Source: Lacrimispora xylanolytica (GTDB lineage Bacteria; Bacillota; Clostridia; Lachnospirales; Lachnospiraceae). Taken from it: a stretch of DNA of 64,000 nucleotides. Position 1 is the first letter of the stretch. The number at the start of each line of letters is the position of its first letter. The translations under genes and the position numbers were made by a program. Shown here in pieces: positions 1 through 64,000 of the stretch. Location of the stretch: assembly GCF_026723765.1 (NCBI RefSeq), contig NZ_CP113524.1, positions 3,829,001 to 3,893,000 of the forward strand. The letters are read 5' to 3'. The notes beneath the pieces were generated by a model, which saw only the letters and a list, made by a program, of their open reading frames with translations, ran no database searches and was not told the DNA's origin.

Positions 1-2977
1 CCTCTGCGATACCTTCTATCACTATCTCCTTTTGATAGGAGGTGTCATAGGATTTCTTGGTAATTACCACTGGAATCGCCTCGTCCTCATAAGCATACTG
101 GCCCTTCCTGGGTCCGGTGGCAACTGCCCATACCTCCTGTGAGGCATTGCTGCTGTTGGTATTGGAAAATGCTTTGACGTAATAATAGTAGGGCATTTGC
201 TGTGTTATGGTGCTGTCTGTATATTCAGGAACCTGGGTAGTTCCTATGAGCCTTGCTCCTGCTTTTGTCTCATCATAAGAATAACGGTATATCTCGTATC
301 TGTCTGCTGTTTCCACAGCCTCCCATGACAGCTTAATATTATCTATATCTGCTGTGGCAGTAACTGCCGGGGCCGGAAGCGCAGCTGTTATTGTTACAGG
401 CTTTTCTATGGTTACCCACTGGTTCCGATCCTCGATGGACGAAGCATTGCCCAGCGTTCCGCATATTCTAAAGTACCATGAGCCGCTGCCTGTGATTGGA
501 TAATCATAGGTGTTAACTGTCAAATCATCAGCCACATCTTCCCAGCTTACGCCATCTTGGGATACCTGGAGAACATACTTTTCATCTCCTGTACACACCT
601 CTCCCGTCCAGGTAACACGGATAAATTCTCTGGAGGCATCAGCCTCAGCCATGACCTTTAGTGCAACAGGAGCGGTTCCCTCCGGCTCATAGCAGTCATT
701 TTGGTCGTACAGAATGTTGTCATCCTCATCATAGAGCATCATGTTGGTAATCACGGCGGTTCCACTCGCTAAGGCAAAACCATAATAGCACTCTGTATCA
801 GCCTTATCCTCCTTAAACAGGAAATTTTTTCCGTCGTCATATTTAAATGTATAGCTGCTTTCTCCCGCAGACTTTGTCTTATAAGTAACAAGAAGTCCTC
901 CATCTGTTTTCCGAGCTGTGAAAGTAACCTTTTCCCCATCTTGTATTGTCTGGTTGGGTCCCCCTGCTCCTACCAGCTCTGAGGTTGTTTTGGATAGAAT
1001 TCCTCTAAGCCCTGTCTTTCCCCTGATGCCCACGGTTGTGAGATACTCTTCATCAAAGGCTCCGAAGAAAACACCGCTGGAGGTGCTAGTGGTCCCTGCC
1101 TTTAAAACAATATCCGCAGATAATACCTGCCAGTCCTTTGTCTTTGGAAATACATAATAGCTGACCGTATGAAGGCCTGCGCTTGTCATAGCACCGCCTG
1201 CCTGAGTCAATACAAGTCTCTGCCCCTCTGGTGAAACGGTCAGATTATCTCCCATTCCAAAGTCAGCGACTGCCGGCATTACGGGCTGTTCCTTATATTG
1301 AACCTCTTTGGGTGGATATACAAGTGTAACAGATTTGATATAAGCAGATCCATCTGACGTGATATCAATGTAACCCTTTTCGCCCTCATACTTGTACACA
1401 AAGGGGCTCTGATCCCTGGCAGACACTCCTTTCACAGAATACAGTGCGTATTGAGGCCCGTATGCCTCCACCGACATGGTACAGTCTCCTGTTACAGGGA
1501 TTCGAATGACAGCTCCAGTAACAAACTGGCTGGAATTGGCTGACTTTACATCTCCGTTTGGCATTACCTTTCCGCTTGTGGCATCAATGATAGCTCCCTT
1601 AAAATATCCCGTTTCATTCTGAATAGCTTTTTGATAGTAATCATTGCTTCCATCGGCGTAAAAGCTCCAGTCTGTCACCGGCTTTAAGTCCACCCTCTGA
1701 GTGATATCCTTATCTTTTATGGTAATGCTCTCTCCATCTGATATTTCATACGCCAGACGATCGGCCTCTCCTCCAAAGGAAAAGATATAGTTTCCTTCTG
1801 TAAGCTCAATTTTTTCACTGGTTTTAAAAGAATACACCTGATTCGTCTCTGTATTTGTATAGGTATACTCCATACCATCCAAATCGATTTTCTCCGAAAA
1901 GCTTATTGATACCGAATGCTTCTCAGAGCTTGTTACTGAGAAATCGCAGTCCTCACTATCTGTACCGCCAGATACCCGAATCTGGTCTATGCCGGAAATC
2001 TTGTAATGGTCATTGTCCAGGTAGATCTGATAATCCTCTTCCTCATCATAGACAGGTGCCATTGCTTCATAGCTGGCTTCTCCATCGCTGAAATTAACGA
2101 TATCTGTAAATATCTCCTTTGTCCTCTCATTTAGAAGAACCACCTTTACATTTTTCGGGCTATCCCCGTTTTCCACTTCTAAACGACCGGAAATATTAAC
2201 ATCTGTTGCCGGTAAGCTCTTTACCTCCAGGCTCTTCACATATTGAGTGCCTGAAGCTGCAACCGTAACTGCAGCCTGCTCCGCTCCCTTTTCAAGTACA
2301 CAGCGATAGGTATAAGCACGATAATTGTTATCTATATCTGAATAATCCGCATAGCTCTCTGCTTTACAGGACTTAGCACCCTGCACCACCACAGCCTTCT
2401 CTGCCCCCTCCAGAATCCCAGAGCTATCCGAAGAAGCATGGCTTCCGTCCCAGACTTTGTGGGCAATAATTTCAAACTCGAAGACTTCTCCGACCGCCGG
2501 AATCTCAAGTGTGGTTCCTTTGTTTATCTGAGTCCGGTCTGCCTGAACATTAAATTTACCCCCAGAAGCATCGATTCCAAAGCTCTGCCCTTCGCTGTTT
2601 GTATAGGTTCCCCTGCCGTTTTGAATCGTATCTGTTTCCTGATCAGCTGAATTCTTTAATATTCCATCTCCTTTTATAAGGCTCCATGTTCCTTCAAAGA
2701 CCTCAGAGGAAGTCTTTAGTGCTTCTGATGGAGTGGCAGCTATATCTTTTACTGCCTTTACTTCCGTGATTATAGTCTCTTTCTCCCCCACTGATTCGGA
2801 GGCTTCCGATGGTGTTGCTTCTGACGGTGTACTAATGCCAGCCTCCTTCTTTTGTGGAATCATCTCCACCATGTCCCCTAATGTTGCAAAAGCCTGAAAA
2901 TTACTGTTGGTACACAGTACTACTGCTGCCAGACCTGCTGCCGCAACTCTTGCAAATGCCTTTCCTTTGACTCCCAC
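1..2977 (-). CDS. secreted multidomain protein with fibronectin-III-like modules (3' end outside window)
   Basis: The minus frame is open from a GTG at 2977 to the window edge, giving about 992 residues without a stop. The GTG follows a TAA codon and a GGGGGAG ribosome binding site, so the start is well fixed. The N-terminus (GKAFARVAAAGLAAVVL, ending near QAFA) is a signal peptide, so the product is exported. A Ser/Thr/Pro/Glu-rich linker (TPSEATPSEASES) follows. Two fibronectin-III-like modules lie at roughly residues 760-850 and 855-960. The middle part (segments such as GAIIDATSGKV and GSAYIKSVTLVYP) resembles, from memory only, accessory modules of clostridial multidomain pectinases. No catalytic domain is visible in the part present, so any enzyme domain would lie beyond the window. 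It stands alone behind its own upstream region with a cre-like site. Confidence 0.85.
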   Translation of the reverse strand, partial: MGVKGKAFARVAAAGLAAVVLCTNSNFQAFATLGDMVEMIPQKKEAGISTPSEATPSEASESVGEKETIITEVKAVKDIAATPSEALKTSSEVFEGTWSLIKGDGILKNSADQETDTIQNGRGTYTNSEGQSFGIDASGGKFNVQADRTQINKGTTLEIPAVGEVFEFEIIAHKVWDGSHASSDSSGILEGAEKAVVVQGAKSCKAESYADYSDIDNNYRAYTYRCVLEKGAEQAAVTVAASGTQYVKSLEVKSLPATDVNISGRLEVENGDSPKNVKVVLLNERTKEIFTDIVNFSDGEASYEAMAPVYDEEEDYQIYLDNDHYKISGIDQIRVSGGTDSEDCDFSVTSSEKHSVSISFSEKIDLDGMEYTYTNTETNQVYSFKTSEKIELTEGNYIFSFGGEADRLAYEISDGESITIKDKDITQRVDLKPVTDWSFYADGSNDYYQKAIQNETGYFKGAIIDATSGKVMPNGDVKSANSSQFVTGAVIRIPVTGDCTMSVEAYGPQYALYSVKGVSARDQSPFVYKYEGEKGYIDITSDGSAYIKSVTLVYPPKEVQYKEQPVMPAVADFGMGDNLTVSPEGQRLVLTQAGGAMTSAGLHTVSYYVFPKTKDWQVLSADIVLKAGTTSTSSGVFFGAFDEEYLTTVGIRGKTGLRGILSKTTSELVGAGGPNQTIQDGEKVTFTARKTDGGLLVTYKTKSAGESSYTFKYDDGKNFLFKEDKADTECYYGFALASGTAVITNMMLYDEDDNILYDQNDCYEPEGTAPVALKVMAEADASREFIRVTWTGEVCTGDEKYVLQVSQDGVSWEDVADDLTVNTYDYPITGSGSWYFRICGTLGNASSIEDRNQWVTIEKPVTITAALPAPAVTATADIDNIKLSWEAVETADRYEIYRYSYDETKAGARLIGTTQVPEYTDSTITQQMPYYYYVKAFSNTNSSNASQEVWAVATGPRKGQYAYEDEAIPVVITKKSYDTSYQKEIVIEGIAE

Positions 2978-3051
2978 TTTTTCTCCCCCTTATTATTTTT
3001 TACATTACAAGCATCATTGATATCTTCTCCGACTATGTAAGAGCTTACACT

Positions 3052-3080
3052 ATTATACATTTATATTTATGGAAAAGTAA
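3052..3080 (-). promoter_or_regulatory. candidate promoter of the secreted FN3-like protein gene
   Basis: On the minus strand a perfect TATAAT lies at 3052-3057. The matching -35 region at 3075-3080 (TTACTT) is poor. A 6-2-6 palindrome TGTAAGAGCTTACA at 3036-3049 lies just downstream, around the expected transcription start, and could be an operator. The leader to the GTG at 2977 would be about 70 nt. The -10 is convincing, the rest is weak. Confidence 0.4.
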
Positions 3081-3270
3081 TTGATAAAACGAATAAATCA
3101 AATAGCGTTTTTTGTGTAATATTTACAAATATTCAAAAACAATCCAATTATTTTTTATGGTTTTAAAAGAATATCAAAGATGTTTCCGTATTGTTTCATG
3201 TATGTTTTTACTATAAAGTTTTATCATTTCACTTTTTCTTTGCACTTATCCATTTATCTCCATCGGCACA

Positions 3271-3284
3271 TGTAAGCGCTTTCC
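3271..3284. promoter_or_regulatory. cre-like (CcpA) site
   Basis: TGTAAGCGCTTTCC matches the catabolite-responsive element consensus TGWAANCGNTNWCA at all fixed positions but the last. It lies about 290 bp upstream of the secreted FN3-like protein start in a 568-bp stretch (2978-3545) that is AT-rich and otherwise holds no convincing gene. Catabolite control of a polysaccharide-related gene would make sense, but the distance is large. Confidence 0.35.
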
Positions 3285-3493
3285 AGTTGTGCATTCAAGG
3301 TCTATATCTTATCTGTAGAACATCTTAGTCATTGTTGACTGGTCAGAAAACCAATGCAATGCCATATCACGGTTGACCATGTTTTGCATTAATTTTTCTG
3401 AGTCATTTATACCACTTTCCATGTTCGTTCTCTTTTTAAAGATAAAAATTTCACTGTATATCATAAGCACAATAAAGTGGTGGTAAGGTCGCA

Positions 3494-3528
3494 CAAAAAA
3501 AGAACCCTGAAAATCAGGATTCTTTTTT
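3494..3528 (-). terminator. intrinsic terminator of the leuB-ilvD-ilvB-serCA-DUF1015 run
   Basis: On the minus strand GAATCCTGA-TTT-TCAGGGTTC forms a 9-bp stem (one U-G pair) followed by a run of seven T. It begins about 18 nt after the DUF1015 stop codon. Confidence 0.85.
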
Positions 3529-3545
3529 ATTATAATATATTCTGT

Positions 3546-4790
3546 TTAAAATGCAGTCAAAGGATGAATAAACAACCCACTCCGTAGCTTCGGCTCAAAC
3601 CAGGTAGATTTCGGAGGCATTAATAGTCCTGCATCCGCTACCTGGAACAATTCCTCAATAGAAGTAGGGTACATGGAAAATGCCACGGTCATATCTTCTC
3701 CGCAACGTTTTTCCAACTCCTTCAGTCCCCGGATTCCTCCAATGAAATCAATCCGCTTATCAATTCTTGGGTCTTTCACACCAAGAACCGGATTTAACAG
3801 ATGATCCTGAAGAAGAGACACATCAAGACCTTTTACCGGATCCTTTGATATGAAGGAATCCTTGATGGTAAGACGGTACCACTTCTTATTTAAATACATA
3901 CCAAAGCTTCCCTTGGTATCCGGTGAGTAAGCATCATCTCCTACAGCTTCCACAACAAAAGCTTCCTCCACCTGCTTTAAATACCCCTCCTCAGAAAGCC
4001 CGTTTAAATCCTTTACCACACGGTTATAAGGCATAATCATAAGCTGTTCATCAGGAAAAAGAACAGAAAGGAAAAAGTTAAATGGTTCCTCTCCTGTATA
4101 GCCTGGATTTTCATCTCTTCTCTTTAATCCTACCTTCACAGCAGAGGCTGCTCTATGGTGTCCGTCTGCGATATAGGTAGATGGAACACCCTGAAATGCC
4201 TGTTCAATCTCTGAAACGGTCTCCGCATCAGAAACCTGCCATATCTTATGGCTGACTCCATCCTCTGCGGTAAAATCATAGAGCGGCTTTGTGGCAGTGA
4301 CACGCTCCACGATTTCATTTATGGCTTTCTTTGAGCGGTAAGCAAGGAAGATAGGGCCAGTCTGGGCATCGGTCCGGTCTACGTGGCAAATCCGGTCCAG
4401 TTCCTTTTCTTCCCTTGTATTCTCATGCTTTTTAATGATACCCTGTGCATAATCATCAATGGAGGAGCAGGCCACGATTCCGGTCTGGCTCCTTCCGTTC
4501 ATGACAAGCTCATAAATATAGTAAGCTTCCCTGTTATCCTTTAATAAAGTTCCGTCAGAAACCCAGGCATTTAAAAGCTCTCTGGCCTTTTCATAAACCC
4601 GGCTGTCATACGTATCCACATCATCGGAAAACTGGGTTTCCGGTCTGTCGATATTAAGAAATGACTTCGGATTTGCGGCTGTAATTTCACACGCCTCTTT
4701 CCGGTTATATACATCGTAAGGAAGAGCTGCCACCAGATGAGCACTCGCTTCATCCGGCCTTACACATTGAAATGGTTTTACAATGGCCAT
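3546..4790 (-). CDS. DUF1015 family protein
   Basis: A 414-residue protein that I recognise as the DUF1015 family, from the start MAIVKPFQCVRP, the YDVYNR segment and the ADGHHRAASA motif near the middle. The family has no established reaction. In clostridia it repeatedly sits next to serC-serA, as here, only 9 bp after the serA stop codon, which suggests a role linked to serine or phosphoserine metabolism; that link is inference from context. No signal peptide or membrane segment is visible, so it is probably cytoplasmic. It is the last gene of the amino-acid run and is followed by a strong terminator. Length is normal for the family. Confidence 0.88.
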   Translation of the reverse strand: MAIVKPFQCVRPDEASAHLVAALPYDVYNRKEACEITAANPKSFLNIDRPETQFSDDVDTYDSRVYEKARELLNAWVSDGTLLKDNREAYYIYELVMNGRSQTGIVACSSIDDYAQGIIKKHENTREEKELDRICHVDRTDAQTGPIFLAYRSKKAINEIVERVTATKPLYDFTAEDGVSHKIWQVSDAETVSEIEQAFQGVPSTYIADGHHRAASAVKVGLKRRDENPGYTGEEPFNFFLSVLFPDEQLMIMPYNRVVKDLNGLSEEGYLKQVEEAFVVEAVGDDAYSPDTKGSFGMYLNKKWYRLTIKDSFISKDPVKGLDVSLLQDHLLNPVLGVKDPRIDKRIDFIGGIRGLKELEKRCGEDMTVAFSMYPTSIEELFQVADAGLLMPPKSTWFEPKLRSGLFIHPLTAF

Positions 4791-4799
4791 AATTCCTCC

Positions 4800-5966
4800 T
4801 TATTTGATCACCCGCACCCGTAAAACGCCCTTAATGGCATTTAACTTCTGAATGCTCATGGCATCCGGTGTTTTTTCTAAGTCAATTAGGGTGTATGCAT
4901 ATTTTTCACGGCTCTTATTTGTCATATCCGTAATATTTACATCACCAGCTGCAAGTGTTCCTGTAATCTGTCCGATCATGTTTGGAATGTTCAGATGAAG
5001 AACTGCAATACGGCTCTCCGCTCTGCAGATTCCCATGTCACAGGCAGGGAAATTAACAGAATTGCGGATGTTACCGTTATCAATGTAATCCATGATCTCT
5101 TCCACTGCCATCTTTGCACAGTTATCCTCAGATTCTTCTGTAGAAGCACCTAAGTGAGGAATCACGATGGCTCCCTCTAAATGGGCGGAGGTTGCATTTG
5201 GGAAATCGGTAACGTATTTCTTTACTTTACCAGACTCTAAGGCTGTCTTCATATCCTCTTCATTTACCAGAATGTCTCTGGCAAAGTTTAAGATGACCAC
5301 ACCGTCCTTCATGATATCAAAGGCTGCTTTATTAATCATTCCTTTGGTGGAATCAATGAGGGGAACGTGAACTGTAATGTAATCGCACTCTTTGTAAATG
5401 GTATCTAAGGAAGTGATATGTCTGATGTTTCTGGAAAGTCCCCATGCCGCATTAACAGAAAGGAAGGGATCGTATCCATAAACCTCCATACCAAGGGAAG
5501 AACAGGCATTGGCAACTTCCGCACCAATGGCACCAAGGCCAACGACACCCAGCTTTTTACCCTTAATCTCACAGCCTGCAAATGCTTTTTTTGCCTTTTC
5601 CGCAGATTTTGCAATGTTCTCATCCTCTGCGTTTGCCTTACACCAGTCAATACCTCCTGTAATATCACGGGAAGCCAGGAGTAAGCCGGCGATTACCAGC
5701 TCCTTTACTCCGTTTGCATTGGCACCTGGTGTGTTAAATACCACGATCCCCTCAGCTGCACAGGCATCTAGGGGAATGTTGTTTACACCTGCTCCGGCTC
5801 TGGCGATGGCTAAAAGACCTTCCGGCAGCTCCATCTCATGCATGGAAGCGCTGCGGACCAATACCCCCTGTGCTTCCTTTATATCCTTAGTTAATGTATA
5901 TTCCTCTGTCAGTAATGCAGTTCCGCAGGGGGATATCTCATTTAAACAATGAATCATTTTCTTCAT
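4800..5966 (-). CDS. serA: D-3-phosphoglycerate dehydrogenase (serine pathway), atypical clostridial type
   Basis: Catalyses NAD-dependent oxidation of 3-phosphoglycerate to 3-phosphohydroxypyruvate, the first serine-specific step. The 388-residue protein has the D-2-hydroxyacid dehydrogenase fold: Rossmann motif GLGAIG at residues 143-148, the NFARDILVN segment with the substrate-binding Arg, the catalytic PHLGAST His, and a C-terminal ACT-like domain from about residue 315 that could sense serine. Where most SerA proteins have a DVFE-type segment this one has DFPN, so it belongs to the divergent short PGDH-like group. ATG at 5966 follows AAGGAGACAGGAA. serC is immediately upstream and DUF1015 downstream, all co-oriented, so co-transcription is very likely. 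Confidence 0.92.
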   Translation of the reverse strand: MKKMIHCLNEISPCGTALLTEEYTLTKDIKEAQGVLVRSASMHEMELPEGLLAIARAGAGVNNIPLDACAAEGIVVFNTPGANANGVKELVIAGLLLASRDITGGIDWCKANAEDENIAKSAEKAKKAFAGCEIKGKKLGVVGLGAIGAEVANACSSLGMEVYGYDPFLSVNAAWGLSRNIRHITSLDTIYKECDYITVHVPLIDSTKGMINKAAFDIMKDGVVILNFARDILVNEEDMKTALESGKVKKYVTDFPNATSAHLEGAIVIPHLGASTEESEDNCAKMAVEEIMDYIDNGNIRNSVNFPACDMGICRAESRIAVLHLNIPNMIGQITGTLAAGDVNITDMTNKSREKYAYTLIDLEKTPDAMSIQKLNAIKGVLRVRVIK

Positions 5967-5988
5967 TTCCTGTCTCCTTCCCGCTTGC

Positions 5989-7074
5989 CTATTTGGCGTG
6001 CTTTTCCTCGAAATCCTTCATAAATGCCACTAACTTCTCTACGCCTTCTGTTGGCATGGCGTTATAGATGCTGGCGCGCATTCCGCCTACGCTTCTGTGG
6101 CCTTTTAAGTTTTCAAAGCCTGCTGCCTTTGATTCTTTCACAAAGAGAGCATCAAGCTCATCATCGCCGGTAACAAACGGTACGTTCATAAGAGAACGGT
6201 CCTTCTTCTCTACAGTTCCCTTAAACATCTTGCTCTGATCCAGGAAATCATATAAGATGGCTGCCTTCTTTTCATTTATTTCTTTCATGGCTTCCAGGCC
6301 GCCTAAATTCTTTAACCATTTGAACACCTTGCCGCAAATGTAGATACCGTATGCAGGCGGTGTATTATAAAGAGAGCCTGCATCTAAATGGGTCTTATAA
6401 CGCAGCATGGTAGGAGTTCCCGGCAGCACATCTTCCGTGATCAAATCCTCACGAATGATAGCGATGACTACGCCTGCAGGCCCTACATTCTTTTGTACTC
6501 CTGCAAAGATCATGCCGTACTTGGAAACGTCAACAGGTTCGGATAAGAAACAGGAGGAGAGGTCAGCTACTAAGGGTTTTCCCTTTGTGTTAGGAAGTGT
6601 CTTATATTTCGTTCCATAAATGGTGTTGTTTTCACAGATATATACGTAGTCTGCATCCTCTGAGATCGGCAGATCCGAAACATCCGGGATATAACTGAAG
6701 GTCTTGTCGGCGCTGGATGCAACTGCATTGGCTTTTCCATAAAGCGAAGCTTCCTGGTATGCCTTTTTTGCCCACATTCCGGTGATGATATAATCGCCTA
6801 CGCGATTCTTAAAAAGGTTCATCGGAACCATGGCAAACTGCTGGGATGCACCTCCCTGTAAAAGTAAGACCTTGTAATTGTCCGGAATGTTAAGTAATTC
6901 CCTAAGATCAGCTTCTGCTTCTCCGATGATGGATTCAAACATCTTAGATCGGTGGCTCATCTCCATAACGGACATACCACAGCCCTTATAATCCATCATC
7001 TCTGCTGCTGCTTCTCTTAAGACTTCCTCCGGCAGAACGGCTGGTCCTGCGGAAAAATTAAACACTCTGCTCAT
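5989..7074 (-). CDS. serC: phosphoserine aminotransferase
   Basis: PLP enzyme converting 3-phosphohydroxypyruvate and glutamate to O-phosphoserine and 2-oxoglutarate; it also acts in pyridoxal phosphate synthesis in some bacteria. The 361-residue length is standard. Visible hallmarks are the N-terminal FNFSAGPAVLPEEVL, the phosphate-binding QGGASQQF (residues 73-80) and the Schiff-base lysine in GVQKNVGPAG (Lys195). The ATG at 7074 follows GAGGAGGAAGAGAT. It lies 31 bp after ilvB and 22 bp before serA, making the serine genes the distal part of the branched-chain run. Confidence 0.97.
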   Translation of the reverse strand: MSRVFNFSAGPAVLPEEVLREAAAEMMDYKGCGMSVMEMSHRSKMFESIIGEAEADLRELLNIPDNYKVLLLQGGASQQFAMVPMNLFKNRVGDYIITGMWAKKAYQEASLYGKANAVASSADKTFSYIPDVSDLPISEDADYVYICENNTIYGTKYKTLPNTKGKPLVADLSSCFLSEPVDVSKYGMIFAGVQKNVGPAGVVIAIIREDLITEDVLPGTPTMLRYKTHLDAGSLYNTPPAYGIYICGKVFKWLKNLGGLEAMKEINEKKAAILYDFLDQSKMFKGTVEKKDRSLMNVPFVTGDDELDALFVKESKAAGFENLKGHRSVGGMRASIYNAMPTEGVEKLVAFMKDFEEKHAK

Positions 7075-7105
7075 ATCTCTTCCTCCTCTTTTTCATAGCT
7101 CTCAG

Positions 7106-8785
7106 CTATATCTTTAGATCTTCTGCGTCAAATACCTCTTCAATGGGCGCCCCCGGTGATACCATAGGGAATACCTTATCATCGCAGTGAATCTGACAAT
7201 CTATAACAACAGGAACGTTTAAGGCAATGGCTTCCCGAAGTACCGGCTCGAATTCCTCTTTGCTGGTTACCCGGTATGCCTTTGCTCCCATTCCTTCTGC
7301 TATCTTAACAAAATCTACCTGGTCATTTAATTCGGTATGGGAATATCTCTTTCCATAGAATAAGGTCTGCCACTGGCGGACCATGCCAAGTACGTGGTTG
7401 TTTAAAACGATTTGAATAATGGGGATGTTGTAACGGGTGGCAGTGGCAATCTCATTGAAATTCATTCGAAAGCATCCGTCTCCTGCTATGTTAATAACTA
7501 CCTTATCCTTCACTCCCATCTTGGCACCCATGGCGGCACCAAGTCCGTAGCCCATGGTTCCAAGGCCTCCGGAGGTAATAAAGCTTCTCGGATATTTGTA
7601 CTGGTAGTACTGAGCCGCCCACATCTGATGCTGGCCTACCTCAGTAGCAATGACAGCGTCTCCGCCAGTCACCTCATAAATCTTTTCTATAATAAATGGA
7701 CCAGTTAAGATACTCTTTTCATACCGCATGGGGTACATATCTTTTAACCGCTCAATATGAGCCACCCACTCTTCGTGGTTTATTGGGTCCAGTCTTACAT
7801 TTAACTTTCTTAAAATGGATTTTACATCTCCCACTACGCTTGCATGTGTCTTAATGTTTTTGTTGATCTCAGCCGGATCTACATCAAACTGAAGAATCTT
7901 TGCATTGCGGGCGAACTTCGATGCCTTTCCTACTACGCGGTCACTGAATCTGGCCCCAATAACAATTAAAAGGTCACATTCCGTGATTCCCAGATTGGAA
8001 GTCTTGGTTCCATGCATTCCTACCATTCCCGTATAAAGCTCATCGGTCCCGTCATAGGCACCCTTTCCCATGAGACTGTCAGCTACCGGAGCCTGAATCT
8101 TATGGGCAAAGGAAGAAAGCTCTTCCTCGGCACCGGCAATGATCGCTCCGCCGCCTACGAAGATATATGGCTTCTGGGATTTACGAATCATGGTCAGAGC
8201 TGTTTCTAAGTCTTCCTCTGTAATGGTATCCTCCTGGCGGACGATTGGCTTTGGTTCCTTGTATTCATAATCAAAGGAGGCTGCTGTTACATCCTTTGTG
8301 ATATCAACGAGAACCGGGCCAGGTCTCCCTGTCTGGGCGATTGCAAAGGCCCTGCGAATGGTATCTGCAAGCTTTGTGATATCCTTCACAATAAAATTAT
8401 ATTTGGTAATCGGCATGGTTACGCCAGTTATATCGATTTCCTGAAAACTATCCCGCCCAAGAAGTGGAAGGGCCACGTTACAGGTGATGGCAACCATGGG
8501 GATAGAATCCATGTAAGCCGTTGCAATTCCTGTAACAAGGTTGGTAGCTCCAGGACCTGAGGTTGCCATACAGACTCCCACCTTGCCGGTTGCTCTGGAA
8601 TATCCGTCTGCCGCATGGGCCGCTCCCTGCTCATGGGCTGTAAGGATGTGGTTGATTTCATCCTGATGCTTATAAAGGGCATCGTAAATGTTCAGGATCG
8701 AGCCTCCCGGATACCCAAAAACCGTATCCACCTTCTGCTCTTTTAAGCATTCGATTACAATCTCTGCTCCTGTCAATGTCTTCAT
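7106..8785 (-). CDS. ilvB: acetolactate synthase, large (catalytic) subunit
   Basis: ThDP/FAD enzyme making 2-acetolactate from two pyruvate, or 2-aceto-2-hydroxybutyrate from pyruvate and 2-oxobutyrate, the first common step of valine, leucine and isoleucine synthesis. The 559-residue protein has the catalytic Glu52 in HEQGAAHAADG, the central domain, and the ThDP-binding GDGCFRMNFNE motif in the C-terminal third. I place the start at ATG 8785 (MKTLTGAEIV), preceded by AAGGAGCGGCCT, rather than at an ATG 66 bp further upstream inside ilvD. The small regulatory subunit gene ilvN is not adjacent, which is unusual; it may be elsewhere. ilvD ends 16 bp upstream. Confidence 0.95.
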   Translation of the reverse strand: MKTLTGAEIVIECLKEQKVDTVFGYPGGSILNIYDALYKHQDEINHILTAHEQGAAHAADGYSRATGKVGVCMATSGPGATNLVTGIATAYMDSIPMVAITCNVALPLLGRDSFQEIDITGVTMPITKYNFIVKDITKLADTIRRAFAIAQTGRPGPVLVDITKDVTAASFDYEYKEPKPIVRQEDTITEEDLETALTMIRKSQKPYIFVGGGAIIAGAEEELSSFAHKIQAPVADSLMGKGAYDGTDELYTGMVGMHGTKTSNLGITECDLLIVIGARFSDRVVGKASKFARNAKILQFDVDPAEINKNIKTHASVVGDVKSILRKLNVRLDPINHEEWVAHIERLKDMYPMRYEKSILTGPFIIEKIYEVTGGDAVIATEVGQHQMWAAQYYQYKYPRSFITSGGLGTMGYGLGAAMGAKMGVKDKVVINIAGDGCFRMNFNEIATATRYNIPIIQIVLNNHVLGMVRQWQTLFYGKRYSHTELNDQVDFVKIAEGMGAKAYRVTSKEEFEPVLREAIALNVPVVIDCQIHCDDKVFPMVSPGAPIEEVFDAEDLKI

Positions 8786-8801
8786 AGGCCGCTCCTTTTC
8801 T

Positions 8802-10472
8802 TTATACTTCAAGAATTGCTCCCCGGCTGGCCGGGGCTGCCATGGCCGCATAACGGGCCAGATATCCTGTGGTTACCTGTGGCTTTCTTGGCTGCCATTT
8901 TTCCTTTCTGGCTGCCATCTCTTCATCGGACACCAGCACATCAAGCTTGCAGTTGTCGATGTCTATGGAAATGATATCTCCCTCTTCTACAAGAGCAATG
9001 GGACCTCCCACAGCTGCTTCGGGACAGGCATGGCCGATGGAAGCTCCTCTGGAGGCTCCGCTGAATCGGCCGTCCGTAATGAGGGCTACGGTCGAGCCAA
9101 GTCCCATTCCGGCAATAGCTGAGGTTGGATTTAACATCTCTCTCATGCCAGGGCCTCCCTTTGGTCCTTCGTAGCGGATGACCACGACATCACCTGCCAC
9201 AATTTTTCCGCCCTTGATGGCTTCAATAGCATCTTCTTCGCAGTCGAACACGCGTGCCGGACCTTCATGCTTTAACATGGCAGGATCTACAGCAGAACGT
9301 TTTACCACTGCCGTATCAGGCGCTAAGTTTCCTTTTAAAATGGCAATTCCACCAGTCTTGCTGTAAGGATTCTCTGCTGTACGAATGACCTCTGGATTTC
9401 TGTTTACACAGCCCTTAATATTCTCGCCTACGGTCTTACCAGTTACCGTCATGCAGTCTAAGTCCAAAAGTCCCAGCTTGCTGATCTCATTCATAACTGC
9501 ATAAATTCCGCCGGCTTCATGTAAATCTTCTATATAAGTAGGGCCAGCCGGTGCCAGGTGGCACAGGTTGGGTGTTTTATTGCTGATCTCATTTGCGATC
9601 TCCAGATTAAGATCAATTCCTGCTTCATGGGCAATGGCTGGAAGGTGAAGCATGCTGTTGGTGCTGCATCCCAGTGCCATATCCATAACAAGGGCATTGC
9701 GGAAGGATTTTTCCGTCATAATATCTCTTGGACGGATATTCTTCTCAAGCATATCCATAACAGCCATTCCTGCGTGCTTTGCCAGCTTGATTCGATCGGA
9801 ATAAACGGCTGGAATGGTTCCATTTCCCCGAAGTCCCATACCAAGGACCTCTGTTAAGCAGTTCATGCTGTTTGCCGTATACATACCGGAACAGGAGCCG
9901 CAGGTCGGACATGCGCTCTGTTCGTATTCCTTTACTTCCTCTTCTGTCATCTTCCCTGCGGTGTAGGCACCTACTGCCTCAAACATGCTGGAAAGACTGG
10001 TTCTGTGCCCGTGCACACGACCAGCTAACATTGGTCCGCCACTGACGAACACTGTGGGTACATTAATGCGGGCTGCTGCCATTAAAAGTCCAGGGACATT
10101 CTTATCACAGTTCGGAATCATAACCAGGGCATCAAAGGCGTGGGCTCTGGCCAGACATTCGGTGGAATCGGCTACTAAGTCTCTGGTGACAAGGGAATAT
10201 TTCATTCCGATATGTCCCATGGCAATTCCGTCGCATACCGCAATGGCTGGTACCATAACCGGGTTACCGCCTGCCATAGCAACACCCATCTTGACCGCAG
10301 CTGTAATTTTATCCAGGTTCATATGACCTGGGACGATTTCATTATAAGAACTGACGATTCCAATTAAAGGCTTCTCCATCTCTTCCTCTGTCATTCCCAG
10401 CGCATGAAACAGGGAACGATGAGGCGCCTGCTGCATTCCTTTTTTTACTGAGTCACTCTTCATCTGCTGCAC
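8802..10472 (-). CDS. ilvD: dihydroxy-acid dehydratase
   Basis: Fe-S enzyme dehydrating 2,3-dihydroxy-isovalerate and -3-methylvalerate to the 2-oxo acids of the valine/leucine and isoleucine routes. The 556-residue length is normal. The cluster cysteines are visible in PNCDKNVPG and [16 protein letters not shown], and the active-site region GRFSGASRG near the C-terminus is intact. ATG 10472 follows AAAAAAGGAGTGTGCAGCAG. An 83-bp gap with a stable hairpin separates it from leuB. Confidence 0.97.
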
Positions 10473-10504
10473 ACTCCTTTTTTATTTTCTGATTATATGG
10501 AAAT

Positions 10505-10543
10505 CCGGGAGAGGGGTAAAACCATGGGTTTTTCCTCTTCCGG
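10505..10543. other. intergenic hairpin between leuB and ilvD
   Basis: CCGG(g)AGAGG...AAAACC-CAT-GGTTTT...CCTCTTCCGG folds into a long interrupted stem just after the leuB stop codon. No T-run follows on the minus strand, so it is unlikely to be a strong terminator; mRNA stabilisation, processing or partial attenuation between leuB and ilvD is possible. Confidence 0.45.
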
Positions 10544-10555
10544 CAATGTTGGCAT

Positions 10556-11644
10556 TTATTTGCTGATCCGCTCTGCGATTAAGTCTCCCATTTCAGTGGT
10601 GGATACTCTTATGTTTCCTTCCGAGAAAATATCTCCGGTCCGGTATCCTTCCTGTAATACCGCTTCCACCGCTTTTTCCATTGCTTTCGCTTCCTCATCT
10701 AAATCAAAGGAATAACGGAGCATCATAGCGGCTGAAAGAATGGTTGCAATGGGGTTTGCAATGTTTTTTCCTGCAATATCCGGAGCCGAACCGTGACTTG
10801 GTTCATACATACCGAATTTGCTTTCATTCATACTGGCTGATGAAAGCATTCCGATGGACCCGGTGATCATACTGGCCTCGTCGGATAAGATATCTCCAAA
10901 CATGTTTTCTGTGAGAATCACGTCAAACTGTCCTGGGTTCATAACTAGCTGCATGGCACAATTGTCTACCAGCATATGGCTTAAGGTAACTTCCGGGTAA
11001 TCCTTTGCCACCTCTTCCACTACCTTGCGCCAAAGTCTGGAGGAATCCAGCACATTGGCCTTATCAACGCTGATGACCTGTTTTTTACGCTTCATAGCGA
11101 TTTCAAATGCTTTGATAGCAATTCGTCTGATTTCTGTTTCATTATAAGAAAGAGTATCAACGGCTGTCATTACGCCGTCCACTTCTTTTGTAAAACGGTC
11201 TCCAAAGTAAAGCCCGCCTGTAAGCTCTCTCATGATTACCATGTCAAAGCCATCACCAATGATCTCTTCTTTTAAGGGACAGGCAGCTGCCAGTTCTTTA
11301 TAGAGGTAAGCCGGTCTGATATTTGCAAATAAATTAAGACCTTTGCGAATGGATAATAGCCCCGCTTCCGGTCTCAGATTCGGTGCCACATCGTACCATT
11401 TTGAATTTCCCACATCTCCGCCGACTGCTCCAAGGAGAACGGAATCACTATTTTTTGCTGTTTCTAACGCTTCCTCTGTGAGAGGGACTCCATACGTGTC
11501 AATGGAGATACCACCCATTAAAACTTCCTTATAGAGGAAATCATGACCGTATACACTTCCCACTTTATCTAGGACCTTCCTGGCCTCTCCAATGATTTCA
11601 GGCCCGATCCCGTCGCCAGGGATCACTGCAATGTTGTAATTCAT
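10556..11644 (-). CDS. leuB: 3-isopropylmalate dehydrogenase
   Basis: NAD- and divalent-metal-dependent oxidative decarboxylation of 3-isopropylmalate in leucine synthesis. 362 residues. Motifs: N-terminal [13 protein letters not shown], the substrate/metal region [15 protein letters not shown] and the nucleotide-binding [14 protein letters not shown]. Start chosen at ATG 11644 because an excellent promoter lies between it and an ATG further upstream at 11722; the latter cannot be on the transcript. leuC and leuD are not in the window. It is the promoter-proximal gene of the amino-acid run. Confidence 0.95.
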
Positions 11645-11693
11645 CTCGTCTTCTCCCTCTATATCACTGTACTTTGCTGATGTATTTCTTCTC

Positions 11694-11722
11694 ATAATAG
11701 AACATTTAATGATATTTTTCAA
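11694..11722 (-). promoter_or_regulatory. sigma-A-type promoter of leuB operon
   Basis: Minus strand TTGAAA (11717-11722), 17-bp spacer, TATTAT (11694-11699). The start of transcription would be near 11687, giving a leader of only about 43 nt, too short for a T-box. The rest of the 353-bp gap (11645-11997) holds the hairpin at 11796-11859 and no gene. Confidence 0.8.
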
Positions 11723-11795
11723 CTAAAATTAAATATTTTTACTGGAAACAAATATATAAGATTGGAATTGAACCTATGAATTAAGGTTATGAAAG

Positions 11796-11859
11796 AAAAA
11801 GACACTGCCTGACTTCTCAATTCCCAAATGGTGAAAAAAGAGCCAGGCAATGTCTTTTT
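11796..11859. terminator. terminator downstream of uvsE
   Basis: Arms AAAAAGACACTGCCTGACT and AGCCAGGCAATGTCTTTTT pair with few mismatches around a roughly 27-nt loop, and T-runs follow on both strands. It lies 140 bp after the uvsE stop and upstream of the leuB promoter, insulating the two units. Confidence 0.65.
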
Positions 11860-11997
11860 AAGTAAGAGATTTTAGAGTCAGGCGTTTATTTTTATACGCA
11901 ATTTCTGTGTAATATCAGTCTTTGCTCACAGAGTAAAACTGATGTGAAATATATAATAGGTAAAATAATTTCTTATTGCTGCATTTCCTCCTTATTA

Positions 11998-13251
11998 TTA
12001 AATATAGAAATAATACGAATTTAAAAGATATTCCAGATTACGTTTCACAGCACAGGTAAATAAATGTTTTTTTACCGTAGCAATAGAATTATCATTTTCT
12101 TTATATCCCTTCAGAAGCTTTTGATACCGGTTCTTTTCTGCATTTGTGGATTCTTTGCTGATATACCCCCACACATGTTCCGCTGCATTGACCTCCGCCC
12201 CCATATCCTCTGGCAGAAGCATGGCCTCTTCCACTCTGGTATAGAACTCTCTTGCAACCGGCTCTTTCTTATCCTTTAATAGCTGCCTGATTTCTGTATA
12301 GATTCTTGCCGAACGGCTGAGGACATAATATTTATACCTTGCCCATTCCTTTTCCAGTTCCACTGCCTTTGCATTGAGGAAAACAGTGTTAATGCATTTA
12401 TTGGCAGATAAATTCTTATCTTTCACCTCCAGCATAATATCTGCTTCCAGGGGAACCAGGGGATAAAAGTCCTCAAATGGCTGGAGAAATACGGTTTCAG
12501 AATGTCCGCCCACCGGGGAATTCTTTCCTTGCTGGGAATAATGAATCTTTTGCCTTCCATCCACCTTTTTCCAGGTCTTTTTACATTCCAGCATCCATTC
12601 CTGCTCTGTGCAATTCGTTTCAGATGGTTTAATAGCATTATGAAGATTATCAAAAACCACTGGAGAACCCGTTTGATAAGCTATATTTAAAACATCTTCC
12701 ACAGTATAGCTCTTATCGTCATTTTCCAGAATCAAACGGCTCCTTATAGAGTCAGAAAGCAACAGGTAATTCTCTACAAACCGACTGGAAGCTTCCTTTT
12801 TATCTCCATAAACACCTCCGATATGAAGCACCAGCTTGCTGGTTTGATCCATTCCCAGGGCATTTAAAAAACGGTCGTGATACTCTAAATCCAGAATGGC
12901 ATTGGCAATGGTAGACGAATCCGGGGAATTTAACACGGTATACTGTCCGGGGTGCATGGACACTCTGATGTTATTATTTTTAATTTTTTCACCCAGAGCC
13001 GTAAACATTTCCTCAAATTCCTCCCACCAGATCAGCTAATTGGCTGGATGGGAACCAAAGGGAATGATATCTGAACTGAGACGGAAAAAATGAATGTTGT
13101 TTTCTATATTATAATGAAGCATGGCATCCAAAGCGTTTAAATTATGATGGATTAAGCTTCTTAAATTATCTTCACTGGCATTTTTTAAAATACATCTTGA
13201 CGTTTCCGTTCCCGGAACTCCTATCACCTGACATGCGTATCCAATTGACAA
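11998..13251 (-). pseudogene. uvsE: UV damage endonuclease uvsE interrupted by an in-frame amber codon
   Basis: UvsE is an apurinic/UV-lesion endonuclease of the TIM-barrel type. The reading frame from TTG 13251 (RBS AGGAGG, 8-nt spacing) codes for the N-terminal 71 residues ending RLSSDIIPFGSHPAN, then meets TAG at 13036-13038, and continues in the same frame as LIWWEEFEEMFTALGEKI through 336 further residues to 11998. Family motifs on both sides (SMHPGQYTVLNSP, HIGGVYG, LILENDDKSYT, VFDNLHNA) show one gene of about 417 codons. The residue lost is probably Gln or Lys (CAG or AAG to TAG). GGGAGGAATTTGAGGAA precedes ATG 13008, so the larger fragment might be made by reinitiation, but it would lack the first barrel strand. 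A sequencing error remains possible. Confidence 0.85.
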
Positions 13252-13396
13252 TCCCTCTTCCTCCTATGAGCCTGGAATCCCGATTATAAAATGAGACGCA
13301 CCAGCTAGTAGATATTTAGTAATAAAAAATACTAATACAGAAAGTATCTCCAAAAAACATGCCAATATGATACCATAAAACAATCTATGAAACAAT

Positions 13397-13450
13397 TAAA
13401 AATAGCCCTGTAGCTATGGTTTCGGATAAACCATATCGGGCTATTTTTAA
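13397..13450. terminator. bidirectional terminator after the aconitase-family gene
   Basis: AAAAATAGCCC (13398-13408) pairs with GGGCTATTTTT (13438-13448), with an inner stem TATGGTTT/AAACCATA. T-runs exist on both strands. It lies 9 bp after the hydratase stop codon and closes the prpF-carrier-hydratase operon. Confidence 0.88.
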
Positions 13451-13458
13451 TGATTTAC

Positions 13459-15750
13459 TTATGCATTCACAAATTTATTGCGGTTGTAATTGATTAAAGA
13501 GCCAGAGAGTACAATTTCTTTTTCATTATCGGTCAATGCTTCCCAATATAAATGAATCTCTCTGACGGTATCACCAAGAATGTAGCCGGTGATTTCCTGT
13601 TTGCCTTCTGCGATGGCAGCTTTCATGCCGGGGATAAAGATATAATCATCCACCTCAAAATCAGGCTCTTCCTTTGTCTGGAATGGAATCATCCCCCAGT
13701 TGATAACATTGGAACGGTAACGCTTGGTTGCATACTCTTTACAGATGTTTGCAAGTCCGCCAATCACTCTTTGGCAGCTGGCTGCCTGTTCGCGTGCGGA
13801 GCCGTCTCCTGGCTTTGTACAGTAGATCACACTTCCTATTTCAATGGAGGTTAAATCCTTTCCTGCTGCCGGATACACTTCAGTGATTTTATCATAAACA
13901 TGGCTGATTTCAGAAGGAACTGAATTGCCTTCTACTCTGGATTTTTCCAGTACAGCCACAGCTTTTGCTTTTCCAACGTATTCAGGGTCTCTTCTTGAGA
14001 GAGTAAATTCTGCTAATCCCAATGGATTGGAACGATAAGAAGCAGTTTCTCCTGATGGGATCAGTTCGTCTGTTGTGGTAACTTCATCAAGAATCTTGGA
14101 ACATACCTTTAATAATACGTGTTCTCCTAAGGAACTCATCTCCGGCCAGTCCTTAATATTTGGACCGTATACAAGCTCTTCCTCATCCTTTCCTTCATCA
14201 AAGCCCTGGTAAACTCTGTTACGGTAAGCGGAGTCATCAAAATGGTAATCGTATACTGGATACTCATCGACGACATCAGTAGCAGGAGTCAGTATTCCGT
14301 TGTTAATTGTAGTTGCTGCAATGGAACGTGCGTCCATAAGTGCTACGGAGGTCATCTGTCCATTGCCTGGCTTGGAACCGTCTCTGTTGATGAAGTTTCT
14401 TGTGGTGTGACGAATGCTTAAGCCGTTGTTGGCAGGGGTATCTCCAGCACCAAAGCAAGGGCCGCAGAACGCTGTTTTTACAATTGCACCAGCAGCCATT
14501 AAGTTAGAAACCACACCCTTTTTCGCCAATTCCATATAAACCGGAACAGAGGATGGATAAACGGATAAGCTGTAATCCTTATCAATTGCAGTTGCTTTTG
14601 AAATGATTTCAGAAGCTTCATATACATTGTTAAAGTTACCACCGGCACAACCGGCAATGATTCCCTGCTGAACCTTTAACTGATTGTTATGAATCTTATC
14701 CGTGAGCTTGAAATCGATATTTGGATTGTTAATTAATTTTTTAGCATCTACTTCTACTTTGTGAAGAATATCGTTTAAATTACTATTTAATTCTTTAATA
14801 GAATAAACATTGCTTGGGTGGAAAGGCAATGCAATCATGGATTCAATCTTGCTTAAATCCACATATACGGCACCATCATAGTAAGCCACTGCTTCTGGCT
14901 GTAATTCCTTGTAATCTTCCACTCTTCCATGAATATTTAAAAATTCTTTTGTATCTTCATCTGTCTGCCAGATGGAGGTTAAGCACGCGGTCTCTGTAGT
15001 CATAACGTCAATACCGTTACGGAAATCAGTGGAAAGATTTGCGATACCAGGACCTACGAACTCCATTACTTTATTTTTAACATAACCGGATTTGAATACC
15101 TGTCCGATGATTGCTAATGCAATATCCTGGGGTCCAATACCGGGCTGTGGTTTTCCATCTAAATAAATCGCTATTACTTCAGGGTATTCAATATCATAAG
15201 TGTCACCGATGATCTGCTTCACCAGCTCACCGCCGCCTTCGCCGATAGCCATGGTTCCAAGGGCACCGTATCTTGTATGACTGTCAGAACCGATAATCAT
15301 CTTTCCGCAGCCAGCTAACATTTCCCTCATAAACTGATGAATGACAGCTACGTGGGGTGGAACAAAGATTCCGCCGTATTTCTTAGCAGCAGAAAGTCCA
15401 AATACATGATCGTCTTCATTGATGGTTCCGCCAACTGCACAAAGGGAGTTGTGGCAATTGGTTAACACATAAGGAATTGGGAACTTCGTCATTCCAGATG
15501 CTTTTGCTGTTTGAATGATTCCGATATAGGTTAAATCGTGAGATGTCATGGAATCAAATTTAATTTTCAGGCTCTGCATGGAGTCGGACTGATTGTGCTC
15601 TTTTAAGATACCATAAGTAATGGTTCCTTTTTTCGCCTGCTCCTTATCCAATGGTCCGTTGTTTCGTGCTTCTAATTCTGCGATATTTTCCTCGGAAATA
15701 AGTTCATTGTTGCCGACAAGAAAAGCACCTTTTTTGAATATGTCTAACAT
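13459..15750 (-). CDS. aconitase-family hydratase (YbhJ-like)
   Basis: A 763-residue member of the aconitase superfamily. The [4Fe-4S] ligands are visible as TETACLTS and [30 protein letters not shown] is the conserved substrate-site region, and the C-terminal swivel domain contains [16 protein letters not shown]. It is closer in flavour to the uncharacterised YbhJ group than to the housekeeping AcnA/AcnB. ATG 15750 is chosen because GAGGAGGACAAAC precedes it; an ATG 15 bp upstream overlaps that binding site. Its operon partners are a CitMHS carrier and a PrpF-like isomerase, so the likely substrate is an (un)saturated tricarboxylate such as aconitate, a methylated analogue or tricarballylate-derived compound. 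The exact substrate is inference. Confidence 0.9.
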
Positions 15751-15821
15751 GTTTGTCCTCCTCATGTTTCAATCAAGTTGGGGTGCTGCGAAACGAAACA
15801 ACACCCCTATTTTGTTACGTA

Positions 15822-17189
15822 TTAGTATAAAAATGGAACTGGAAGTACACCAATTAAAATTGCAATGATAAGCTGGATAAAGTAGCTTGGAATACCCCAT
15901 TTTAAGTATTCCTTCTGATAATCAACAAAGCTTACTTCTGTACGGTCTACCAGTACATATAAGAAAGCAACCAATGGACTGGCGAAACGAACGGCCTGTC
16001 CCATTAAGGATGCAACACCGATATCCACTGGAGTCGCACCAAAGCTGTAAGCGATCGGTGCAATAACTGGAAGAATACCGAAGTAGAACGCATCATTAGG
16101 AAGGAAGAATAATCCTGGTAAAGAGATTAATGCAAGTAATAACGGAATGTATCCGCCCATGCTGGCTGGTAAAAGAGAAACGATCTGCTCAGCCATTGCT
16201 GTACTGATACCGCTGCCGTTTAAGATACCCATAATTACACCAGCACCAAATACTAAGCTAACAGGTCCTAACGCTTCTGCACCGTTGGCAGTCAGTCTTT
16301 TTGCCTGAAGGTTCGGATCTTTGAAGTTAACGATTAAAGCGACCGCTGTACCGATTAAGAATAAAAGTCCGCCGTTAACAACATCAAGAATCAGTAATAC
16401 CATGATAAATACAGTTAATGCAAAGTTGAAAAGTAATAATTTAGGTTTCTTTAATCCTTCCGGATCTTCGTTAATGGATTTGATGATATGTGCTAAATCG
16501 GAATCATTGATAATACTGGAACCAACGGTATAACCTAAACGTGCACGCTCTTTCTTACCGTAGGAGTATGCCATATAAACAGTAAGGATAATTGCACCAA
16601 TCATTCCAGGAATTAAAGGTGTGAAAAATTCTTTTGGTCCGATGTTTAAAACCGGCATAGCTCGTGCCATCGGTCCACTCCATGGTACAAGGTTCATGAT
16701 GGAGTTTGGAATCGCGATTAAAACAGCCAGATATAACTGGTTCATCTTCATCTTCTTAAACAGGGATAATACAGCCGCAGTTACGATTAAAACGGTTGTG
16801 GTACCATCACCATCTAAGGATACTACCATGGAAATGGCTGCTGTTGCTAAACAAAGTTTAAGGGGATCACCTTTTGCCCATTTAATCAGTAACTTGCTAA
16901 GTGGATCGAAAAGACCAACATCCAGCATGATAGAGAAAAATAAGATAGCAAACAGTAACAATGTAATTGTAGGTGCAACACCTGCTTTTACTTTTGTGCC
17001 ATTAAACTGGTAATAAAGTCCCTGATAAATCCAATCAAACACTTCCAGGAAGGAAACATGCTGATAAGCTGCTACGATAAAGCCAAACGCCAGTGGAACC
17101 AAGATCAGACCTGCGAACGGAGAAATCATTTTTCTCAGAAGCAGGAACATAAATACGATAATCATTAAATATCCCAATAATGCTAACAT
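15822..17189 (-). CDS. CitMHS-type citrate/tricarboxylate transporter
   Basis: A 455-residue integral membrane protein, hydrophobic from its first residue, with about 11-12 predicted helices. Features such as VVSLDGDGTTTVLIVTAA, the MNLVPWSGPMARA segment and LPNDAFYFG fit the CitMHS/ion-transporter superfamily, which takes up metal-citrate or related tricarboxylates with protons. ATG 17189 follows GAGGAGAGTAAAAACAT. It lies between a prpF-like gene (30 bp upstream) and the aconitase-family hydratase (71 bp downstream), which makes it the import step of this pathway. The metal and substrate cannot be read from the sequence. Confidence 0.9.
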   Translation of the reverse strand: MLALLGYLMIIVFMFLLLRKMISPFAGLILVPLAFGFIVAAYQHVSFLEVFDWIYQGLYYQFNGTKVKAGVAPTITLLLFAILFFSIMLDVGLFDPLSKLLIKWAKGDPLKLCLATAAISMVVSLDGDGTTTVLIVTAAVLSLFKKMKMNQLYLAVLIAIPNSIMNLVPWSGPMARAMPVLNIGPKEFFTPLIPGMIGAIILTVYMAYSYGKKERARLGYTVGSSIINDSDLAHIIKSINEDPEGLKKPKLLLFNFALTVFIMVLLILDVVNGGLLFLIGTAVALIVNFKDPNLQAKRLTANGAEALGPVSLVFGAGVIMGILNGSGISTAMAEQIVSLLPASMGGYIPLLLALISLPGLFFLPNDAFYFGILPVIAPIAYSFGATPVDIGVASLMGQAVRFASPLVAFLYVLVDRTEVSFVDYQKEYLKWGIPSYFIQLIIAILIGVLPVPFLY

Positions 17190-17219
17190 ATGTTTTTACT
17201 CTCCTCAAATAAGAATTTG

Positions 17220-18359
17220 TTAGTTAAAAAATACGGTGCCGGTTAAAATCTTACGAGCCGTACGGTAGGAGGTTACAGAATGTACCTCTACAGTACCGTC
17301 CTCTGATTTCTCATAATCAATACAGCCGCTGATGGTTCCGCTGCTATGACCTAATGTATAGGTATTATTTTCAGCTGCATGCTTTTTCACCAGACGGTTT
17401 GGAATTGTTCCCGGAATCACACTGGCTGCAAGAGTACATAATGCACCTGTTAAAGCAATGCTCTTATGTGCCTTTTGCATGCTCATCATTCGAATGGACA
17501 AATCATAGTCCAATTCGCTGATTATGTTTCCAGACGCATCTTCATAAACCTTTGATGGAGCCACTAATGTTAATTTCGGCACTCCAGGTGAAATGGTTGA
17601 ACTGTCTTCCAGATTTTTTATGAGCCCCATTTTCAAGGCAGCCGTTCCTCTTATTCGCTCCAGCTTCTCAAGTAATGCCTGGTCGCCGTCAATTTCGCTT
17701 ACCTTCTCATAGCCTGTTAAGCCAATCTCTCTGGCATCCACATACACCAGGGGATTGCTTGCATCAACGATGGACATCTCCACGTCGCCCACTCCCTCCA
17801 CAGAAAAGACATCAGAGCTATTTCCTGTAGGAAGCAGTTTTCCTGTTAATGATCCTGCTGGATTCACAAACGTTAAATCAATCTTAAGACCTTTTCCCGG
17901 TACACCAGCAATTTTAAAATCCTCTGAGTATATCAGTTCTCCATTGGGAGTAGGTACGCTTTCCTCAATTACCTTTTTTGTGTTGGTATTATATACCTTC
18001 ACGATTGTAACTGGATCCTGAATTTCCACCATCTTATTTTCAATGGCAAAGATTCCAACAGCTGAGGAAATGTTTCCGCAGTTTCCTGCATAGGACACCA
18101 CCGGCTTGTCTACAGATACCTGGGCAAAGGTATAATTTACATCCCAGGGCTCATTAAGCTCCTTAGAAATAATTGCTACCTTGCTTGTCGTAGATACCGC
18201 ACCGCCGAGTCCGTCAATCTGTCTGATATCCGGGCTTCCCATGACTTTAAGTAAGACCTGGTCCAGATCATCCGGTAGATTTTTCAAGTCCTCCTCTAAC
18301 AGGAAGACCCCTTTACTAGTTCCACCTCGGTAAATACTACACTTTAATTCTCTCAACAC
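17220..18359 (-). CDS. PrpF-family isomerase
   Basis: 379 residues of the PrpF / 4-oxalomesaconate tautomerase family (diaminopimelate-epimerase-like fold, cofactor-free allylic isomerisation). Hallmarks are the N-terminal YRGGTSKGVFL, IDGLGGA, and the YAGNCGNISSAVGIFA segment. PrpF proteins are known to act on cis/trans isomers of aconitate or 2-methylaconitate, so next to an aconitase-family enzyme and a citrate-type carrier this one plausibly converts trans-aconitate (or a methyl derivative) to the cis form. The start is GTG 18359 with AAGGAG nearby. It is the first gene of the operon, behind an 808-bp regulatory region. Confidence 0.88.
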   Translation of the reverse strand: MLRELKCSIYRGGTSKGVFLLEEDLKNLPDDLDQVLLKVMGSPDIRQIDGLGGAVSTTSKVAIISKELNEPWDVNYTFAQVSVDKPVVSYAGNCGNISSAVGIFAIENKMVEIQDPVTIVKVYNTNTKKVIEESVPTPNGELIYSEDFKIAGVPGKGLKIDLTFVNPAGSLTGKLLPTGNSSDVFSVEGVGDVEMSIVDASNPLVYVDAREIGLTGYEKVSEIDGDQALLEKLERIRGTAALKMGLIKNLEDSSTISPGVPKLTLVAPSKVYEDASGNIISELDYDLSIRMMSMQKAHKSIALTGALCTLAASVIPGTIPNRLVKKHAAENNTYTLGHSSGTISGCIDYEKSEDGTVEVHSVTSYRTARKILTGTVFFN

Positions 18360-18615
18360 TCACCACTCCTTAATAACTTTGTACACCCTTTTATCAATGT
18401 ACAATTATTTTTTGTGTAAAAAAATAAGAGAGCTCTATTTTTCTACCCACACTTCCATCGCCTTTTGTCTTGATAACTAACCGAAATTACGTTCTTTTGT
18501 ATCGGCATAATCTGTTTTCCCCATAACTATCATCTTTCCCCATGTTGACTCCTGATACGCCAACCCCACTGAATAGTGGTAGTAATAAGAAGAGTTATCG
18601 TATGGTTTTGTACTC

Positions 18616-18635
18616 ATTGTATACTTGTATACAAT
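18616..18635. promoter_or_regulatory. GntR-type operator, copy 1
   Basis: ATTGTATACTTGTATACAAT, a perfect 9-2-9 palindrome. First of three copies in the 808-bp gap 18360-19167 between the GntR gene and the prpF-like gene; it lies 257 bp upstream of the prpF-like GTG. The palindrome size and A/T-flanked GTATAC core fit FadR/FCD-subfamily GntR sites. The rest of the gap is AT-rich and holds no convincing gene. Confidence 0.82.
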
Positions 18636-18718
18636 TTAAGAAATAAAAAAACAATATTATTAGATAAGACCAAATGTTTCCCCCCTCCGTCCTAACTCAA
18701 ATATGAAAAAGATCAGCT

Positions 18719-18738
18719 ATTGTATACCTGTATACAAT
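18719..18738. promoter_or_regulatory. GntR-type operator, copy 2
   Basis: ATTGTATACCTGTATACAAT, identical to copy 3 and differing from copy 1 only in the 2-bp centre. It starts 103 bp from copy 1, close to ten helical turns. Confidence 0.82.
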
Positions 18739-18837
18739 TTGTAATAAAAAAAATGGTTTTGTTTCTATCACACCTTCTCATATTCTGTTTCTTAAGACTT
18801 CTCATTTGGCTTTTTTCATTCATAATAATATAGTTTT

Positions 18838-18857
18838 ATTGTATACCTGTATACAAT
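18838..18857. promoter_or_regulatory. GntR-type operator, copy 3
   Basis: ATTGTATACCTGTATACAAT, 119 bp from copy 2. On the minus strand TTGTAT inside the site with TATATT downstream could serve as -35/-10 hexamers (18-bp spacer), so repressor binding would overlap a promoter. The promoter assignment is tentative. Confidence 0.8.
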
Positions 18858-19167
18858 CTGTAATGCAAATTATACTTTGGAAGTTCCTGCTCTCTATGTT
18901 TGTATTATATTATGGTTCTAAAAAAAATGCAATCCTTTTTACAATTTTTTTTTACAATTTTCGACATTATTGTGCACATTGTCCATAACCTACCAGCAGG
19001 CCTCCGGCAACCCCCACAAGTAAGTGTCGGATTTTCCATGTTTTGTGTAATATTTTCCTTTTTAGCTCACCTCCTACTTTTCACTAAGGCTTGCCAGCCA
19101 TAGTCTTTATCACATAGGAGGCATTTTGCACAATACTTATGGGATCCTTGGGAGATCAGATGTTTGA

Positions 19168-19842
19168 TTAAAACAAATGGATCTCTTTTGTCAGAAACTT
19201 CTTTGCATTTATGGTATGCTCTCTGCCAATCTGCTCCGCTAATAGTTCATCTTTCTTTTCAAAGGCCTCAATCAATGCCTTATGCTCTTTCATCGCCACT
19301 TCTCTTCTCTTATTCATGACCAGAGTAAAATTTCTAAGCTTTGATAAATACTCATAAATCTGTTTCATTTGATCGATCAGCCTTTTATTGTTGCTTTGAT
19401 GTACGATGCTGTCGTGGAATTCGTCATGTGTTTTCCAGTATTCTTTGATATCCTCATTTTTAATACACTGCTCCATCATAAGAAGCTTGTTTTTTAATTC
19501 TGATATCTTAATATCAGTCATATTTGCGCACGCTAAACGGAATGCCAAGCCTTCCAGAACCTCCCTGATCTCGTAAATCTCATAAATATCTGCTTTGGAA
19601 ATTCCTTTTACAATGGTTCCCCTTCTTGGAAGATTCTCAGCCAATCCTTCAATTTCTAATTGCCGGAACGCTTCTCTTACCGGAGTCCTGCTTACTCCCA
19701 TCCCTTCTGCAATGGATGTTTCCACCAAGCGGTCTCCAGGCTTTAGAGTGCCTGCCATAATAGCCTTTCTAAGCCTTTCCAGTACGATTTGTCTGATAGG
19801 CCTTAGATCCGTGCTTTCTATCTTTTCATATAATTGCTCCAT
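19168..19842 (-). CDS. GntR-family (FCD domain) transcriptional regulator
   Basis: 224 residues: a winged-helix GntR domain at roughly residues 8-70 (LERLRKAIMAGTLKPGDRL, VSRTPVREAFRQLEIEGL) followed by an all-helical FCD ligand domain with the metal-binding-type histidines (EFHDSIVHQSNN). Such regulators usually sense organic acids. The start is set at ATG 19842, preceded by AAGGAAGTGAATTT, rather than an ATG 18 bp upstream that overlaps this binding site. It lies directly upstream of, and in the same direction as, the prpF-carrier-hydratase operon, separated by three matching palindromes, so it very probably controls that operon and responds to its substrate. Confidence 0.92.
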   Translation of the reverse strand: MEQLYEKIESTDLRPIRQIVLERLRKAIMAGTLKPGDRLVETSIAEGMGVSRTPVREAFRQLEIEGLAENLPRRGTIVKGISKADIYEIYEIREVLEGLAFRLACANMTDIKISELKNKLLMMEQCIKNEDIKEYWKTHDEFHDSIVHQSNNKRLIDQMKQIYEYLSKLRNFTLVMNKRREVAMKEHKALIEAFEKKDELLAEQIGREHTINAKKFLTKEIHLF

Positions 19843-20007
19843 AAATTCACTTCCTTGCATTTTGCATGTATTTTTATGTGTACCAGTTTGCCATAACCTT
19901 TTTGGGGTTTAATGGACCTCCTATACTGGCAGGACTCCTAAAACACTCCATTAGATATTATAATCTGCCCAACATTTTATGTCTATACTTATCTATGGAA
20001 TGAACCT

Positions 20008-20044
20008 GAAAAAAAGCAGTGCCATTTTAAGGGGCACTGCTTTA
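20008..20044 (-). terminator. intrinsic terminator of the GldA-like ABC operon
   Basis: Minus strand AAAGCAGTGCCCC...GGCACTGCTTTTTTT: a 10-11-bp stem with a 7-T run, 25 bp after the DUF4340 gene stop codon. Confidence 0.9.
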
Positions 20045-20068
20045 AATTCCTGCACAAAGGAAGGATTC

Positions 20069-21055
20069 TTATACCTGTTTATCCACATTTAAACACTTAT
20101 CCACGGAAGCTTTATCGATTTCATTGACAAAGGAAGATTTCTCCGTGCGGGTATAATAAGTGGTAGAATCCTGATTCTTAGAGCCTATGGATAAATGAAA
20201 GGTCTCTTCTTTTCCATTCTTCTCATAGGTGTATGTGATCTCTGCCACAGGCTTATCAAGTCCGTAGCTGCCAAGGCTGCTATCCTCTGCTTTATAATCA
20301 GCACAGCTCTTTACCTTCAGGCCGCTTAAAGAATCGGCAAGAACGTTTAGGGGAGAATTATCCTTTAATTTATTGCTTTCCGAATCAGCAGAATCTTTAT
20401 ACCATGCAATTTCTTCCTTCTGATCCCCTTTTACCTCCAGCTCCTTTTTTACATAATGGCTGGTGGTACCGTTTTGAGAAATGGTGATAGTCTTTATATC
20501 CGTCCCCTGAATGGCAGGAAACTCCTCTAAGGCCATTACATCAGTAAGACCTCCTTCTGTTTCACTAAACAGAGAGGAGCTGATGAGATAAGGGGTATTC
20601 TCTCCCTGTATCACAGCATAATAATTCCCATCCTCCGTTCCGTTTCCAAGAAGAATGACCGACTTTTTCCCATCTCCAGACGTTACTTCGACTTTGCGGA
20701 TTGGCTTATCCAGACCGTAGGCGCTTAATGTATCTGCTCCCTCCAGCTTTCTAAGTGCTTCCAGCTTTGATACAGTTGATGCCATGGAATCCAATTTTGT
20801 CTGCTTGACCGGGAAACGGTCATCACCATCATACTTCCAGACCCCATCCTTTTTGGTAAAGGACAGCTCCTGACCATTGTTATCATAGGACAATGCCTGG
20901 ACATCAGAGAGGTCGGTCATGTAGGCTTTATCCGCCTCTTTCTTTTCATTTTCCTTTTTTTCTGAACCGTCCAGATAGAAATTCACCCCGATATAAAGGG
21001 CACAGAGAAGGATCAGGGCGCCGGCACCGTAAAAAATACCTTTTTTCTTCTTCAT
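20069..21055 (-). CDS. DUF4340 domain-containing membrane-anchored protein
   Basis: 328 residues with one N-terminal membrane anchor (GIFYGAGALILLCALYIGVN) and a long extracytoplasmic part built of repeated beta segments; YGLDKPIRKVEV and YGLDKPVAEITY are internal repeats typical of DUF4340. Its function is unknown. It is the last gene of a four-gene set with ABC ATPase, ABC-2 permease and GldG-like protein, an arrangement known from gliding-motility-type auxiliary ABC systems and conserved in many non-gliding bacteria. A role as an extracytoplasmic partner of that transporter is inferred from the neighbourhood. Confidence 0.85.
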   Translation of the reverse strand: MKKKKGIFYGAGALILLCALYIGVNFYLDGSEKKENEKKEADKAYMTDLSDVQALSYDNNGQELSFTKKDGVWKYDGDDRFPVKQTKLDSMASTVSKLEALRKLEGADTLSAYGLDKPIRKVEVTSGDGKKSVILLGNGTEDGNYYAVIQGENTPYLISSSLFSETEGGLTDVMALEEFPAIQGTDIKTITISQNGTTSHYVKKELEVKGDQKEEIAWYKDSADSESNKLKDNSPLNVLADSLSGLKVKSCADYKAEDSSLGSYGLDKPVAEITYTYEKNGKEETFHLSIGSKNQDSTTYYTRTEKSSFVNEIDKASVDKCLNVDKQV

Positions 21056-21068
21056 TACAGCCCTCCTC

Positions 21069-22439
21069 TTACAGTCGTCTGCGTTTCAGCCAGATGACAA
21101 GGCCTGTCAATAGGGTCACTACCGGAATTACAAAAACAAAGAGAACTCCCCATAAGCCGCCTTTTGTAACGGTGTTGTAGCCAACATCAAGGCTCTTGGC
21201 CGGTATGGATACATTTGCCACATCCGGATAATTTGCCGTTACCGCATTCATAAAAAGATTCATGTTATTTAAATTGGTAAAGCTGGTGTTTAAGCCCTCA
21301 TCAATCAGGGATGGTGTGGTCAAAACGGTGAGACGCGCCGCACCGGAGTCCAGTGTCTTTTTCGCCACGGCACCAAGAAGGTACGTTCCTTTTGTCTGCT
21401 TATCAGCCGTTACCAGCATACCATTCTCACTGGTTTCCATAAATGGAGCCACTTCCACTCCCTGAGGAAGGTCTTTTAACTGAGTCATAGCACCAGACTG
21501 GAGTACTAAAGAAACGCTTTTGTCATCGGTTCCCTGTGTCAGCTCATTGCCGGCTGGAATGGTGGGGAAAATGTAATAGGGGTTATTCTGGTAAAAGTTT
21601 TTGGTGTCTGCGGCCAGACCATTTTCCATATTTAAGCCGTATTCATTGAGCAGTCCATTCAGATTTGGACGGTCTTTCTCCGAGTATCCTGCCAGAATCA
21701 TTACATTTCCGCCGCCGTTTAAGTAATCGGAAACCATCTTCTTTTCATCCGCAGCCAGGTCAGATTCCGGGGCATTCAAAAGAAGAAGCTCGCAGTCCTC
21801 TGGAATACTGCCGCCTGTCAGCAGGTTTATCGGGGTTACAGTTAAATTAGATTTCTTTAACATGTCTGTAACCACAGTGCCAAACTGAGCTTCCTTATGC
21901 CCTTCTGTTACATAGACCTTTTTCTCCACGTCATTGGTCACATGGGAAATGGCGCTGGTCAGCTGCCCTTCCCCGTCAAATTCTGATTCCTTTGACTGTC
22001 CGTAATTGTAATAGGCAGACTCATCCATTTTTATAATGCTGGTAAATGGAACAGACTCTGTCTTATTGGTGGCTTCACAGCTTATAAACAGGGAGTCATC
22101 CGTTGCCTTTAGCTTATTGACCTGATCCGGGTGAAGGACGGAATCCAAGGTCTCCACTTTGATATGTTTGGATAAATCCTCATATCGCTTTGCAAAGCTT
22201 GTAATTCTTTTATCCACATTGGAAGGATCTCCAACCACATATATGGTAACATCTTTATCAAGCCCCTTTACCAGATCCTTTGTAGTTGTTCCAAGGGTAT
22301 AGATCTGACTGCTGCTCATATCCCACTGCCGTACCTTCTCCGGAAGCCGTCCTACGATCATATTTAATACTATGACAGCTGCAATCACGATAAGGGAAAG
22401 AATTGCTGAATAGCCGCCTTTTTTCAATTTTCTGGTCAT
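21069..22439 (-). CDS. GldG-family ABC transporter auxiliary protein
   Basis: 456 residues. An N-terminal membrane helix (AILSLIVIAAVIVLNMIV), a large extracytoplasmic domain of the ABC_transp_aux type (VYVTEGHKEAQF, LLLNAPESDLAADEK, GGGNVMILAG) and a C-terminal helix (GVLFVFVIPVVTLLTGLVIWL) followed by KRRRL. I prefer ATG 22439 because AGGAGG lies 6 nt before it; the ATG at 22445 touches the binding site. It is 10 bp after the permease gene and 13 bp before the DUF4340 gene. Substrate unknown. Confidence 0.85.
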   Translation of the reverse strand: MTRKLKKGGYSAILSLIVIAAVIVLNMIVGRLPEKVRQWDMSSSQIYTLGTTTKDLVKGLDKDVTIYVVGDPSNVDKRITSFAKRYEDLSKHIKVETLDSVLHPDQVNKLKATDDSLFISCEATNKTESVPFTSIIKMDESAYYNYGQSKESEFDGEGQLTSAISHVTNDVEKKVYVTEGHKEAQFGTVVTDMLKKSNLTVTPINLLTGGSIPEDCELLLLNAPESDLAADEKKMVSDYLNGGGNVMILAGYSEKDRPNLNGLLNEYGLNMENGLAADTKNFYQNNPYYIFPTIPAGNELTQGTDDKSVSLVLQSGAMTQLKDLPQGVEVAPFMETSENGMLVTADKQTKGTYLLGAVAKKTLDSGAARLTVLTTPSLIDEGLNTSFTNLNNMNLFMNAVTANYPDVANVSIPAKSLDVGYNTVTKGGLWGVLFVFVIPVVTLLTGLVIWLKRRRL

Positions 22440-22449
22440 TTCCATCCTC

Positions 22450-23316
22450 CTAACTCCATCTGCGTTTCTCTATGGACTGCACGGTCAAAAATATCAGCAG
22501 AAAGATTACGCTGATATAGGAAATCAGACCGCCCAGGTCAAAGATGTAATGACTGGTAAAATTCTGGAGTACCTGAGTGATGGATATTTTCTCCAGAAGG
22601 TTTACAAGTGCACGGTCAAGAAGGCTTCTTTTCAGGAAAAAGATTCCCACAATGGCTAGAACGCCGACCATCTCTAAAATACTAGCAATAAGATTATGGC
22701 TGGTCATTCGGTGAACTACAAACACGACAAAGGTCCAGAGAATGATAAATCCAATGGCAGACCCGGATGCGCTTGCAGGCAGAAATCCCACCAGATTCGG
22801 CCATAGCAAAAGCAAAAGAATGACACCAAAGGTTCCTACCGCTGCTATGATCTGACTTTCCGTTAAGGATGAGATAAACATTCCAATGGCGATGTAAACA
22901 CAGCCAAGAAGGAAGAAGGCCAGCATCGAGGCATAATCTACCTTTAAATATGCCGTACCGTTCATCTTTATAATGAGAGGACATACACTGGTCAAAAGTA
23001 CAGGTACCAAAAAGACAGTGACCATGGAAAAATATTTTCCAAGGACCATCTTTGTCACCGTTACGGGTGCAGTCAGCAAAAGCTGGTCCGTCTTTGTTTT
23101 CCTGTCATCTGCAAAGCTCCTCATGGTGAGCACCGGAATTCCAATCATGATGATGGTGACCATACCGGAAAGAGTATAGGAAAAATACGGGTAACCGCTC
23201 ATCATGTTATACGCCATAAAATAAATCCCGATAAACAGCACCATAAAGGCGATGAAAACATACCCTGTCATAGACTGGAAATGGGATTTTAATTCTCTTC
23301 GATAGATCGCATTCAT
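22450..23316 (-). CDS. ABC-2-type permease (GldF-like)
   Basis: 288 residues with six hydrophobic segments (for example YVFIAFMVLFIGIYFMAY and VGTFGVILLLLLWPNLVGF), typical of ABC-2 permeases that pair with GldA-type ATPases. The start codon overlaps the ATPase stop (ATGA overlap at 23313-23316), so the two are translationally coupled. Exporter polarity is normal for the class; the substrate is not evident. Confidence 0.88.
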   Translation of the reverse strand: MNAIYRRELKSHFQSMTGYVFIAFMVLFIGIYFMAYNMMSGYPYFSYTLSGMVTIIMIGIPVLTMRSFADDRKTKTDQLLLTAPVTVTKMVLGKYFSMVTVFLVPVLLTSVCPLIIKMNGTAYLKVDYASMLAFFLLGCVYIAIGMFISSLTESQIIAAVGTFGVILLLLLWPNLVGFLPASASGSAIGFIILWTFVVFVVHRMTSHNLIASILEMVGVLAIVGIFFLKRSLLDRALVNLLEKISITQVLQNFTSHYIFDLGGLISYISVIFLLIFLTVQSIEKRRWS

Positions 23317-24392
23317 TCTGACTGTTCCTCCTCTCCCTCTTCCACTCCCCGATCTGAAATATCCTCGTTGCCAGTTTCAGCTGTACTTATTTCCGCTTCC
23401 CCATCCGCTTTCAGTTCGTAAGAATCATCTACACCATCAGATTCCGCCTCTTTAATAAGCTCTAAGAATACTTCTTCCAAGGAAGCTTTCTGGGACTGCA
23501 TGGATAAAATGGGTAATCTCTGATCCGCAAAGGCAAAGAATATGGTCTCCCGCACATCTTCTTCCGGGTCAAGCTCTCCACTTCGGAAGTTAAGAGATAC
23601 GTGCTTAATTCCTTCTTCCCCACTTTCGGATACAACAATATCTGCTGCCAGAGAAATGGCTTCTAAGGTGGTCATAATCTCTTCTTCGGAAGCCTTGATA
23701 GAAAGCTCCATACCAGAGGCCCCTTCCATCTGGCGCTCCAGATTTTCCGGCGTATCACTGGCAATGAGTTTGCCCCGGTCAATGATCATGATGTGGTCGC
23801 ATACCGCACTGACTTCGGATAAGATATGGGAGCTTAAGATAACCGTATGCTTTTTTCCCAGTTCCTTAATGGTATCCCGAATCTCTATGATCTGCTTGGG
23901 ATCGAGACCTACGGTTGGCTCATCTAATACAATTACAGGGGGAAATCCAATGACAGCCTGGGCAAGCCCCACCCGTTGTCTGTAGCCTTTTGACAGGTTT
24001 CGGATCAAACGTCCCTTGACCTCAATAAGCTTAGCTAACTCCAAGACCTCCTGTACCGCCTGCTCTCTTTCCTTTTTGGGAATTTTCTTTAATTCTGCAG
24101 CAAAGTTAAGCTGTTCCATAACGGTCATATCCACATACAGAGGCGGAAGCTCCGGCAGGTAGCCAATGCATTTTTTTGCTTCCTCCGGTTCCTCCAGTAT
24201 GTTGTGCCCATTGATCAGCACATCTCCTTCTGTCGCACCTATGTAGCCGGTCATTATGTTCATTGTGGTGGACTTTCCAGCACCATTTGGCCCTAAGAAG
24301 CCATAGATCTGTCCATCTGAGATTGTGAAGCTTAAATGGTCCACTGCCAGATGTCCGCCGTAGTCCTTTACCAGGTTTCTGACTTCGATCAA
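23313..24392 (-). CDS. ABC transporter ATP-binding protein (GldA-like)
   Basis: 359 residues. Walker A GPNGAGKST, signature LSKGYRQRV, Walker B VIVLDEPTVGLD and the switch His in ILSSHILSE are all intact. The C-terminal 50 residues are strongly acidic (SDGVDDSYELKADGEAE onward) with no known domain. The start is TTG 24392 behind AGGAGGAGAGAGAG. It energises the permease and GldG-like partners encoded downstream. First gene of the operon; it is divergent from the vat-like gene. Confidence 0.92.
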   Translation of the reverse strand: MIEVRNLVKDYGGHLAVDHLSFTISDGQIYGFLGPNGAGKSTTMNIMTGYIGATEGDVLINGHNILEEPEEAKKCIGYLPELPPLYVDMTVMEQLNFAAELKKIPKKEREQAVQEVLELAKLIEVKGRLIRNLSKGYRQRVGLAQAVIGFPPVIVLDEPTVGLDPKQIIEIRDTIKELGKKHTVILSSHILSEVSAVCDHIMIIDRGKLIASDTPENLERQMEGASGMELSIKASEEEIMTTLEAISLAADIVVSESGEEGIKHVSLNFRSGELDPEEDVRETIFFAFADQRLPILSMQSQKASLEEVFLELIKEAESDGVDDSYELKADGEAEISTAETGNEDISDRGVEEGEEEQSE

Positions 24393-24444
24393 CTCTCTCT
24401 CCTCCTGTTCTTTTTCGCATGCTTGCGTTCCTATCTAGATTAAT

Positions 24445-24473
24445 TTGGATTTGTGAAAAATGTGTGATATAAT
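24445..24473 (+). promoter_or_regulatory. extended -10 promoter of the vat-like gene
   Basis: TGATATAAT at 24465-24473 is an extended -10 element on the plus strand. The -35 at 24445-24450 (TTGGAT, 17-bp spacing) is weak, as allowed with an extended -10. It leaves a leader of about 105 nt. Confidence 0.6.
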
Positions 24474-24584
24474 TTTGTTGATTGTGTGATAAAAGTATGA
24501 AAAGTTTCGACAAAATATGCAATAGAAAAAACCATCACATTTATTCTTAATTTATAGTTCCATGAATCACAGGAGGATAATTAT

Positions 24585-25232
24585 ATGCAATACGGACCCA
24601 ACCCCAATGCCTTGCATCCCAATGAGGCAATAAAAAGTATTTGTTATATCAAAAATGTTATCACGCGACCCAATATCTTCGTTGGCGATTACACCTATTA
24701 TGATGACATCAACGGTGCGGAAAGGTTTGAAGAACACGTGACGCACCACTATGAATTTATAGGAGACAAGCTCATCATCGGGAAATTTTGTGCCATAGCA
24801 AAGGGCATTGAGTTTGTAATGAACGGTGCCAATCATAGGATGAACAGCGTTACCACCTACCCCTTTAATATTATGGGAGGCGGTTGGGAGAAGGCAACAC
24901 CCGCGCTGGAAGACTTACCCTTAAAAGGGGATACTGTCATTGGCAATGATGTATGGATCGGTCAGAACGTTACCATCATGCCTGGTGTTCATATTGGTGA
25001 CGGCGCCATAATTGCCGCCAATTCCGTTGTGGCAAAAGACATTCCAGCTTATCATATAGCTGGCGGAAATCCATGTAGAATCCTGAAGAAAAGATTTGAT
25101 GATGACCTGATTGAACATCTTCTCACAATTAAATGGTGGGATTGGCCTGCAAAAGAGATATTTGACCATTTAGAAATTCTGTGCAGCGGAGATTTGAAAA
25201 GAGTCTTAGAAATCAATCCTCTCCTCAAATAG
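24585..25232 (+). CDS. Vat/CatB-type xenobiotic O-acetyltransferase
   Basis: 215 residues, hexapeptide-repeat (left-handed beta-helix) acetyltransferase. The start GPNPNALHPNE, the VMNGANHRMN segment with the catalytic His84, the PFNIMGGGWEKATP loop, the helix turns IGNDVWIGQNVTIMPGVHIGDG and the KWWDWP C-terminus match the streptogramin A acetyltransferase (Vat) group, which inactivates virginiamycin M-type antibiotics with acetyl-CoA. Chromosomal Vat-like enzymes may act on other acceptors. AGGAGGATAATTAT precedes ATG 24585. It is the only supported plus-strand gene in the window and has its own promoter and terminator. Confidence 0.88.
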   Translation: MQYGPNPNALHPNEAIKSICYIKNVITRPNIFVGDYTYYDDINGAERFEEHVTHHYEFIGDKLIIGKFCAIAKGIEFVMNGANHRMNSVTTYPFNIMGGGWEKATPALEDLPLKGDTVIGNDVWIGQNVTIMPGVHIGDGAIIAANSVVAKDIPAYHIAGGNPCRILKKRFDDDLIEHLLTIKWWDWPAKEIFDHLEILCSGDLKRVLEINPLLK

Positions 25233-25303
25233 AATTAATATGCTCAAAGTAAGGACAGGGTTGGCAGGAACAACAAGTATGTTCCTCAAAGTGTATGTAT
25301 CAC

Positions 25304-25357
25304 AAAGGGGCTGACGCACTGGCTGACATTTTAATCAGCAAGTGCATCAGCCCCTTT
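25304..25357 (+). terminator. terminator after the vat-like gene
   Basis: AAAGGGGCTGA(c)GCACT and AGTGC(a)TCAGCCCCTTT pair over about 17 bp, with an inner GGCTGA/TCAGC stem. A short T-rich tail follows on the plus strand. It may also stop the convergent glycosylase transcript, whose stop codon is at 25388. Confidence 0.75.
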
Positions 25358-25387
25358 CTTACGATTCCCCAGACACAATCCAGGTAT

Positions 25388-26272
25388 CTATAAAGATGGT
25401 ACAGACTCTCCGGTCTTCACGTGGTTCAATTTATAATAGAACATATACTGCTGCAAAATCCCTGCATACCCCTGATACCGTTCCAAGGGAAAGCCCTGGG
25501 GATAATGGCTTTCTAAAATCTGCTTTACATGAGTATCAATGGGAAAAGCACCTACATGATGAAGACCAAAGAGGCAGACACAATCCGCTACCTTTTTCCC
25601 GATACCATACTGGCTTAACAGCATTTCATGGGCTTTCTTATAATCTGCTTCCAAAAGCTCCATGAGCCATGCTTTTCCCTCCGGCTCACTGGCAAACTCC
25701 GATGCGGAAAGAATATATTTATCCCGGTAGCCAAGGGATAAAGGAGCAAGTCCGGTTAAGCCAGCTGCTTTGATTGACTCTGGGGATGGAAAGGCATGAT
25801 AGATACACTCTTCTTCCCCATAGCTTCCATCATCAAGAAGGACAAGGCCCTTCCCCTTTTTTTCTTCTCCAAAAAGAGTGCAAAGCTTTGACACACTGTT
25901 TCGAATCCTGGAGATATTGTTGTTTTGGGAAATGATAAAGGTAATGAGAATTTCCCAAAGGTCCTGCTGTAATATCCTGACTCCCCAGCCCCATTTGACT
26001 GCTTCTTTTAAGTATGTATCATCCGAGGCCACATGGCTTTTATAACCACCGTAATCCGCCTCCAGGTCAAAGTACCCGGCCCAGACCTGGTGAAATTCCT
26101 CCTCGGTGCAGGAAAAAAGGAAGGTATCCTCTTCTTTTGCTGCTTCAACATAATATTCTGCCGCAGCAATGGAAAAGATATCTCCCGGCTGATTTTTCCT
26201 CTCAAAGCGGAAGCACTGGCCGGACCGTGCGATCTGGTCTAAGTCCATATGGTTTATCTGAATCCGGTACAT
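25388..26272 (-). CDS. 8-oxoguanine DNA glycosylase, OGG1 type
   Basis: 294 residues of the HhH-GPD glycosylase superfamily, bifunctional OGG1-like branch. FIISQNNNI (helix), GIGKKVADC with the Schiff-base Lys227 and FPIDTHVK with the catalytic Asp246 are intact, and the N-terminal GQCFRF loop is typical of OGG. It removes 8-oxoG opposite C and nicks the strand. ATG 26272 is taken as the start (AGGAG about 11 nt upstream), 16 bp after the HAD gene stop. Last gene of a six-gene run. Confidence 0.9.
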   Translation of the reverse strand: MYRIQINHMDLDQIARSGQCFRFERKNQPGDIFSIAAAEYYVEAAKEEDTFLFSCTEEEFHQVWAGYFDLEADYGGYKSHVASDDTYLKEAVKWGWGVRILQQDLWEILITFIISQNNNISRIRNSVSKLCTLFGEEKKGKGLVLLDDGSYGEEECIYHAFPSPESIKAAGLTGLAPLSLGYRDKYILSASEFASEPEGKAWLMELLEADYKKAHEMLLSQYGIGKKVADCVCLFGLHHVGAFPIDTHVKQILESHYPQGFPLERYQGYAGILQQYMFYYKLNHVKTGESVPSL

Positions 26273-26288
26273 GATATGTATCTCCTGT

Positions 26289-26918
26289 CTATGATCTGGG
26301 TCCCTGGTTATCATTTAACCGGGACAAAAAATCCCTAAGCCGTTCCACATTTCCATCTGAAAAGCAGTATCCGTCCATTCCGCATGCCCTGGCGCCCTCA
26401 ATGTTCATTGGAAGGTCATCAATAAAAAAGCACTCCTCCGGCTTAAGATGGAAGCGGTCAAAAAGATGCTGGTACATTTCTTTTTGAGGCTTTAAGCATT
26501 TTACTTCTGCGGAAAAAAGGATTCCATCAAAAAGTTCTATTCCAGGAATCATCTCATAGCAGGTAAGAAGCCTTACGGAAGCGTTGGAGCAAAGATAGAT
26601 TCCATAGCCCTGATTCTTTAGCTCAGCCGCTACCTTTCCCATTTCCTCCTTGGGCTGCATATTGTATTCATGCCAGTGGTGAAAGCAAAGGGCTGCCATT
26701 TCTTTGGCATGATCCGTGTCCAGGCGGGACTGCATTCTCTTTAAGGCTTCCTCTTCTGATAAAAGGCCCATATCAAGAAGCAGCCATTCCTGGGAATCAA
26801 AAACAGAAGCAGCTACTGCCCTTCGCTCCCTCTCATCCTCAATAAAAATCTTGCAGACTTTATCTCCCTCGTAGTCAACGAGAACTCTTCCCATGTCAAA
26901 TACAATGTTTTTAATCAT
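26289..26918 (-). CDS. HAD-superfamily hydrolase (YihX-like phosphatase)
   Basis: 209 residues. Motif I FDMGRVLVDYEG with nucleophile Asp8, motif II CSNAS, motif III Lys in KCLKPQKEMY and motif IV FFIDDLPMNI are present in order, with a helical cap between I and II as in sugar-phosphate phosphatases. The substrate is not predictable. It overlaps the MATE gene by 8 bp, so translational coupling is likely. Confidence 0.9.
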   Translation of the reverse strand: MIKNIVFDMGRVLVDYEGDKVCKIFIEDERERRAVAASVFDSQEWLLLDMGLLSEEEALKRMQSRLDTDHAKEMAALCFHHWHEYNMQPKEEMGKVAAELKNQGYGIYLCSNASVRLLTCYEMIPGIELFDGILFSAEVKCLKPQKEMYQHLFDRFHLKPEECFFIDDLPMNIEGARACGMDGYCFSDGNVERLRDFLSRLNDNQGPRS

Positions 26919-28260
26919 CTATTTTCTCCTGTAGTAATGTGTTCCTTTTTTTATACCAGAAATAATAAGGAACCTCAGCAAGTAACATACAGCTCCAGCC
27001 AATCAAACTAGCAAATGCAACGCCCTTTAACCCCATAGTTGGAACTAAAAATGCTACAAACACCACTCGGACTGAAATCTGAATCAGCGTGGAAATAAGA
27101 GTAATAGCCATGTCGCCCATTCCCCTAAAAAATCCCTGCAGTCCGTTGGTAAATGCTGGCATGATATAAAAAAATGCCATTAGCCCTAAGTATTCCGTTC
27201 CCAAAGGCACCAACCCGGTGTCTCCCTCTGATACAAAGAGCTTCATCACAGGTTCTTTTAATAGAAGAATTACAACACAGATAATCACCCAGTAACCAAA
27301 CTCGATGAGAAGTCCATACCGAAAGCCCTTTTTTACCCGCTCCTTATTTCCTGCTCCCCGGTTTTGGGCGATAAAGGTCATCATTCCGCTGGCAATGCTC
27401 TGCTCCGGGGTAAATGCGAAGTCATCCACCCGGTTCACTGCATTAAAGGCTGCAATGGTGCTGACACCCAGAGGATTGATCATGCCTTGGATGAGGAGCT
27501 TTCCAATGGGCTGGCAGGATTGCTGCAACGCAGTAATAGAGCCATGACGGAGAGTCAGCCTTAATAAGTCCCGGTCCATATGAAAATCCTGTCTCCGAAG
27601 CCTTAAAAGGGGAACCTTACGATACACATGCCAGATACAAAGACCAGCAGACGCTGCCTCTGCAATCACCGTAGAAAGCGCGGCACCGAACACACTCATA
27701 CCAAAAACTCCTACAAGAAGCAAATCAAGCGCCCCATTTAGAACCGAAGCAAAGGCCAGAAAACGGACGGGGGTCTTTGAATCTCCCACGCTCCTTAAGG
27801 CCGAGGCCACAGCATTATAAAAAAAGGTGAAGGGCATTCCAAGAAATATAACTCTTAAATAGATAACCGCATCCCCTAAAATCTCTTCCGGAACTTGTAA
27901 GAGCCGAAGAATCCCCCTGGAAAAAACAACGCCAAGCACCGCAATTGCCAGGGAAAAATAGGTGCCAAATAAGAGGATGGTGGAAACCTCCTTCTTTAGT
28001 CTGTCATGTTTACCGGCTCCGTAAAACTCACTCATTAAGACAGAGGCTCCGATGCAGATTCCTGTAATCCCCAGTATCACGATGTTCATCACAGGATTCC
28101 CCGTTCCCACGGCTGCCAGAGCCCTTTCGCCTGCAAACTTTCCCACCACAATGGAGTCTACGGCATTGTAAGTGAGCTGAAACAAATTTCCAAGAACTAA
28201 AGGTATGGAAAATCCGATGAGCTGAGAAGGGATATTTCCTTTTGTCATATCTTTCATCAT
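26911..28260 (-). CDS. MATE family efflux transporter
   Basis: 449 residues, 12 hydrophobic segments in two similar halves. The N-terminal PLVLGNLFQLTYNAVDSIVVGKF and the VNRVDDFAFTPEQSIASGMMTFIAQN segment in the second half are characteristic of the DinF/NorM-type multidrug and toxin extrusion carriers driven by sodium or protons. The ATG at 28260 (MMKDMTKGN) follows AAGAGGATACGAAC. It is 20 bp downstream of greA and overlaps the HAD gene. Substrate unknown. Confidence 0.93.
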   Translation of the reverse strand: MMKDMTKGNIPSQLIGFSIPLVLGNLFQLTYNAVDSIVVGKFAGERALAAVGTGNPVMNIVILGITGICIGASVLMSEFYGAGKHDRLKKEVSTILLFGTYFSLAIAVLGVVFSRGILRLLQVPEEILGDAVIYLRVIFLGMPFTFFYNAVASALRSVGDSKTPVRFLAFASVLNGALDLLLVGVFGMSVFGAALSTVIAEAASAGLCIWHVYRKVPLLRLRRQDFHMDRDLLRLTLRHGSITALQQSCQPIGKLLIQGMINPLGVSTIAAFNAVNRVDDFAFTPEQSIASGMMTFIAQNRGAGNKERVKKGFRYGLLIEFGYWVIICVVILLLKEPVMKLFVSEGDTGLVPLGTEYLGLMAFFYIMPAFTNGLQGFFRGMGDMAITLISTLIQISVRVVFVAFLVPTMGLKGVAFASLIGWSCMLLAEVPYYFWYKKRNTLLQEKIDD

Positions 28261-28279
28261 GTTCGTATCCTCTTGGCAG

Positions 28280-28783
28280 CTAGTAGCTTCTTAACTGGTC
28301 GCTGCCATCGTCTTTCGTATTTTCCAGCCGTTTGACCACCACATAATAGCCGGCCTTGTCGCTGATTTTCACATAGACCCGGTCGCCTACCTTATGGCCC
28401 ATCACGGCCCTCCCTAAGGGTGACTCTGAGCTGATCAGCCCTTTGATGGAATTTCCCCGAACTGTGGTAACTAATTTATAGGTTTCTATCTCGTCATCGT
28501 CTTCAAAATAAAGGTCCACCGTATTGTAAAGTCCGATTTCATCTTCCTTGGAATCATCGGTTACCACCTGGGCCGTCTTTATCATCCGCTCTAAATACCG
28601 GATTCTGCTTTCATTCTGGTTCTTGTCCTTTTTAGCAGCATGGTATTCAAAGTTCTCGCTAAGGTCTCCATGGGCTCTTGCCTCTTTTACCGCCTCTAAG
28701 GCTTCCTTTCGGACCACCAGCTTCCGATGCTCAATTTCTTCCTTCATCTTGTTGATATCATTTTCCGTTAATTTATCAAACAC
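28280..28783 (-). CDS. greA: GreA/GreB-type transcription elongation factor
   Basis: 167 residues. N-terminal coiled coil with the acidic tip region (ARAHGDLSENFEYHAAKKDKN) that enters the RNA polymerase secondary channel and stimulates cleavage of backtracked RNA, then a C-terminal FKBP-like domain (SSESPLGRAVMGHKVGDRVYV). Somewhat longer than canonical GreA (about 158). It may be a second GreA paralogue because it is set among redox and transport genes rather than lysS-type neighbours; that is inference. Confidence 0.9.
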   Translation of the reverse strand: MFDKLTENDINKMKEEIEHRKLVVRKEALEAVKEARAHGDLSENFEYHAAKKDKNQNESRIRYLERMIKTAQVVTDDSKEDEIGLYNTVDLYFEDDDEIETYKLVTTVRGNSIKGLISSESPLGRAVMGHKVGDRVYVKISDKAGYYVVVKRLENTKDDGSDQLRSY

Positions 28784-28807
28784 GTTATCGCTCCCTTTTT
28801 CTTTTGA

Positions 28808-30124
28808 TCAATCTTTGGCTGATGTCTGAACACCTTCCCCTGACGGATATTTGCTGTAATGGGAAATCAACCGGTCCAGATAAATGGATTTAAACTGCTT
28901 GCTTGCCAGTGCCTGTTTCATGGGAGGAAGCTTTAAAATGGCTGCAAATAAGGCTGCCATTGCCCTGTGGTTTGCAAATGCCTGGTTGTCAAAAACAAGA
29001 TTTTGAAGGGTTCCCTTTTCAATGGCCTGTAGCACAAATCGATGGGTGCTGTTTACGGGAGTAATGATGTGCTTTGGTCTTTGCTTCATCTCAATGCTTT
29101 TAAAATTACAGTTTCTGGCACAGACTCCGCAGCCTAAACAAATCTCCTCATCAAGGACAGCCCGTTTTTTTCCATCTTCCTTCGCTTCCATGGATATGGC
29201 AAGCACAGGACAGACCTTGGCACATTTTCCACAGCCTACACAACTCTCGATTTCTATATGAGGAATGTAGTTGGTAGTTGCAACCGGCTGCATGGGGCTA
29301 AATCTTCTGGCCGCCTGGAGTGCTTCACAGCAGCAGCCGCAGCAATTGCAGATGAAGGCCGGATGCTCTCTCACATTTTCCCCTATTTGAACCAGGTTGC
29401 TTTCATAGGACCTCTGAAGGGCGTCAAGGGCCTCTTCCTTTGATATAAGCCTTGCATATTCTCCATGCTCTGATAAAGACCTTGCTACATTGTCAAAGGT
29501 CAGGCATACATCCCAGGGAGCATTGATTTCACAGGGGTGTCCGGCATGGGACATCTTGTGACGGCAGTAACAGAGGCCAAGGCCGATGTGTTCTGCCTCT
29601 TCGATGATATGTGTGGCTCTTTCATAATCCAGGATGTGGTTCGTCTTATCATTGGTCAGCACCGGCTCCTGAACATAAACCCGTCCCAGCTTTGTTTCTG
29701 TGGCAAAGAACAGGTCTTTGATAAAGTCTTCTTCTACATGCATGTATTGATAGTAAAGCTCGCTTAAGTATTTCTGGTCAATGTCCCCTCTTGTTCTCAT
29801 GAGTGCGAATTCGATAAATCCGGCCATTGGCGGAGGCATTACAAACTTGCGGACTCCTTCGTGCCAGGAATCTACCAGCAATGCCTTTTCGCATAAATGC
29901 TCCAAAAGCTTTTCTGCACGGTACTCTGTGGTTCCCCAGATCTTAGCGGCCTTTTTTGCCGTAAATGGACGTACCGGAAGAAGTGAGACCCATTTGGCCT
30001 CTTTTTCCGTGTACAAAACCTGAAGAATTTTATAAAGCGTCTCTGACTTAGGCGCTCCTTGTGTAAACCAGTTGATGCGGTCACTTAGATTTAAATAAGC
30101 ATCCCGGGCTGTCAGATGACCCAT
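28808..30124 (-). CDS. 4Fe-4S dicluster ferredoxin-like protein
   Basis: 438 residues. Two ferredoxin-type clusters are clear: CVGCGKCAKVCP and CLGCGVCARNC, at about residues 300-350. Additional cysteine groups precede them (LGLCYCRHK and FICNCCGCCCEAL), so more metal may be bound. The N-terminal 120 residues look like a winged-helix-like region (TAKKAAKIWGTTEYRAEKLLEHL), a layout seen in uncharacterised clostridial Fe-S proteins. Function unknown; redox sensing or electron transfer is possible. It lies between a zinc-ribbon/methyltransferase-like gene (15 bp gap) and greA. Confidence 0.85.
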   Translation of the reverse strand: MGHLTARDAYLNLSDRINWFTQGAPKSETLYKILQVLYTEKEAKWVSLLPVRPFTAKKAAKIWGTTEYRAEKLLEHLCEKALLVDSWHEGVRKFVMPPPMAGFIEFALMRTRGDIDQKYLSELYYQYMHVEEDFIKDLFFATETKLGRVYVQEPVLTNDKTNHILDYERATHIIEEAEHIGLGLCYCRHKMSHAGHPCEINAPWDVCLTFDNVARSLSEHGEYARLISKEEALDALQRSYESNLVQIGENVREHPAFICNCCGCCCEALQAARRFSPMQPVATTNYIPHIEIESCVGCGKCAKVCPVLAISMEAKEDGKKRAVLDEEICLGCGVCARNCNFKSIEMKQRPKHIITPVNSTHRFVLQAIEKGTLQNLVFDNQAFANHRAMAALFAAILKLPPMKQALASKQFKSIYLDRLISHYSKYPSGEGVQTSAKD

Positions 30125-30139
30125 ATTTCATTCCTTCTT

Positions 30140-31123
30140 TCAGACTGTTTTTTTGGCAATGACTTCAATACGCCCCCAAGCAGTTCCCACCCGCCGGTAG
30201 GATTTAATGGAAAGCCCGCAGGACTGCGCCAGAATCTCCATTCCCTCCTCTGTAAAACAAACCTCCGAAGCCTCTCTCTTCCAGATAGGGGTTCCCTTTT
30301 TTTCCAGACTGTTTAGGGTCTTATCAAGATCCGGGCCATCAAACCATAAAATCCCGTCCTCTGCAAGACTTTCTGCAGCCTTTATTAAAACGGACCTGAT
30401 ATCCCTTGTCTTTGGGATATGATCCAGAATCACCACTGAATATGTACCATTCTCTTTCTGATCCTGGTATTCTTCCAGGGAAACTGCCTGTAAGGAGTAT
30501 CCTGTCTTTTCTGCCTCTTTGTATAATTGACTCTTTTTGTCTCCAATAAACAGTAATGTGCCATCGGAAGCAAAGGTATTTATATCCTTAAAAAGCCGTT
30601 CACAGCCTGTTTTTGTACGGTTGTGCTCCTTATATTCCTTTACAAGACTGCTTTCATCCTTTGCAAGATAATAATTTCCGCACTCCTGACATTTCATAAA
30701 GATTCGTACCGGCTTTGAGACAGTCTCTTCCTCGCCATCTCCTTCCATATAAAGCAGAGCGCTGTAATGAGGCTCCCCTTTTCCTGAACAAATCGGGCAG
30801 ATTTCCAGTTCCTCTGCCATTAGATTCCGTATCTCTTTTAAAGTGGAGAAATACCACCGGTACAGTCTGTCCTTAAACTCACGGTCATAAGCAAACAACC
30901 AGTTCTTTATAATTTCTGCCATCCATCTGGTCTCATGGATGACTGACCCGTCCGCTTTTAATTTCTTTAAATTACCCACCAGCGTCATAAGACTTAAGAC
31001 AGTATCCTCCTTCAGCCGTTCATTCCCCTGATTGGACATTAGGTGCTCAATTCCTTCCACTACACTGCTGCATAAGTTCACCATTGTTACCAGCTGATTC
31101 ATTCTGCCTGTTGTCATACTCAT
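30140..31123 (-). CDS. zinc-ribbon protein with SAM-methyltransferase-like C-terminal half
   Basis: 327 residues, not firmly recognised. A four-cysteine zinc-ribbon-like motif is visible (CPICSGKG ... CQECGNYY, about residues 117-158). The C-terminal half from about residue 195 has the rhythm of a class I Rossmann methyltransferase (TLLFIGDKKS, YSVVILDHIP, LAEDGILWFDG), but the motif I glycines are poorly conserved. Either the ATG at 31123 or the one two codons later can be the start (GGAAAGGGA upstream). It is the first gene of the run that continues into the Fe-S protein and greA. Confidence 0.7.
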   Translation of the reverse strand: MSMTTGRMNQLVTMVNLCSSVVEGIEHLMSNQGNERLKEDTVLSLMTLVGNLKKLKADGSVIHETRWMAEIIKNWLFAYDREFKDRLYRWYFSTLKEIRNLMAEELEICPICSGKGEPHYSALLYMEGDGEEETVSKPVRIFMKCQECGNYYLAKDESSLVKEYKEHNRTKTGCERLFKDINTFASDGTLLFIGDKKSQLYKEAEKTGYSLQAVSLEEYQDQKENGTYSVVILDHIPKTRDIRSVLIKAAESLAEDGILWFDGPDLDKTLNSLEKKGTPIWKREASEVCFTEEGMEILAQSCGLSIKSYRRVGTAWGRIEVIAKKTV

Positions 31124-31220
31124 TCCCTTTCCTTACAAATCGGATCTCGTCCATGTATACCTTATTATATTACATTTTTACAAGGGGAAATGCAAGATAG
31201 AATGAATGGAAGTATTTAAA

Positions 31221-31266
31221 TAAGGTGCCGCCAAGCAGCTGTCCAGCAGCGATTGGCGGCACCTTA
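31221..31266. terminator. terminator-like hairpin after the hydrogenase-like gene
   Basis: TAAGGTGCCGCCAA (31221-31234) pairs perfectly with TTGGCGGCACCTTA (31253-31266), a 14-bp GC-rich stem. The following T-tracts are short on both strands. It is about 20 bp after the hydrogenase-like stop codon. Confidence 0.7.
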
Positions 31267-31284
31267 TTATCTATATTTTTATCA

Positions 31285-32523
31285 TCAGGTAATGTTCCGG
31301 CTGAATAAATCGGTCTCTTCTAAAAGACTTTCAATGGTATCCAGATTCAGACGGTGTAACAGCTCAATGACATAAGGATTTTCCGCCGGGTGCTGATAGG
31401 TGGCATTCTTTCCATATTCATTGACCAGCTTAGTACCGTGTTCCACATCAAGAATGGACCTGGGGCCTCCCACACAGCCTCCCACACAGCCCATTCCCTC
31501 ATAGAAGTTGGCTTCAATGTTGCCCTCTATGATATCCTGAATCATCTTTTTACAGGCCGGGACTCCATCCGCTCTTTTTGTGACGATCTTGGTCTTTTTC
31601 TCCGGGTCAATGGCCTTTACCGTAAGCTCTACTGCCTCGCTGACACCGCCTTTTCTGGCATAGATTCTACCAGCCCTTGAGGAATGGTCTTTCTCGCTTT
31701 CCTCCATGTCAGCCGGATCGATTCCCAGGGCATCAAATATATTTTTCACTTCCTGGAAGGTAAGTACATAATCTACAGCACCCACCAGATCCTTTTCCCT
31801 TGCCTCTGCCTTCTTTGCAAGACAAGGACCGATAAATACGGTCATTGCATCTGGGTGAAGTGCTTTTACCACATTGGCACAAGCTACCATAGGAGATACA
31901 GAGCCTGGTACATGGGGAAGTAGCTGGTGATATACCTTACGGATCATTCCGATCCACATGGGGCAGCAGCAGCTGGTCAGCTGAAAATCTCCGTCATTTA
32001 CAATGTTCTTATCAAATTCAAGGGCTTCTTTTAAGGTCAGAATGTCTGCGAAAAGAGCAACCTCCAGCATTCCGTCAAAGCCAACTTCCTTTAGTGCATT
32101 TCTAAGCTTTCCAGGCGTTACATCGTTTGTAAACTGGCCTAAGAATGCCGGTGCGATCATGGCATAAACAAGTCCCTTGGAACCTCTGATTGCCTTTAGG
32201 GCAGGAATAATATCCGTGCTGGCTGTAAGCTTTTCTCTGGCACAGCCTTCAATACAGTTATCACACCCCAGGCAAAGCTCTGGGTCTACTTCCACGCCAT
32301 CCTTTCCCATACTAAGAGCTCCAAATGGACAGCGCTCCAGACAATCGCATTTTTCGTCCTTGGAACAATTACATTTCCCGGTCCGGATTACAATGGGGTG
32401 CTTTTCCGGATTTAACAGACAATCCAAATGATAAGGATCATAATTGCCTGCCTCCGGTGATACAAAAACCTCATCTAAAACTGATCTGACCGTACTTTCA
32501 TACAACTCTTTAAATGTCTGCAT
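31285..32523 (-). CDS. [FeFe]-hydrogenase-like iron-sulfur protein
   Basis: 412 residues. N-terminal cysteines (CNCSKDEKCDCLERC at 51-65 and CLGCDNCIEGC at 84-94) form two 4Fe-4S sites, followed by the catalytic H-cluster domain: motif 1 LTSCCCPMW (183-190), motif 2 GPCLAKKAEA (233 onward) and motif 3 EGMGCVGGCVGG (342-353). All four H-cluster cysteine positions are present, though motif 1 has three adjacent Cys and motif 3 reads GMGC rather than MACPGG. Such short clostridial homologues lack the extra N-terminal domains of bidirectional HydA and may sense redox or H2. RBS GGGAGG at 6 nt. It is monocistronic. Confidence 0.88.
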   Translation of the reverse strand: MQTFKELYESTVRSVLDEVFVSPEAGNYDPYHLDCLLNPEKHPIVIRTGKCNCSKDEKCDCLERCPFGALSMGKDGVEVDPELCLGCDNCIEGCAREKLTASTDIIPALKAIRGSKGLVYAMIAPAFLGQFTNDVTPGKLRNALKEVGFDGMLEVALFADILTLKEALEFDKNIVNDGDFQLTSCCCPMWIGMIRKVYHQLLPHVPGSVSPMVACANVVKALHPDAMTVFIGPCLAKKAEAREKDLVGAVDYVLTFQEVKNIFDALGIDPADMEESEKDHSSRAGRIYARKGGVSEAVELTVKAIDPEKKTKIVTKRADGVPACKKMIQDIIEGNIEANFYEGMGCVGGCVGGPRSILDVEHGTKLVNEYGKNATYQHPAENPYVIELLHRLNLDTIESLLEETDLFSRNIT

Positions 32524-32560
32524 AAAATACCTCCCGCATGTATGCTGTTATATCTCTCCA

Positions 32561-32609
32561 ATGTTGTACCTCGTGTGAACTCAGACATTGTTAGTACAAC
32601 ATCATTATA
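32561..32609 (-). promoter_or_regulatory. -10 element and start-proximal inverted repeat of the hydrogenase-like gene
   Basis: A minus-strand TATAAT at 32604-32609 has no good -35. Immediately downstream ATGTTGTAC (32561-32569) and GTACAACAT (32594-32602) form a perfect 9-bp inverted repeat with a 24-nt centre at the likely transcript start. It could be an operator or a 5' hairpin. No known regulator is matched. Confidence 0.45.
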
Positions 32610-32670
32610 ATACCTTTTTTCCATCCATGCTATACCATTCATCCACACTCTTTGATGAAAAAATAGTGTT

Positions 32671-33627
32671 TTATTTGATATTTAGAAGGTCTAAAAGCTC
32701 CTGTACCTGCTCCGGGCTTGCAGAGAAGGATTTGACATCCTGTCCAAGCCTTTTATCTGCATCCTGCAGTGTATAGGTCTTTGTTACCATCTGACCACCG
32801 CTTCCATAGGTCCATGTAATTTCACCACAGTTTTCAATGAGGGACAGTAAGGCCGCCGCATAAGATTCCATCATGGAATCAAATTTCAGCTGGTTGGCAG
32901 GCAGTATCTCCTGTTCAAAATGAAGCGTCCACCCGTAAGGCTCCGTGGTTGTCTGAAGCTCATTGGTAAAGCTCCCCAGGTTCTGATAAATCTCCAGGAT
33001 ACCTGCAAGGGCTGAATTCTTTGGCATTCCACCAATGTATGGATTTTTGTGTTTAAAAAGTTCCATGGCTTTCTTTGATATTATGGTTCCATCTGACTTA
33101 ACCAGCTCTCCGTTTACAAAAATATCTCCCAGCTTCAAGTCATAATCCATGGTAAATTGCCTGTTTAAATTTAAGAAGGAAGCACGAGTTCCATAAATGA
33201 TCAACGTTCCATTTTTAATCTCATACCCTTTAAATGCCTGGTTTTCATCATTTATTTCTCCAGATATCTTAAGCCAACCGCCTGCTGCCTCTGCTACTGT
33301 CTGGTAATTTTCAACAGGGAAACCTATGATAAAAAATTTAAATAGTACAACGGATGCCCCAAGTAACATAGTCATAAAGGCAGCTAACACGATTTTATTC
33401 CGGTTTTTTCGTCTGATCTTTTTTAAGTAATCAATCTCTTTTCTTGATGCTTCCTCTTTGATGTCTTTCGTTCCCATCTGTCCCGTCATATTTTCATATT
33501 TGATCCGGCAGCTTTCACAGCCTTCCAAATGTTCTTTTATGGTTTCATTGGTTTTTTCCTGTGTCAATTCATCTGCATACAATGGAAGCAGATCTTCTAT
33601 GACTTCACACGGTATGTCATTTCTCAT
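32671..33627 (-). CDS. anti-sigma factor with N-terminal zinc-finger domain
   Basis: 318 residues. The N-terminus (CEVIEDLLPLYADEL, HLEGCESCR) is a putative zinc-binding anti-sigma domain, followed by one membrane helix (IVLAAFMTMLLGASVVLFKFF, near residues 79-99) and an extracytoplasmic domain of about 215 residues. It overlaps the sigma factor gene by 11 bp, so it is the co-translated inhibitor that would release the sigma factor on a surface signal. RBS GAGGAGG upstream of ATG 33627. The extracellular domain is not recognised with confidence. Confidence 0.85.
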   Translation of the reverse strand: MRNDIPCEVIEDLLPLYADELTQEKTNETIKEHLEGCESCRIKYENMTGQMGTKDIKEEASRKEIDYLKKIRRKNRNKIVLAAFMTMLLGASVVLFKFFIIGFPVENYQTVAEAAGGWLKISGEINDENQAFKGYEIKNGTLIIYGTRASFLNLNRQFTMDYDLKLGDIFVNGELVKSDGTIISKKAMELFKHKNPYIGGMPKNSALAGILEIYQNLGSFTNELQTTTEPYGWTLHFEQEILPANQLKFDSMMESYAAALLSLIENCGEITWTYGSGGQMVTKTYTLQDADKRLGQDVKSFSASPEQVQELLDLLNIK

Positions 33628-34105
33628 TTTTTCTTACCTCCTCTATGATTTTTTCTTTTCCTCTGTAAAAATTTACTCTTGCCCAGTTCTCACTTTTCTC
33701 CATGATCTCTCCAATATCCTGAAAGGAAAGATTCCCTATGAGCCTTAGATACATCACTTCTCTCATGGGGTCTTTTAAGGAATGGAGGTGCTTTAATATC
33801 TCCTTGCTGTCCCATTCCAGAAAAACAGTTTTCTCAAGCGGCTCATCCTTTAAGGCTTCTGCCGCTGTATCAAGTTCCACCGTATATGTTTGCTTTCGGC
33901 ACCATATCTGATAGACATGGCCTGAAATTCCGCAAAGCCAGGTGAACACACTGCTTCTTCCTTCAAAGGTATGAAAGCTTTTCAGAGCCTGATAAAAGGT
34001 CTCCTGGGTCAATTCCTCCGCAAGGTCAGGATTATTTACTTTTGACAGCAGATAATAGTAAATCATCTTGGAATGCTTGCGGTATATTTCATCCATTGAA
34101 TCCAT
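33617..34105 (-). CDS. ECF-type RNA polymerase sigma factor
   Basis: About 162 residues with region 2 (YRKHSKMIYYYLLSKVNNPDLAEELTQETFYQALKSF) and region 4 (LKDPMREVMYLRLIGNLSFQDIGEIMEKSENWARVNFYRGK); the linker is normal for ECF sigma factors. ATG 34105 fits the GGAAAGGA spacing; an ATG 9 bp upstream abuts the binding site. The overlapping downstream gene encodes a membrane anti-sigma factor. The upstream minus-strand region has TATAAT at 34184-34189 and TGTAAC at 34150-34155; no clear autoregulated ECF promoter pair is seen. Confidence 0.9.
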   Translation of the reverse strand: MDSMDEIYRKHSKMIYYYLLSKVNNPDLAEELTQETFYQALKSFHTFEGRSSVFTWLCGISGHVYQIWCRKQTYTVELDTAAEALKDEPLEKTVFLEWDSKEILKHLHSLKDPMREVMYLRLIGNLSFQDIGEIMEKSENWARVNFYRGKEKIIEEVRKNEK

Positions 34106-34215
34106 GTCACTCATCCTTTCCGTTAATAAGTGCCAAAATCCTTCGGTTCGTTACAAATTATTTTTAAAAATAGTATTAACTTTATTATACCTTGAATTCG
34201 CCATTGTAACATCAA

Positions 34216-34262
34216 TAAAAAAGAGTCCTGCATTCCAAGTGATTGGCCCTGCAGAGCTCTCT
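34216..34262 (-). terminator. terminator after the C39-like gene
   Basis: Minus strand AGAG..CTGCA..GCCAA, loop, TTGG..TGCAG..CTCT followed by six T: an interrupted stem 15 bp after the stop codon. Confidence 0.6.
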
Positions 34263-34277
34263 TTCTTCGTCCTATAT

Positions 34278-34898
34278 TTAAATGAAATACTCGATGGTAT
34301 CCGCCGCCTTTTTCTGAGTCTCCCGGTTAAAGATTATGGTTGCCTCTCTTATCTCCAATGGACCAAGGGCGTAAGGATTTTTTCCCGTGCTGTTTACCAT
34401 CTCCCAGGAAACACTGCGGTTTCGGCTGCATGGCATATCTGTAATCAGCTTTATATCCGGCTGATGAAATGGCTTTTTCCTGAAATAAGGGTCAAACAAA
34501 TACACCTGCTTTTCATCGGCTCCTGTAAACAGAACATAATGCCAGCATCCATACATAACCCGTGCCACCACAGCCCCGCCCTGCTGCAGTGCATACATGA
34601 TTTTGCTGTTCTCCCCCATATACACCTCTTTGCCGGTTAAATATTCACTGTGTATGGGAAACTTCTTCACCTTGCCAAACTGGTTGAACCATTCACTTAA
34701 AAACATCATGGCCATCCGGGAGGTACCATTTTTCCCAAATTCCCCTTTTCCGTTATAGGCGTCAAGACAGTAAAGCATGATATGCTTCATGATATCAGGG
34801 GGTACTTCCTCTCGTTTGAAAAGAAAGCTCATAGCATTAAACAATGTGGTGGGGCCGCAGTCGTACTCCGTCACCTGATAATTCAGCGGGTTCTTCAT
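34278..34898 (-). CDS. C39-like papain-fold protein
   Basis: 206 residues. An N-terminal Cys in TEYDCGPTTLFNAMSFLF (Cys14), His in GCWHYVLFTG and Asp in YLFDPYF form the Cys-His-Asp set of the peptidase C39-like/papain fold. No signal peptide, ABC or transmembrane part is present, so it is a stand-alone cytoplasmic member rather than a bacteriocin exporter. Substrate unknown. The start lies 3 bp after the GNAT gene, so the two are co-transcribed. Confidence 0.78.
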   Translation of the reverse strand: MKNPLNYQVTEYDCGPTTLFNAMSFLFKREEVPPDIMKHIMLYCLDAYNGKGEFGKNGTSRMAMMFLSEWFNQFGKVKKFPIHSEYLTGKEVYMGENSKIMYALQQGGAVVARVMYGCWHYVLFTGADEKQVYLFDPYFRKKPFHQPDIKLITDMPCSRNRSVSWEMVNSTGKNPYALGPLEIREATIIFNRETQKKAADTIEYFI

Positions 34899-34901
34899 GG
34901 A

Positions 34902-35504
34902 TCATTCCCTTTCTTCTCTGTTTGTAACTCTATTCACTGAGGCCATACCACTGGCATCATACATACGTCTCGTCATACCCAGTATGGAAAGGTCGCAGAT
35001 ACCAATATTATTAAAGCCTCCCTCAATGAGCGTGCCTTCATACCGCAAGCCTGCCTTTTTCATGACCTTACCGGAATTAGGATTCTTTGTATCGTGCCTG
35101 GCCTCGATACGATTTACGCCCACCTCTTCAAAAAGAAAGCGAACAATTTCTCTTAAGGCTTCCGCAGTCAATCCTTGAAACCAATAATCTTCGCCGATAC
35201 AGTATCCGATTTCAACGGATTTTGTGTTTTCGTTTCGACTCACCACTCCCATGCTTCCGATGGCCTGATGGTTTCCCTTATACTCGATGCACCAATCATA
35301 ATATCTTACATCTTTGTAGTTTTCGATCCATTCTGCAATGATTTTTTCGGAAGCTTTGGGGGAATCATGAAGCGGCCAGCCAAGGAATTTGGTCACATTG
35401 GGATTGCTCGCCCAGTTCCGGTGCATATCTTCTGCATCAGTCAAACAGAATGGTCGTAAGATCAGCCGATTCGTTTCTAATACAACAGTTCCTAAATCAT
35501 ACAT
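34902..35504 (-). CDS. GNAT acetyltransferase, RimJ/RimL type
   Basis: 200 residues. ETNRLILRPFCLTDAEDMHRNW at the start, SVEIGYCIGEDYWFQGLTAEALREIVRFLF (acetyl-CoA pyrophosphate loop region) and EARHDTKNPNSGKVMKKAGLRYEG are the RimJ/RimL-type pattern, a family that acetylates ribosomal-protein N-termini or small molecules. ATG 35504 is preceded by GGAAGGGAG with 8-nt spacing; the more distal ATG at 35528 lacks one. Forms an operon with the C39-like gene. Confidence 0.9.
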   Translation of the reverse strand: MYDLGTVVLETNRLILRPFCLTDAEDMHRNWASNPNVTKFLGWPLHDSPKASEKIIAEWIENYKDVRYYDWCIEYKGNHQAIGSMGVVSRNENTKSVEIGYCIGEDYWFQGLTAEALREIVRFLFEEVGVNRIEARHDTKNPNSGKVMKKAGLRYEGTLIEGGFNNIGICDLSILGMTRRMYDASGMASVNRVTNREERE

Positions 35505-35620
35505 AGTTATGCTCCCTTCCAAATCCATAACCCATCAAAAGATGCTGCCTTCAGGTAATTGTACCCTATTATATTTCTATGCTCTTTGTTTGTCAAACAA
35601 AAATGGTTTTATTAGTTTGT

Positions 35621-35655
35621 AAAAAAGATGAAGGTGAGATTATCACCTTCATCTT
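35621..35655 (-). terminator. terminator of the propeller/lectin gene
   Basis: Perfect 13-bp stem AAGATGAAGGTGA / TCACCTTCATCTT with a 5-nt loop; six T follow on the minus strand. It lies 40 bp after the stop codon. Confidence 0.9.
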
Positions 35656-35695
35656 AAGGATATAAAATTATCCGATTAATCATTCATATTTACAA

Positions 35696-37174
35696 TCAAG
35701 GCGTCACAATCGACCACTGCTGATTGTTACTTGTACTGCCTGTCCACTGGTACAAACTGGAGCCATTGGCAGTAGCCCCTATTCCATCCAAATATAATCC
35801 GGTTGCTGCATTTTTAAACTTGTAATAATTGCCTGACGCTTCCCGGATCCATTTCTGATTATTACTGCCGCTGCTGCTCCATTGACCACAGACAGACCCA
35901 TTGGTCGTACGGCCCATTCCATCTAAGTACAGTCCTGTCGCAGCGTTTCTGATGAAATAATAATTGCCGGATTGCTCAAGCACCCACTTCTGATTATCAC
36001 TGCTATTGTTGGCATACTGATTGCAGTCAGAACCATTTGTGGTATATCCATATCCATCTACACACAACCCGGTAGCGCGGTTAGAAAGTTTGACATAGGT
36101 ATCCGTAGTTGTAGGAAGGGACATATCGCCGTAAGTAACACTATTTAATCCACTTCCATTCCAGCCTGCTCCGATTACAAACAAGCGTCCGTTTTTCATT
36201 GGTACAATACATCTGGAATAACATGCTCCAACAATAGAATTAATCTGCGTCCAGGCACCAACCCCATTGTTGCTATTTGTATATAGTTTGTTATTACCGC
36301 CGCTGCTTAAGATAATAGTTCCATTTAAGTTAACACAATAAGGACCGCTGCCAGACGGATCAAAACAGGTGCCAGCATCGGAGGGATTCCAGCTTTCCGG
36401 ATTTGATGAGATTTTATAATAAGCACCGCCAGGTTTTCCCACGATCTCATATGTCATGATGTAATTACCGTCAGGCATTTTGGCTACCACTGACATTCCC
36501 GGTCTTTGGCTGCTGTCTGATAATGCTACGTCATTTACCACGCTGCTCCAATGGATGCCGTCTGTTGTTGTCTGATGCACTAGCTTCTGACTGTGAGCGT
36601 TATCTCGTTCGTCGGAGTAATAACAGATAAGCTTATTGTTGGCAACCATTAAAAATGGCTCCCAAACCGGATCATTTCCAGGATAAGCTGCCTTACCTTC
36701 TGCAATGGTGCTTACATACGTCCAGGTTCTCCCTGCATCTTTGCTCTTATATAAATCTATTTCGCAGAAAGACCGGTCATAAGGCAAAACAAGTCCGGCA
36801 CAAAGCAGAGTACCTGCCGGCATGGTTCCAATTGCCTGAGGCAGCTCATATAGCTGAGGTTCCCACCTCATTCCTACTCCCTTATGGGTGTCCTTTACGT
36901 CTCCAACCTTTGTCCAGGTTTCCCCGTTGTTCGTGCTTTCAAAGATTGGGAAGGAAGCTACCCCTGTGGTGTATTGTTCAAACGTCGCATACAGGTTTCC
37001 ATTGCTGGTCTGCGCTGCCCTCGCATACAATGCTCCCGGTGCCGGTGCCCCTCCAGGAGATGTATACATAATCGATGGTCCGTATGCCTCCACCTTCTCA
37101 GGAACAACAAAGACAATCATTATTAACAGCAATAACAATACCCCTTTTAAAACTCTTTTCGCAATCTCTTTCAT
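35696..37174 (-). CDS. secreted sialidase-fold (BNR propeller) glycosidase with ricin-type lectin domain
   Basis: 492 residues. The signal peptide (VLLLLLIMIVFVVPEKVEA) is followed by a six-bladed beta-propeller with Asp-boxes (SKDAGRTW perfect; STNNGETW and TTDGIHW related), residues about 35-365. Residues 370-492 are three beta-trefoil repeats of the ricin B/CBM13 type, each with an LCVDGYG/LYLDGMG/LYLDGIG strand and a DNQKW/NNQKW/NNQQW motif. The protein is predicted to be extracellular and to cleave a glycan, with the lectin holding galactose or xylan-like sugars. Exo-sialidase and exo-arabinanase (GH93-like) are both possible. Monocistronic. Confidence 0.88.
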   Translation of the reverse strand: MKEIAKRVLKGVLLLLLIMIVFVVPEKVEAYGPSIMYTSPGGAPAPGALYARAAQTSNGNLYATFEQYTTGVASFPIFESTNNGETWTKVGDVKDTHKGVGMRWEPQLYELPQAIGTMPAGTLLCAGLVLPYDRSFCEIDLYKSKDAGRTWTYVSTIAEGKAAYPGNDPVWEPFLMVANNKLICYYSDERDNAHSQKLVHQTTTDGIHWSSVVNDVALSDSSQRPGMSVVAKMPDGNYIMTYEIVGKPGGAYYKISSNPESWNPSDAGTCFDPSGSGPYCVNLNGTIILSSGGNNKLYTNSNNGVGAWTQINSIVGACYSRCIVPMKNGRLFVIGAGWNGSGLNSVTYGDMSLPTTTDTYVKLSNRATGLCVDGYGYTTNGSDCNQYANNSSDNQKWVLEQSGNYYFIRNAATGLYLDGMGRTTNGSVCGQWSSSGSNNQKWIREASGNYYKFKNAATGLYLDGIGATANGSSLYQWTGSTSNNQQWSIVTP

Positions 37175-37590
37175 CTCTTTACCCCTTTCTTCATTTCGTT
37201 TTCAGTAACATATTTCTTACTGAGGCTTGATGGAAACATGCCTCAATATAACTACCTATACGTTTGGTTAGAAAATGGAATATGTGGTAATGGTCAAATA
37301 ATACTGGAATGAAATTTTCAGGGCAGATAGGAGGATCGTACCGGAAGCAGGAGAATGCCCAATGTTCATGATCAGACTCAGGAATGAGAGCCCGTCTCAG
37401 AAATAAATGATATTTACAAGTTAGATGGACTGGAATGCCAGGAAGCCTTTGCCATCTTTTCAGCAAATTATAAGATTATGTAAACTGAAAGCCGCAACCA
37501 AAGATATTGTTTTAAACCAGGTTACTGGACTCCGATGAAGAAATGATAACATATGTAAATCCATATACAATATATAAAATAACAAATATA

Positions 37591-37636
37591 AAAGTATGGG
37601 CAAAATTGTTTTTTTAATCATACATGCCCATACTTT
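37591..37636 (-). terminator. hairpin in the 626-bp gap downstream of the ABC-2 permease genes
   Basis: AAAGTATGGGCA (37591-37602) pairs perfectly with TGCCCATACTTT (37625-37636). The minus-strand tail is ACTTTTATATTTG. It is probably the terminator of the 37801-40371 operon. The rest of 37175-37800 is AT-rich with no convincing gene. Confidence 0.55.
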
Positions 37637-37800
37637 CATTATAAATCTGTTCTTCTTATTGTCAAGAAAAACTAGTTGACGAATACAATATACTTTGCAT
37701 TCAACAACCGCTTAAGTTTTAATCTCCCAATGCTTAAGCACTTTTCTCATTATCCGAAAACCCACCCTACATCAACCCGTTCTTTAACCCACTCTTTCCA

Positions 37801-38601
37801 TTACGAACTGGCACTATTATAACACCGTACGCCCTGTTTCCATACCCCTTTTGTAATAATAGTAAAAATAATGGTAAGCAGTATCCCATACACGGCTCCC
37901 ATAACACTTAATTCCCCAATCAATGACTGAACCGGTATGGTTGCCATAATTCCATAGGGCAAGATGCAGCAAAACAATAATTTATATCCCCCATAAAAAA
38001 CGATTCCCGGAATCTTCATACACAATTCCAGACCAATCTCCTCAATTCTGGTCACATTTGCATTGGATAATACAAAAAAGCAAATAGACCGAATGATCAC
38101 TTCCATCTCATAAAACAAAATAGTCATCAAAATAATCCAGAACAGATACCCTGCTATGGCACCACCTGAAATCGGTTTTCCAAGCTGATGTATTCCATAA
38201 GCAATAATGAGAACGCTCATACCCACAAGAGGAAGGGAACCAGGATTGATCTTTTCAAATGTCATTCGAACCAAAGGGCTCCCTGGCTTCGTAAGATACA
38301 AATCCAAATCCCCGTTCTTAATTTTCTGAGGCAGCCCATTGATTCCAAAGAAATAGACAACCATATTAATAGCATTGATCATGGAAAAAGTGCCGATAAA
38401 GACAATCATTTCCCCTCTCCCCCAGGTTCCGATCCGGTCCACGTTGGAATAGATCGCCTGAAATACCATTAGCTGAATGATAAACAAACTGCCGTCTACA
38501 AAAAATGGGCCAAAGAACCCCAGCCGAAACATCATCAGATTCTGAAACCTTATCTCAATCAATGCCTTTATCACTCTAACATTTCTTTTAAACTCCATCA
38601 T
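37801..38601 (-). CDS. ABC-2-type permease (PF06182-like), second subunit
   Basis: 266 residues, six hydrophobic segments (for example GEMIVFIGTFSMINAINMVVYFF), with the KNGDLDLYLTKPGSPL cytoplasmic loop typical of this two-permease exporter class. It overlaps the upstream permease by 4 bp and pairs with it and the ATPase encoded first. The class is often linked to lipid, peptide or drug export; the substrate is unknown. Confidence 0.88.
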   Translation of the reverse strand: MMEFKRNVRVIKALIEIRFQNLMMFRLGFFGPFFVDGSLFIIQLMVFQAIYSNVDRIGTWGRGEMIVFIGTFSMINAINMVVYFFGINGLPQKIKNGDLDLYLTKPGSPLVRMTFEKINPGSLPLVGMSVLIIAYGIHQLGKPISGGAIAGYLFWIILMTILFYEMEVIIRSICFFVLSNANVTRIEEIGLELCMKIPGIVFYGGYKLLFCCILPYGIMATIPVQSLIGELSVMGAVYGILLTIIFTIITKGVWKQGVRCYNSASS

Positions 38602-39389
38602 ATCCCCACCCCATCATACTTTCTACGGTAACTCCCCCAGGTCACATGGATCAGGACTTGAAGCATCACACACCATATAAAAATAATGACCAATCCAGAC
38701 ACAGCTTCACTTTCTAATTGTCCGATGAACAGCATAGAAGGCAGATAGGTGATGTAATAGAATGGAAAAAACTTCATTACAGAGACAATCCCCTCCGGCA
38801 GCAGCATGAGAGGAACGATACTCCCTGTGATAAATGCCACAAGGTTATTCTTAATCATCAGAAAAGTACCAATTTCCTGATATTTTAAAGCCAGCAATCC
38901 TAGATAATAATTCAACTGCACCATAAACAAAAGACCAAGCACCACCAGTAAAAATGCACATAGTATGATAATCGGATTATGAGAAACTACAAATTGAATC
39001 CGAAAAATAATAACCCATACAAACGCAGCCATAAATTGAAAGATTCCATAATAAGCCACAACACCTGCTTCCATGGCAATAAAGTATTTCTGAATGTCCA
39101 CAGGAATCACCATATATTTGGAAAATGTTCCGTTTCTGATTCTTTGGCTGATTTCACTACTGATCCCATCAGACATCTCAATCTGAGATAATAATGAACT
39201 GATAACATAATAGGATAGCATACTCTGAAACGAAAAGCCCGCTACCTCAGTATGGTCATGAAATATAATCCCCCATAACAGATAGGCAAATAGTATTTTA
39301 GTAACCGTAAATAAGACCTGAAATACCACATCTGCCCGCCAAACCAACTGGGATTTGATATATATTTTAGATATTTCAAGATATTTCAT
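38598..39389 (-). CDS. ABC-2-type permease (PF06182-like), first subunit
   Basis: 263 residues and six hydrophobic segments; the loop RIRNGTFSKYMVIPVDIQ is equivalent to the KNGDLDLYLTKP loop of the partner permease. The start is taken as ATG 39389 with GGAGGGGAG upstream; it overlaps the ATPase gene by 14 bp. Four-base overlap with the next permease indicates coupled synthesis of a heterodimeric channel. Confidence 0.88.
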   Translation of the reverse strand: MKYLEISKIYIKSQLVWRADVVFQVLFTVTKILFAYLLWGIIFHDHTEVAGFSFQSMLSYYVISSLLSQIEMSDGISSEISQRIRNGTFSKYMVIPVDIQKYFIAMEAGVVAYYGIFQFMAAFVWVIIFRIQFVVSHNPIIILCAFLLVVLGLLFMVQLNYYLGLLALKYQEIGTFLMIKNNLVAFITGSIVPLMLLPEGIVSVMKFFPFYYITYLPSMLFIGQLESEAVSGLVIIFIWCVMLQVLIHVTWGSYRRKYDGVGI

Positions 39390-40371
39390 CAAGTGAGCTC
39401 CCCTCCTCCCCATAGATACGTTCCACAATTGTACCGATATCTTCCTCCTCTACGGAGATATCGCTGGGATTGAACTTCATTAGAACGCTTAACAGCTCAC
39501 TTGCCTTTTCTTTTGATACCTTCATAACCTTTTTATATGGAGTCTCAGAAATCATAGAAACGCCAAAGCCAATCTCTGGTAATTCCATGGGAGCATCAAA
39601 GGTGAGGCTGATTTTTTTGTGTTTCTGATACCGTTCAAATAGCTGCTCTGTATTTCCATCATAGATTTTACTTCCATGATTAATGACCACAGAACGACTG
39701 CACAATGCTTTGATATCCTCCATATAATGAGAGGTCAACATAATAGTAGTTCCTTTTGCCTCATTGATTTCCCGTAAAAATCCACGGATCTGCTTTGAGG
39801 CAACGCTATCCAGACCAATGGTAGGCTCATCCAAAAATAAAACCCTCGGGTTATGTAATAGAGCAACAATCAGTTCCATTTTCATACGCTCACCCAGGGA
39901 CATGGTCCTGACCTGAACATTCATTAATTCCTTTACGTGAAATAACTCTATAAAGAAGTTTTTTGCTGACTGATACTCTGCTTCCGGTATTCCATAGATC
40001 TCCTTAAATAACCGGAGAGTATCCTCCACCGTTAAATCAAAAAATAACTGGCTCTTCTGTCCCATGACTACTGCATACTGCTGCTTAAAATCATTTTTCA
40101 AATCATTTGGATAATAGCCCATAACACTTACTTTCCCAGAAGTCGGCGCAATAATTCCTGTCAGCATTTTGACCAGAGTTGTTTTACCTGCACCATTAGG
40201 CCCAATAAGTCCTACAAACTCGCCTTCTTTGATGGTTAAATCCAGCTCACTGACGGAAGTAATCTCTTCATAATCTCGTTTTATAAGCCCCTTAATGCTT
40301 CCGGCAATTCCTGCTTGTTTTTTGTATCTGCGAAACCGTTTCGTCAGCATTTCCGTTTCAATAATATTCAT
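39376..40371 (-). CDS. ABC transporter ATP-binding protein (COG4586 type)
   Basis: 331 residues. Walker A GPNGAGKTT, signature MSLGERMKMEL, Walker B VLFLDEPTIGLD and switch LTSHYMED are intact. An N-terminal extension (RRYKKQAGIAGSIKGLIKRDYEE) precedes the nucleotide-binding fold, typical of the group that pairs with two PF06182 permeases. The start is ATG 40371 with GGAGGGAAAAG; longer in-frame versions would cross the terminator at 40478-40507. First gene of a three-gene exporter operon. Confidence 0.92.
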   Translation of the reverse strand: MNIIETEMLTKRFRRYKKQAGIAGSIKGLIKRDYEEITSVSELDLTIKEGEFVGLIGPNGAGKTTLVKMLTGIIAPTSGKVSVMGYYPNDLKNDFKQQYAVVMGQKSQLFFDLTVEDTLRLFKEIYGIPEAEYQSAKNFFIELFHVKELMNVQVRTMSLGERMKMELIVALLHNPRVLFLDEPTIGLDSVASKQIRGFLREINEAKGTTIMLTSHYMEDIKALCSRSVVINHGSKIYDGNTEQLFERYQKHKKISLTFDAPMELPEIGFGVSMISETPYKKVMKVSKEKASELLSVLMKFNPSDISVEEEDIGTIVERIYGEEGSSLDEIS

Positions 40372-40477
40372 CTTTTCCCTCCATACAAATAAAAATGACC
40401 AGGATACCCGCCTTACATGCATGCTTTCCATAGTCATAAATAGTTCTGGATTTGGACAAAGATTCCCTAATGAGAAC

Positions 40478-40507
40478 AAAAAAGAGCATAACAATACTGT
40501 TATGCTC
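40478..40507 (-). terminator. leader terminator (attenuator) of the ABC exporter operon
   Basis: Minus strand GAGCATAACA-GTAT-TGTTATGCTC, a perfect 10-bp stem with a 4-nt loop and then TTTTTT. It sits 107 nt upstream of the ATPase start codon, between it and the structured leader, so transcription must pass it to express the exporter. Confidence 0.85.
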
Positions 40508-40650
40508 AAAATAGTCTATCCAATACAGACATCTATTAAGGTATGATCACCTGATATCCAGGGGTCAAGCATTCAGTAAGGCTTTCATATCGGCAACATC
40601 AGCCGATAAAAGGGCAGACCTATGACGTAGTCACTTATGTCCTTCCTTTT
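40508..40650 (-). promoter_or_regulatory. structured leader RNA upstream of the ABC exporter
   Basis: Minus strand, in order: a GACATA...TAGGTC hairpin with an inner TGAC/GTCA stem, a TATCGGC-TGATGTT-GCCGATA hairpin (40587-40607), the mini-ORF at 40565-40588, and CCTGGATATCAGG / AGGTGATCATACCT hairpins, ending at the terminator. This fits a riboswitch or an antibiotic-responsive attenuator, but no known class is matched. The rest of the 634-bp gap (40372-41005) is AT-rich without a gene. Confidence 0.5.
40565..40588 (-). CDS. possible 7-residue leader peptide MKALLNA
   Basis: ATG AAA GCC TTA CTG AAT GCT TGA starts right after the GCCGATA arm of a hairpin and lies 60 nt before the leader terminator. 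No strong ribosome binding site is visible. Short leader peptides of this sort control resistance genes through ribosome stalling. Tentative. Confidence 0.25.
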   Translation of the reverse strand: MKALLNA

Positions 40651-41005
40651 CAACTATTTAATTAGTTGTTTTCCTTTCCAACAATGCTTAACAAACACAT
40701 ACCTCTCTTTTCTATATTTTAATATCATACTACGCTACTATTTTATTCCTGTCAATCCATTGTTATTACATTTTAATATAAACTGGTCATGTTTTAAGTG
40801 GTGTCTTAAATATCCCCAAACACGGTCTTAATACCCGCCGTAGAACACAACAGGCCTCTTTTAATATGGCGTTATTGTATAATATTATCTATAAAGGTTT
40901 CCTCTCTTTGGCTCTCAAAATCTCCTTATTATTCCTAATTCTAAAAGCATTTTTAGATTTCCCTGCTATAAAGCCACTTTACACCCCATTGTCTACATCC
41001 TTCTA

Positions 41006-41881
41006 TTATGTGTGTGATAAGGTGGGAATTCTCTGTTTCCAATGTACCATATCCACGAGGGAACTTCCCTTCCCGTAAAGCACTGTATCCTCACCTTTGC
41101 TTTCTTCCCACTGAAATCCAACATCTTCTAATGGCGTAAACCCAAGTGTCACTTTTTTAACCTCTTTTCCAAAGGAAGCAATGATTCTATCCAGATTCAC
41201 TTTTTCCGGGGAAAAAACCTGATGAAGAAATAATTCTCCCTGATGAAATTCTGCAATGGCATAAGCATTTTGATTCTTAATTTCATAGATACTTTGATTC
41301 ATGAAGCTGGTGGCATAAAACATAATCAGTTCCGTATTTTCAATCATCCAAACGCTGCTTTGTGTACAACTGTTATTAACTGCTGCCTCCAAAAGCTTAA
41401 AATCCTCCCGTGTCTTCATGGGAACTCTTCTGGCTGTCATTTCGCAATCAATATCTGTGTGTTGATAGAAACTGTGCTCCTTTACTCTCTCATATCCAAA
41501 TTTAGGATAAAAATTCAGAACTGTTTCATTTGCAAAGAGAAAAAATCCGTCTACTTTATTACTATAATCAGAATCCACCTCCTGCATCAGGCGCCGGATG
41601 AGACCCTGATTTCGATACGCTTCCTCTGTCATCACAGTTCCTAATTGAACATAGTTTTTTATGATTCCATTGTGCACGAATTTCATCGGACTTACAGAAA
41701 CATTAGCAATCACCTTATCCTTGTGAAGGAAGGAATAAGGAATATATTTTTCCGTCCAGTAACCATTTTGATACCAGTCTTCAAAATTTATATCAAACAC
41801 AGTCTGGGCCAATTCATTAAAGGATTTTCTATAGACGTTGTCAGACTGATATGCCTTTATAAATATATAATTGTCTTTCAT
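41006..41881 (-). CDS. GNAT family acetyltransferase
   Basis: 291 residues. An N-terminal GNAT fold with VQLGTVMTEEAYRNQGLIRRLMQEV carries the acetyl-CoA-binding Q/RxxGxG/A-type loop (RNQGLI), followed by FLFANETVLNFYPKFGYER. The C-terminal 130 residues are of the Eis-like two-domain type. Acceptor unknown; small-molecule or aminoglycoside acetylation cannot be excluded. RBS GGGGAG. It stands as a single gene in a patch of resistance-like enzymes. Confidence 0.85.
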   Translation of the reverse strand: MKDNYIFIKAYQSDNVYRKSFNELAQTVFDINFEDWYQNGYWTEKYIPYSFLHKDKVIANVSVSPMKFVHNGIIKNYVQLGTVMTEEAYRNQGLIRRLMQEVDSDYSNKVDGFFLFANETVLNFYPKFGYERVKEHSFYQHTDIDCEMTARRVPMKTREDFKLLEAAVNNSCTQSSVWMIENTELIMFYATSFMNQSIYEIKNQNAYAIAEFHQGELFLHQVFSPEKVNLDRIIASFGKEVKKVTLGFTPLEDVGFQWEESKGEDTVLYGKGSSLVDMVHWKQRIPTLSHT

Positions 41882-42064
41882 TTTATCTCTCCCCTATGTT
41901 TCAAATAATCTTATTATTACAGATAAGTATACACGTTAATAAACTGATATCTACCTCAATCTTATTTATAATTAAACTTAAGCATGCATTGAGCCCGATT
42001 CCTCAAGTCGAATACCATAACTTCTTTTTTTATAAATCATGCACACGCTGTAAATCCTAAATAA

Positions 42065-42104
42065 AATAAATGCGGAACAGTGTATCCGTTTTCACTGTTC
42101 CGCA
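42065..42104 (-). terminator. terminator of the APH-like gene
   Basis: Perfect 12-bp stem TGCGGAACAGTG (42071-42082) / CACTGTTCCGCA (42093-42104); the minus-strand tail is TTTATTTTATTT. It lies 18 bp after the stop codon. Confidence 0.85.
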
Positions 42105-42121
42105 TAAAGTGTTACCATTAG

Positions 42122-43111
42122 CTATAGCTGGATCTTACTTCCAAATTTACTTTTACGCTCTTCCATTAAGAATTTAATATGATTTCTTAATTCCAGCATC
42201 CACTCTGGTTCATTATCCCAAGTCTCATGCATCGCGCGCAAACAACGGGCATAACCATAAACATTTGCATAGCGCCTAAAAACAGGTAATAATTTTCTTA
42301 TATTTATTGATAGTACCATTTCACTCTGATAACCTGATAGGAAAGAGTCTTTTGCTTTTTCACAAAACTCAGGAGGAATCTCTCCCACAAAGCTATCAAT
42401 GGCCTGTTCAATATCCATAGCGAACCAGTGGTAAACAGAATCATCAAAATCAATTATATTGTATTTTTTGTCTGCTTCATTGAAAAAAACATTATCCAGT
42501 TCAAAATCATAATGAATCAAGCCATAATTACTTACATCAGTTTCTACATTGTTTAAATAATCAATTAAAATATCTACTTCGTCCATAGATTCATTTGGTG
42601 CAGAGTATTCAAGTAAAGTATCCTTTGTCCATTGCAACCTTTGCTTCCAATCAGAACGAGATGACTTAAGAGGCTTATAATTTTGACTGAGTTTATGAAG
42701 TTGTCCCAGAGACTTGCCGTATCCAAAGTATAAATCATCGGAATAAGGAAGGGATTCCATCTGTTTTCCCTGTACTCCCTTGAAAACAACTGCTAAATAA
42801 TCACCCCACGGTGTATTAGCATTGATATACCTGCTTTGTCTTTTTGTCTCTACTATATTAGCAGCAGAATATCCACAATTTCCTAAATAGTCAATAAAAT
42901 CAAGCTCTGCCAATAAATCTGATTCGCTCTTTTCAGTTAACGGAGCAAACCTAAGAAAATGCAATTGTCCGTTTATGGTAAAAGGATAAACCGCGTTAGC
43001 AGAAATACGATACCGCTCCAGTAACTTTGTATTATCTTTATCATAATTCCAATTCTCTAACAGCATAGTTACCAAATCTCTATTATCAAAGAGATATTTA
43101 AATTTCATCAT
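42122..43111 (-). CDS. APH/choline-kinase-fold phosphotransferase
   Basis: 329 residues of the protein-kinase-like APH fold: LIHYDFELDNVFF is the catalytic HxDxxxxN loop and YNIIDFDDS the metal-binding DFD. The N-terminal lobe has RISANAVYPFTINGQLHFLRFAP, typical of the aminoglycoside phosphotransferase family, which also includes kinases for homoserine, fructosamine and macrolides. Substrate uncertain. Two adjacent ATGs (43111 and 43108) follow GGAGAATAATATTTT. Confidence 0.87.
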   Translation of the reverse strand: MMKFKYLFDNRDLVTMLLENWNYDKDNTKLLERYRISANAVYPFTINGQLHFLRFAPLTEKSESDLLAELDFIDYLGNCGYSAANIVETKRQSRYINANTPWGDYLAVVFKGVQGKQMESLPYSDDLYFGYGKSLGQLHKLSQNYKPLKSSRSDWKQRLQWTKDTLLEYSAPNESMDEVDILIDYLNNVETDVSNYGLIHYDFELDNVFFNEADKKYNIIDFDDSVYHWFAMDIEQAIDSFVGEIPPEFCEKAKDSFLSGYQSEMVLSINIRKLLPVFRRYANVYGYARCLRAMHETWDNEPEWMLELRNHIKFLMEERKSKFGSKIQL

Positions 43112-43253
43112 AAAATATTATTCTCCAATCATTATTCTAATTTCACCTCATTTACCAAAATCTGCATATGTATCAGTCGACGTTTCATGTCGCTCACCCC
43201 TTTCCAATATTTTTAGGTTCTATATAAAACAGCTGCCTAAAAATTAGTACAGC

Positions 43254-44378
43254 CTAAACCTTCCTTCCAAAAGTAATCATTTTTCCTAACACATGAGTAT
43301 AGCAAGCCATTCCCTCATTCTTCTTAAGATAATCTGCTATTCTCTGCTTTTTATGAAGAAAACCATCTGCTTCTCTTATACTCATTCCATGATTGACCAT
43401 ATATTCCACTGTTTTTTCCAGTTGTTCTTCTGGATAAAAGTAGTTGTAACCGTTGGACTCCTGAAAATCTTCCACTATCTGTTCATACTCAGCCATCTCA
43501 GGCTGTACAAAAGAGACCTTATCATTCATCCTGACCTCAATCTCCTTCAAACCAGCCTTTCTCATATAATGAGCAGTTTTCATCGCAATGGAATAATCAC
43601 GGCCTTCCCTTAAAAGCTCCGTCTTCCAACCTTTCTCCAGACCGGAGTGCTCGCATAAATAACTATATTCCATACCATCTATATATAAACCATCACACTC
43701 GAATTCCCTGTTGGTGTCAATGCATACAATAAGGGCATTATTTGTTCCATGACCAACCATTTTAGTTAAGAACTGTTCCGGTCGGATGATATGCCTTAAT
43801 ACAGACTGACATATTACTACATCATACACATGAATCAGAGGATACTCAATAAAATCACAAGTAACAAACTTTCCCTGCACTCCTGCACGAAGAAACATTT
43901 CATTTCCCTGGTCTATCAGCTCTTCTGTAAAATCAACACCTGTATATGTACTTCCTTCCGGCAGAAGAGGCATCATCATAAGGCCTAGCGCACCGTATCC
44001 ACAGCCACAATCCAGCACGTTCACAGGAGAATGAAGTTTCCAGACCTGATCTATAAGAAATCGCATATAATCCCTGTTCCAGTGACTCTTTCTCGTTCGT
44101 AGCAGATAGTCGAGCTTATTCTCCCAATACTCCTTCTTGTCCGTCTTTGCAGGCATATACTCTTCCCAGGCCAGCGGCTTCATTCCCAGTAACTCATCAA
44201 CCGTGACATGAAAATACTCCGAAAGCACTGGAAGCATTCCAATGTCAGGCATGGTGACTCCATTTTCCCATTTGCTCACAGTCTGATAAGAAACGCCAAT
44301 TGCGTCTCCAAGCTCCTGCTGCGTCATTCCATTGTTTTTTCTAAGCGCAGCAATCTTTAAATGAATCTGTTTTTTCAT
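43254..44378 (-). CDS. XRE helix-turn-helix regulator fused to a class I methyltransferase
   Basis: 374 residues. Residues 1-65 are a Cro/CI-type HTH (MTQQELGDAIGVSYQTVSKWENG ends the recognition part). Residues about 110-250 form a SAM methyltransferase with motif I VLDCGCGYGALGL and a post-motif YTGVDFTEELI. The C-terminal 110 residues are mixed helices. Such fusions occur in clostridia, but the target of methylation is unknown; self-contained sensing of a metabolite or drug is possible. RBS GGGGGAG. Single gene. Confidence 0.87.
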   Translation of the reverse strand: MKKQIHLKIAALRKNNGMTQQELGDAIGVSYQTVSKWENGVTMPDIGMLPVLSEYFHVTVDELLGMKPLAWEEYMPAKTDKKEYWENKLDYLLRTRKSHWNRDYMRFLIDQVWKLHSPVNVLDCGCGYGALGLMMMPLLPEGSTYTGVDFTEELIDQGNEMFLRAGVQGKFVTCDFIEYPLIHVYDVVICQSVLRHIIRPEQFLTKMVGHGTNNALIVCIDTNREFECDGLYIDGMEYSYLCEHSGLEKGWKTELLREGRDYSIAMKTAHYMRKAGLKEIEVRMNDKVSFVQPEMAEYEQIVEDFQESNGYNYFYPEEQLEKTVEYMVNHGMSIREADGFLHKKQRIADYLKKNEGMACYTHVLGKMITFGRKV

Positions 44379-44501
44379 CTCATCTCCCCCTTTTTACCTA
44401 TCATACCCTATAGTTATTCCGCTGTATTCCCCTCATTTTGAGATATTTCTCGCTTATTAGGGGAATGGAACGATTCGGTCGCAGATGAGATTACTGTCAT
44501 T

Positions 44502-45374
44502 TTAATAAATCTCTTTCGCATCCTTAGGAAGCTTTCTAACATGTTCTAAAAAGCTAAGACTATTTTCCCCTTCAATCTCCTGATATTCATACCCAAGCTT
44601 ATCTCCCACATACCGGGCTGTTTTCTCAAAAAGGTGGCACATTCTAATCACTGCGTCCCACCCCTCCTCAATATCGGCGGAAAAATAAGTGGATAAATAC
44701 TCCTGCCACTCCACTTCGGTCAGCCATCGATTGATATACTTACCAGACTTACCAATGCTAACAGAAAAATCTGTCATGATTCCAACCTTCCAGGACAGCA
44801 TCTTCAATAATTCTTTCCGAATGATGTGATTGACCATATCCTGTACATAAGTCATTTCCTCCCGCCAAAGCCCCTTTGCCACATTATTCAGACACCACCA
44901 GAATTCATTGCAGGAACATAAGAACTGTTCTTTCATAGGACATTGTATCCAGTAATCCTGATCCGTTGACGGTGCCATGGGTGGGAGAACCCCTGCTTTA
45001 TCCATAAGTATTTCACAAAGACTGTCCTTTGTTATATTTTCCACTGCATGCGCTACCGTTTCCACATGCAGATCCAGCCGGTTCCCATCCGTAAACTGCA
45101 TCAACCAGCCGTAAAATTCTATATTCTTTTTGGGTTTGCCTGGAAACTCATCGGGATACTGCATATATAGCCGTTCCCCAAAGCGGTCAATCCATGAACG
45201 GTCACTGATAAATGGCTCCAACGCTTTTACCACATAAACGATATCATAATCCTGAAATATATCCTTAGCTGCATTTTTATTGGTTCTGGAACCATTCATA
45301 TAAACAGCAAGAATTCCGCTGTCCTCCCTTGCCGTGTTTAAGATAAGGTCAAACATCTCCGGTTCATTTCTCAT
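44502..45374 (-). CDS. ANT(6)-like aminoglycoside 6-adenylyltransferase
   Basis: 290 residues. The nucleotidyltransferase motif GSR (28-30) ... FQDYDIVYVV with Asp42 and Asp44, the IDRFGE segment, the CCNEFWW-like CSCNEFWWCLNNVAKGLWREEM stretch and LLKMLSWKVGI match the AadE/ANT(6) streptomycin-modifying family over its whole length. Chromosomal relatives in clostridia are divergent and may not give resistance. ATG 45374 is preferred over one 18 bp upstream because GGGGGTAGG spaces correctly. It is 37 bp downstream of the NUDIX gene. Confidence 0.88.
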   Translation of the reverse strand: MRNEPEMFDLILNTAREDSGILAVYMNGSRTNKNAAKDIFQDYDIVYVVKALEPFISDRSWIDRFGERLYMQYPDEFPGKPKKNIEFYGWLMQFTDGNRLDLHVETVAHAVENITKDSLCEILMDKAGVLPPMAPSTDQDYWIQCPMKEQFLCSCNEFWWCLNNVAKGLWREEMTYVQDMVNHIIRKELLKMLSWKVGIMTDFSVSIGKSGKYINRWLTEVEWQEYLSTYFSADIEEGWDAVIRMCHLFEKTARYVGDKLGYEYQEIEGENSLSFLEHVRKLPKDAKEIY

Positions 45375-45411
45375 TATCCTACCCCCACACATCTATTTAC
45401 TAAGTTGCTCC

Positions 45412-45873
45412 TTAATGAAGATACCCTAACTCCTTAATCTTCTTCATAAGCTTTGGCTGAATGTCAGGATACGTCCAGTTCTTTGGCAAATGCTCCGTAA
45501 TCAACACACTCTCAATCTCACTGTGAAGCTCCTTTTCAAATGTCTGAATCTCCGCATAGCAAAGCATTCCAAAGCTTTCTTCTCCAAGCTTCTCACCGGC
45601 AGCTTTCTTTCTGGATACAGAATACACGCACACCGGTCTCAATTCAAAATCAATGGCCCCTGTCTCTTCCTGCAGCTCCCGCATAGCCGTTACAAGAATA
45701 GCTTCTCCCGGTTCTCTGTGACCGCCTGGTACCTCATACGTATCCCGTTCCTTATGCTTGCATAAGACCCATTTTCGATGAAACCTGCTTATAATGACTG
45801 CAAAATCCAGCTTATGGTCTTCCACTTCTTTATAAAACTTAACTTCAGTAAGTCCTTTTGGCTCTGGTCTCAT
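45412..45873 (-). CDS. NUDIX hydrolase
   Basis: 153 residues with a complete Nudix box GGHREPGEAILVTAMRELQEETG (split here: GGHREPGE then RELQEETG), so it hydrolyses a nucleoside diphosphate linked to another moiety. The substrate is not predictable; 8-oxo-dGTP or a capped sugar nucleotide are typical. AAGGTGAATCC precedes ATG 45873. Followed by the ANT(6)-like gene, probably in one transcript. Confidence 0.9.
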   Translation of the reverse strand: MRPEPKGLTEVKFYKEVEDHKLDFAVIISRFHRKWVLCKHKERDTYEVPGGHREPGEAILVTAMRELQEETGAIDFELRPVCVYSVSRKKAAGEKLGEESFGMLCYAEIQTFEKELHSEIESVLITEHLPKNWTYPDIQPKLMKKIKELGYLH

Positions 45874-45964
45874 GGATTCACCTTGTTGTAAAACTCACCT
45901 TTCTTATTGCCTCCAGGATCTTACCTTCTTTCCCGGAGGCGCTCATCAATCAGTATCAAATAAT

Positions 45965-46978
45965 TCAAATATCCTGATGTCTCTGCAATGGTGTGTTTGT
46001 TTCCTTATCAGACTTCTTCGTTACCGGTATCAGAAGGTCCAACTGTATAAAATCAGATTCGCTACCGGTATAAAATGAAAATGCATTCAGATGCTCCTCC
46101 AGTGCCCCACCCATGCCAAATGGTTCACGCCATTGGATTTCATAATCCTCATGATTTTTCATTTGCTCAAAAAATGCTCCCCACTCGTGAAAATCTCCCA
46201 TTTTAATGCAATGAGCGGCATAAAGTCCCCCTGCAAACTGCTTTTTCTCCAACGGCTTTGTTACTTCCATATCTTCTGGTATGGTAACCCAGAATTCATA
46301 GCCATAGTATTCTTCCCCCTCCTGAGGAGAAGGGTTGTTGAATCCATACAGCCTGAAATCTGGTTTAACCACCGGCAAATCTCTTTCTTTGATCAATGCT
46401 TTCACTCGGTCTCCAGATACATCTTCCGGATTTTCTCCCGTAAACTGACTGGCTGCAACGGTTGCCGGCGGCAGGTATATAAACCTGATATCCATGTTAC
46501 GTTCCATTCTTTCACTTGCCTGATTTAACTCCTCCATAGAGCAGTCCTCCTTTAAATGATTTTTAGGAGAAATAAGGGCATCAGCAATCTCAATCAATTC
46601 GCTGTCTTCCAAAAGGTCCACCCGGACCTTGGCTCTGATTCCATCATCCAAGCGATGGACAAAGGCATCTAAAATGGAGCGTATGGTGTTAAGAGCATGG
46701 ATTTCCTCATCTAGCCCAGTCATATTTTCCCGAAGGACTTCCAGAGCCTGGGTCTGCCCGATATCATTTAAAATAACCCCGATCTGCTTTAATGAGATTC
46801 TCAGCTTCCGAAGAATCATGATCTGTCTCAGCCTTCTGACTGCTGCTTCGTCATAGATCCGGTAAGCGTACTCCTTTCTCCGGTGGCTTTCAATCAGGCC
46901 TATTTTCTCATAGTACCGGATCATTCTTGCAGATACTGCATACGTTTTAGAAACCTCTCCGATTGTCATTGCTTCCAC
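45965..46978 (-). CDS. MerR-family regulator with GyrI-like effector domain
   Basis: About 337 residues. The N-terminal MerR winged helix (MTIGEVSKTYAVSARMIRYYEKIGL, RRLRQIMILRKLRISLKQIG) is followed by a helical dimerisation segment and a C-terminal GyrI/effector-binding domain (EYYGYEFWVTIPEDMEV, AGGLYAAHCIKMGDF) like those of multidrug-sensing BmrR-type proteins. GTG 46978 fits the GGGGGAT binding site best; ATG 46969 is the alternative. It may respond to toxic small molecules; targets not visible. Confidence 0.87.
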   Translation of the reverse strand: MEAMTIGEVSKTYAVSARMIRYYEKIGLIESHRRKEYAYRIYDEAAVRRLRQIMILRKLRISLKQIGVILNDIGQTQALEVLRENMTGLDEEIHALNTIRSILDAFVHRLDDGIRAKVRVDLLEDSELIEIADALISPKNHLKEDCSMEELNQASERMERNMDIRFIYLPPATVAASQFTGENPEDVSGDRVKALIKERDLPVVKPDFRLYGFNNPSPQEGEEYYGYEFWVTIPEDMEVTKPLEKKQFAGGLYAAHCIKMGDFHEWGAFFEQMKNHEDYEIQWREPFGMGGALEEHLNAFSFYTGSESDFIQLDLLIPVTKKSDKETNTPLQRHQDI

Positions 46979-47142
46979 TGACTTATCCCCCTTTAGAATC
47001 AGTATAAAGTACGACACAGTGTCTCAGTCAAATGTTTCTTTCTCTTTCGTTCATGAAAATTTCTGCTGTATTCTCAGCTATAAATCCATGATACCATCCT
47101 TAAATAAGACAATACAACAAAAATGTGGATAAATTTTCCTTA

Positions 47143-48354
47143 CTACTTATTCACCCTGACAAATAGCTTCTTTCCGATTTTTATAACGTCATTATTAAAT
47201 AACACTGTATTCAGATCATCTTCCACAATTTTTTCTTCATTTAGCCGGATTCCTCCCTGCTTTAAGAGTCGTATAAATTCACTTCGGCTCTTTACAAATC
47301 CCATGGCAACGAATTGAGGAATGGTATCATTCACAGTCTCTCTTCCAATAGCCAGAATCATGGTTGGAATATCATCGGGAGTTGACTTTTTACGGAAAGC
47401 AGCCTCATAGTATGAAACAGCCTTCAAAACTTCTTCCTGCGAATGATACAGAGCTGTAATAATTTCTGCCAGTTTGAATTTGATATCTCTGGGATTTTCC
47501 CCTTCCGACAGCTGCTGCCTGATTTTATCTATCTCATCCGGATGTTCATCTGTTGCCAGCTCAAAGTATCTGATGATTAAATGATCCGGTATTTCCATCA
47601 CCTTTTTAAACATCACTTCAGCAGGTTCATGGATACCGATATAATTTCCAAGACTCTTGCTCATCTTTTCCACCCCATCCGTTCCTTCCAAAATCGGCAT
47701 GAGAAGAGCTACCTGTGCCTCCTGACCCATTGACTTTTGAAGCGTCCTGCCCATAAGAATATTAAACGTCTGGTCTGTCCCACCCAGTTCAATATCCGCA
47801 TGCAATTCCACAGAGTCATATGCCTGCATCAGCGGATAGAAAAATTCATGGATTCCAATGGGAACTCCATGTTTAAATCTCTTTTCAAATTCATCTCTCT
47901 CAAGCATTCTTGCAACCGTGGTGGAAGCTGCCAGCTTCATTACATCTTCAAAGCAAAGCTTGGAAAGCCACTGGCTGTTAAATGTAACAACGGTCCTCTC
48001 CTTATCCAGAATCTTAAAAATCTGCTCGCAGTAGGTGCTTGCATTCTCCTTCACCTGTTCATCGGTCAATAAATTCCGTCCCTTGGATTTCCCTGTAGGG
48101 TCCCCGATTTTACCTGTAAAATCTCCGATGACAATGACTGCCTTATGCCCCAGCTCCTGTATTTGCCGGATTTTTCGAAGAACCACTCCATGGCCTAAAT
48201 GAATGTCCGGGGCAGAAGGATCAAGTCCCAGCTTAATGATTAGCGGCTCCTTCTGGTTAAATGACCGTTCTAATTTTGCGAGTAATTCTTCCTCATTGAT
48301 ACACTGATGAACTCCTTTACAGATGATACGCATTTGCTCCTTTGGTGTTAACAT
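47143..48354 (-). CDS. tyrS: tyrosyl-tRNA synthetase
   Basis: 403 residues, class I synthetase charging tRNA-Tyr. The HIGH-type DIHLGHGVVLRK, the KMSKS-type EKMSKSLGNYIG and a C-terminal S4 RNA-binding domain (ATGFVKSRSEFIRLLKQGGIRLNEEKI region) are present. It is of the TyrZ-like branch (LGLDPSAPDIHLGH). The start is ATG 48354 behind AAGGAG; an ATG 21 bp upstream overlaps that site. Expression is controlled by the T-box leader upstream. Confidence 0.96.
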   Translation of the reverse strand: MLTPKEQMRIICKGVHQCINEEELLAKLERSFNQKEPLIIKLGLDPSAPDIHLGHGVVLRKIRQIQELGHKAVIVIGDFTGKIGDPTGKSKGRNLLTDEQVKENASTYCEQIFKILDKERTVVTFNSQWLSKLCFEDVMKLAASTTVARMLERDEFEKRFKHGVPIGIHEFFYPLMQAYDSVELHADIELGGTDQTFNILMGRTLQKSMGQEAQVALLMPILEGTDGVEKMSKSLGNYIGIHEPAEVMFKKVMEIPDHLIIRYFELATDEHPDEIDKIRQQLSEGENPRDIKFKLAEIITALYHSQEEVLKAVSYYEAAFRKKSTPDDIPTMILAIGRETVNDTIPQFVAMGFVKSRSEFIRLLKQGGIRLNEEKIVEDDLNTVLFNNDVIKIGKKLFVRVNK

Positions 48355-48440
48355 GTTAAAGCATCTCCTTGTCATATTATTATAAATATTTGCAGATTTA
48401 TAAGAAATTCAGAAAACAAAGAGTTTAAGTTTTTAACAAT

Positions 48441-48477
48441 AAAAAACTCCCGCCCTTTTGTTTCAAAAGGACGAGAG
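48441..48477 (-). terminator. T-box terminator of tyrS
   Basis: Minus strand CTCTCGTCCTTTTG-AAA-CAAAAGGGCGGGAG then TTTTTT: a 14-bp stem. The upstream arm overlaps the antiterminator's partner region, as expected in T-box control. Confidence 0.9.
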
Positions 48478-48765
48478 CAAATCTCGTGTTACCACCTTAA
48501 GTTCGCAGACAGCTCACACTGTCTACCTCATCGGGTACGGCCTTGGCGATACCCTTGCACTTGATCACGGTGTGCTTTCCGTCGCAGCCTACTCCTGTTA
48601 AAGTTTTGGTGCGCAGCTCCAAGACGTATTCACACTTTCTATCCACGAGCCTCTCATCAACCGGCATCTTTCTGTTTGGAATCGAAAATGCTACTCTTTC
48701 TTTTCATAGCCTTTTCTTATACTCCGGATTGCATGGCAATCCTTTGTAGTGCAAATATTTAATTA
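48478..48765 (-). promoter_or_regulatory. T-box riboswitch (tyrosine) upstream of tyrS
   Basis: The conserved T-box element AAGGTGGTAACACG lies on the minus strand at 48485-48500, directly before the terminator. The upstream Stem I region runs to about 48765. A TAC (Tyr) codon in GTGTGAATACGTC is a plausible specifier. Uncharged tRNA-Tyr would stabilise the antiterminator and switch tyrS on. Confidence 0.92.
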
Positions 48766-48771
48766 TCTGGT

Positions 48772-48800
48772 ATGTTATCACATTCTGTTTGCAGCGTCAA
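48772..48800 (-). promoter_or_regulatory. promoter of the tyrS T-box transcript
   Basis: Minus strand TTGACG (48795-48800), 17-bp spacer, TAACAT (48772-48777). Transcription would begin near 48765. Confidence 0.75.
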
Positions 48801-48861
48801 TACAAGATTTTGATATTCTATGATTTTCCCACAAATTAAATGGGATTACATTGTCCTTTTG

Positions 48862-49422
48862 TTATTTGTAAATAGAAACCGTTCCTTCTTTTCTTGGAGC
48901 CGCCTTTGGTGCTTCCTTGCTGCTAAAGCCTAAGGCCGCTGTACCTGAAATCTCATAATTTTCCGGTATTCCAAACTCAGTAAGAATACTTCTCACCTTA
49001 GGATCATTTCCAGCAAATGCTAAAATATGAATCCAGCAGGAGCCAATCTCCATAGAATGAGCCGCCAGGAATATGTTCTCCAGAGCCACCGCACAATCTG
49101 AGACCCCAGTAGCAGAATCTTTTTCATAGGCTGTAATGATAATTGTAGGTGCCGCATAAAAGGGATTGAATTCCGGGTTATTTCCAATCGTTCTAAAATG
49201 TTCAATGGGTGAATTCTTCATCACCTCTTTCGTAGCAGTAATCAGTTCCTGAATCTTCTCCTTATTCTGCACCGCTGCAAAATGCCATGCTTGCTTTCCC
49301 ATTCCGCTGGGTGCAAACTTTGCAGCTTCCAGAATATCATGGAGTGCTTCATCTGGAATCTGTTTTTCCTCAAAAGCTCTTACGCTTCTTCTTGTTATTA
49401 TGGACTGGATTATTTCATTCAT
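48862..49422 (-). CDS. nitroreductase family protein
   Basis: 186 residues, FMN-dependent NAD(P)H oxidoreductase fold. ITRRSVRAFEEKQIPDEALHDILEAAKFAPSG is the FMN-binding N-terminus (split: TRRSVRAF ... AAKFAPSG) and the C-terminal GFSSKEAP contributes the second flavin site. Typical substrates are nitroaromatics and quinones. AAGGAG precedes ATG 49422. Single gene. Confidence 0.9.
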   Translation of the reverse strand: MNEIIQSIITRRSVRAFEEKQIPDEALHDILEAAKFAPSGMGKQAWHFAAVQNKEKIQELITATKEVMKNSPIEHFRTIGNNPEFNPFYAAPTIIITAYEKDSATGVSDCAVALENIFLAAHSMEIGSCWIHILAFAGNDPKVRSILTEFGIPENYEISGTAALGFSSKEAPKAAPRKEGTVSIYK

Positions 49423-49582
49423 AGATTATCTCCTTATAAAAATGCTTAATTGGCTAATGCCTTTCAAAAGTCAGGTACCTGTGTCCTAAATGCTCCCTAT
49501 TATTTTATCATAATGTACGGATATGTCATATATTATTCTTCACAAAAAAAATATGGAAGCCTTTGAAATTCTAAGGATTTTA

Positions 49583-50308
49583 TCATATCAAATTTACCTT
49601 TTTTAATAATTCCACGTTTTCCAAAAGTCTCTCAGAAGGAAGATCTGCTGCAATCGTATGCGCCTCATCAAAAAGAACGGCTCTGTTTGATATTTCATGT
49701 ATTAGTTCAAGATTATGTGTCGACGTGATTAAGGTCTTACCTGCCTTGTTCAGATGATTTAAAAATTCCACAAGCCATCTTTGCGTTTTTGGATCAAGTC
49801 CGTTCATTGGCTCATCAAGTACCAGAACATCTGGATTCAGAGACATCACACATGCAATGGCGACCTTACGTTTTTCTCCACCACTTAATTGATATGGAAT
49901 TCTATTCTTTAGACTCTGTATGCTTAACAGGCAAAGGCAGTCATTTACCCTCTTATCAACTTCTGATTCGCTCATTCCCATCTGTCTTGGTCCAAAGGCC
50001 ACCTCATCATAGACGCTGGAAGAAAACAACTGTGTATCAGAATTTTGAAATACAAAACCAATTTTTTGATGAAAGAGTTTAGAGAACTTTACATCCTGCA
50101 GCTTTTTCTCCGTTATCTCCACTCCATTAAATGTATAAGAGCCTTGGTCTGGTGAAATAAGTCCGTTAATCAGTTTCAGCAATGTGGATTTACCACATCC
50201 ATTAGCCCCCATCAGCGCAACGGCTTCACCTGGTCTTATTACAAGATTTATATCATTTAATGCGACAGAATCCCCATAGGAATAAAACAGATCCTTAATC
50301 TCAATCAT
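49583..50308 (-). CDS. cbiO: nickel/cobalt ECF transporter ATPase
   Basis: 241 residues. Walker A GANGCGKST, Q-loop FQNSDTQLF, signature LSGGEKRKV, Walker B VLVLDEPMNGLD and switch STHNLE are intact. FQNSDTQLFSSSVYDEVAFGP is typical of group I ECF ATPases. Its gene starts 1 bp after the cbiQ stop; ATG 50308 with AAAGGACG is chosen. Energises metal uptake with CbiM and CbiQ. Confidence 0.93.
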   Translation of the reverse strand: MIEIKDLFYSYGDSVALNDINLVIRPGEAVALMGANGCGKSTLLKLINGLISPDQGSYTFNGVEITEKKLQDVKFSKLFHQKIGFVFQNSDTQLFSSSVYDEVAFGPRQMGMSESEVDKRVNDCLCLLSIQSLKNRIPYQLSGGEKRKVAIACVMSLNPDVLVLDEPMNGLDPKTQRWLVEFLNHLNKAGKTLITSTHNLELIHEISNRAVLFDEAHTIAADLPSERLLENVELLKKVNLI

Positions 50309-50309
50309 C

Positions 50310-51146
50310 TTACGTCCTTTCAAAGTGGAAAAACAGGAGTATAACCCCCACGTTTATAGCCATAAAAATATAATCCACCCATTTGAATTTAGATTTCTTA
50401 CAAATATGATATTCACCAGTAAATCCCCTGCATTCCATGGCATGGTACATGTCTGTTACCATTTCTTTTGATTGAAGAAATGTGGTCCCTGCAATACCAG
50501 CCATGGATGTATATTTATTATTGTTCTTACCGACTGATCGAAGTTTCAATGCATAAAGCATATTTATCGAGTAGTCACCCAACATAAAAATATATTTTAT
50601 AGTGATATCCAGAATCAATATAAAAATATCAGGAACATGAAATAGCTTCAACGCTTCCGTGATGGAATTCCATTTTGATGAATAGGAAAGCAATCCCATA
50701 GACGTTGTAGTGGCAAATACCTTTGTAGTTATCATAATACTGCTATAGCTGTTCCCCATAAGGAATGCCGGTAACATAATAATGGCAGTGAATAAGGTGA
50801 CACTAAAACTGAATTTCAATATTTTAACCAGCTTGTCTGCCTCCGTGAAACTTAAAATAGAGAGCAGATACACAATGACTATGACTACGAATATAAAGCT
50901 TCTTGTAATTGACAATAAAACTATAAGTAAAAAGGTAAAGGATACGTTAAGGGATACATTTATTTTAAACCTTGAGTTACCGACAGAATCCTGCATTCTT
51001 ATTCTTGAAATAACGTGGAAAACAGACAGGATACTTTTGTTTACAAAAGTATCCTTATCAGTAAGCGGAATATAATTTTGATTACTATAAATCCATTCCG
51101 GCATTTCTATTTTATAATCCTTTGAATTATTCAAGTTTCCCACCAA
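50310..51146 (-). CDS. cbiQ: ECF transporter transmembrane T component
   Basis: About 278 residues, with five to six hydrophobic segments and the coupling-helix motif SYSSKWNSITEALKLFHVPD plus ALKLRSVG, the Ala-Arg-Gly-like signatures of CbiQ/EcfT. Its N-terminus overlaps cbiM; TTG 51146, GTG 51143, TTG 51134 and ATG 51104 are all possible starts, none with a strong binding site, so the first 14 residues are uncertain. It links the CbiM substrate-binding subunit with the CbiO ATPase. Confidence 0.88.
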   Translation of the reverse strand: MVGNLNNSKDYKIEMPEWIYSNQNYIPLTDKDTFVNKSILSVFHVISRIRMQDSVGNSRFKINVSLNVSFTFLLIVLLSITRSFIFVVIVIVYLLSILSFTEADKLVKILKFSFSVTLFTAIIMLPAFLMGNSYSSIMITTKVFATTTSMGLLSYSSKWNSITEALKLFHVPDIFILILDITIKYIFMLGDYSINMLYALKLRSVGKNNNKYTSMAGIAGTTFLQSKEMVTDMYHAMECRGFTGEYHICKKSKFKWVDYIFMAINVGVILLFFHFERT

Positions 51147-52128
51147 CCTTGTCTTTCTTAAAGGTGCTGATCACCTTAAAAAAGATAATAAATATTGCAA
51201 CTCCAGCAATGGCAGACAATATATACCCAGCAATTTCAGGAAGGCCATTTACTGCATAATCTGGCAGCAGTGCTTTGAAATTCACCCCAGCCTTCATCCC
51301 TTGTGGTATAAATCCTAATGTTTTTCCGCCAGAAACCACACTCCTGATTTCCTCGCTTCCCCATTCGCCCCATGCAGTTCCTGTTGCCAGCAGACCCAGT
51401 GGGGTCAGGCAGATAAGGAAGGCCAGTAAACCATAAATTGCTTTTTTCTTTTCATTTGATTCTTCATACATGGTATCTGGAGCTACTTTCTTTATGTAGA
51501 TGACAATAAACAAAGTAAAAACCGCTTCAACAATGCCTGCAACCAAAAGATGGGGAATTACCATGGCTGGTATTGAGATTGACAAAGGATATGGACAATA
51601 TAATGCCTGACCAGCTGCATCTTTGAATAATAGAGGTTGAATACCAAACTCTATTGCCGCACATAAGGCAGCTGCATTTATACCTGCGTATGAGCCTAAG
51701 ACAATTCCCAAATATTCTCCCTTTTCTGATTTGATATTATCCTTAACAGCTTTATAAATGAAGTAGCCTAAAAATGGCAGTACAAACGCCATATTAAAAC
51801 AGTTTGCACCAAAAGATAAAATCCCGCCATCACCAAAAAGAAGAGCTTGAATCAGCAGGGCCACAGTAACACTGACACATGCAGCATAAGGTCCCATCAA
51901 AATTGCAATCAAGGTCCCGCCTACTGCATGACCTGTGGTACCCCCGGGAAGCGGAACATTAAACATCATGAGCAAGAAGGAAAATGCTGCCCCAACACCA
52001 AGTGATGGTATTTTAACCTTTGGTATCTCTTCTTTTACTTTTTTAACTGCTCTTGTCCAAACAGGGACCATAGCCGCACTCATGAGGGCACAAGTTGACG
52101 GGCTCAAATAATTATCCGGAATATGCAT
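51127..52128 (-). CDS. cbiM: nickel/cobalt ECF substrate-binding protein CbiM with fused PDGLE-like domain
   Basis: 333 residues. MHIPDNYLSP carries the metal-coordinating N-terminal Met-His motif of CbiM/NikM, and GGTTGHAVGGTL and FGDGGILSFGANCFNMAF are conserved membrane-core segments. The last 110 residues (DYAVNGLPEIAGYILSAIAGVAIF) are a CbiN/NikN-type accessory domain fused to the S component. Selectivity for Ni2+ versus Co2+ cannot be read. The 304-bp upstream gap shows no recognisable cobalamin or NiCo riboswitch. Confidence 0.92.
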   Translation of the reverse strand: MHIPDNYLSPSTCALMSAAMVPVWTRAVKKVKEEIPKVKIPSLGVGAAFSFLLMMFNVPLPGGTTGHAVGGTLIAILMGPYAACVSVTVALLIQALLFGDGGILSFGANCFNMAFVLPFLGYFIYKAVKDNIKSEKGEYLGIVLGSYAGINAAALCAAIEFGIQPLLFKDAAGQALYCPYPLSISIPAMVIPHLLVAGIVEAVFTLFIVIYIKKVAPDTMYEESNEKKKAIYGLLAFLICLTPLGLLATGTAWGEWGSEEIRSVVSGGKTLGFIPQGMKAGVNFKALLPDYAVNGLPEIAGYILSAIAGVAIFIIFFKVISTFKKDKVGGKLE

Positions 52129-52375
52129 ATTCTTACCTACCTTTCAAAAAAGGAATTTACATCAATTTCAATTATATAACTTTATTTTCCGTAAACAAGC
52201 CCGTATGGGGGATATGATTTTCAAATTTAATTTGTACGTAAAACAAGCTTTCATGGCCGTGTTCAAGCTCTCAGTTCCCCGCAATTTTTCATAGGAAGAA
52301 TATCCATAATAAAATGCCCCTTACTGTTTCAAGTCCAAAAGATTGAATGAAAAGCTTTTACCGTTTGTGGTAAAA

Positions 52376-52412
52376 TAAAAGAAGCCCAGCAGATATAATT
52401 ATTTGCTGGGTT
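52376..52412 (-). terminator. terminator of the Maa-like gene
   Basis: AAAGAAGCCCAGCA...TGCTGGGTTTTC: 7-bp GC-rich stem CCCAGCA (52385-52391) / TGCTGGG (52404-52410); on the minus strand CTTCTTTTATTTT follows. The remaining 52129-52432 stretch holds nothing recognisable. Confidence 0.65.
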
Positions 52413-52432
52413 TTCGAAACAATCTATTTTCA

Positions 52433-53020
52433 TCACCTGTCAAAACAGGTCTCTTTATCCTTATCCGTGATAGGCCGAACAACTTTGCACGGATTACCAA
52501 CTGCAACACAATTATCAGGAATATCCTTTACCACAACACTTCCACCGCCAATTACTACATTACTTCCTATGTTCACACCTGGCATTACATGAACTCCTGC
52601 GCCAATCCAAACATTATTCCCTACCGTAATGGAATATGCATATTCAAGTCCCTGATTTCTCCGGTCAGAATCGATGGGATGTCCTGCTGTGTAAAATCCA
52701 CAGTTAGGTGCAATAAACACATTATCACCAAATGTAATCTTTGCTCCATCTAAAATCACCAGATTGTGATTGGCATAGAAATTCTCACCAAGCTCTATAT
52801 TATATCCATAATCGCACCAGAATGGTGCAGTAATACAAAATGATTCTCCCGTCTTTCCTAACAGTTTCCTAAGTACTACCGCCTGCTTCTCTGTCTCTGA
52901 TGGACGAGCTTGATTAAATTCATAACAAAGGTCTTTTGCTATTTCACGTTCTTTTAATAAACCCTTGTCGTAATTAGCATCATAAAGCATTTGATTTAAC
53001 ATTTTTTCTTTCTCTGTCAC
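52433..53020 (-). CDS. maltose/galactoside O-acetyltransferase family protein
   Basis: 195 residues with a Mac-type N-terminal helix pair (EKEKMLNQMLYDANYDKGLL) and a left-handed beta-helix of hexapeptide repeats (ITVGNNVWIGAGVHVMPGVNIGSNVVIGGGSVV), ending in DNCVAVGNPCKVVRPI. The catalytic His is in NHNLVILD or TAGHPID. It acetylates a sugar such as maltose, galactosides or an envelope sugar. Start is GTG 53020 with GGGGGAT upstream. Single gene. Confidence 0.9.
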   Translation of the reverse strand: MTEKEKMLNQMLYDANYDKGLLKEREIAKDLCYEFNQARPSETEKQAVVLRKLLGKTGESFCITAPFWCDYGYNIELGENFYANHNLVILDGAKITFGDNVFIAPNCGFYTAGHPIDSDRRNQGLEYAYSITVGNNVWIGAGVHVMPGVNIGSNVVIGGGSVVVKDIPDNCVAVGNPCKVVRPITDKDKETCFDR

Positions 53021-53306
53021 TGAAATATCCCCCTTCGATCAAATATTGGTCATTACATAAATATCTAATATTGCTTATAACATCATAGGAATTTTCACTA
53101 TAATACAATTAGGTGATTTCTTAAACCGATCTATGTAATGAGATTATCATAGATAATATAATTAGATATAGTATTACTTTATTTTCAGAGTAAATTAATT
53201 TCAATACATATTTAAGGTAAGAAATCGACTTTACGGTATAATACATAAACTACATATTTAGTTTCATGAAGCTTAATTATGGAGGAGGCTATTTTTATTC
53301 CAGAGA

Positions 53307-54335
53307 CTATTGAACCGACACCGCATCATTCTCCTCTTCATACGCATCTTCCATTTTAACAGAATCTTCGATCTGCTCCTCCAAAAATTTGACACGGATA
53401 ACTGCCTGCTGCCAATTAATTGATACCTGGCTGTGCCTGTTCTTTTCCTTACCTGCTCCAGCTATGATTTGAAGTAATTCTTCCAAGACAGCTTTTGTCA
53501 GATAACCGCCTCTCCAATGAAAGGTCAAAACTTTCCCCTTTTTTATAGCCTGTTGACAACGCTTTGCTACATCTTCCTGCTTTGTAAAAGATAGCTTCTT
53601 CTCTTTATAATAAAAGTGATTATCGTCATTGCACGCAGGAGCTTTATAGATCAATGGCTCATGATCCTTAAAAATACTCTTATCATCCAAATTGAAATAA
53701 TCATATCGCACTTCTTTCTTCCCTAATGTATTATCAAACGTAGCATCCAGATGATACCATACTCCATTGATCTGGATTACATTCCACGCATGACGATACT
53801 TGATGTTTTTATCCGGATTATTCTCAGAAATAACTACAATACAAGGTATTGATAGTTGATCGCAAAGGACTTTTACAGATTTTGCAATTCCTTCGCATAC
53901 GCCAACGCCCTGCCCCAATGGGCCTATAATCTCATGTGAATATTGCTTCTTCAATTTATCATAAGTCACATTTTCACAGATGAAATCATGAATATATTGC
54001 TCTTTTTCCCAGTCACTCTTATCCTTCACCACCCGGGCAAGCTTCTCCACTCTGGCTTTCATGGCCAACTGGTGCTCTTTAATTTTATTCTTTTCAAATA
54101 AATATTCCGGCTTTATCTTGAGCAGCGTGGAATCTTCATAGAAAGAATAACGAAAGGTGGAAGCGTAAAATATCTCTGGACAATCCAGCCTTAACTTATT
54201 AAAAATATCGCTAAGGTCCTTTCCATCTATTCTCTGAACATCAAAGCTTTGAGAAAGTGACTCCAGCCCACTCTTCATGACCTGATAGATTCTTTGGTGT
54301 TGCTTATTCATCTGACTATAATAATATGGCTCCAT
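53307..54335 (-). CDS. transglutaminase-like domain protein
   Basis: 342 residues. The transglutaminase-like Cys-His-Asp set is seen in GVGVCEGIAKSVKVLCDQL (Cys), YRHAWNVIQING (His) and WYHLDATFDN (Asp) in the usual order. No signal peptide or membrane helix is visible, so it appears cytoplasmic, unlike many bacterial homologues. The last 20 residues are strongly acidic. Role unknown; proteolysis or crosslinking are typical for the fold. GAGGAGGTAAC precedes ATG 54335. Confidence 0.85.
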   Translation of the reverse strand: MEPYYYSQMNKQHQRIYQVMKSGLESLSQSFDVQRIDGKDLSDIFNKLRLDCPEIFYASTFRYSFYEDSTLLKIKPEYLFEKNKIKEHQLAMKARVEKLARVVKDKSDWEKEQYIHDFICENVTYDKLKKQYSHEIIGPLGQGVGVCEGIAKSVKVLCDQLSIPCIVVISENNPDKNIKYRHAWNVIQINGVWYHLDATFDNTLGKKEVRYDYFNLDDKSIFKDHEPLIYKAPACNDDNHFYYKEKKLSFTKQEDVAKRCQQAIKKGKVLTFHWRGGYLTKAVLEELLQIIAGAGKEKNRHSQVSINWQQAVIRVKFLEEQIEDSVKMEDAYEEENDAVSVQ

Positions 54336-54368
54336 GTTACCTCCTCTACCATTTCATCTTTTTCGTAA

Positions 54369-54422
54369 TACAAAAACCCCCAAGATGATTCGAAGCTTGT
54401 TCGAATCGTCCTGGGAGGTTCT
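54369..54422 (-). terminator. terminator after rplM-rpsI
   Basis: Minus strand AACCTCCCAGGACGATTCGAA, short loop, TTCGAATCATCTTGGGGGTT then TTTTTG: a long, mostly paired stem about 50 bp after the rpsI stop codon. Confidence 0.88.
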
Positions 54423-54469
54423 GCTCGCCGAATGGCGTATATTCTGTTGGCAATCTCCGAAGATATTGA

Positions 54470-54862
54470 TTATCGTTTGGAGAACTGTGGTGCACGACGT
54501 GCAGCCTTTAAGCCGTATTTCTTTCTTTCTTTCATTCTTGGATCTCTTGTTAAGTATCCAGCTTTCTTAAGAATTGGACGATAGTCCGCATCTGCCTGAA
54601 GCAGGGCTCTTGAGATACCGTGTCTGATGGCACCAGCCTGTCCTGTAAAACCACCACCGTGAACGTTAACTAAAACGTCGAACTTGTCAACTGTCTCTGT
54701 AGCAACTAATGGCTGACGAACAACAACCTTTAATGTTTCAAGACCTAAATACTGGTCAATATCTCTCTTGTTGATAGTGATCTTGCCTGTACCTGGTACT
54801 AAATATACTCTAGCGATAGATTTTTTTCTTCTACCTGTTCCGTAAAATTTTGCATTAGCCAT
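54470..54862 (-). CDS. rpsI: 30S ribosomal protein S9
   Basis: 130 residues, full length. [18 protein letters not shown] at the N-terminus, [19 protein letters not shown] in the middle and the basic C-terminal tail ending APQFSKR, which contacts P-site tRNA, are all present. It follows rplM by 28 bp, the standard rplM-rpsI pair. Confidence 0.98.
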
Positions 54863-54890
54863 GATAACTTCCTCCTTTCAGCGCCTCTAA

Positions 54891-55325
54891 TTAAAATTTG
54901 ATTTCTAAAACTTCTGGCTTCTGAGCTGCATGAGCATGCTCTGCACCTGCGTATGCGTGAAGTTTTGTAATCATGCTTCTTCCTAAAGGTCCCTTTGGAA
55001 GCATACCCTTAACAGCTAATTCAATAACTCTTTCAGGCTTTTTAGCCATCATTTCTCTTAATGTTGTTTCTTTCATACCGCCAACATAGTCAGAGTGATT
55101 GTAGTAGATCTTCTGATCTAACTTCTTACCTGTAACGGAAATCTTATCTGCATTCACTACGATCACATAATCACCGCAATCCATATGTGGTGTGTAGGTC
55201 GGTTTATTCTTACCTCTTAATACTTTAGCTACTTCTGAAGCCAAACGTCCTAATGTATATCCTGTAGCGTCAACTACGTACCATTTTCTCTCAATTGTTG
55301 CTGGACTAGCCATAAAAGTCTTCAT
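54891..55325 (-). CDS. rplM: 50S ribosomal protein L13
   Basis: 144 residues. [39 protein letters not shown] and the [21 protein letters not shown] segment are typical of L13, an early-assembly 23S rRNA-binding protein. The ATG at 55325 follows CAGGAGGTTGTCCA. It is the first gene of the rplM-rpsI operon with its own promoter and a roughly 190-nt leader. Confidence 0.98.
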
Positions 55326-55513
55326 TGGACAACCTCCTGTAAATTCTGGTGTTAGTAAGCATTACTATACTATGAAATCCAAGTTTCATAATCAGATGCA
55401 TGGTGCCAATATCAGGGCACCGATTCATTAGAAATCATAAAATAATCTCTAATTAGTCTTATTTAAAAATGCTCACTCCGGGGCATGGCTGAACATTTTC
55501 GCCTGACGTCACA
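55326..55513 (-). promoter_or_regulatory. structured leader of rplM-rpsI (candidate L13 autoregulatory element)
   Basis: Four hairpins on the minus strand: AAAATGTTCA/TGAGCATTTT (55466-55499), ATTAGAGAT/ATTTCTAAT, GGTGCCCTGATATTGGCACC, and ATGAAACTTGGATTTCAT. Firmicutes rplM operons are often preceded by an L13-binding leader, so autoregulation is plausible; I matched it by context and not by the consensus. Confidence 0.55.
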
Positions 55514-55520
55514 GTTATAC

Positions 55521-55549
55521 ATTATATTACATTCAGCCTCGTGTGTCAA
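55521..55549 (-). promoter_or_regulatory. consensus sigma-A promoter of rplM-rpsI
   Basis: Minus strand TTGACA (55544-55549), exactly 17 bp, TATAAT (55521-55526): a perfect match to both hexamers, fitting strong ribosomal-protein transcription independent of the ecf-truA genes. Confidence 0.93.
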
Positions 55550-55582
55550 CCTTTTTTCCCCATAAAATCAAGGTTTTCCGGC

Positions 55583-56608
55583 TTATTTTTCTGTGACCAT
55601 CCACTCTTCTTCCCCATCTTCCTGCCTGAAAATGTAAAATCCATAAGATTTGCCTAAAAGTATCCTTCCAGGCCCTTCTTCATCCTTTACATAGACCTTC
55701 TCCGCTCCGTTTCTTACTGCCTGATGGACCACACGGATGAGCAGCCGGTCAAAGTCTTCCTTACGGCATCTGTGAATGGTGAGCCAGGCTTTTTTCTGGG
55801 ATACGATCTCTTCCTGGGAAAGCGTGTAGCTCCATTCCTTATTCTCTCCCCGAATCTCTTTTTCCAGTTCCTTTTCATAATCAAGGCTGACCAGGGTAAG
55901 ACCTTTGGCTGCTGCCTTCGGGCCTGCCGCATTCCGGTCCCTGGCATCTATGATCTCTTCCACATGGGAAGGCGGATAGACACCCATTCCCACCTTCATC
56001 AGAGTTCCTGCGATGATCCGCACCATGTTGTATAAAAATCCGCTTCCCTTAATACGTATTGTAATCAAATCTCCGGTCTTTTCTATGTCCAGGCTATAAA
56101 TGGTCCTTACGGTCTCTTCCGCCTGTCCACGGGCCGTACAGAAGCTTTTAAAATCATGTTCTCCAACCAGATAGGCTCCTGCCTCCCGCATTTTGTCCAC
56201 GTCCAGGGGATAATAGCAGAAATGAGTATAAAGTCTTAAGGTAGGTATCTCAATTTTCCGGTTCATGATTTTATATTCATATGTTTTGACGCAGTTTTGC
56301 TTTCTGGGGTGATAATCCGGCGCTACCTCCTCTGACTGGAGGATGCGGATATCGTCCGGAAGCCTTTGGTTTAGGGCAAAACAGATTTTATCCGCGGGCA
56401 TCCTGTTTTCGGTATCAAAAACCGCCACATTTCCCTCCGCATGTACTCCGGAATCAGTTCTGCTGGCTCCGGTAACGGTGATTTTTTCCTTTAACAGCTC
56501 CGTCAGGGTCTTGTTAAGGACCTCTTCTATGGTCAGCCCGTTATTTTGTATCTGCCAGCCGCAGTAATTGGTGCCGTCGTAGGCAACGATCATTTTTACC
56601 CGTTTCAT
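55583..56608 (-). CDS. truA: tRNA pseudouridine(38-40) synthase with C-terminal extension
   Basis: 341 residues. The first 250 are a complete TruA: VAYDGTNYCGWQ, TGASRTDSGVHA with the catalytic Asp, FLYNMVRIIAGTL and AAAKGLTLVSLDY. It makes pseudouridine at positions 38-40 of the tRNA anticodon stem. Residues about 255-341 are additional (EWSYTLSQEE ... GRILLGKSYGFYIFRQE), since TruA is normally 245-270 residues. The extension is not recognised. It is the last gene of ecfA1-ecfA2-ecfT-truA, 24 bp after ecfT. Confidence 0.93.
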   Translation of the reverse strand: MKRVKMIVAYDGTNYCGWQIQNNGLTIEEVLNKTLTELLKEKITVTGASRTDSGVHAEGNVAVFDTENRMPADKICFALNQRLPDDIRILQSEEVAPDYHPRKQNCVKTYEYKIMNRKIEIPTLRLYTHFCYYPLDVDKMREAGAYLVGEHDFKSFCTARGQAEETVRTIYSLDIEKTGDLITIRIKGSGFLYNMVRIIAGTLMKVGMGVYPPSHVEEIIDARDRNAAGPKAAAKGLTLVSLDYEKELEKEIRGENKEWSYTLSQEEIVSQKKAWLTIHRCRKEDFDRLLIRVVHQAVRNGAEKVYVKDEEGPGRILLGKSYGFYIFRQEDGEEEWMVTEK

Positions 56609-56632
56609 AACTTCTCCTTTTTACGGAATTTC

Positions 56633-57433
56633 TTATCCCATGATCCGAACAGCTGCAATTGCGGCCATGTACACCACAAAGACCAGGTAGGTAATTCCAT
56701 CCCGTCTCCCATATCGGAGAGGCTTCATCTTCGTTCTTCCTTCCCCGCCCCGGTAGCATCTTGCTTCCATGGCCATGGCAAGGTCTGTGGCCCGCCGGAA
56801 GGCTGAGATAAAAAGGGGAACCAGAAGGGGAATCATATTTTTGGCCTTTTGAATCAGATTGCCCGATTCAAAATCAGCACCACGGGCCATCTGGGCCTTC
56901 ATGATCTTATCCGTTTCTTCTACAAGAATAGGAATAAACCGAAGGGCAATGGACATCATCATAGCCACCTCATGAACCGGTACTCTGACCTTGTTTAAAA
57001 AGTTCAGACTTTTTTCCAGGCCATCTGTAAGCTGATTTGGTGTGGTGGTCAAAGTCATAATAGAGGAACCTACCACCAGATAAATGAGCCGTACACCCAT
57101 AAATGCCGCGATCTGAATTCCTTCTTTTGTAATTTTAAAAAAACCAAGACGGAAAATTGCCTCTCCTGGTGTTAAAAACAGGTTGAAGCTGACACTGATC
57201 AGCAAAAGAAAGACAATTGCCCTTAACCCCCGTACCATAAAGGACAATGGCACCTGGCTCAGCCGTATGGCAACTGCAAGAAACAAGGTGGCGATCACAT
57301 ACGCCCAAATATCATTTACAACAAAAAGGGATATAATAAAAACCATGGTCCCAAACAGCTTTGTCCTGGGGTCCAGCTTGTGGAGAAAAGAATCCACCGG
57401 ATAATATTGTCCCAATGTAATGTCTTTTAACAT
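56633..57433 (-). CDS. ecfT: energy-coupling factor transporter T component
   Basis: 266 residues, about six membrane helices. The coupling motifs AQMARGADF and AMEARCYRGG are the two Ala-Arg-Gly signatures that dock on the EcfA ATPases. This is the shared module serving many vitamin S components encoded elsewhere. Gene order ecfA1-ecfA2-ecfT-truA is standard for Firmicutes. Confidence 0.95.
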   Translation of the reverse strand: MLKDITLGQYYPVDSFLHKLDPRTKLFGTMVFIISLFVVNDIWAYVIATLFLAVAIRLSQVPLSFMVRGLRAIVFLLLISVSFNLFLTPGEAIFRLGFFKITKEGIQIAAFMGVRLIYLVVGSSIMTLTTTPNQLTDGLEKSLNFLNKVRVPVHEVAMMMSIALRFIPILVEETDKIMKAQMARGADFESGNLIQKAKNMIPLLVPLFISAFRRATDLAMAMEARCYRGGEGRTKMKPLRYGRRDGITYLVFVVYMAAIAAVRIMG

Positions 57434-57446
57434 AGTATCTCCTGAT

Positions 57447-58295
57447 CTATTTTGAAAGAAGCCTTAAAATTTCGTCTCTGGCTTCCTCTATGGTAGTAAT
57501 GTTGCTATCAATGGGTACGCCCCGTTCCTTTAAAGTATGGACCACATAGGTGATCTGAGGCGCAGCAAGGCCGATGGCTTCCAATTCCTTATAATGCTTG
57601 AATACTTCCTTGGGTGTATCATCAAACACCTTTTCCCCATGATTCATCACTAAAATCCGATCCACGTACCGTGCAATGTCTTCCATGCTGTGGGAAACAA
57701 GGATGATGGTCATCTTCTGCTCCTTGTGAAGCCGCTCAATCTGATCCAGAATCTCATCTCTTCCCTTGGGATCAAGACCAGCGGTAGGCTCATCTAAAAT
57801 AAGAACCTCAGGTCTCATAGCTAAGACTCCGGCGATTGCCACCCGGCGCTTCTGGCCTCCTGACAAGTCAAAGGGGGAACGCTTATAATAGCTCTCATCA
57901 AGCCCTACCATAGTAAGAGCTTCTCTGGCCCTTGTTTCTATTTCTTCTTTTGAAAGCTTTTGATTCTTTGGACCAAAACACACATCAGAAAACACATCCA
58001 CCTCAAAAAGCTGATGCTCCGGATACTGGAATACCAGACCCACCTGACTTCTTAGAGCCTGCATATTATAACCATCGCTGTAGATGTTCTTATCGTTGTA
58101 ATAAATGGCTCCGCTTGTCCCCCGAATCAAACCATTTAAATGCTGAATCAGAGTGGATTTACCAGAACCGGTATGACCGATGAGCCCGATAAATTCTCCG
58201 TCTTTTATTTCCAGGTTCACATCCTTAAGGGCATGCTGTTCAAAGGCGGTACCATTTCCATAGATGTAATTTAAATGCTCTACTTTAATTCCCAT
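57447..58295 (-). CDS. ecfA2: energy-coupling factor ATPase 2
   Basis: 282 residues. Walker [11 protein letters not shown]-loop FQYPEHQLF, signature LSGGQKRRV, Walker [13 protein letters not shown], switch VSHSMED. Of EcfA2 type by its YPEHQLFE loop. Start set at ATG 58295, with GGAGGAGACC, which overlaps the end of ecfA1 by 11 bp; a more distal ATG lies deep in ecfA1. Works with EcfA1 and EcfT. Confidence 0.94.
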
Positions 58296-59190
58296 GGTCT
58301 CCTCCATTTTCCGAAGCTTCCTTATTAGATATATGACCGGCAAACTTAGGGATCAGATTTTCCATGAGTTCTTCTAAGGTAAGGATTCCATCTGGCAGGT
58401 CAACGCCTCCCTTTTGAAGCTCATAGGCAAGCTCTGTAACCTGTGGCACGTCAAGACGGTAGGATTTAAGCTCCTCTACCCTGGAGAATATCTCTTTGGG
58501 TGTTCCGTCCATAACCACTTTACCTTCGTCCATAACGATTACCCGGTCTGCATCTGTGACCTCTTCCATGTAGTGGGTAATTAAAAGCACGGTAATGCCT
58601 TCCTTCTTATTTAATTCCAGGACGGTCTTAACCACTTCCTTACGGCCGTTGGGGTCTAGCATGGCAGTGGGCTCGTCTAAAACAATACACTGAGGGCGCA
58701 TAGCCATAACTCCGGCAATGGCAACTCTCTGCTTCTGGCCTCCTGACAGCTTATTGGGAGACTTTAAACGATAGGAAACCATTCCAACCGCTTTCAGGCT
58801 TTCATCCACCCGCCTCCAGATTTCTTCTGTAGGAACTCCCATGTTCTCAGGACCGAATCCCACATCCTCTTCTACTATATTTCCAATGATCTGGTTGTCC
58901 GGGTTTTGGAACACCATCCCTGTCTTTTTCCGCACCTCCCATAAATTCTCTTCCTGGGAAGTATCAAGTCCCTGAATCCATACCGTTCCCTCCGTGGGCA
59001 GCAAGATGGCATTGAGCTGCTTGGCAAAGGTAGACTTACCGGAACCGTTGTGCCCCAGTATGGCGATGAATTGTCCTGCTTCTATATCAAGTGAGACATC
59101 ATCTATGGCACGTTTGATTTCTTCTATATTTTCTTCTTCATCTCTTCTGATATAATCAAATATCAGCTTTGACGCTTTTATTATTCCCAT
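58285..59190 (-). CDS. ecfA1: energy-coupling factor ATPase 1
   Basis: 301 residues. Walker [11 protein letters not shown]-loop FQNPDNQII, signature LSGGQKQRV, Walker [12 protein letters not shown] and switch ITHYMEE. The NPDNQ loop marks EcfA1. It is the first gene of the ecf-truA operon, behind its own promoter. In related genomes it directly follows rplQ; here two surface-protein genes lie between. Confidence 0.95.
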
Positions 59191-59234
59191 AGCAAGCCTT
59201 TCTGTCGTGAATTTATATACTCGTATGCCACATA

Positions 59235-59263
59235 ATTTTAGTTGAATATTCCCAATCAGTCAA
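59235..59263 (-). promoter_or_regulatory. promoter of ecfA1-ecfA2-ecfT-truA
   Basis: Minus strand TTGACT (59258-59263), 17-bp spacer, TAAAAT (59235-59240). The leader to the ecfA1 ATG would be about 38 nt. Confidence 0.78.
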
Positions 59264-59337
59264 GCATCGACATAAATCTTTTATAAATAAAGAGTCTGGC
59301 GGAATTTATTATTTGATAGATGTAATTTCCTATTACA

Positions 59338-59372
59338 TAAAAAAATGGTACAGAATTTTTTCTGTACCATTT
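59338..59372 (-). terminator. terminator of the cell-wall-binding gene pair
   Basis: AAATGGTACAGAA (59343-59355) / TTCTGTACCATTT (59360-59372), a perfect 13-bp stem with a T-run on the minus strand, 13 bp after the stop codon. Confidence 0.92.
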
Positions 59373-59384
59373 CTCATTATATGA

Positions 59385-60413
59385 TTAGTGTACCCAAAGT
59401 CCGGAGCTGTCAACCTTATAAGCTCCATCAATTAAGGTATCCGATGCCATACTGCCGTCTAAATTTAAATAATACCATTTTCCAGGGGTTGGCTGAATCC
59501 AACCGGAAGCCATATCTCCATTGGAATTTAAGAAATACCACTTCTCATCTAACTTCTGCCAGCCCGTAAGCATGGCTCCGTCGCTGCCTAAGTAATACCA
59601 TTTATCATTAATGAACTGCCAGCCGGTTACAGCAAATTCTTCTCCGTTGAAGTAATACCATTTACCGCTTATCATCTTCCAGGTGTTGGCGGCATAAGCG
59701 CCGTCTTCGCCGCGGTACTTCTTACCGCTCTTATATCCCGCCCAGGCACCGTTTGTTTCACCCAGCTCCTGAACCACGGAATCATCAGAGATCACCGGCT
59801 CACCTTCCTGTAAATACTCTTCCTCGGAAGAATCCTTTAAAATGGCTTTCACCGTATAATAATACTTCTGGCCACTTTCCATATATTGCAGCAGATCTAC
59901 GGTGTTGGTGGAAATGGTCATGCTTTTGACCCAGATGCCGCCTTCCTTATAAACAACGACCTGATACCGGGAAGCGAAGGGAACCTTTTTCCAGGTTGCC
60001 TTTGTTCTTGCCGCATCGCTAAAGCCTGCTTTTTCCGTACCGGCAAGCTTTGCTACCGGAACATAGGAAACCTTTACTACAGTCTCACCATCTTCTGCTT
60101 TTGTGGATATCAGCTTTCCTCCGGTAACAGAGCAATCAGAATTTGAATAGGTGCCAGGAACTCTGAAAGTAGCAATTACTTTTTTCCCTGGTTCCCATTT
60201 CTCAGGATCCTTATTCCATTCGGGACTTGTTTCTGATAAATTTACCGTGACAGACGGAATTTGAATTCCCTCTGTCCAGCTGCTCTTCCTGCCGTGGTCC
60301 AGCCGGATTTTCAAGCTGCCGGAAGCCCCTGCTGTGATTGACATTCCCATCACCATAACCATGCACAAAAGCACCAGCCAGGCTGCCTTTCCCCGTATCC
60401 ACTTCATCTGCAT
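59385..60413 (-). CDS. secreted protein with FN3-like and cell-wall-binding (choline-binding-type) repeats
   Basis: 342 residues. The signal peptide (AAWLVLLCMVMVMGMSITAGA) is followed by a beta-rich domain, a FN3-like module (KATWKKVPFASRYQVVVYKE) and, from about residue 240, five GW-type repeats of about 20 residues (SGKWYYFNGEEFAVTGW, NDKWYYLGSDGAMLTGW and so on), which bind choline or wall polymers. ATG 60413 suits the AAAGGA spacing; 60419 and 60407 are alternatives. It lies 15 bp after its paralogue, so the two are co-expressed and surface-bound. Function unknown. Confidence 0.85.
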   Translation of the reverse strand: MQMKWIRGKAAWLVLLCMVMVMGMSITAGASGSLKIRLDHGRKSSWTEGIQIPSVTVNLSETSPEWNKDPEKWEPGKKVIATFRVPGTYSNSDCSVTGGKLISTKAEDGETVVKVSYVPVAKLAGTEKAGFSDAARTKATWKKVPFASRYQVVVYKEGGIWVKSMTISTNTVDLLQYMESGQKYYYTVKAILKDSSEEEYLQEGEPVISDDSVVQELGETNGAWAGYKSGKKYRGEDGAYAANTWKMISGKWYYFNGEEFAVTGWQFINDKWYYLGSDGAMLTGWQKLDEKWYFLNSNGDMASGWIQPTPGKWYYLNLDGSMASDTLIDGAYKVDSSGLWVH

Positions 60414-60428
60414 CAACATCCTTTCCTG

Positions 60429-61673
60429 TTACTTATGCCAAATACCAGTGGCATCTACTGTAAAACCGCCTATCGTAGTGCTTACTGCCTTGGATCCCTC
60501 ACCAGGATAGAAATAATACCAGTTACCATCTATCTGCTTCCAGCCTTCCTGCATCGCACCGCTGTTGTCTGCATAATACCATTTATTATTATAATTGATC
60601 CAGCCAACTGACATGGCACCCTCTACCCCACTGTTCGTGGATGGATTCAGGAAATACCACTTATTCGCAGAAGACTTAACCCAGCCCTTTAACATAGCTC
60701 CATCATTATTAAAATAGTACCACAGAGAATTCTTTTGCTGCCAGCCTGTGAGCATGTTGCCATTGGTATCAAATAAATACCAGATGTTGTTAATGTGTGC
60801 CCAGTTATTCTTTAAATAAGAACCATCTGGATAACGATATAACCAGTTATTGCCGTTCTTGATCCAGCCTACATCCTGACTTGTTACCACAGAGCTGTTA
60901 CCATTATCCTGACCACGTCCGTCAGATACCTTTTCCTGTGGTACGTAGATTTCACCAGACTCTGTCCAGTCACTGTTCTTTGCATACTTTGATTCACTGT
61001 CGGAAGCTGGAACGGTACGTACCTTAAAGGTGTAGGTTCCTGCTTTTGTCATATAAGGATAGAAATTATAAGAGGTCGCTTTCAGTCTCTCTACCTTTTT
61101 TACAAGGCTGCTTCCACGGTATAAATACACATCATAGGCATCAGAGCTGCCTTCCGGAGCACTCCATTTGGCACTGCCAAGGCTGGAACCGGAATCTCTC
61201 CAATCTGCTTCTTCCGGTGATTCATAGGTTCCCTTAATTGGTTTAAAGGTAAATGTCACATATAAGGTATCTGAGCCAGACCGGTTGGTTGACACATAGT
61301 TTCCACCTTTGATGCTGACATTGCTAGACTGATAGCCACCCTTAAATGCGTAGTTATCAGAATCTGTTGCTCTTAAAGTGACCTTCATCTTTGGTTCAGA
61401 GCCAAGCTTCATCTTTTTGGTGTCTGATGTAATCCACTGCAAGTCAGTCACCTCGTATTTATCATTATTGGTATAAACGTAATTACCTGTTTGCTCATTA
61501 GTTTTAAAGGCAGACTCAGATGGTACCGTATCTCCTGCACCAATCTCCTCTAACCCAACATTGATCGTCACGGACGATATGGTCTTTGCTGCTGCAAACG
61601 CCTCAAATGGTACACTGACCCCTAAAAGGGTAACCAGGGACGCCCAGGCCATCAGTCTCGTAGTAAACTTCAT
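60429..61673 (-). CDS. secreted protein with FN3-like and cell-wall-binding (choline-binding-type) repeats
   Basis: 414 residues. Signal peptide (LMAWASLVTLLGVSVPFEAFA), an N-terminal beta domain, a FN3-like module (SAKWSAPEGSSDAYDVYLYR), then from about residue 268 six to seven wall-binding repeats (NNIWYLFDTNGNMLTGW, NSLWYYFNNDGAMLKGW). It has the same architecture and similar C-terminus (FTVDATGIWHK versus YKVDSSGLWVH) as the downstream gene, so the two are paralogues. GGAGGG precedes ATG 61673. It begins a two-gene operon between rplQ and ecfA1. Confidence 0.87.
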   Translation of the reverse strand: MKFTTRLMAWASLVTLLGVSVPFEAFAAAKTISSVTINVGLEEIGAGDTVPSESAFKTNEQTGNYVYTNNDKYEVTDLQWITSDTKKMKLGSEPKMKVTLRATDSDNYAFKGGYQSSNVSIKGGNYVSTNRSGSDTLYVTFTFKPIKGTYESPEEADWRDSGSSLGSAKWSAPEGSSDAYDVYLYRGSSLVKKVERLKATSYNFYPYMTKAGTYTFKVRTVPASDSESKYAKNSDWTESGEIYVPQEKVSDGRGQDNGNSSVVTSQDVGWIKNGNNWLYRYPDGSYLKNNWAHINNIWYLFDTNGNMLTGWQQKNSLWYYFNNDGAMLKGWVKSSANKWYFLNPSTNSGVEGAMSVGWINYNNKWYYADNSGAMQEGWKQIDGNWYYFYPGEGSKAVSTTIGGFTVDATGIWHK

Positions 61674-61737
61674 AAAAATCCCTCCGTTCCTATATTTAAC
61701 GAATCTGGCAAATTAGCCATAATATTCTATATTTAAC

Positions 61738-61767
61738 ATTATAGCCCGGAAAGCAATTGACCGTCAA
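61738..61767 (-). promoter_or_regulatory. promoter of the cell-wall-binding gene pair
   Basis: Minus strand TTGACG (61762-61767), 18-bp spacer, TATAAT (61738-61743). The leader would be about 58 nt. Confidence 0.82.
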
Positions 61768-61815
61768 CTTACGATATTCTTTCTTTATTCTTGCTTTTCT
61801 TACAGGTATAAAAAT

Positions 61816-61853
61816 AAAAAAATCCCGATAAAGGATTATCTCCAATATCGGGA
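61816..61853 (-). terminator. terminator of the rpsD-rpoA-rplQ run
   Basis: Minus strand TCCCGATA...TATCGGGA then seven T; 8-bp stem starting 15 bp after the rplQ stop codon. Confidence 0.9.
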
Positions 61854-61867
61854 ATGTAAATTTTAAA

Positions 61868-62404
61868 TTATACAAGCTCAAGAAGAACTTCCATTGCTGC
61901 ATCACCTTTACGCTGGCCGATCTTAACGATACGTGTGTAACCACCGTTGCGGGAAACATACTTAGGAGCAACTTCTTCGAAAAGCTTCTTTGGAAGATCA
62001 ACAGACTTTGTGTTTTTCTTTCTGCCTGCAGCTTCAGCCGGAACCTCAGTCACATCATAAAGAACCTTTAACATCTGTCTTCTTGCATGAAGTCTGGAAG
62101 GAAGATCTTTTTTGATCTCTTTCTCAACTTCGTCGTATACGGTAACTTTCTTGCCGTTTACAACTTCTTTGACTCTCTTGCCATCTTTATCTTTACGTGC
62201 AACCTTTGCAGTAACTTTAACAGTTTCGAAGTTATCCTTCTCTTTTACTGCTAAAGCGATCAGGCCTTCCGCAACTTTACGGATTTCTTTTGCTCTTGCT
62301 TCTGTTGTCACGATTTTGCCATTGTGTAATAATGCAGTTACCTGGCTTCTGATTAATGCTTTTCTCTGGCTGGAAGTTCTTCCCAGCTTTCTATATCCTG
62401 CCAT
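61868..62404 (-). CDS. rplQ: 50S ribosomal protein L17 with internal insertion
   Basis: 178 residues against about 120-130 in most bacteria. The N-terminal YRKLGRTSSQRKALIRSQV, TTEARAKEIRKVAE and C-terminal NGGYTRIVKIGQRKGDAAMEVLLELV are normal L17. Extra sequence lies mainly between residues 55 and 105 (KVTAKVARKDKDGKRVKEVV region), with a smaller one near 125-140 (AAGRKKNTKSVD). ATG 62404 is chosen, behind GGAGGAATATTATA; a longer version starting 99 bp upstream would lack support. Confidence 0.96.
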   Translation of the reverse strand: MAGYRKLGRTSSQRKALIRSQVTALLHNGKIVTTEARAKEIRKVAEGLIALAVKEKDNFETVKVTAKVARKDKDGKRVKEVVNGKKVTVYDEVEKEIKKDLPSRLHARRQMLKVLYDVTEVPAEAAGRKKNTKSVDLPKKLFEEVAPKYVSRNGGYTRIVKIGQRKGDAAMEVLLELV

Positions 62405-62522
62405 TATAATATTCCTCCATTTGTGGAACACGGATACATGCTTCTTCGGTCTTACTGTATCGGTGCTTAATTCTCCATGCATTGGGCATGAAATCAGACC
62501 CATCTTAATCCAAGCGGATCAA

Positions 62523-63491
62523 TTATACATTGGAATCATCGCTTGGGTTAAGCTGTAAGCCTAACTCCTTTAACTTGGCTAACACTTCTTCTAAAGACTT
62601 GCGGCCAAGGTTACGAACCTTCATCATATCCTCAGATGTGCGGTTGCACAGTTCTTCAACGGTATTGATTCCAGCTCTCTTAAGACAATTGTATGAACGG
62701 ACAGAAAGCTCCAGCTCATCAATGTTCATCTCAAGCACTTTCTCTTTTTCATTGTCTTCCTTCTCCACCATGACTTCAGCAGTCTTAGCGTTTTCAGAAA
62801 GATCGATGAACAGATTTAAATGCTCGCTTAATACTTTAGCTGCAAGGCTGACAGCCTCATCTGGTGCCAAAGTACCGTTTGTAAATACATCTAATGCCAA
62901 CTTATCATAGTCAGTGACCTGACCTACTCGGGTGTTCTGTACCGTCATATTAACGCGTTCTACTGGTGTATAAATAGAATCAACTGCAATTACGCCAATC
63001 GGTAAATCCTCACTCTTGTTCTTGTCTGCACTCACATAGCCACGGCCCTTTGTGATAGTAAGCTCCATATAGAACTTGCTGTCTGTTCCGCCGCTAAGTG
63101 TAGCGATAACCAAATCCGGGTTCATGATCTCAATATCAGGATCTGCCTGGATGTCAGCAGCAGTCACAACACCTTCGCCTTCAAACTCGATGTATGCAAC
63201 CTTAGCTTCGTTGGTGTCGCTATTATTCTTAATAGATAAGCTCTTGATGTTCATAATGATCTCAGTAACATCCTCTTTAACACCAGGAATAGAACTGAAT
63301 TCATGCAAAACGCCGTCGATTTTTACCTGACTGACTGCAGCTCCCGGTAAGGAAGAAAGCATGATCCTTCTTAAGGAATTACCTAAAGTCGTGCCATAAC
63401 CTCTTTCAAGCGGTTCAACTACAAACTTGCCATATTTCTTGTCTTCTGAGATCTCAGCGATCTCAATATTTGGTTTTTCAAAATCGAACAC
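62523..63491 (-). CDS. rpoA: RNA polymerase alpha subunit
   Basis: 322 residues. The N-terminal assembly domain has [30 protein letters not shown] and the C-terminal DNA/activator-binding domain has [23 protein letters not shown]. The start is a GTG at 63491 with AAAGGAGGGGCTATTA. Between rpsD and rplQ as usual; spacing to rplQ is 118 bp. Confidence 0.98.
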
Positions 63492-63599
63492 TAATAGCCC
63501 CTCCTTTTGGGTATTTTGTATCGAGGGTCTTATACTCAAACCTTGCCCGGAGGCCAAGGACCCCCGGGCGAAAGCCGGCTGCTATGAACAGACTTTCAA

Positions 63600-64000
63600 T
63601 TATTTGGAGTACAACTCGACGATAAGCATTTCATTCACTGGAACATCAATCTCATCTCTTGTTGGTAACTCTTTAACAGTACCACGTAAATTCTCATGGT
63701 CAACATCAAGCCAAGCTGGAACTAAACGTCCTGCTGTGGTCTCCTGAACACTTTTGAATCTTGCATTGGTTTTGCATTTCTCTTTTACTTCGATCACATC
63801 TCCAGCCTTTACTAAGAAGGAAGGAATGTTTACGCACTTACCATTTACAAGAATGCTCTTGTGGTCAACCATCTGTCTGGTCTCTCTTCTTGTTCTTCCG
63901 AATCCCATACGGAATACTACATTGTCAAGTCTTCTCTCAAGAAGGGTCATAAGGTTTTCACCTACTAAACCGTTCATTCTTTCAGCCTTAGCATAGTAGT
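63600..64000 (-). CDS. rpsD: 30S ribosomal protein S4 (5' end outside window)
   Basis: The last about 133 residues are present, with no start in the window; the frame stays open to the edge (YYAKAERMNG...). The S4 RNA-binding domain is seen in LDNVVFRMGFGRTRRETRQMVDHKSILVNGK. It is the upstream neighbour of rpoA, as in most Firmicutes. Confidence 0.97.
   Translation of the reverse strand, partial: YYAKAERMNGLVGENLMTLLERRLDNVVFRMGFGRTRRETRQMVDHKSILVNGKCVNIPSFLVKAGDVIEVKEKCKTNARFKSVQETTAGRLVPAWLDVDHENLRGTVKELPTRDEIDVPVNEMLIVELYSK

Follow-up and report, generated by a model that had tools for sequence, protein, structure and literature searches.

A probable trans-aconitate utilisation operon with its own YbhJ-like hydratase gene and operator-like palindromes in Lacrimispora xylanolytica

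Four genes, all on the minus strand, were confirmed in the window (the whole 64-kb stretch of DNA that was analysed). They are listed here with the putative control elements around them and the basis of each assignment.

19168..19860, minus strand: GntR/FCD transcription regulator, likely start ATG 19842 (ORF and Pfam)
18904..18932, minus strand: putative promoter TTGCAT-17-TATAAT (spotted by eye, then compared between gaps)
18838..18857, no strand assigned: operator-like palindrome 1, minus-strand sequence ATTGTATACAGGTATACAAT (pattern scan; same register in all 5 gaps compared)
18719..18738, no strand assigned: operator-like palindrome 2 (pattern scan)
18616..18635, no strand assigned: operator-like palindrome 3 (pattern scan)
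17220..18359, minus strand: PrpF-family isomerase, probable aconitate (trans/cis) isomerase (Pfam/NCBIfam; catalytic-type Lys60 and Cys94)
15822..17189, minus strand: CitMHS-family (TIGR00784) tricarboxylate carrier, probable importer (Pfam, NCBIfam)
13459..15765, minus strand: aconitase-family iron-sulphur hydratase of the YbhJ type (NF008503), probable aconitase (Pfam, NCBIfam, residues)
13395..13451, minus strand: terminator-like hairpin with a T-rich stretch after it, 3' of the hydratase gene (folding and shuffles)

Open reading frames and Pfam matches agree with the first-pass annotation, which had described an operon of the PrpF, CitMHS and YbhJ-like genes with a GntR/FCD regulator upstream. 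According to the ORF coordinates, 30 bases separate the PrpF and CitMHS genes, and 56 bases separate the CitMHS and hydratase genes. The terminator said to close the operon was also recovered: the hairpin folds at -25.6 kcal/mol (z -6.1), and 0 of 200 shuffled sequences were equally stable; it is not in the output of a simple consensus scan.

The regulator matched the Pfam families GntR (4.8e-18) and FCD (1.7e-26). ATG 19842, preceded by AAGGAAG, is a likelier start than the alternative ATG 19860, and copies of the protein, 80-100% identical, occupy the same position in 4 of the 62 loci described below. Upstream of the isomerase gene lie three perfect 20-base palindromes, ATTGTATAC-NN-GTATACAAT, at 18616, 18719 and 18838, which the first-pass annotation had overlooked. 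Three occurrences of this pattern at up to 3 mismatches were found, against 0.04 expected, and no further site with 0-2 mismatches was present anywhere in the 4.5 Mb genome. A wider regulon was considered and rejected, the genome holding 5 extra sites at 3 mismatches versus 4 matches to the reversed control at up to 3. In all five gaps compared, TTGCA, one base, 17 bases and TATAAT are kept, each time 46-48 bases before palindrome 1. This putative promoter has a weak -35 element and is absent from the list of a promoter scan, whose matches were given no weight because they were fewer (19 sites) than in shuffled sequences (26.9). A gene was also sought in the 808 bases that separate regulator and isomerase, and nothing convincing emerged: the three frames in the operon direction are broken by stops, and the list of ORFs of at least 80 residues has none inside the gap, a large part of which is absent in two of the loci (L020 and L021). 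In an Rfam search of the 64-kb window the sole match over the gathering score was a T-box at 48464-48716, with no RNA element at the operon.

The isomerase matched the PrpF superfamily (PF04303) over its full length (residues 5-377, 1.2e-123). It stays below both named NCBIfam equivalog cut-offs, those of 4-oxalomesaconate tautomerase (332.9 of 440) and PrpF (284.9 of 440.55), and its substrate therefore cannot be read from a family name. Its Lys60 and Cys94 correspond to K73 and C107 of Shewanella oneidensis PrpF and are kept in 77 of 77 aligned rows, 68 of them different. According to the sections of the S. oneidensis report available to us, mutants in these two residues did not support growth on propionate, and the enzyme isomerises trans-aconitate, which is also contained in its crystal structure (PMC5690661). 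The best solved match is not an aconitate isomerase: it is 3-methylitaconate isomerase, Mii (3g7k, 283 bits).

The dimethylmaleate/methylitaconate pathway employs Mii together with dimethylmaleate hydratase. With Mii as the closest solved relative, the operon might serve such a methylated-dicarboxylate pathway, the PrpF protein standing for Mii and the hydratase for dimethylmaleate hydratase. We regard this as distinctly unlikely: among the frames near PrpF in relatives that could be named (many are unnamed), citrate lyase and an isocitrate dehydrogenase-like protein were the onward enzymes.

A further precedent is the AcnD-PrpF pair of S. oneidensis, which likewise joins a PrpF-family isomerase, sharing the Lys and Cys, to an aconitase-family partner, but serves the 2-methylcitrate cycle, as described in the text consulted (PMC5690661). 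A pairing of 2-methylaconitate isomerase and 2-methylcitrate dehydratase, as in propionate catabolism, would fit the isomerase superfamily and the MmgE/PrpD partners seen in the Streptococcus loci. The lyase of that cycle, however, was not found: methylisocitrate lyase prpB (TIGR02317) gave 0 matches at E 0.001 in this 99.9% complete genome, while a control search matched 8 of 14 genomes, 4 of them above the cut-off. The PrpF protein is also far under the PrpF equivalog cut-off, and propionate catabolism does not need a dedicated importer, which leaves this assignment scarcely credible.

Gene context was compared in 62 loci. They were retrieved by searching with the PrpF of the window, which makes the presence of PrpF in them a matter of construction; neighbours were labelled by tblastn (1e-10) against named examples, so that distant genes count as missing. 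Contig edges cut several loci short, among them L031, L053, L058, L063 and L071. PrpF is paired with CitMHS in 24 of the 62, and in all 24 the carrier gene directly follows PrpF and a hydratase gene is present, which is YbhJ-like in 5, AcnA in 11 and MmgE/PrpD in 8; three enzyme families thus fill the hydratase slot. Many of these loci are close kin (8 Streptococcus, 7 Trichococcus, 3 Enterococcus, 4 of the Lacrimispora type and 2 others, namely a metagenome bin and a locus with a Sedimentibacter label, its PrpF nested among the Trichococcus rows), and they amount to about five independent cases. Since the PrpFs of the pair loci form one clade in a quick tree search with a single support measure (100% SH-aLRT), the hydratase appears to have been swapped while the PrpF-CitMHS pair was kept. 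The exact four-family set has a narrow distribution: it was found in 4 of the 62 loci, and one more has PrpF, CitMHS and hydratase only. Of 150 genomes sampled from the bacterial family, 6 have PrpF. Against a trans-aconitate reading, no hydratase gene is within reach in 12 of the 31 PrpF loci whose carrier is of the MatC type; one of the 12 lies at a contig edge.

The carrier matched CitMHS in Pfam (5.8e-26) and passed the citMHS model TIGR00784, a citrate:proton symporter family, with 378.6 bits against a cut-off of 259.7. The family name refers to citrate and thus counts against trans-aconitate as the substrate. It would suit an operon for citrate or isocitrate (metal-citrate) utilisation in which PrpF is an accessory, and 14 of the 62 loci have citrate lyase genes in the vicinity of PrpF, for example L067 with the order Hyd-PrpF-MatC-citDEF-citXG-citC. 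A PrpF isomerase would nevertheless be superfluous for citrate, and yet the carrier gene adjoins it without exception in the pair loci of this PrpF-selected sample; we therefore consider citrate utilisation unlikely.

The nearest characterised system is tarRAB of Bacillus velezensis FZB42, which assimilates trans-aconitate by means of the PrpF-family TarA and the importer TarB and is, in the literature searched, one import-and-isomerise operon characterised genetically (PMC11495376, consulted in part). Compared by description, in both loci a carrier gene directly follows that of a PrpF-superfamily isomerase, and the operon has a regulator gene of its own close by. They differ in the importer (MFS as described, CitMHS here), in the regulator (a divergent LysR activator there, GntR/FCD on the same strand here) and in the hydratase gene, present here and absent from the tarRAB operon in that account (PMC11495376). 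The excerpted report on Acidaminococcus fermentans states that this organism ferments trans-aconitate via citrate, and it gives carrier and hydratase genes with no mention of an isomerase in the text at hand (PMC3035267). In another strain of A. fermentans, locus L052, presumably equivalent to Acfer_0630-0631, has PrpF (52% identical to that of the window), carrier and YbhJ-like hydratase (64%) adjacent, as here, but with a MatC-type carrier and a divergent LysR regulator in place of CitMHS and GntR/FCD. The relatedness to E. coli ybhHIJ suggested earlier held in part. In the K-12 ybhDHIJ cluster the PrpF-family YbhH shares 37% and YbhJ, over 763 columns, 64% identity with its counterpart here, and a carrier gene is present, whereas the carrier YbhI gave no match to CitMHS at 1e-5, so that orthology of YbhHIJ as a set was not established, and the regulator YbhD is of the LysR type rather than GntR/FCD. 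A link of ybhDHIJ to malate has been suggested, according to the part of that source consulted (PMC9068703). No paper was found in a literature search pairing Lacrimispora with aconitate; the kind of system is already known, and the gene combination and control sites look new.

Trans-aconitate is a plant acid and a food for soil and gut bacteria. From the gene families and their order, the hairpin, operator conservation, catalytic-type residues and the context in relatives, all of which were observed, we infer the substrate, transport direction, enzyme activities, repression and inducer of what is, judging from sequence, quite likely an inducible operon for trans-aconitate utilisation by import, isomerisation to cis-aconitate and hydration to citrate or isocitrate. 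The first-pass annotation had reached the same three steps, which are supported by the gene context in relatives, the A. fermentans phenotype and the precedent of a characterised PrpF-family aconitate isomerase operon, tar. The CitMHS carrier would take up trans-aconitate, the PrpF-family enzyme would turn it into cis-aconitate via Lys60 and Cys94, and the YbhJ-like iron-sulphur hydratase would hydrate that product to citrate or isocitrate. Cleavage of citrate to acetate and oxaloacetate by citrate lyase could follow, and/or an isocitrate dehydrogenase-like enzyme could oxidise isocitrate. The regulator gene lies upstream and points the same way; its GntR/FCD product is probably a repressor that acts on the operon from the three palindromes until its FCD domain binds a tricarboxylate. 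A dedicated hydratase makes sense, as a preference of the isomerase for the trans form and inhibition of ordinary aconitase by trans-aconitate are both on record. The locus would thus add to tar an operon version with its own hydratase, a different regulator and clear operator-like sites.

The locus had been called self-contained, which goes too far, as the genes for onward enzymes lie elsewhere. The genome has two citrate lyase (citDEF) loci, an isocitrate dehydrogenase-like gene adjoining a classical aconitase gene, and a second YbhJ-like gene adjoining citrate synthase. In A. intestini (L076) an isocitrate dehydrogenase-like gene lies between carrier and hydratase. For these two proteins the isocitrate dehydrogenase family is the best match, below every cut-off (239 bits in this genome and 203 in L076, of 509).

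The flow could also run outwards, in an operon that makes and exports trans-aconitate like tbrAB of Bacillus thuringiensis. TarA is much more efficient in trans-aconitate formation than in its removal, by the portion of the report seen (PMC11495376), but the carrier here is of a symporter family that takes its name from citrate, and citrate breakdown is tied to sister loci; we consider export very unlikely. Plasmids were also searched for tbrA or a near relative of the PrpF protein; identities reached at most 42.9%, with no Bacillus among the matches listed (40 and 60 rows, of 352 records).

The hydratase of the proposed trans-aconitate operon matched Pfam Aconitase at 1.9e-90, Aconitase_C weakly (6.9e-05) and the YbhJ-type model NF008503 with 1328 bits, over the cut-off of 641. 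Its residues were compared in 57 full-length rows; partial sequences were dropped, and one gene is represented twice. The 62 loci supplied 23 rows, and a family survey, whose loci were drawn among the best-scoring and not at random, supplied 30; the remaining rows are those of the window, E. coli, L013 and L014. The [4Fe-4S] cysteines C373, C434 and C437 (pig C358, C421 and C424) are kept in 57 of 57 rows. So are the equivalents of the pig aconitase residues that we take to matter, H101, D165, S166, H167, E262, R447, R452, R580 (positioned via motif spacing), S642 and R644. The YbhJ-like rows differ from pig aconitase at Q72, D100, N170, N258 and N446 in all 57, and at S643 in 56. On quick tree searches with a single support measure, recruitment of YbhJ-like genes into PrpF loci at least three times could not be upheld: a single origin was not rejected (p-AU 0.39), and without the long-branched L044 3 changes are needed, of which well-supported branches force 2.

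Of 150 genomes sampled from the bacterial family, taken as Lachnospiraceae, 138 encode a YbhJ-like protein that passes the NF008503 cut-off. Classical aconitases are rare in the same genomes (PRK07229 tally 10 of 150, with at least 6 over the cut-off among the matches listed). On this sequence evidence the YbhJ-like family is probably the ordinary aconitase of this bacterial family. The earlier statement that the hydratase is not the housekeeping aconitase is accordingly half right, as the genome does have other aconitase-type enzymes. That the YbhJ family at large, named only 'hydratase', is a working iron-sulphur aconitase is a tentative proposal, to which we give somewhat less than even weight. 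One paper, in the part available, describes E. coli YbhJ as a catalytically inactive aconitase paralogue (PMC4054840); the present locus suggests that the family may work, which makes the aconitase status of E. coli YbhJ directly testable.

The first-pass annotation had described a PrpF-family gene, a CitMHS carrier gene and a YbhJ-like hydratase gene as one operon, closed by a terminator and preceded by a GntR/FCD regulator gene. This layout was borne out by the gene calls, by Pfam and by a hairpin 3' of the hydratase gene (z -6.1, folding against shuffles):

19860-19168, minus strand: GntR/FCD regulator (Pfam domains)
808 bases, in the minus-strand operon direction: gap between the regulator and PrpF genes
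18359-17220, minus strand: PrpF-family protein (Pfam)
17189-15822, minus strand: CitMHS carrier (Pfam, citMHS profile)
15765-13459, minus strand: aconitase-family protein, 768 residues (Pfam, YbhJ-type profile)

The assignment of the operon proteins from sequence is firm at the superfamily level. The carrier exceeded the NCBIfam citMHS cut-off and the hydratase reached roughly double the cut-off for the E. coli YbhJ type of profile; the PrpF protein fell under the cut-offs of both named NCBIfam PrpF equivalogs, and the substrate is therefore not given by the family names alone. Downstream lie a uvsE-like gene and frames reading by eye as leuB and ilvD, and the upstream frames, also named by eye, read as unrelated genes; neighbours on both sides were taken as outside the unit. 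The uvsE-like gene (11998-13253, minus strand) carries one in-frame stop, leaving an open frame of 336 residues, and two Lacrimispora-type relatives (L018 and L019) have intact, longer copies of 417 residues. The sole Rfam match above gathering score in the window was a T-box leader (48464-48716, minus strand, 105.5 bits).

A 20-base palindrome, ATTGTATAC-NN-GTATACAAT, occurs three times in the gap, at 18616, 18719 and 18838 (spacings of 103 and 119 bases); the chance expectation for the window at up to 3 mismatches is 0.04. In a pattern search of the 4.5 Mb genome these were the only sites with 0-2 mismatches; five further sites had 3 mismatches, and a reversed control pattern gave 4 matches. 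GTATAC-type palindromes are bound by FCD regulators, and the regulator would, judging from these sites, act at this one operon. L018 and L019 have three perfect palindromes each, and L020 and L021, whose regulators are 80-81% identical, have two each, 32 bases apart and with two mismatches apiece; a palindrome search of three more distant loci (L022, L028 and L031) found none. When the five gaps were aligned, the first palindrome formed a conservation island, and a TTGCA-N-17-TATAAT element with a weak -35 was present in 5/5, 46-48 bases before it. Each palindrome in the window (18616-18857) contains two GTATAC boxes and so could bind two dimers; in L020 and L021 one box is altered in each palindrome.

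The conservation of the gene set was examined in 62 loci, obtained by scanning named genomes with the window's PrpF protein; neighbours were labelled by tblastn against example proteins, with Pfam identity checked for the main examples. The first-pass annotation had called for such a neighbourhood search, and the four-family set was recovered in four Lacrimispora-type loci. A same-type CitMHS carrier (68-100% identical) was the next gene in 24 of the 62, and a hydratase lay nearby in all 24, which amount to about five independent cases, not 24. This hydratase was YbhJ-like in five (the four Lacrimispora-type loci, which have a GntR gene, plus a metagenome bin), AcnA in 11 (from Trichococcus, from Enterococcus and from a single record bearing the label Sedimentibacter) and an MmgE/PrpD protein in eight, all Streptococcus. 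The regulator is GntR in the Lacrimispora-type loci, whereas it is LysR in the 19 AcnA and PrpD loci. Since PrpF from these loci falls in a single clade, on whose tree the AcnA label changes twice and the PrpD label once, the isomerase-carrier pair is stable, with hydratase and regulator exchanged around it. All three hydratase families have citrate-like or methylcitrate-like acids as substrates, and their convergence therefore makes the strongest case that an aconitate-type product is hydrated. A MatC-type carrier was found in 31/62 loci, 19 with a YbhJ-like hydratase and 12 without any in reach; the remaining seven had no recognised carrier (four with a hydratase, to which one locus adds a PrpD-like gene, and three without). 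TctA and TctC genes of a tripartite tricarboxylate transporter lie upstream of the PrpF locus in four Oribacterium cases (L047, L048, L056 and L079), and a TctC-like gene lies between hydratase and PrpF in L049, L053 and L055. PrpF was matched in 14 of 25 Lacrimispora genomes (five window-type at 83-100% identity, eight at 52-53% and one at 42%) and in 6 of 150 Lachnospiraceae genomes.

Lys60 and Cys94 of the PrpF protein, invariant in 77/77 aligned rows, are the equivalents of K73 and C107 of Shewanella oneidensis PrpF, mutants of which are described in part of PMC5690661 as not supporting growth on propionate. Like the window, the tarRAB system of Bacillus velezensis joins a PrpF-superfamily isomerase to a carrier; the relevant section of PMC11495376 reports, by deletion and assay, growth on trans-aconitate through TarA and the importer TarB, states that TarA favours the trans form, and restates that trans-aconitate inhibits aconitase. 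According to the portion of PMC3035267 concerned, Acidaminococcus fermentans uses trans-aconitate, which it ferments by way of citrate, oxaloacetate and pyruvate. Listed there too is a MatC carrier, Acfer_0630, whose neighbour Acfer_0631 is named as an "aconitate hydratase domain protein". In another strain of this species a locus (L052), which we infer to be the same one, contains a LysR gene, PrpF, MatC and a YbhJ-like hydratase (1343.6 bits against 641). As in the window, PrpF, carrier and hydratase stand together; unlike the window, with its CitMHS and GntR/FCD genes, the carrier is MatC and the regulator LysR.

Citrate lyase genes were in reach in 14/62 loci (10 MatC-type with hydratase, two Streptococcus, L042 and L070), most clearly in L067, which reads hydratase-PrpF-MatC-citDEF-citXG-citC. 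Acidaminococcus intestini (L076) has, between carrier and hydratase, an isocitrate dehydrogenase-like gene that shares 58% identity with that of the window's genome; both proteins matched isocitrate dehydrogenase models best, under every cut-off. These linkages point to citrate and isocitrate more than to methylcitrate, and a profile search of the window's genome for methylisocitrate lyase gave no match. With two citDEF loci and the isocitrate dehydrogenase-like gene, this genome has candidates for both onward routes outside the operon; the locus, earlier termed self-contained, holds the operon genes itself, but the candidate onward enzymes are encoded elsewhere. The genome's second PrpF gene is 41% identical to the first (L016, 7348-8487), and inspection by eye showed no obvious gene for a carrier or hydratase immediately beside it.

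Taken together, the hydratase partners of the CitMHS-pair loci, the onward enzymes and the A. fermentans phenotype support the earlier reading of import, isomerisation and hydration. We infer transport direction, substrate and enzyme activity, and consider trans-aconitate assimilation the likely role of this locus. The arrangement is new; trans-aconitate assimilation itself was already known.

YbhJ is called a catalytically inactive aconitase paralogue in a passage of PMC4054840 that cites other work, and much of the genomic evidence is against this. The cluster cysteines of pig aconitase, all three, are kept in 57/57 rows, as are ten more of its catalytic or carboxylate-binding residues; Q72, D100, N170, N258 and N446 are replaced in 57/57 and S643 in 56/57, the exception being a second, diverged YbhJ-like gene in L044. 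Because the citrate synthase-linked copy (L013) and E. coli YbhJ, 64% identical to the window's hydratase, have the same replacements, the operon copy is not marked as special. The diverged protein, from Oribacterium sp. P6A1, is 48% identical to the window's; its gene adjoins one for an isocitrate/isopropylmalate dehydrogenase-like protein (region L044 949-4566). PrpF lies within a few kb, and an ordinary YbhJ-like copy is present as well.

Across 150 Lachnospiraceae genomes, each from another genus, the YbhJ-type profile was above cut-off in 138, AcnA in four, PRK07229-type aconitase in 10 (profile-search tally) and AcnB in 0/150; citrate synthase was present in 132. Hydratase and synthase occurred together in 127 genomes, hydratase only in 11, synthase only in five and neither in seven, a class inflated by incomplete genomes (Fisher p 6e-5, relatedness uncorrected); two of the 12 "no hydratase" genomes hold hydratase fragments at contig ends. 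The YbhJ family thus looks like the ordinary aconitase of Lachnospiraceae, with dedicated copies in PrpF loci. Counting against such a role are the 11 genomes with hydratase and no synthase, and the five with synthase and no hydratase over cut-off, in none of which AcnA or PRK07229 exceeded cut-off among the matches listed. In the 11 hydratase-only genomes, a Re-type citrate synthase would escape PF00285. Citrate synthase was next door in 6/30 fetched YbhJ-like loci, and in the best tree the PrpF-linked hydratases fell in separate clades among others, with a single origin not rejected. YbhJ proteins may well be functional aconitases, a wider point that specialists would find surprising and that could be tested at little cost.

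The window's genome has six PF00330 matches in five genes: leuC, a classical aconitase (L015; 651 residues, 835 bits against 612) directly before the isocitrate dehydrogenase-like gene, and three YbhJ-like genes (the operon, L013 and L014 copies). The earlier statement that the hydratase is not the housekeeping aconitase thus agrees with the presence of a classical enzyme, but sits less well with the apparent role of the YbhJ family in Lachnospiraceae. The L013 copy directly adjoins citrate synthase (618 bits against 426). The L014 copy (7573-9873) is flanked by LysR-like genes on both sides, neither PrpF nor CitMHS was seen next to it, and its protein falls in the same well-supported tree set as E. 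coli YbhJ.
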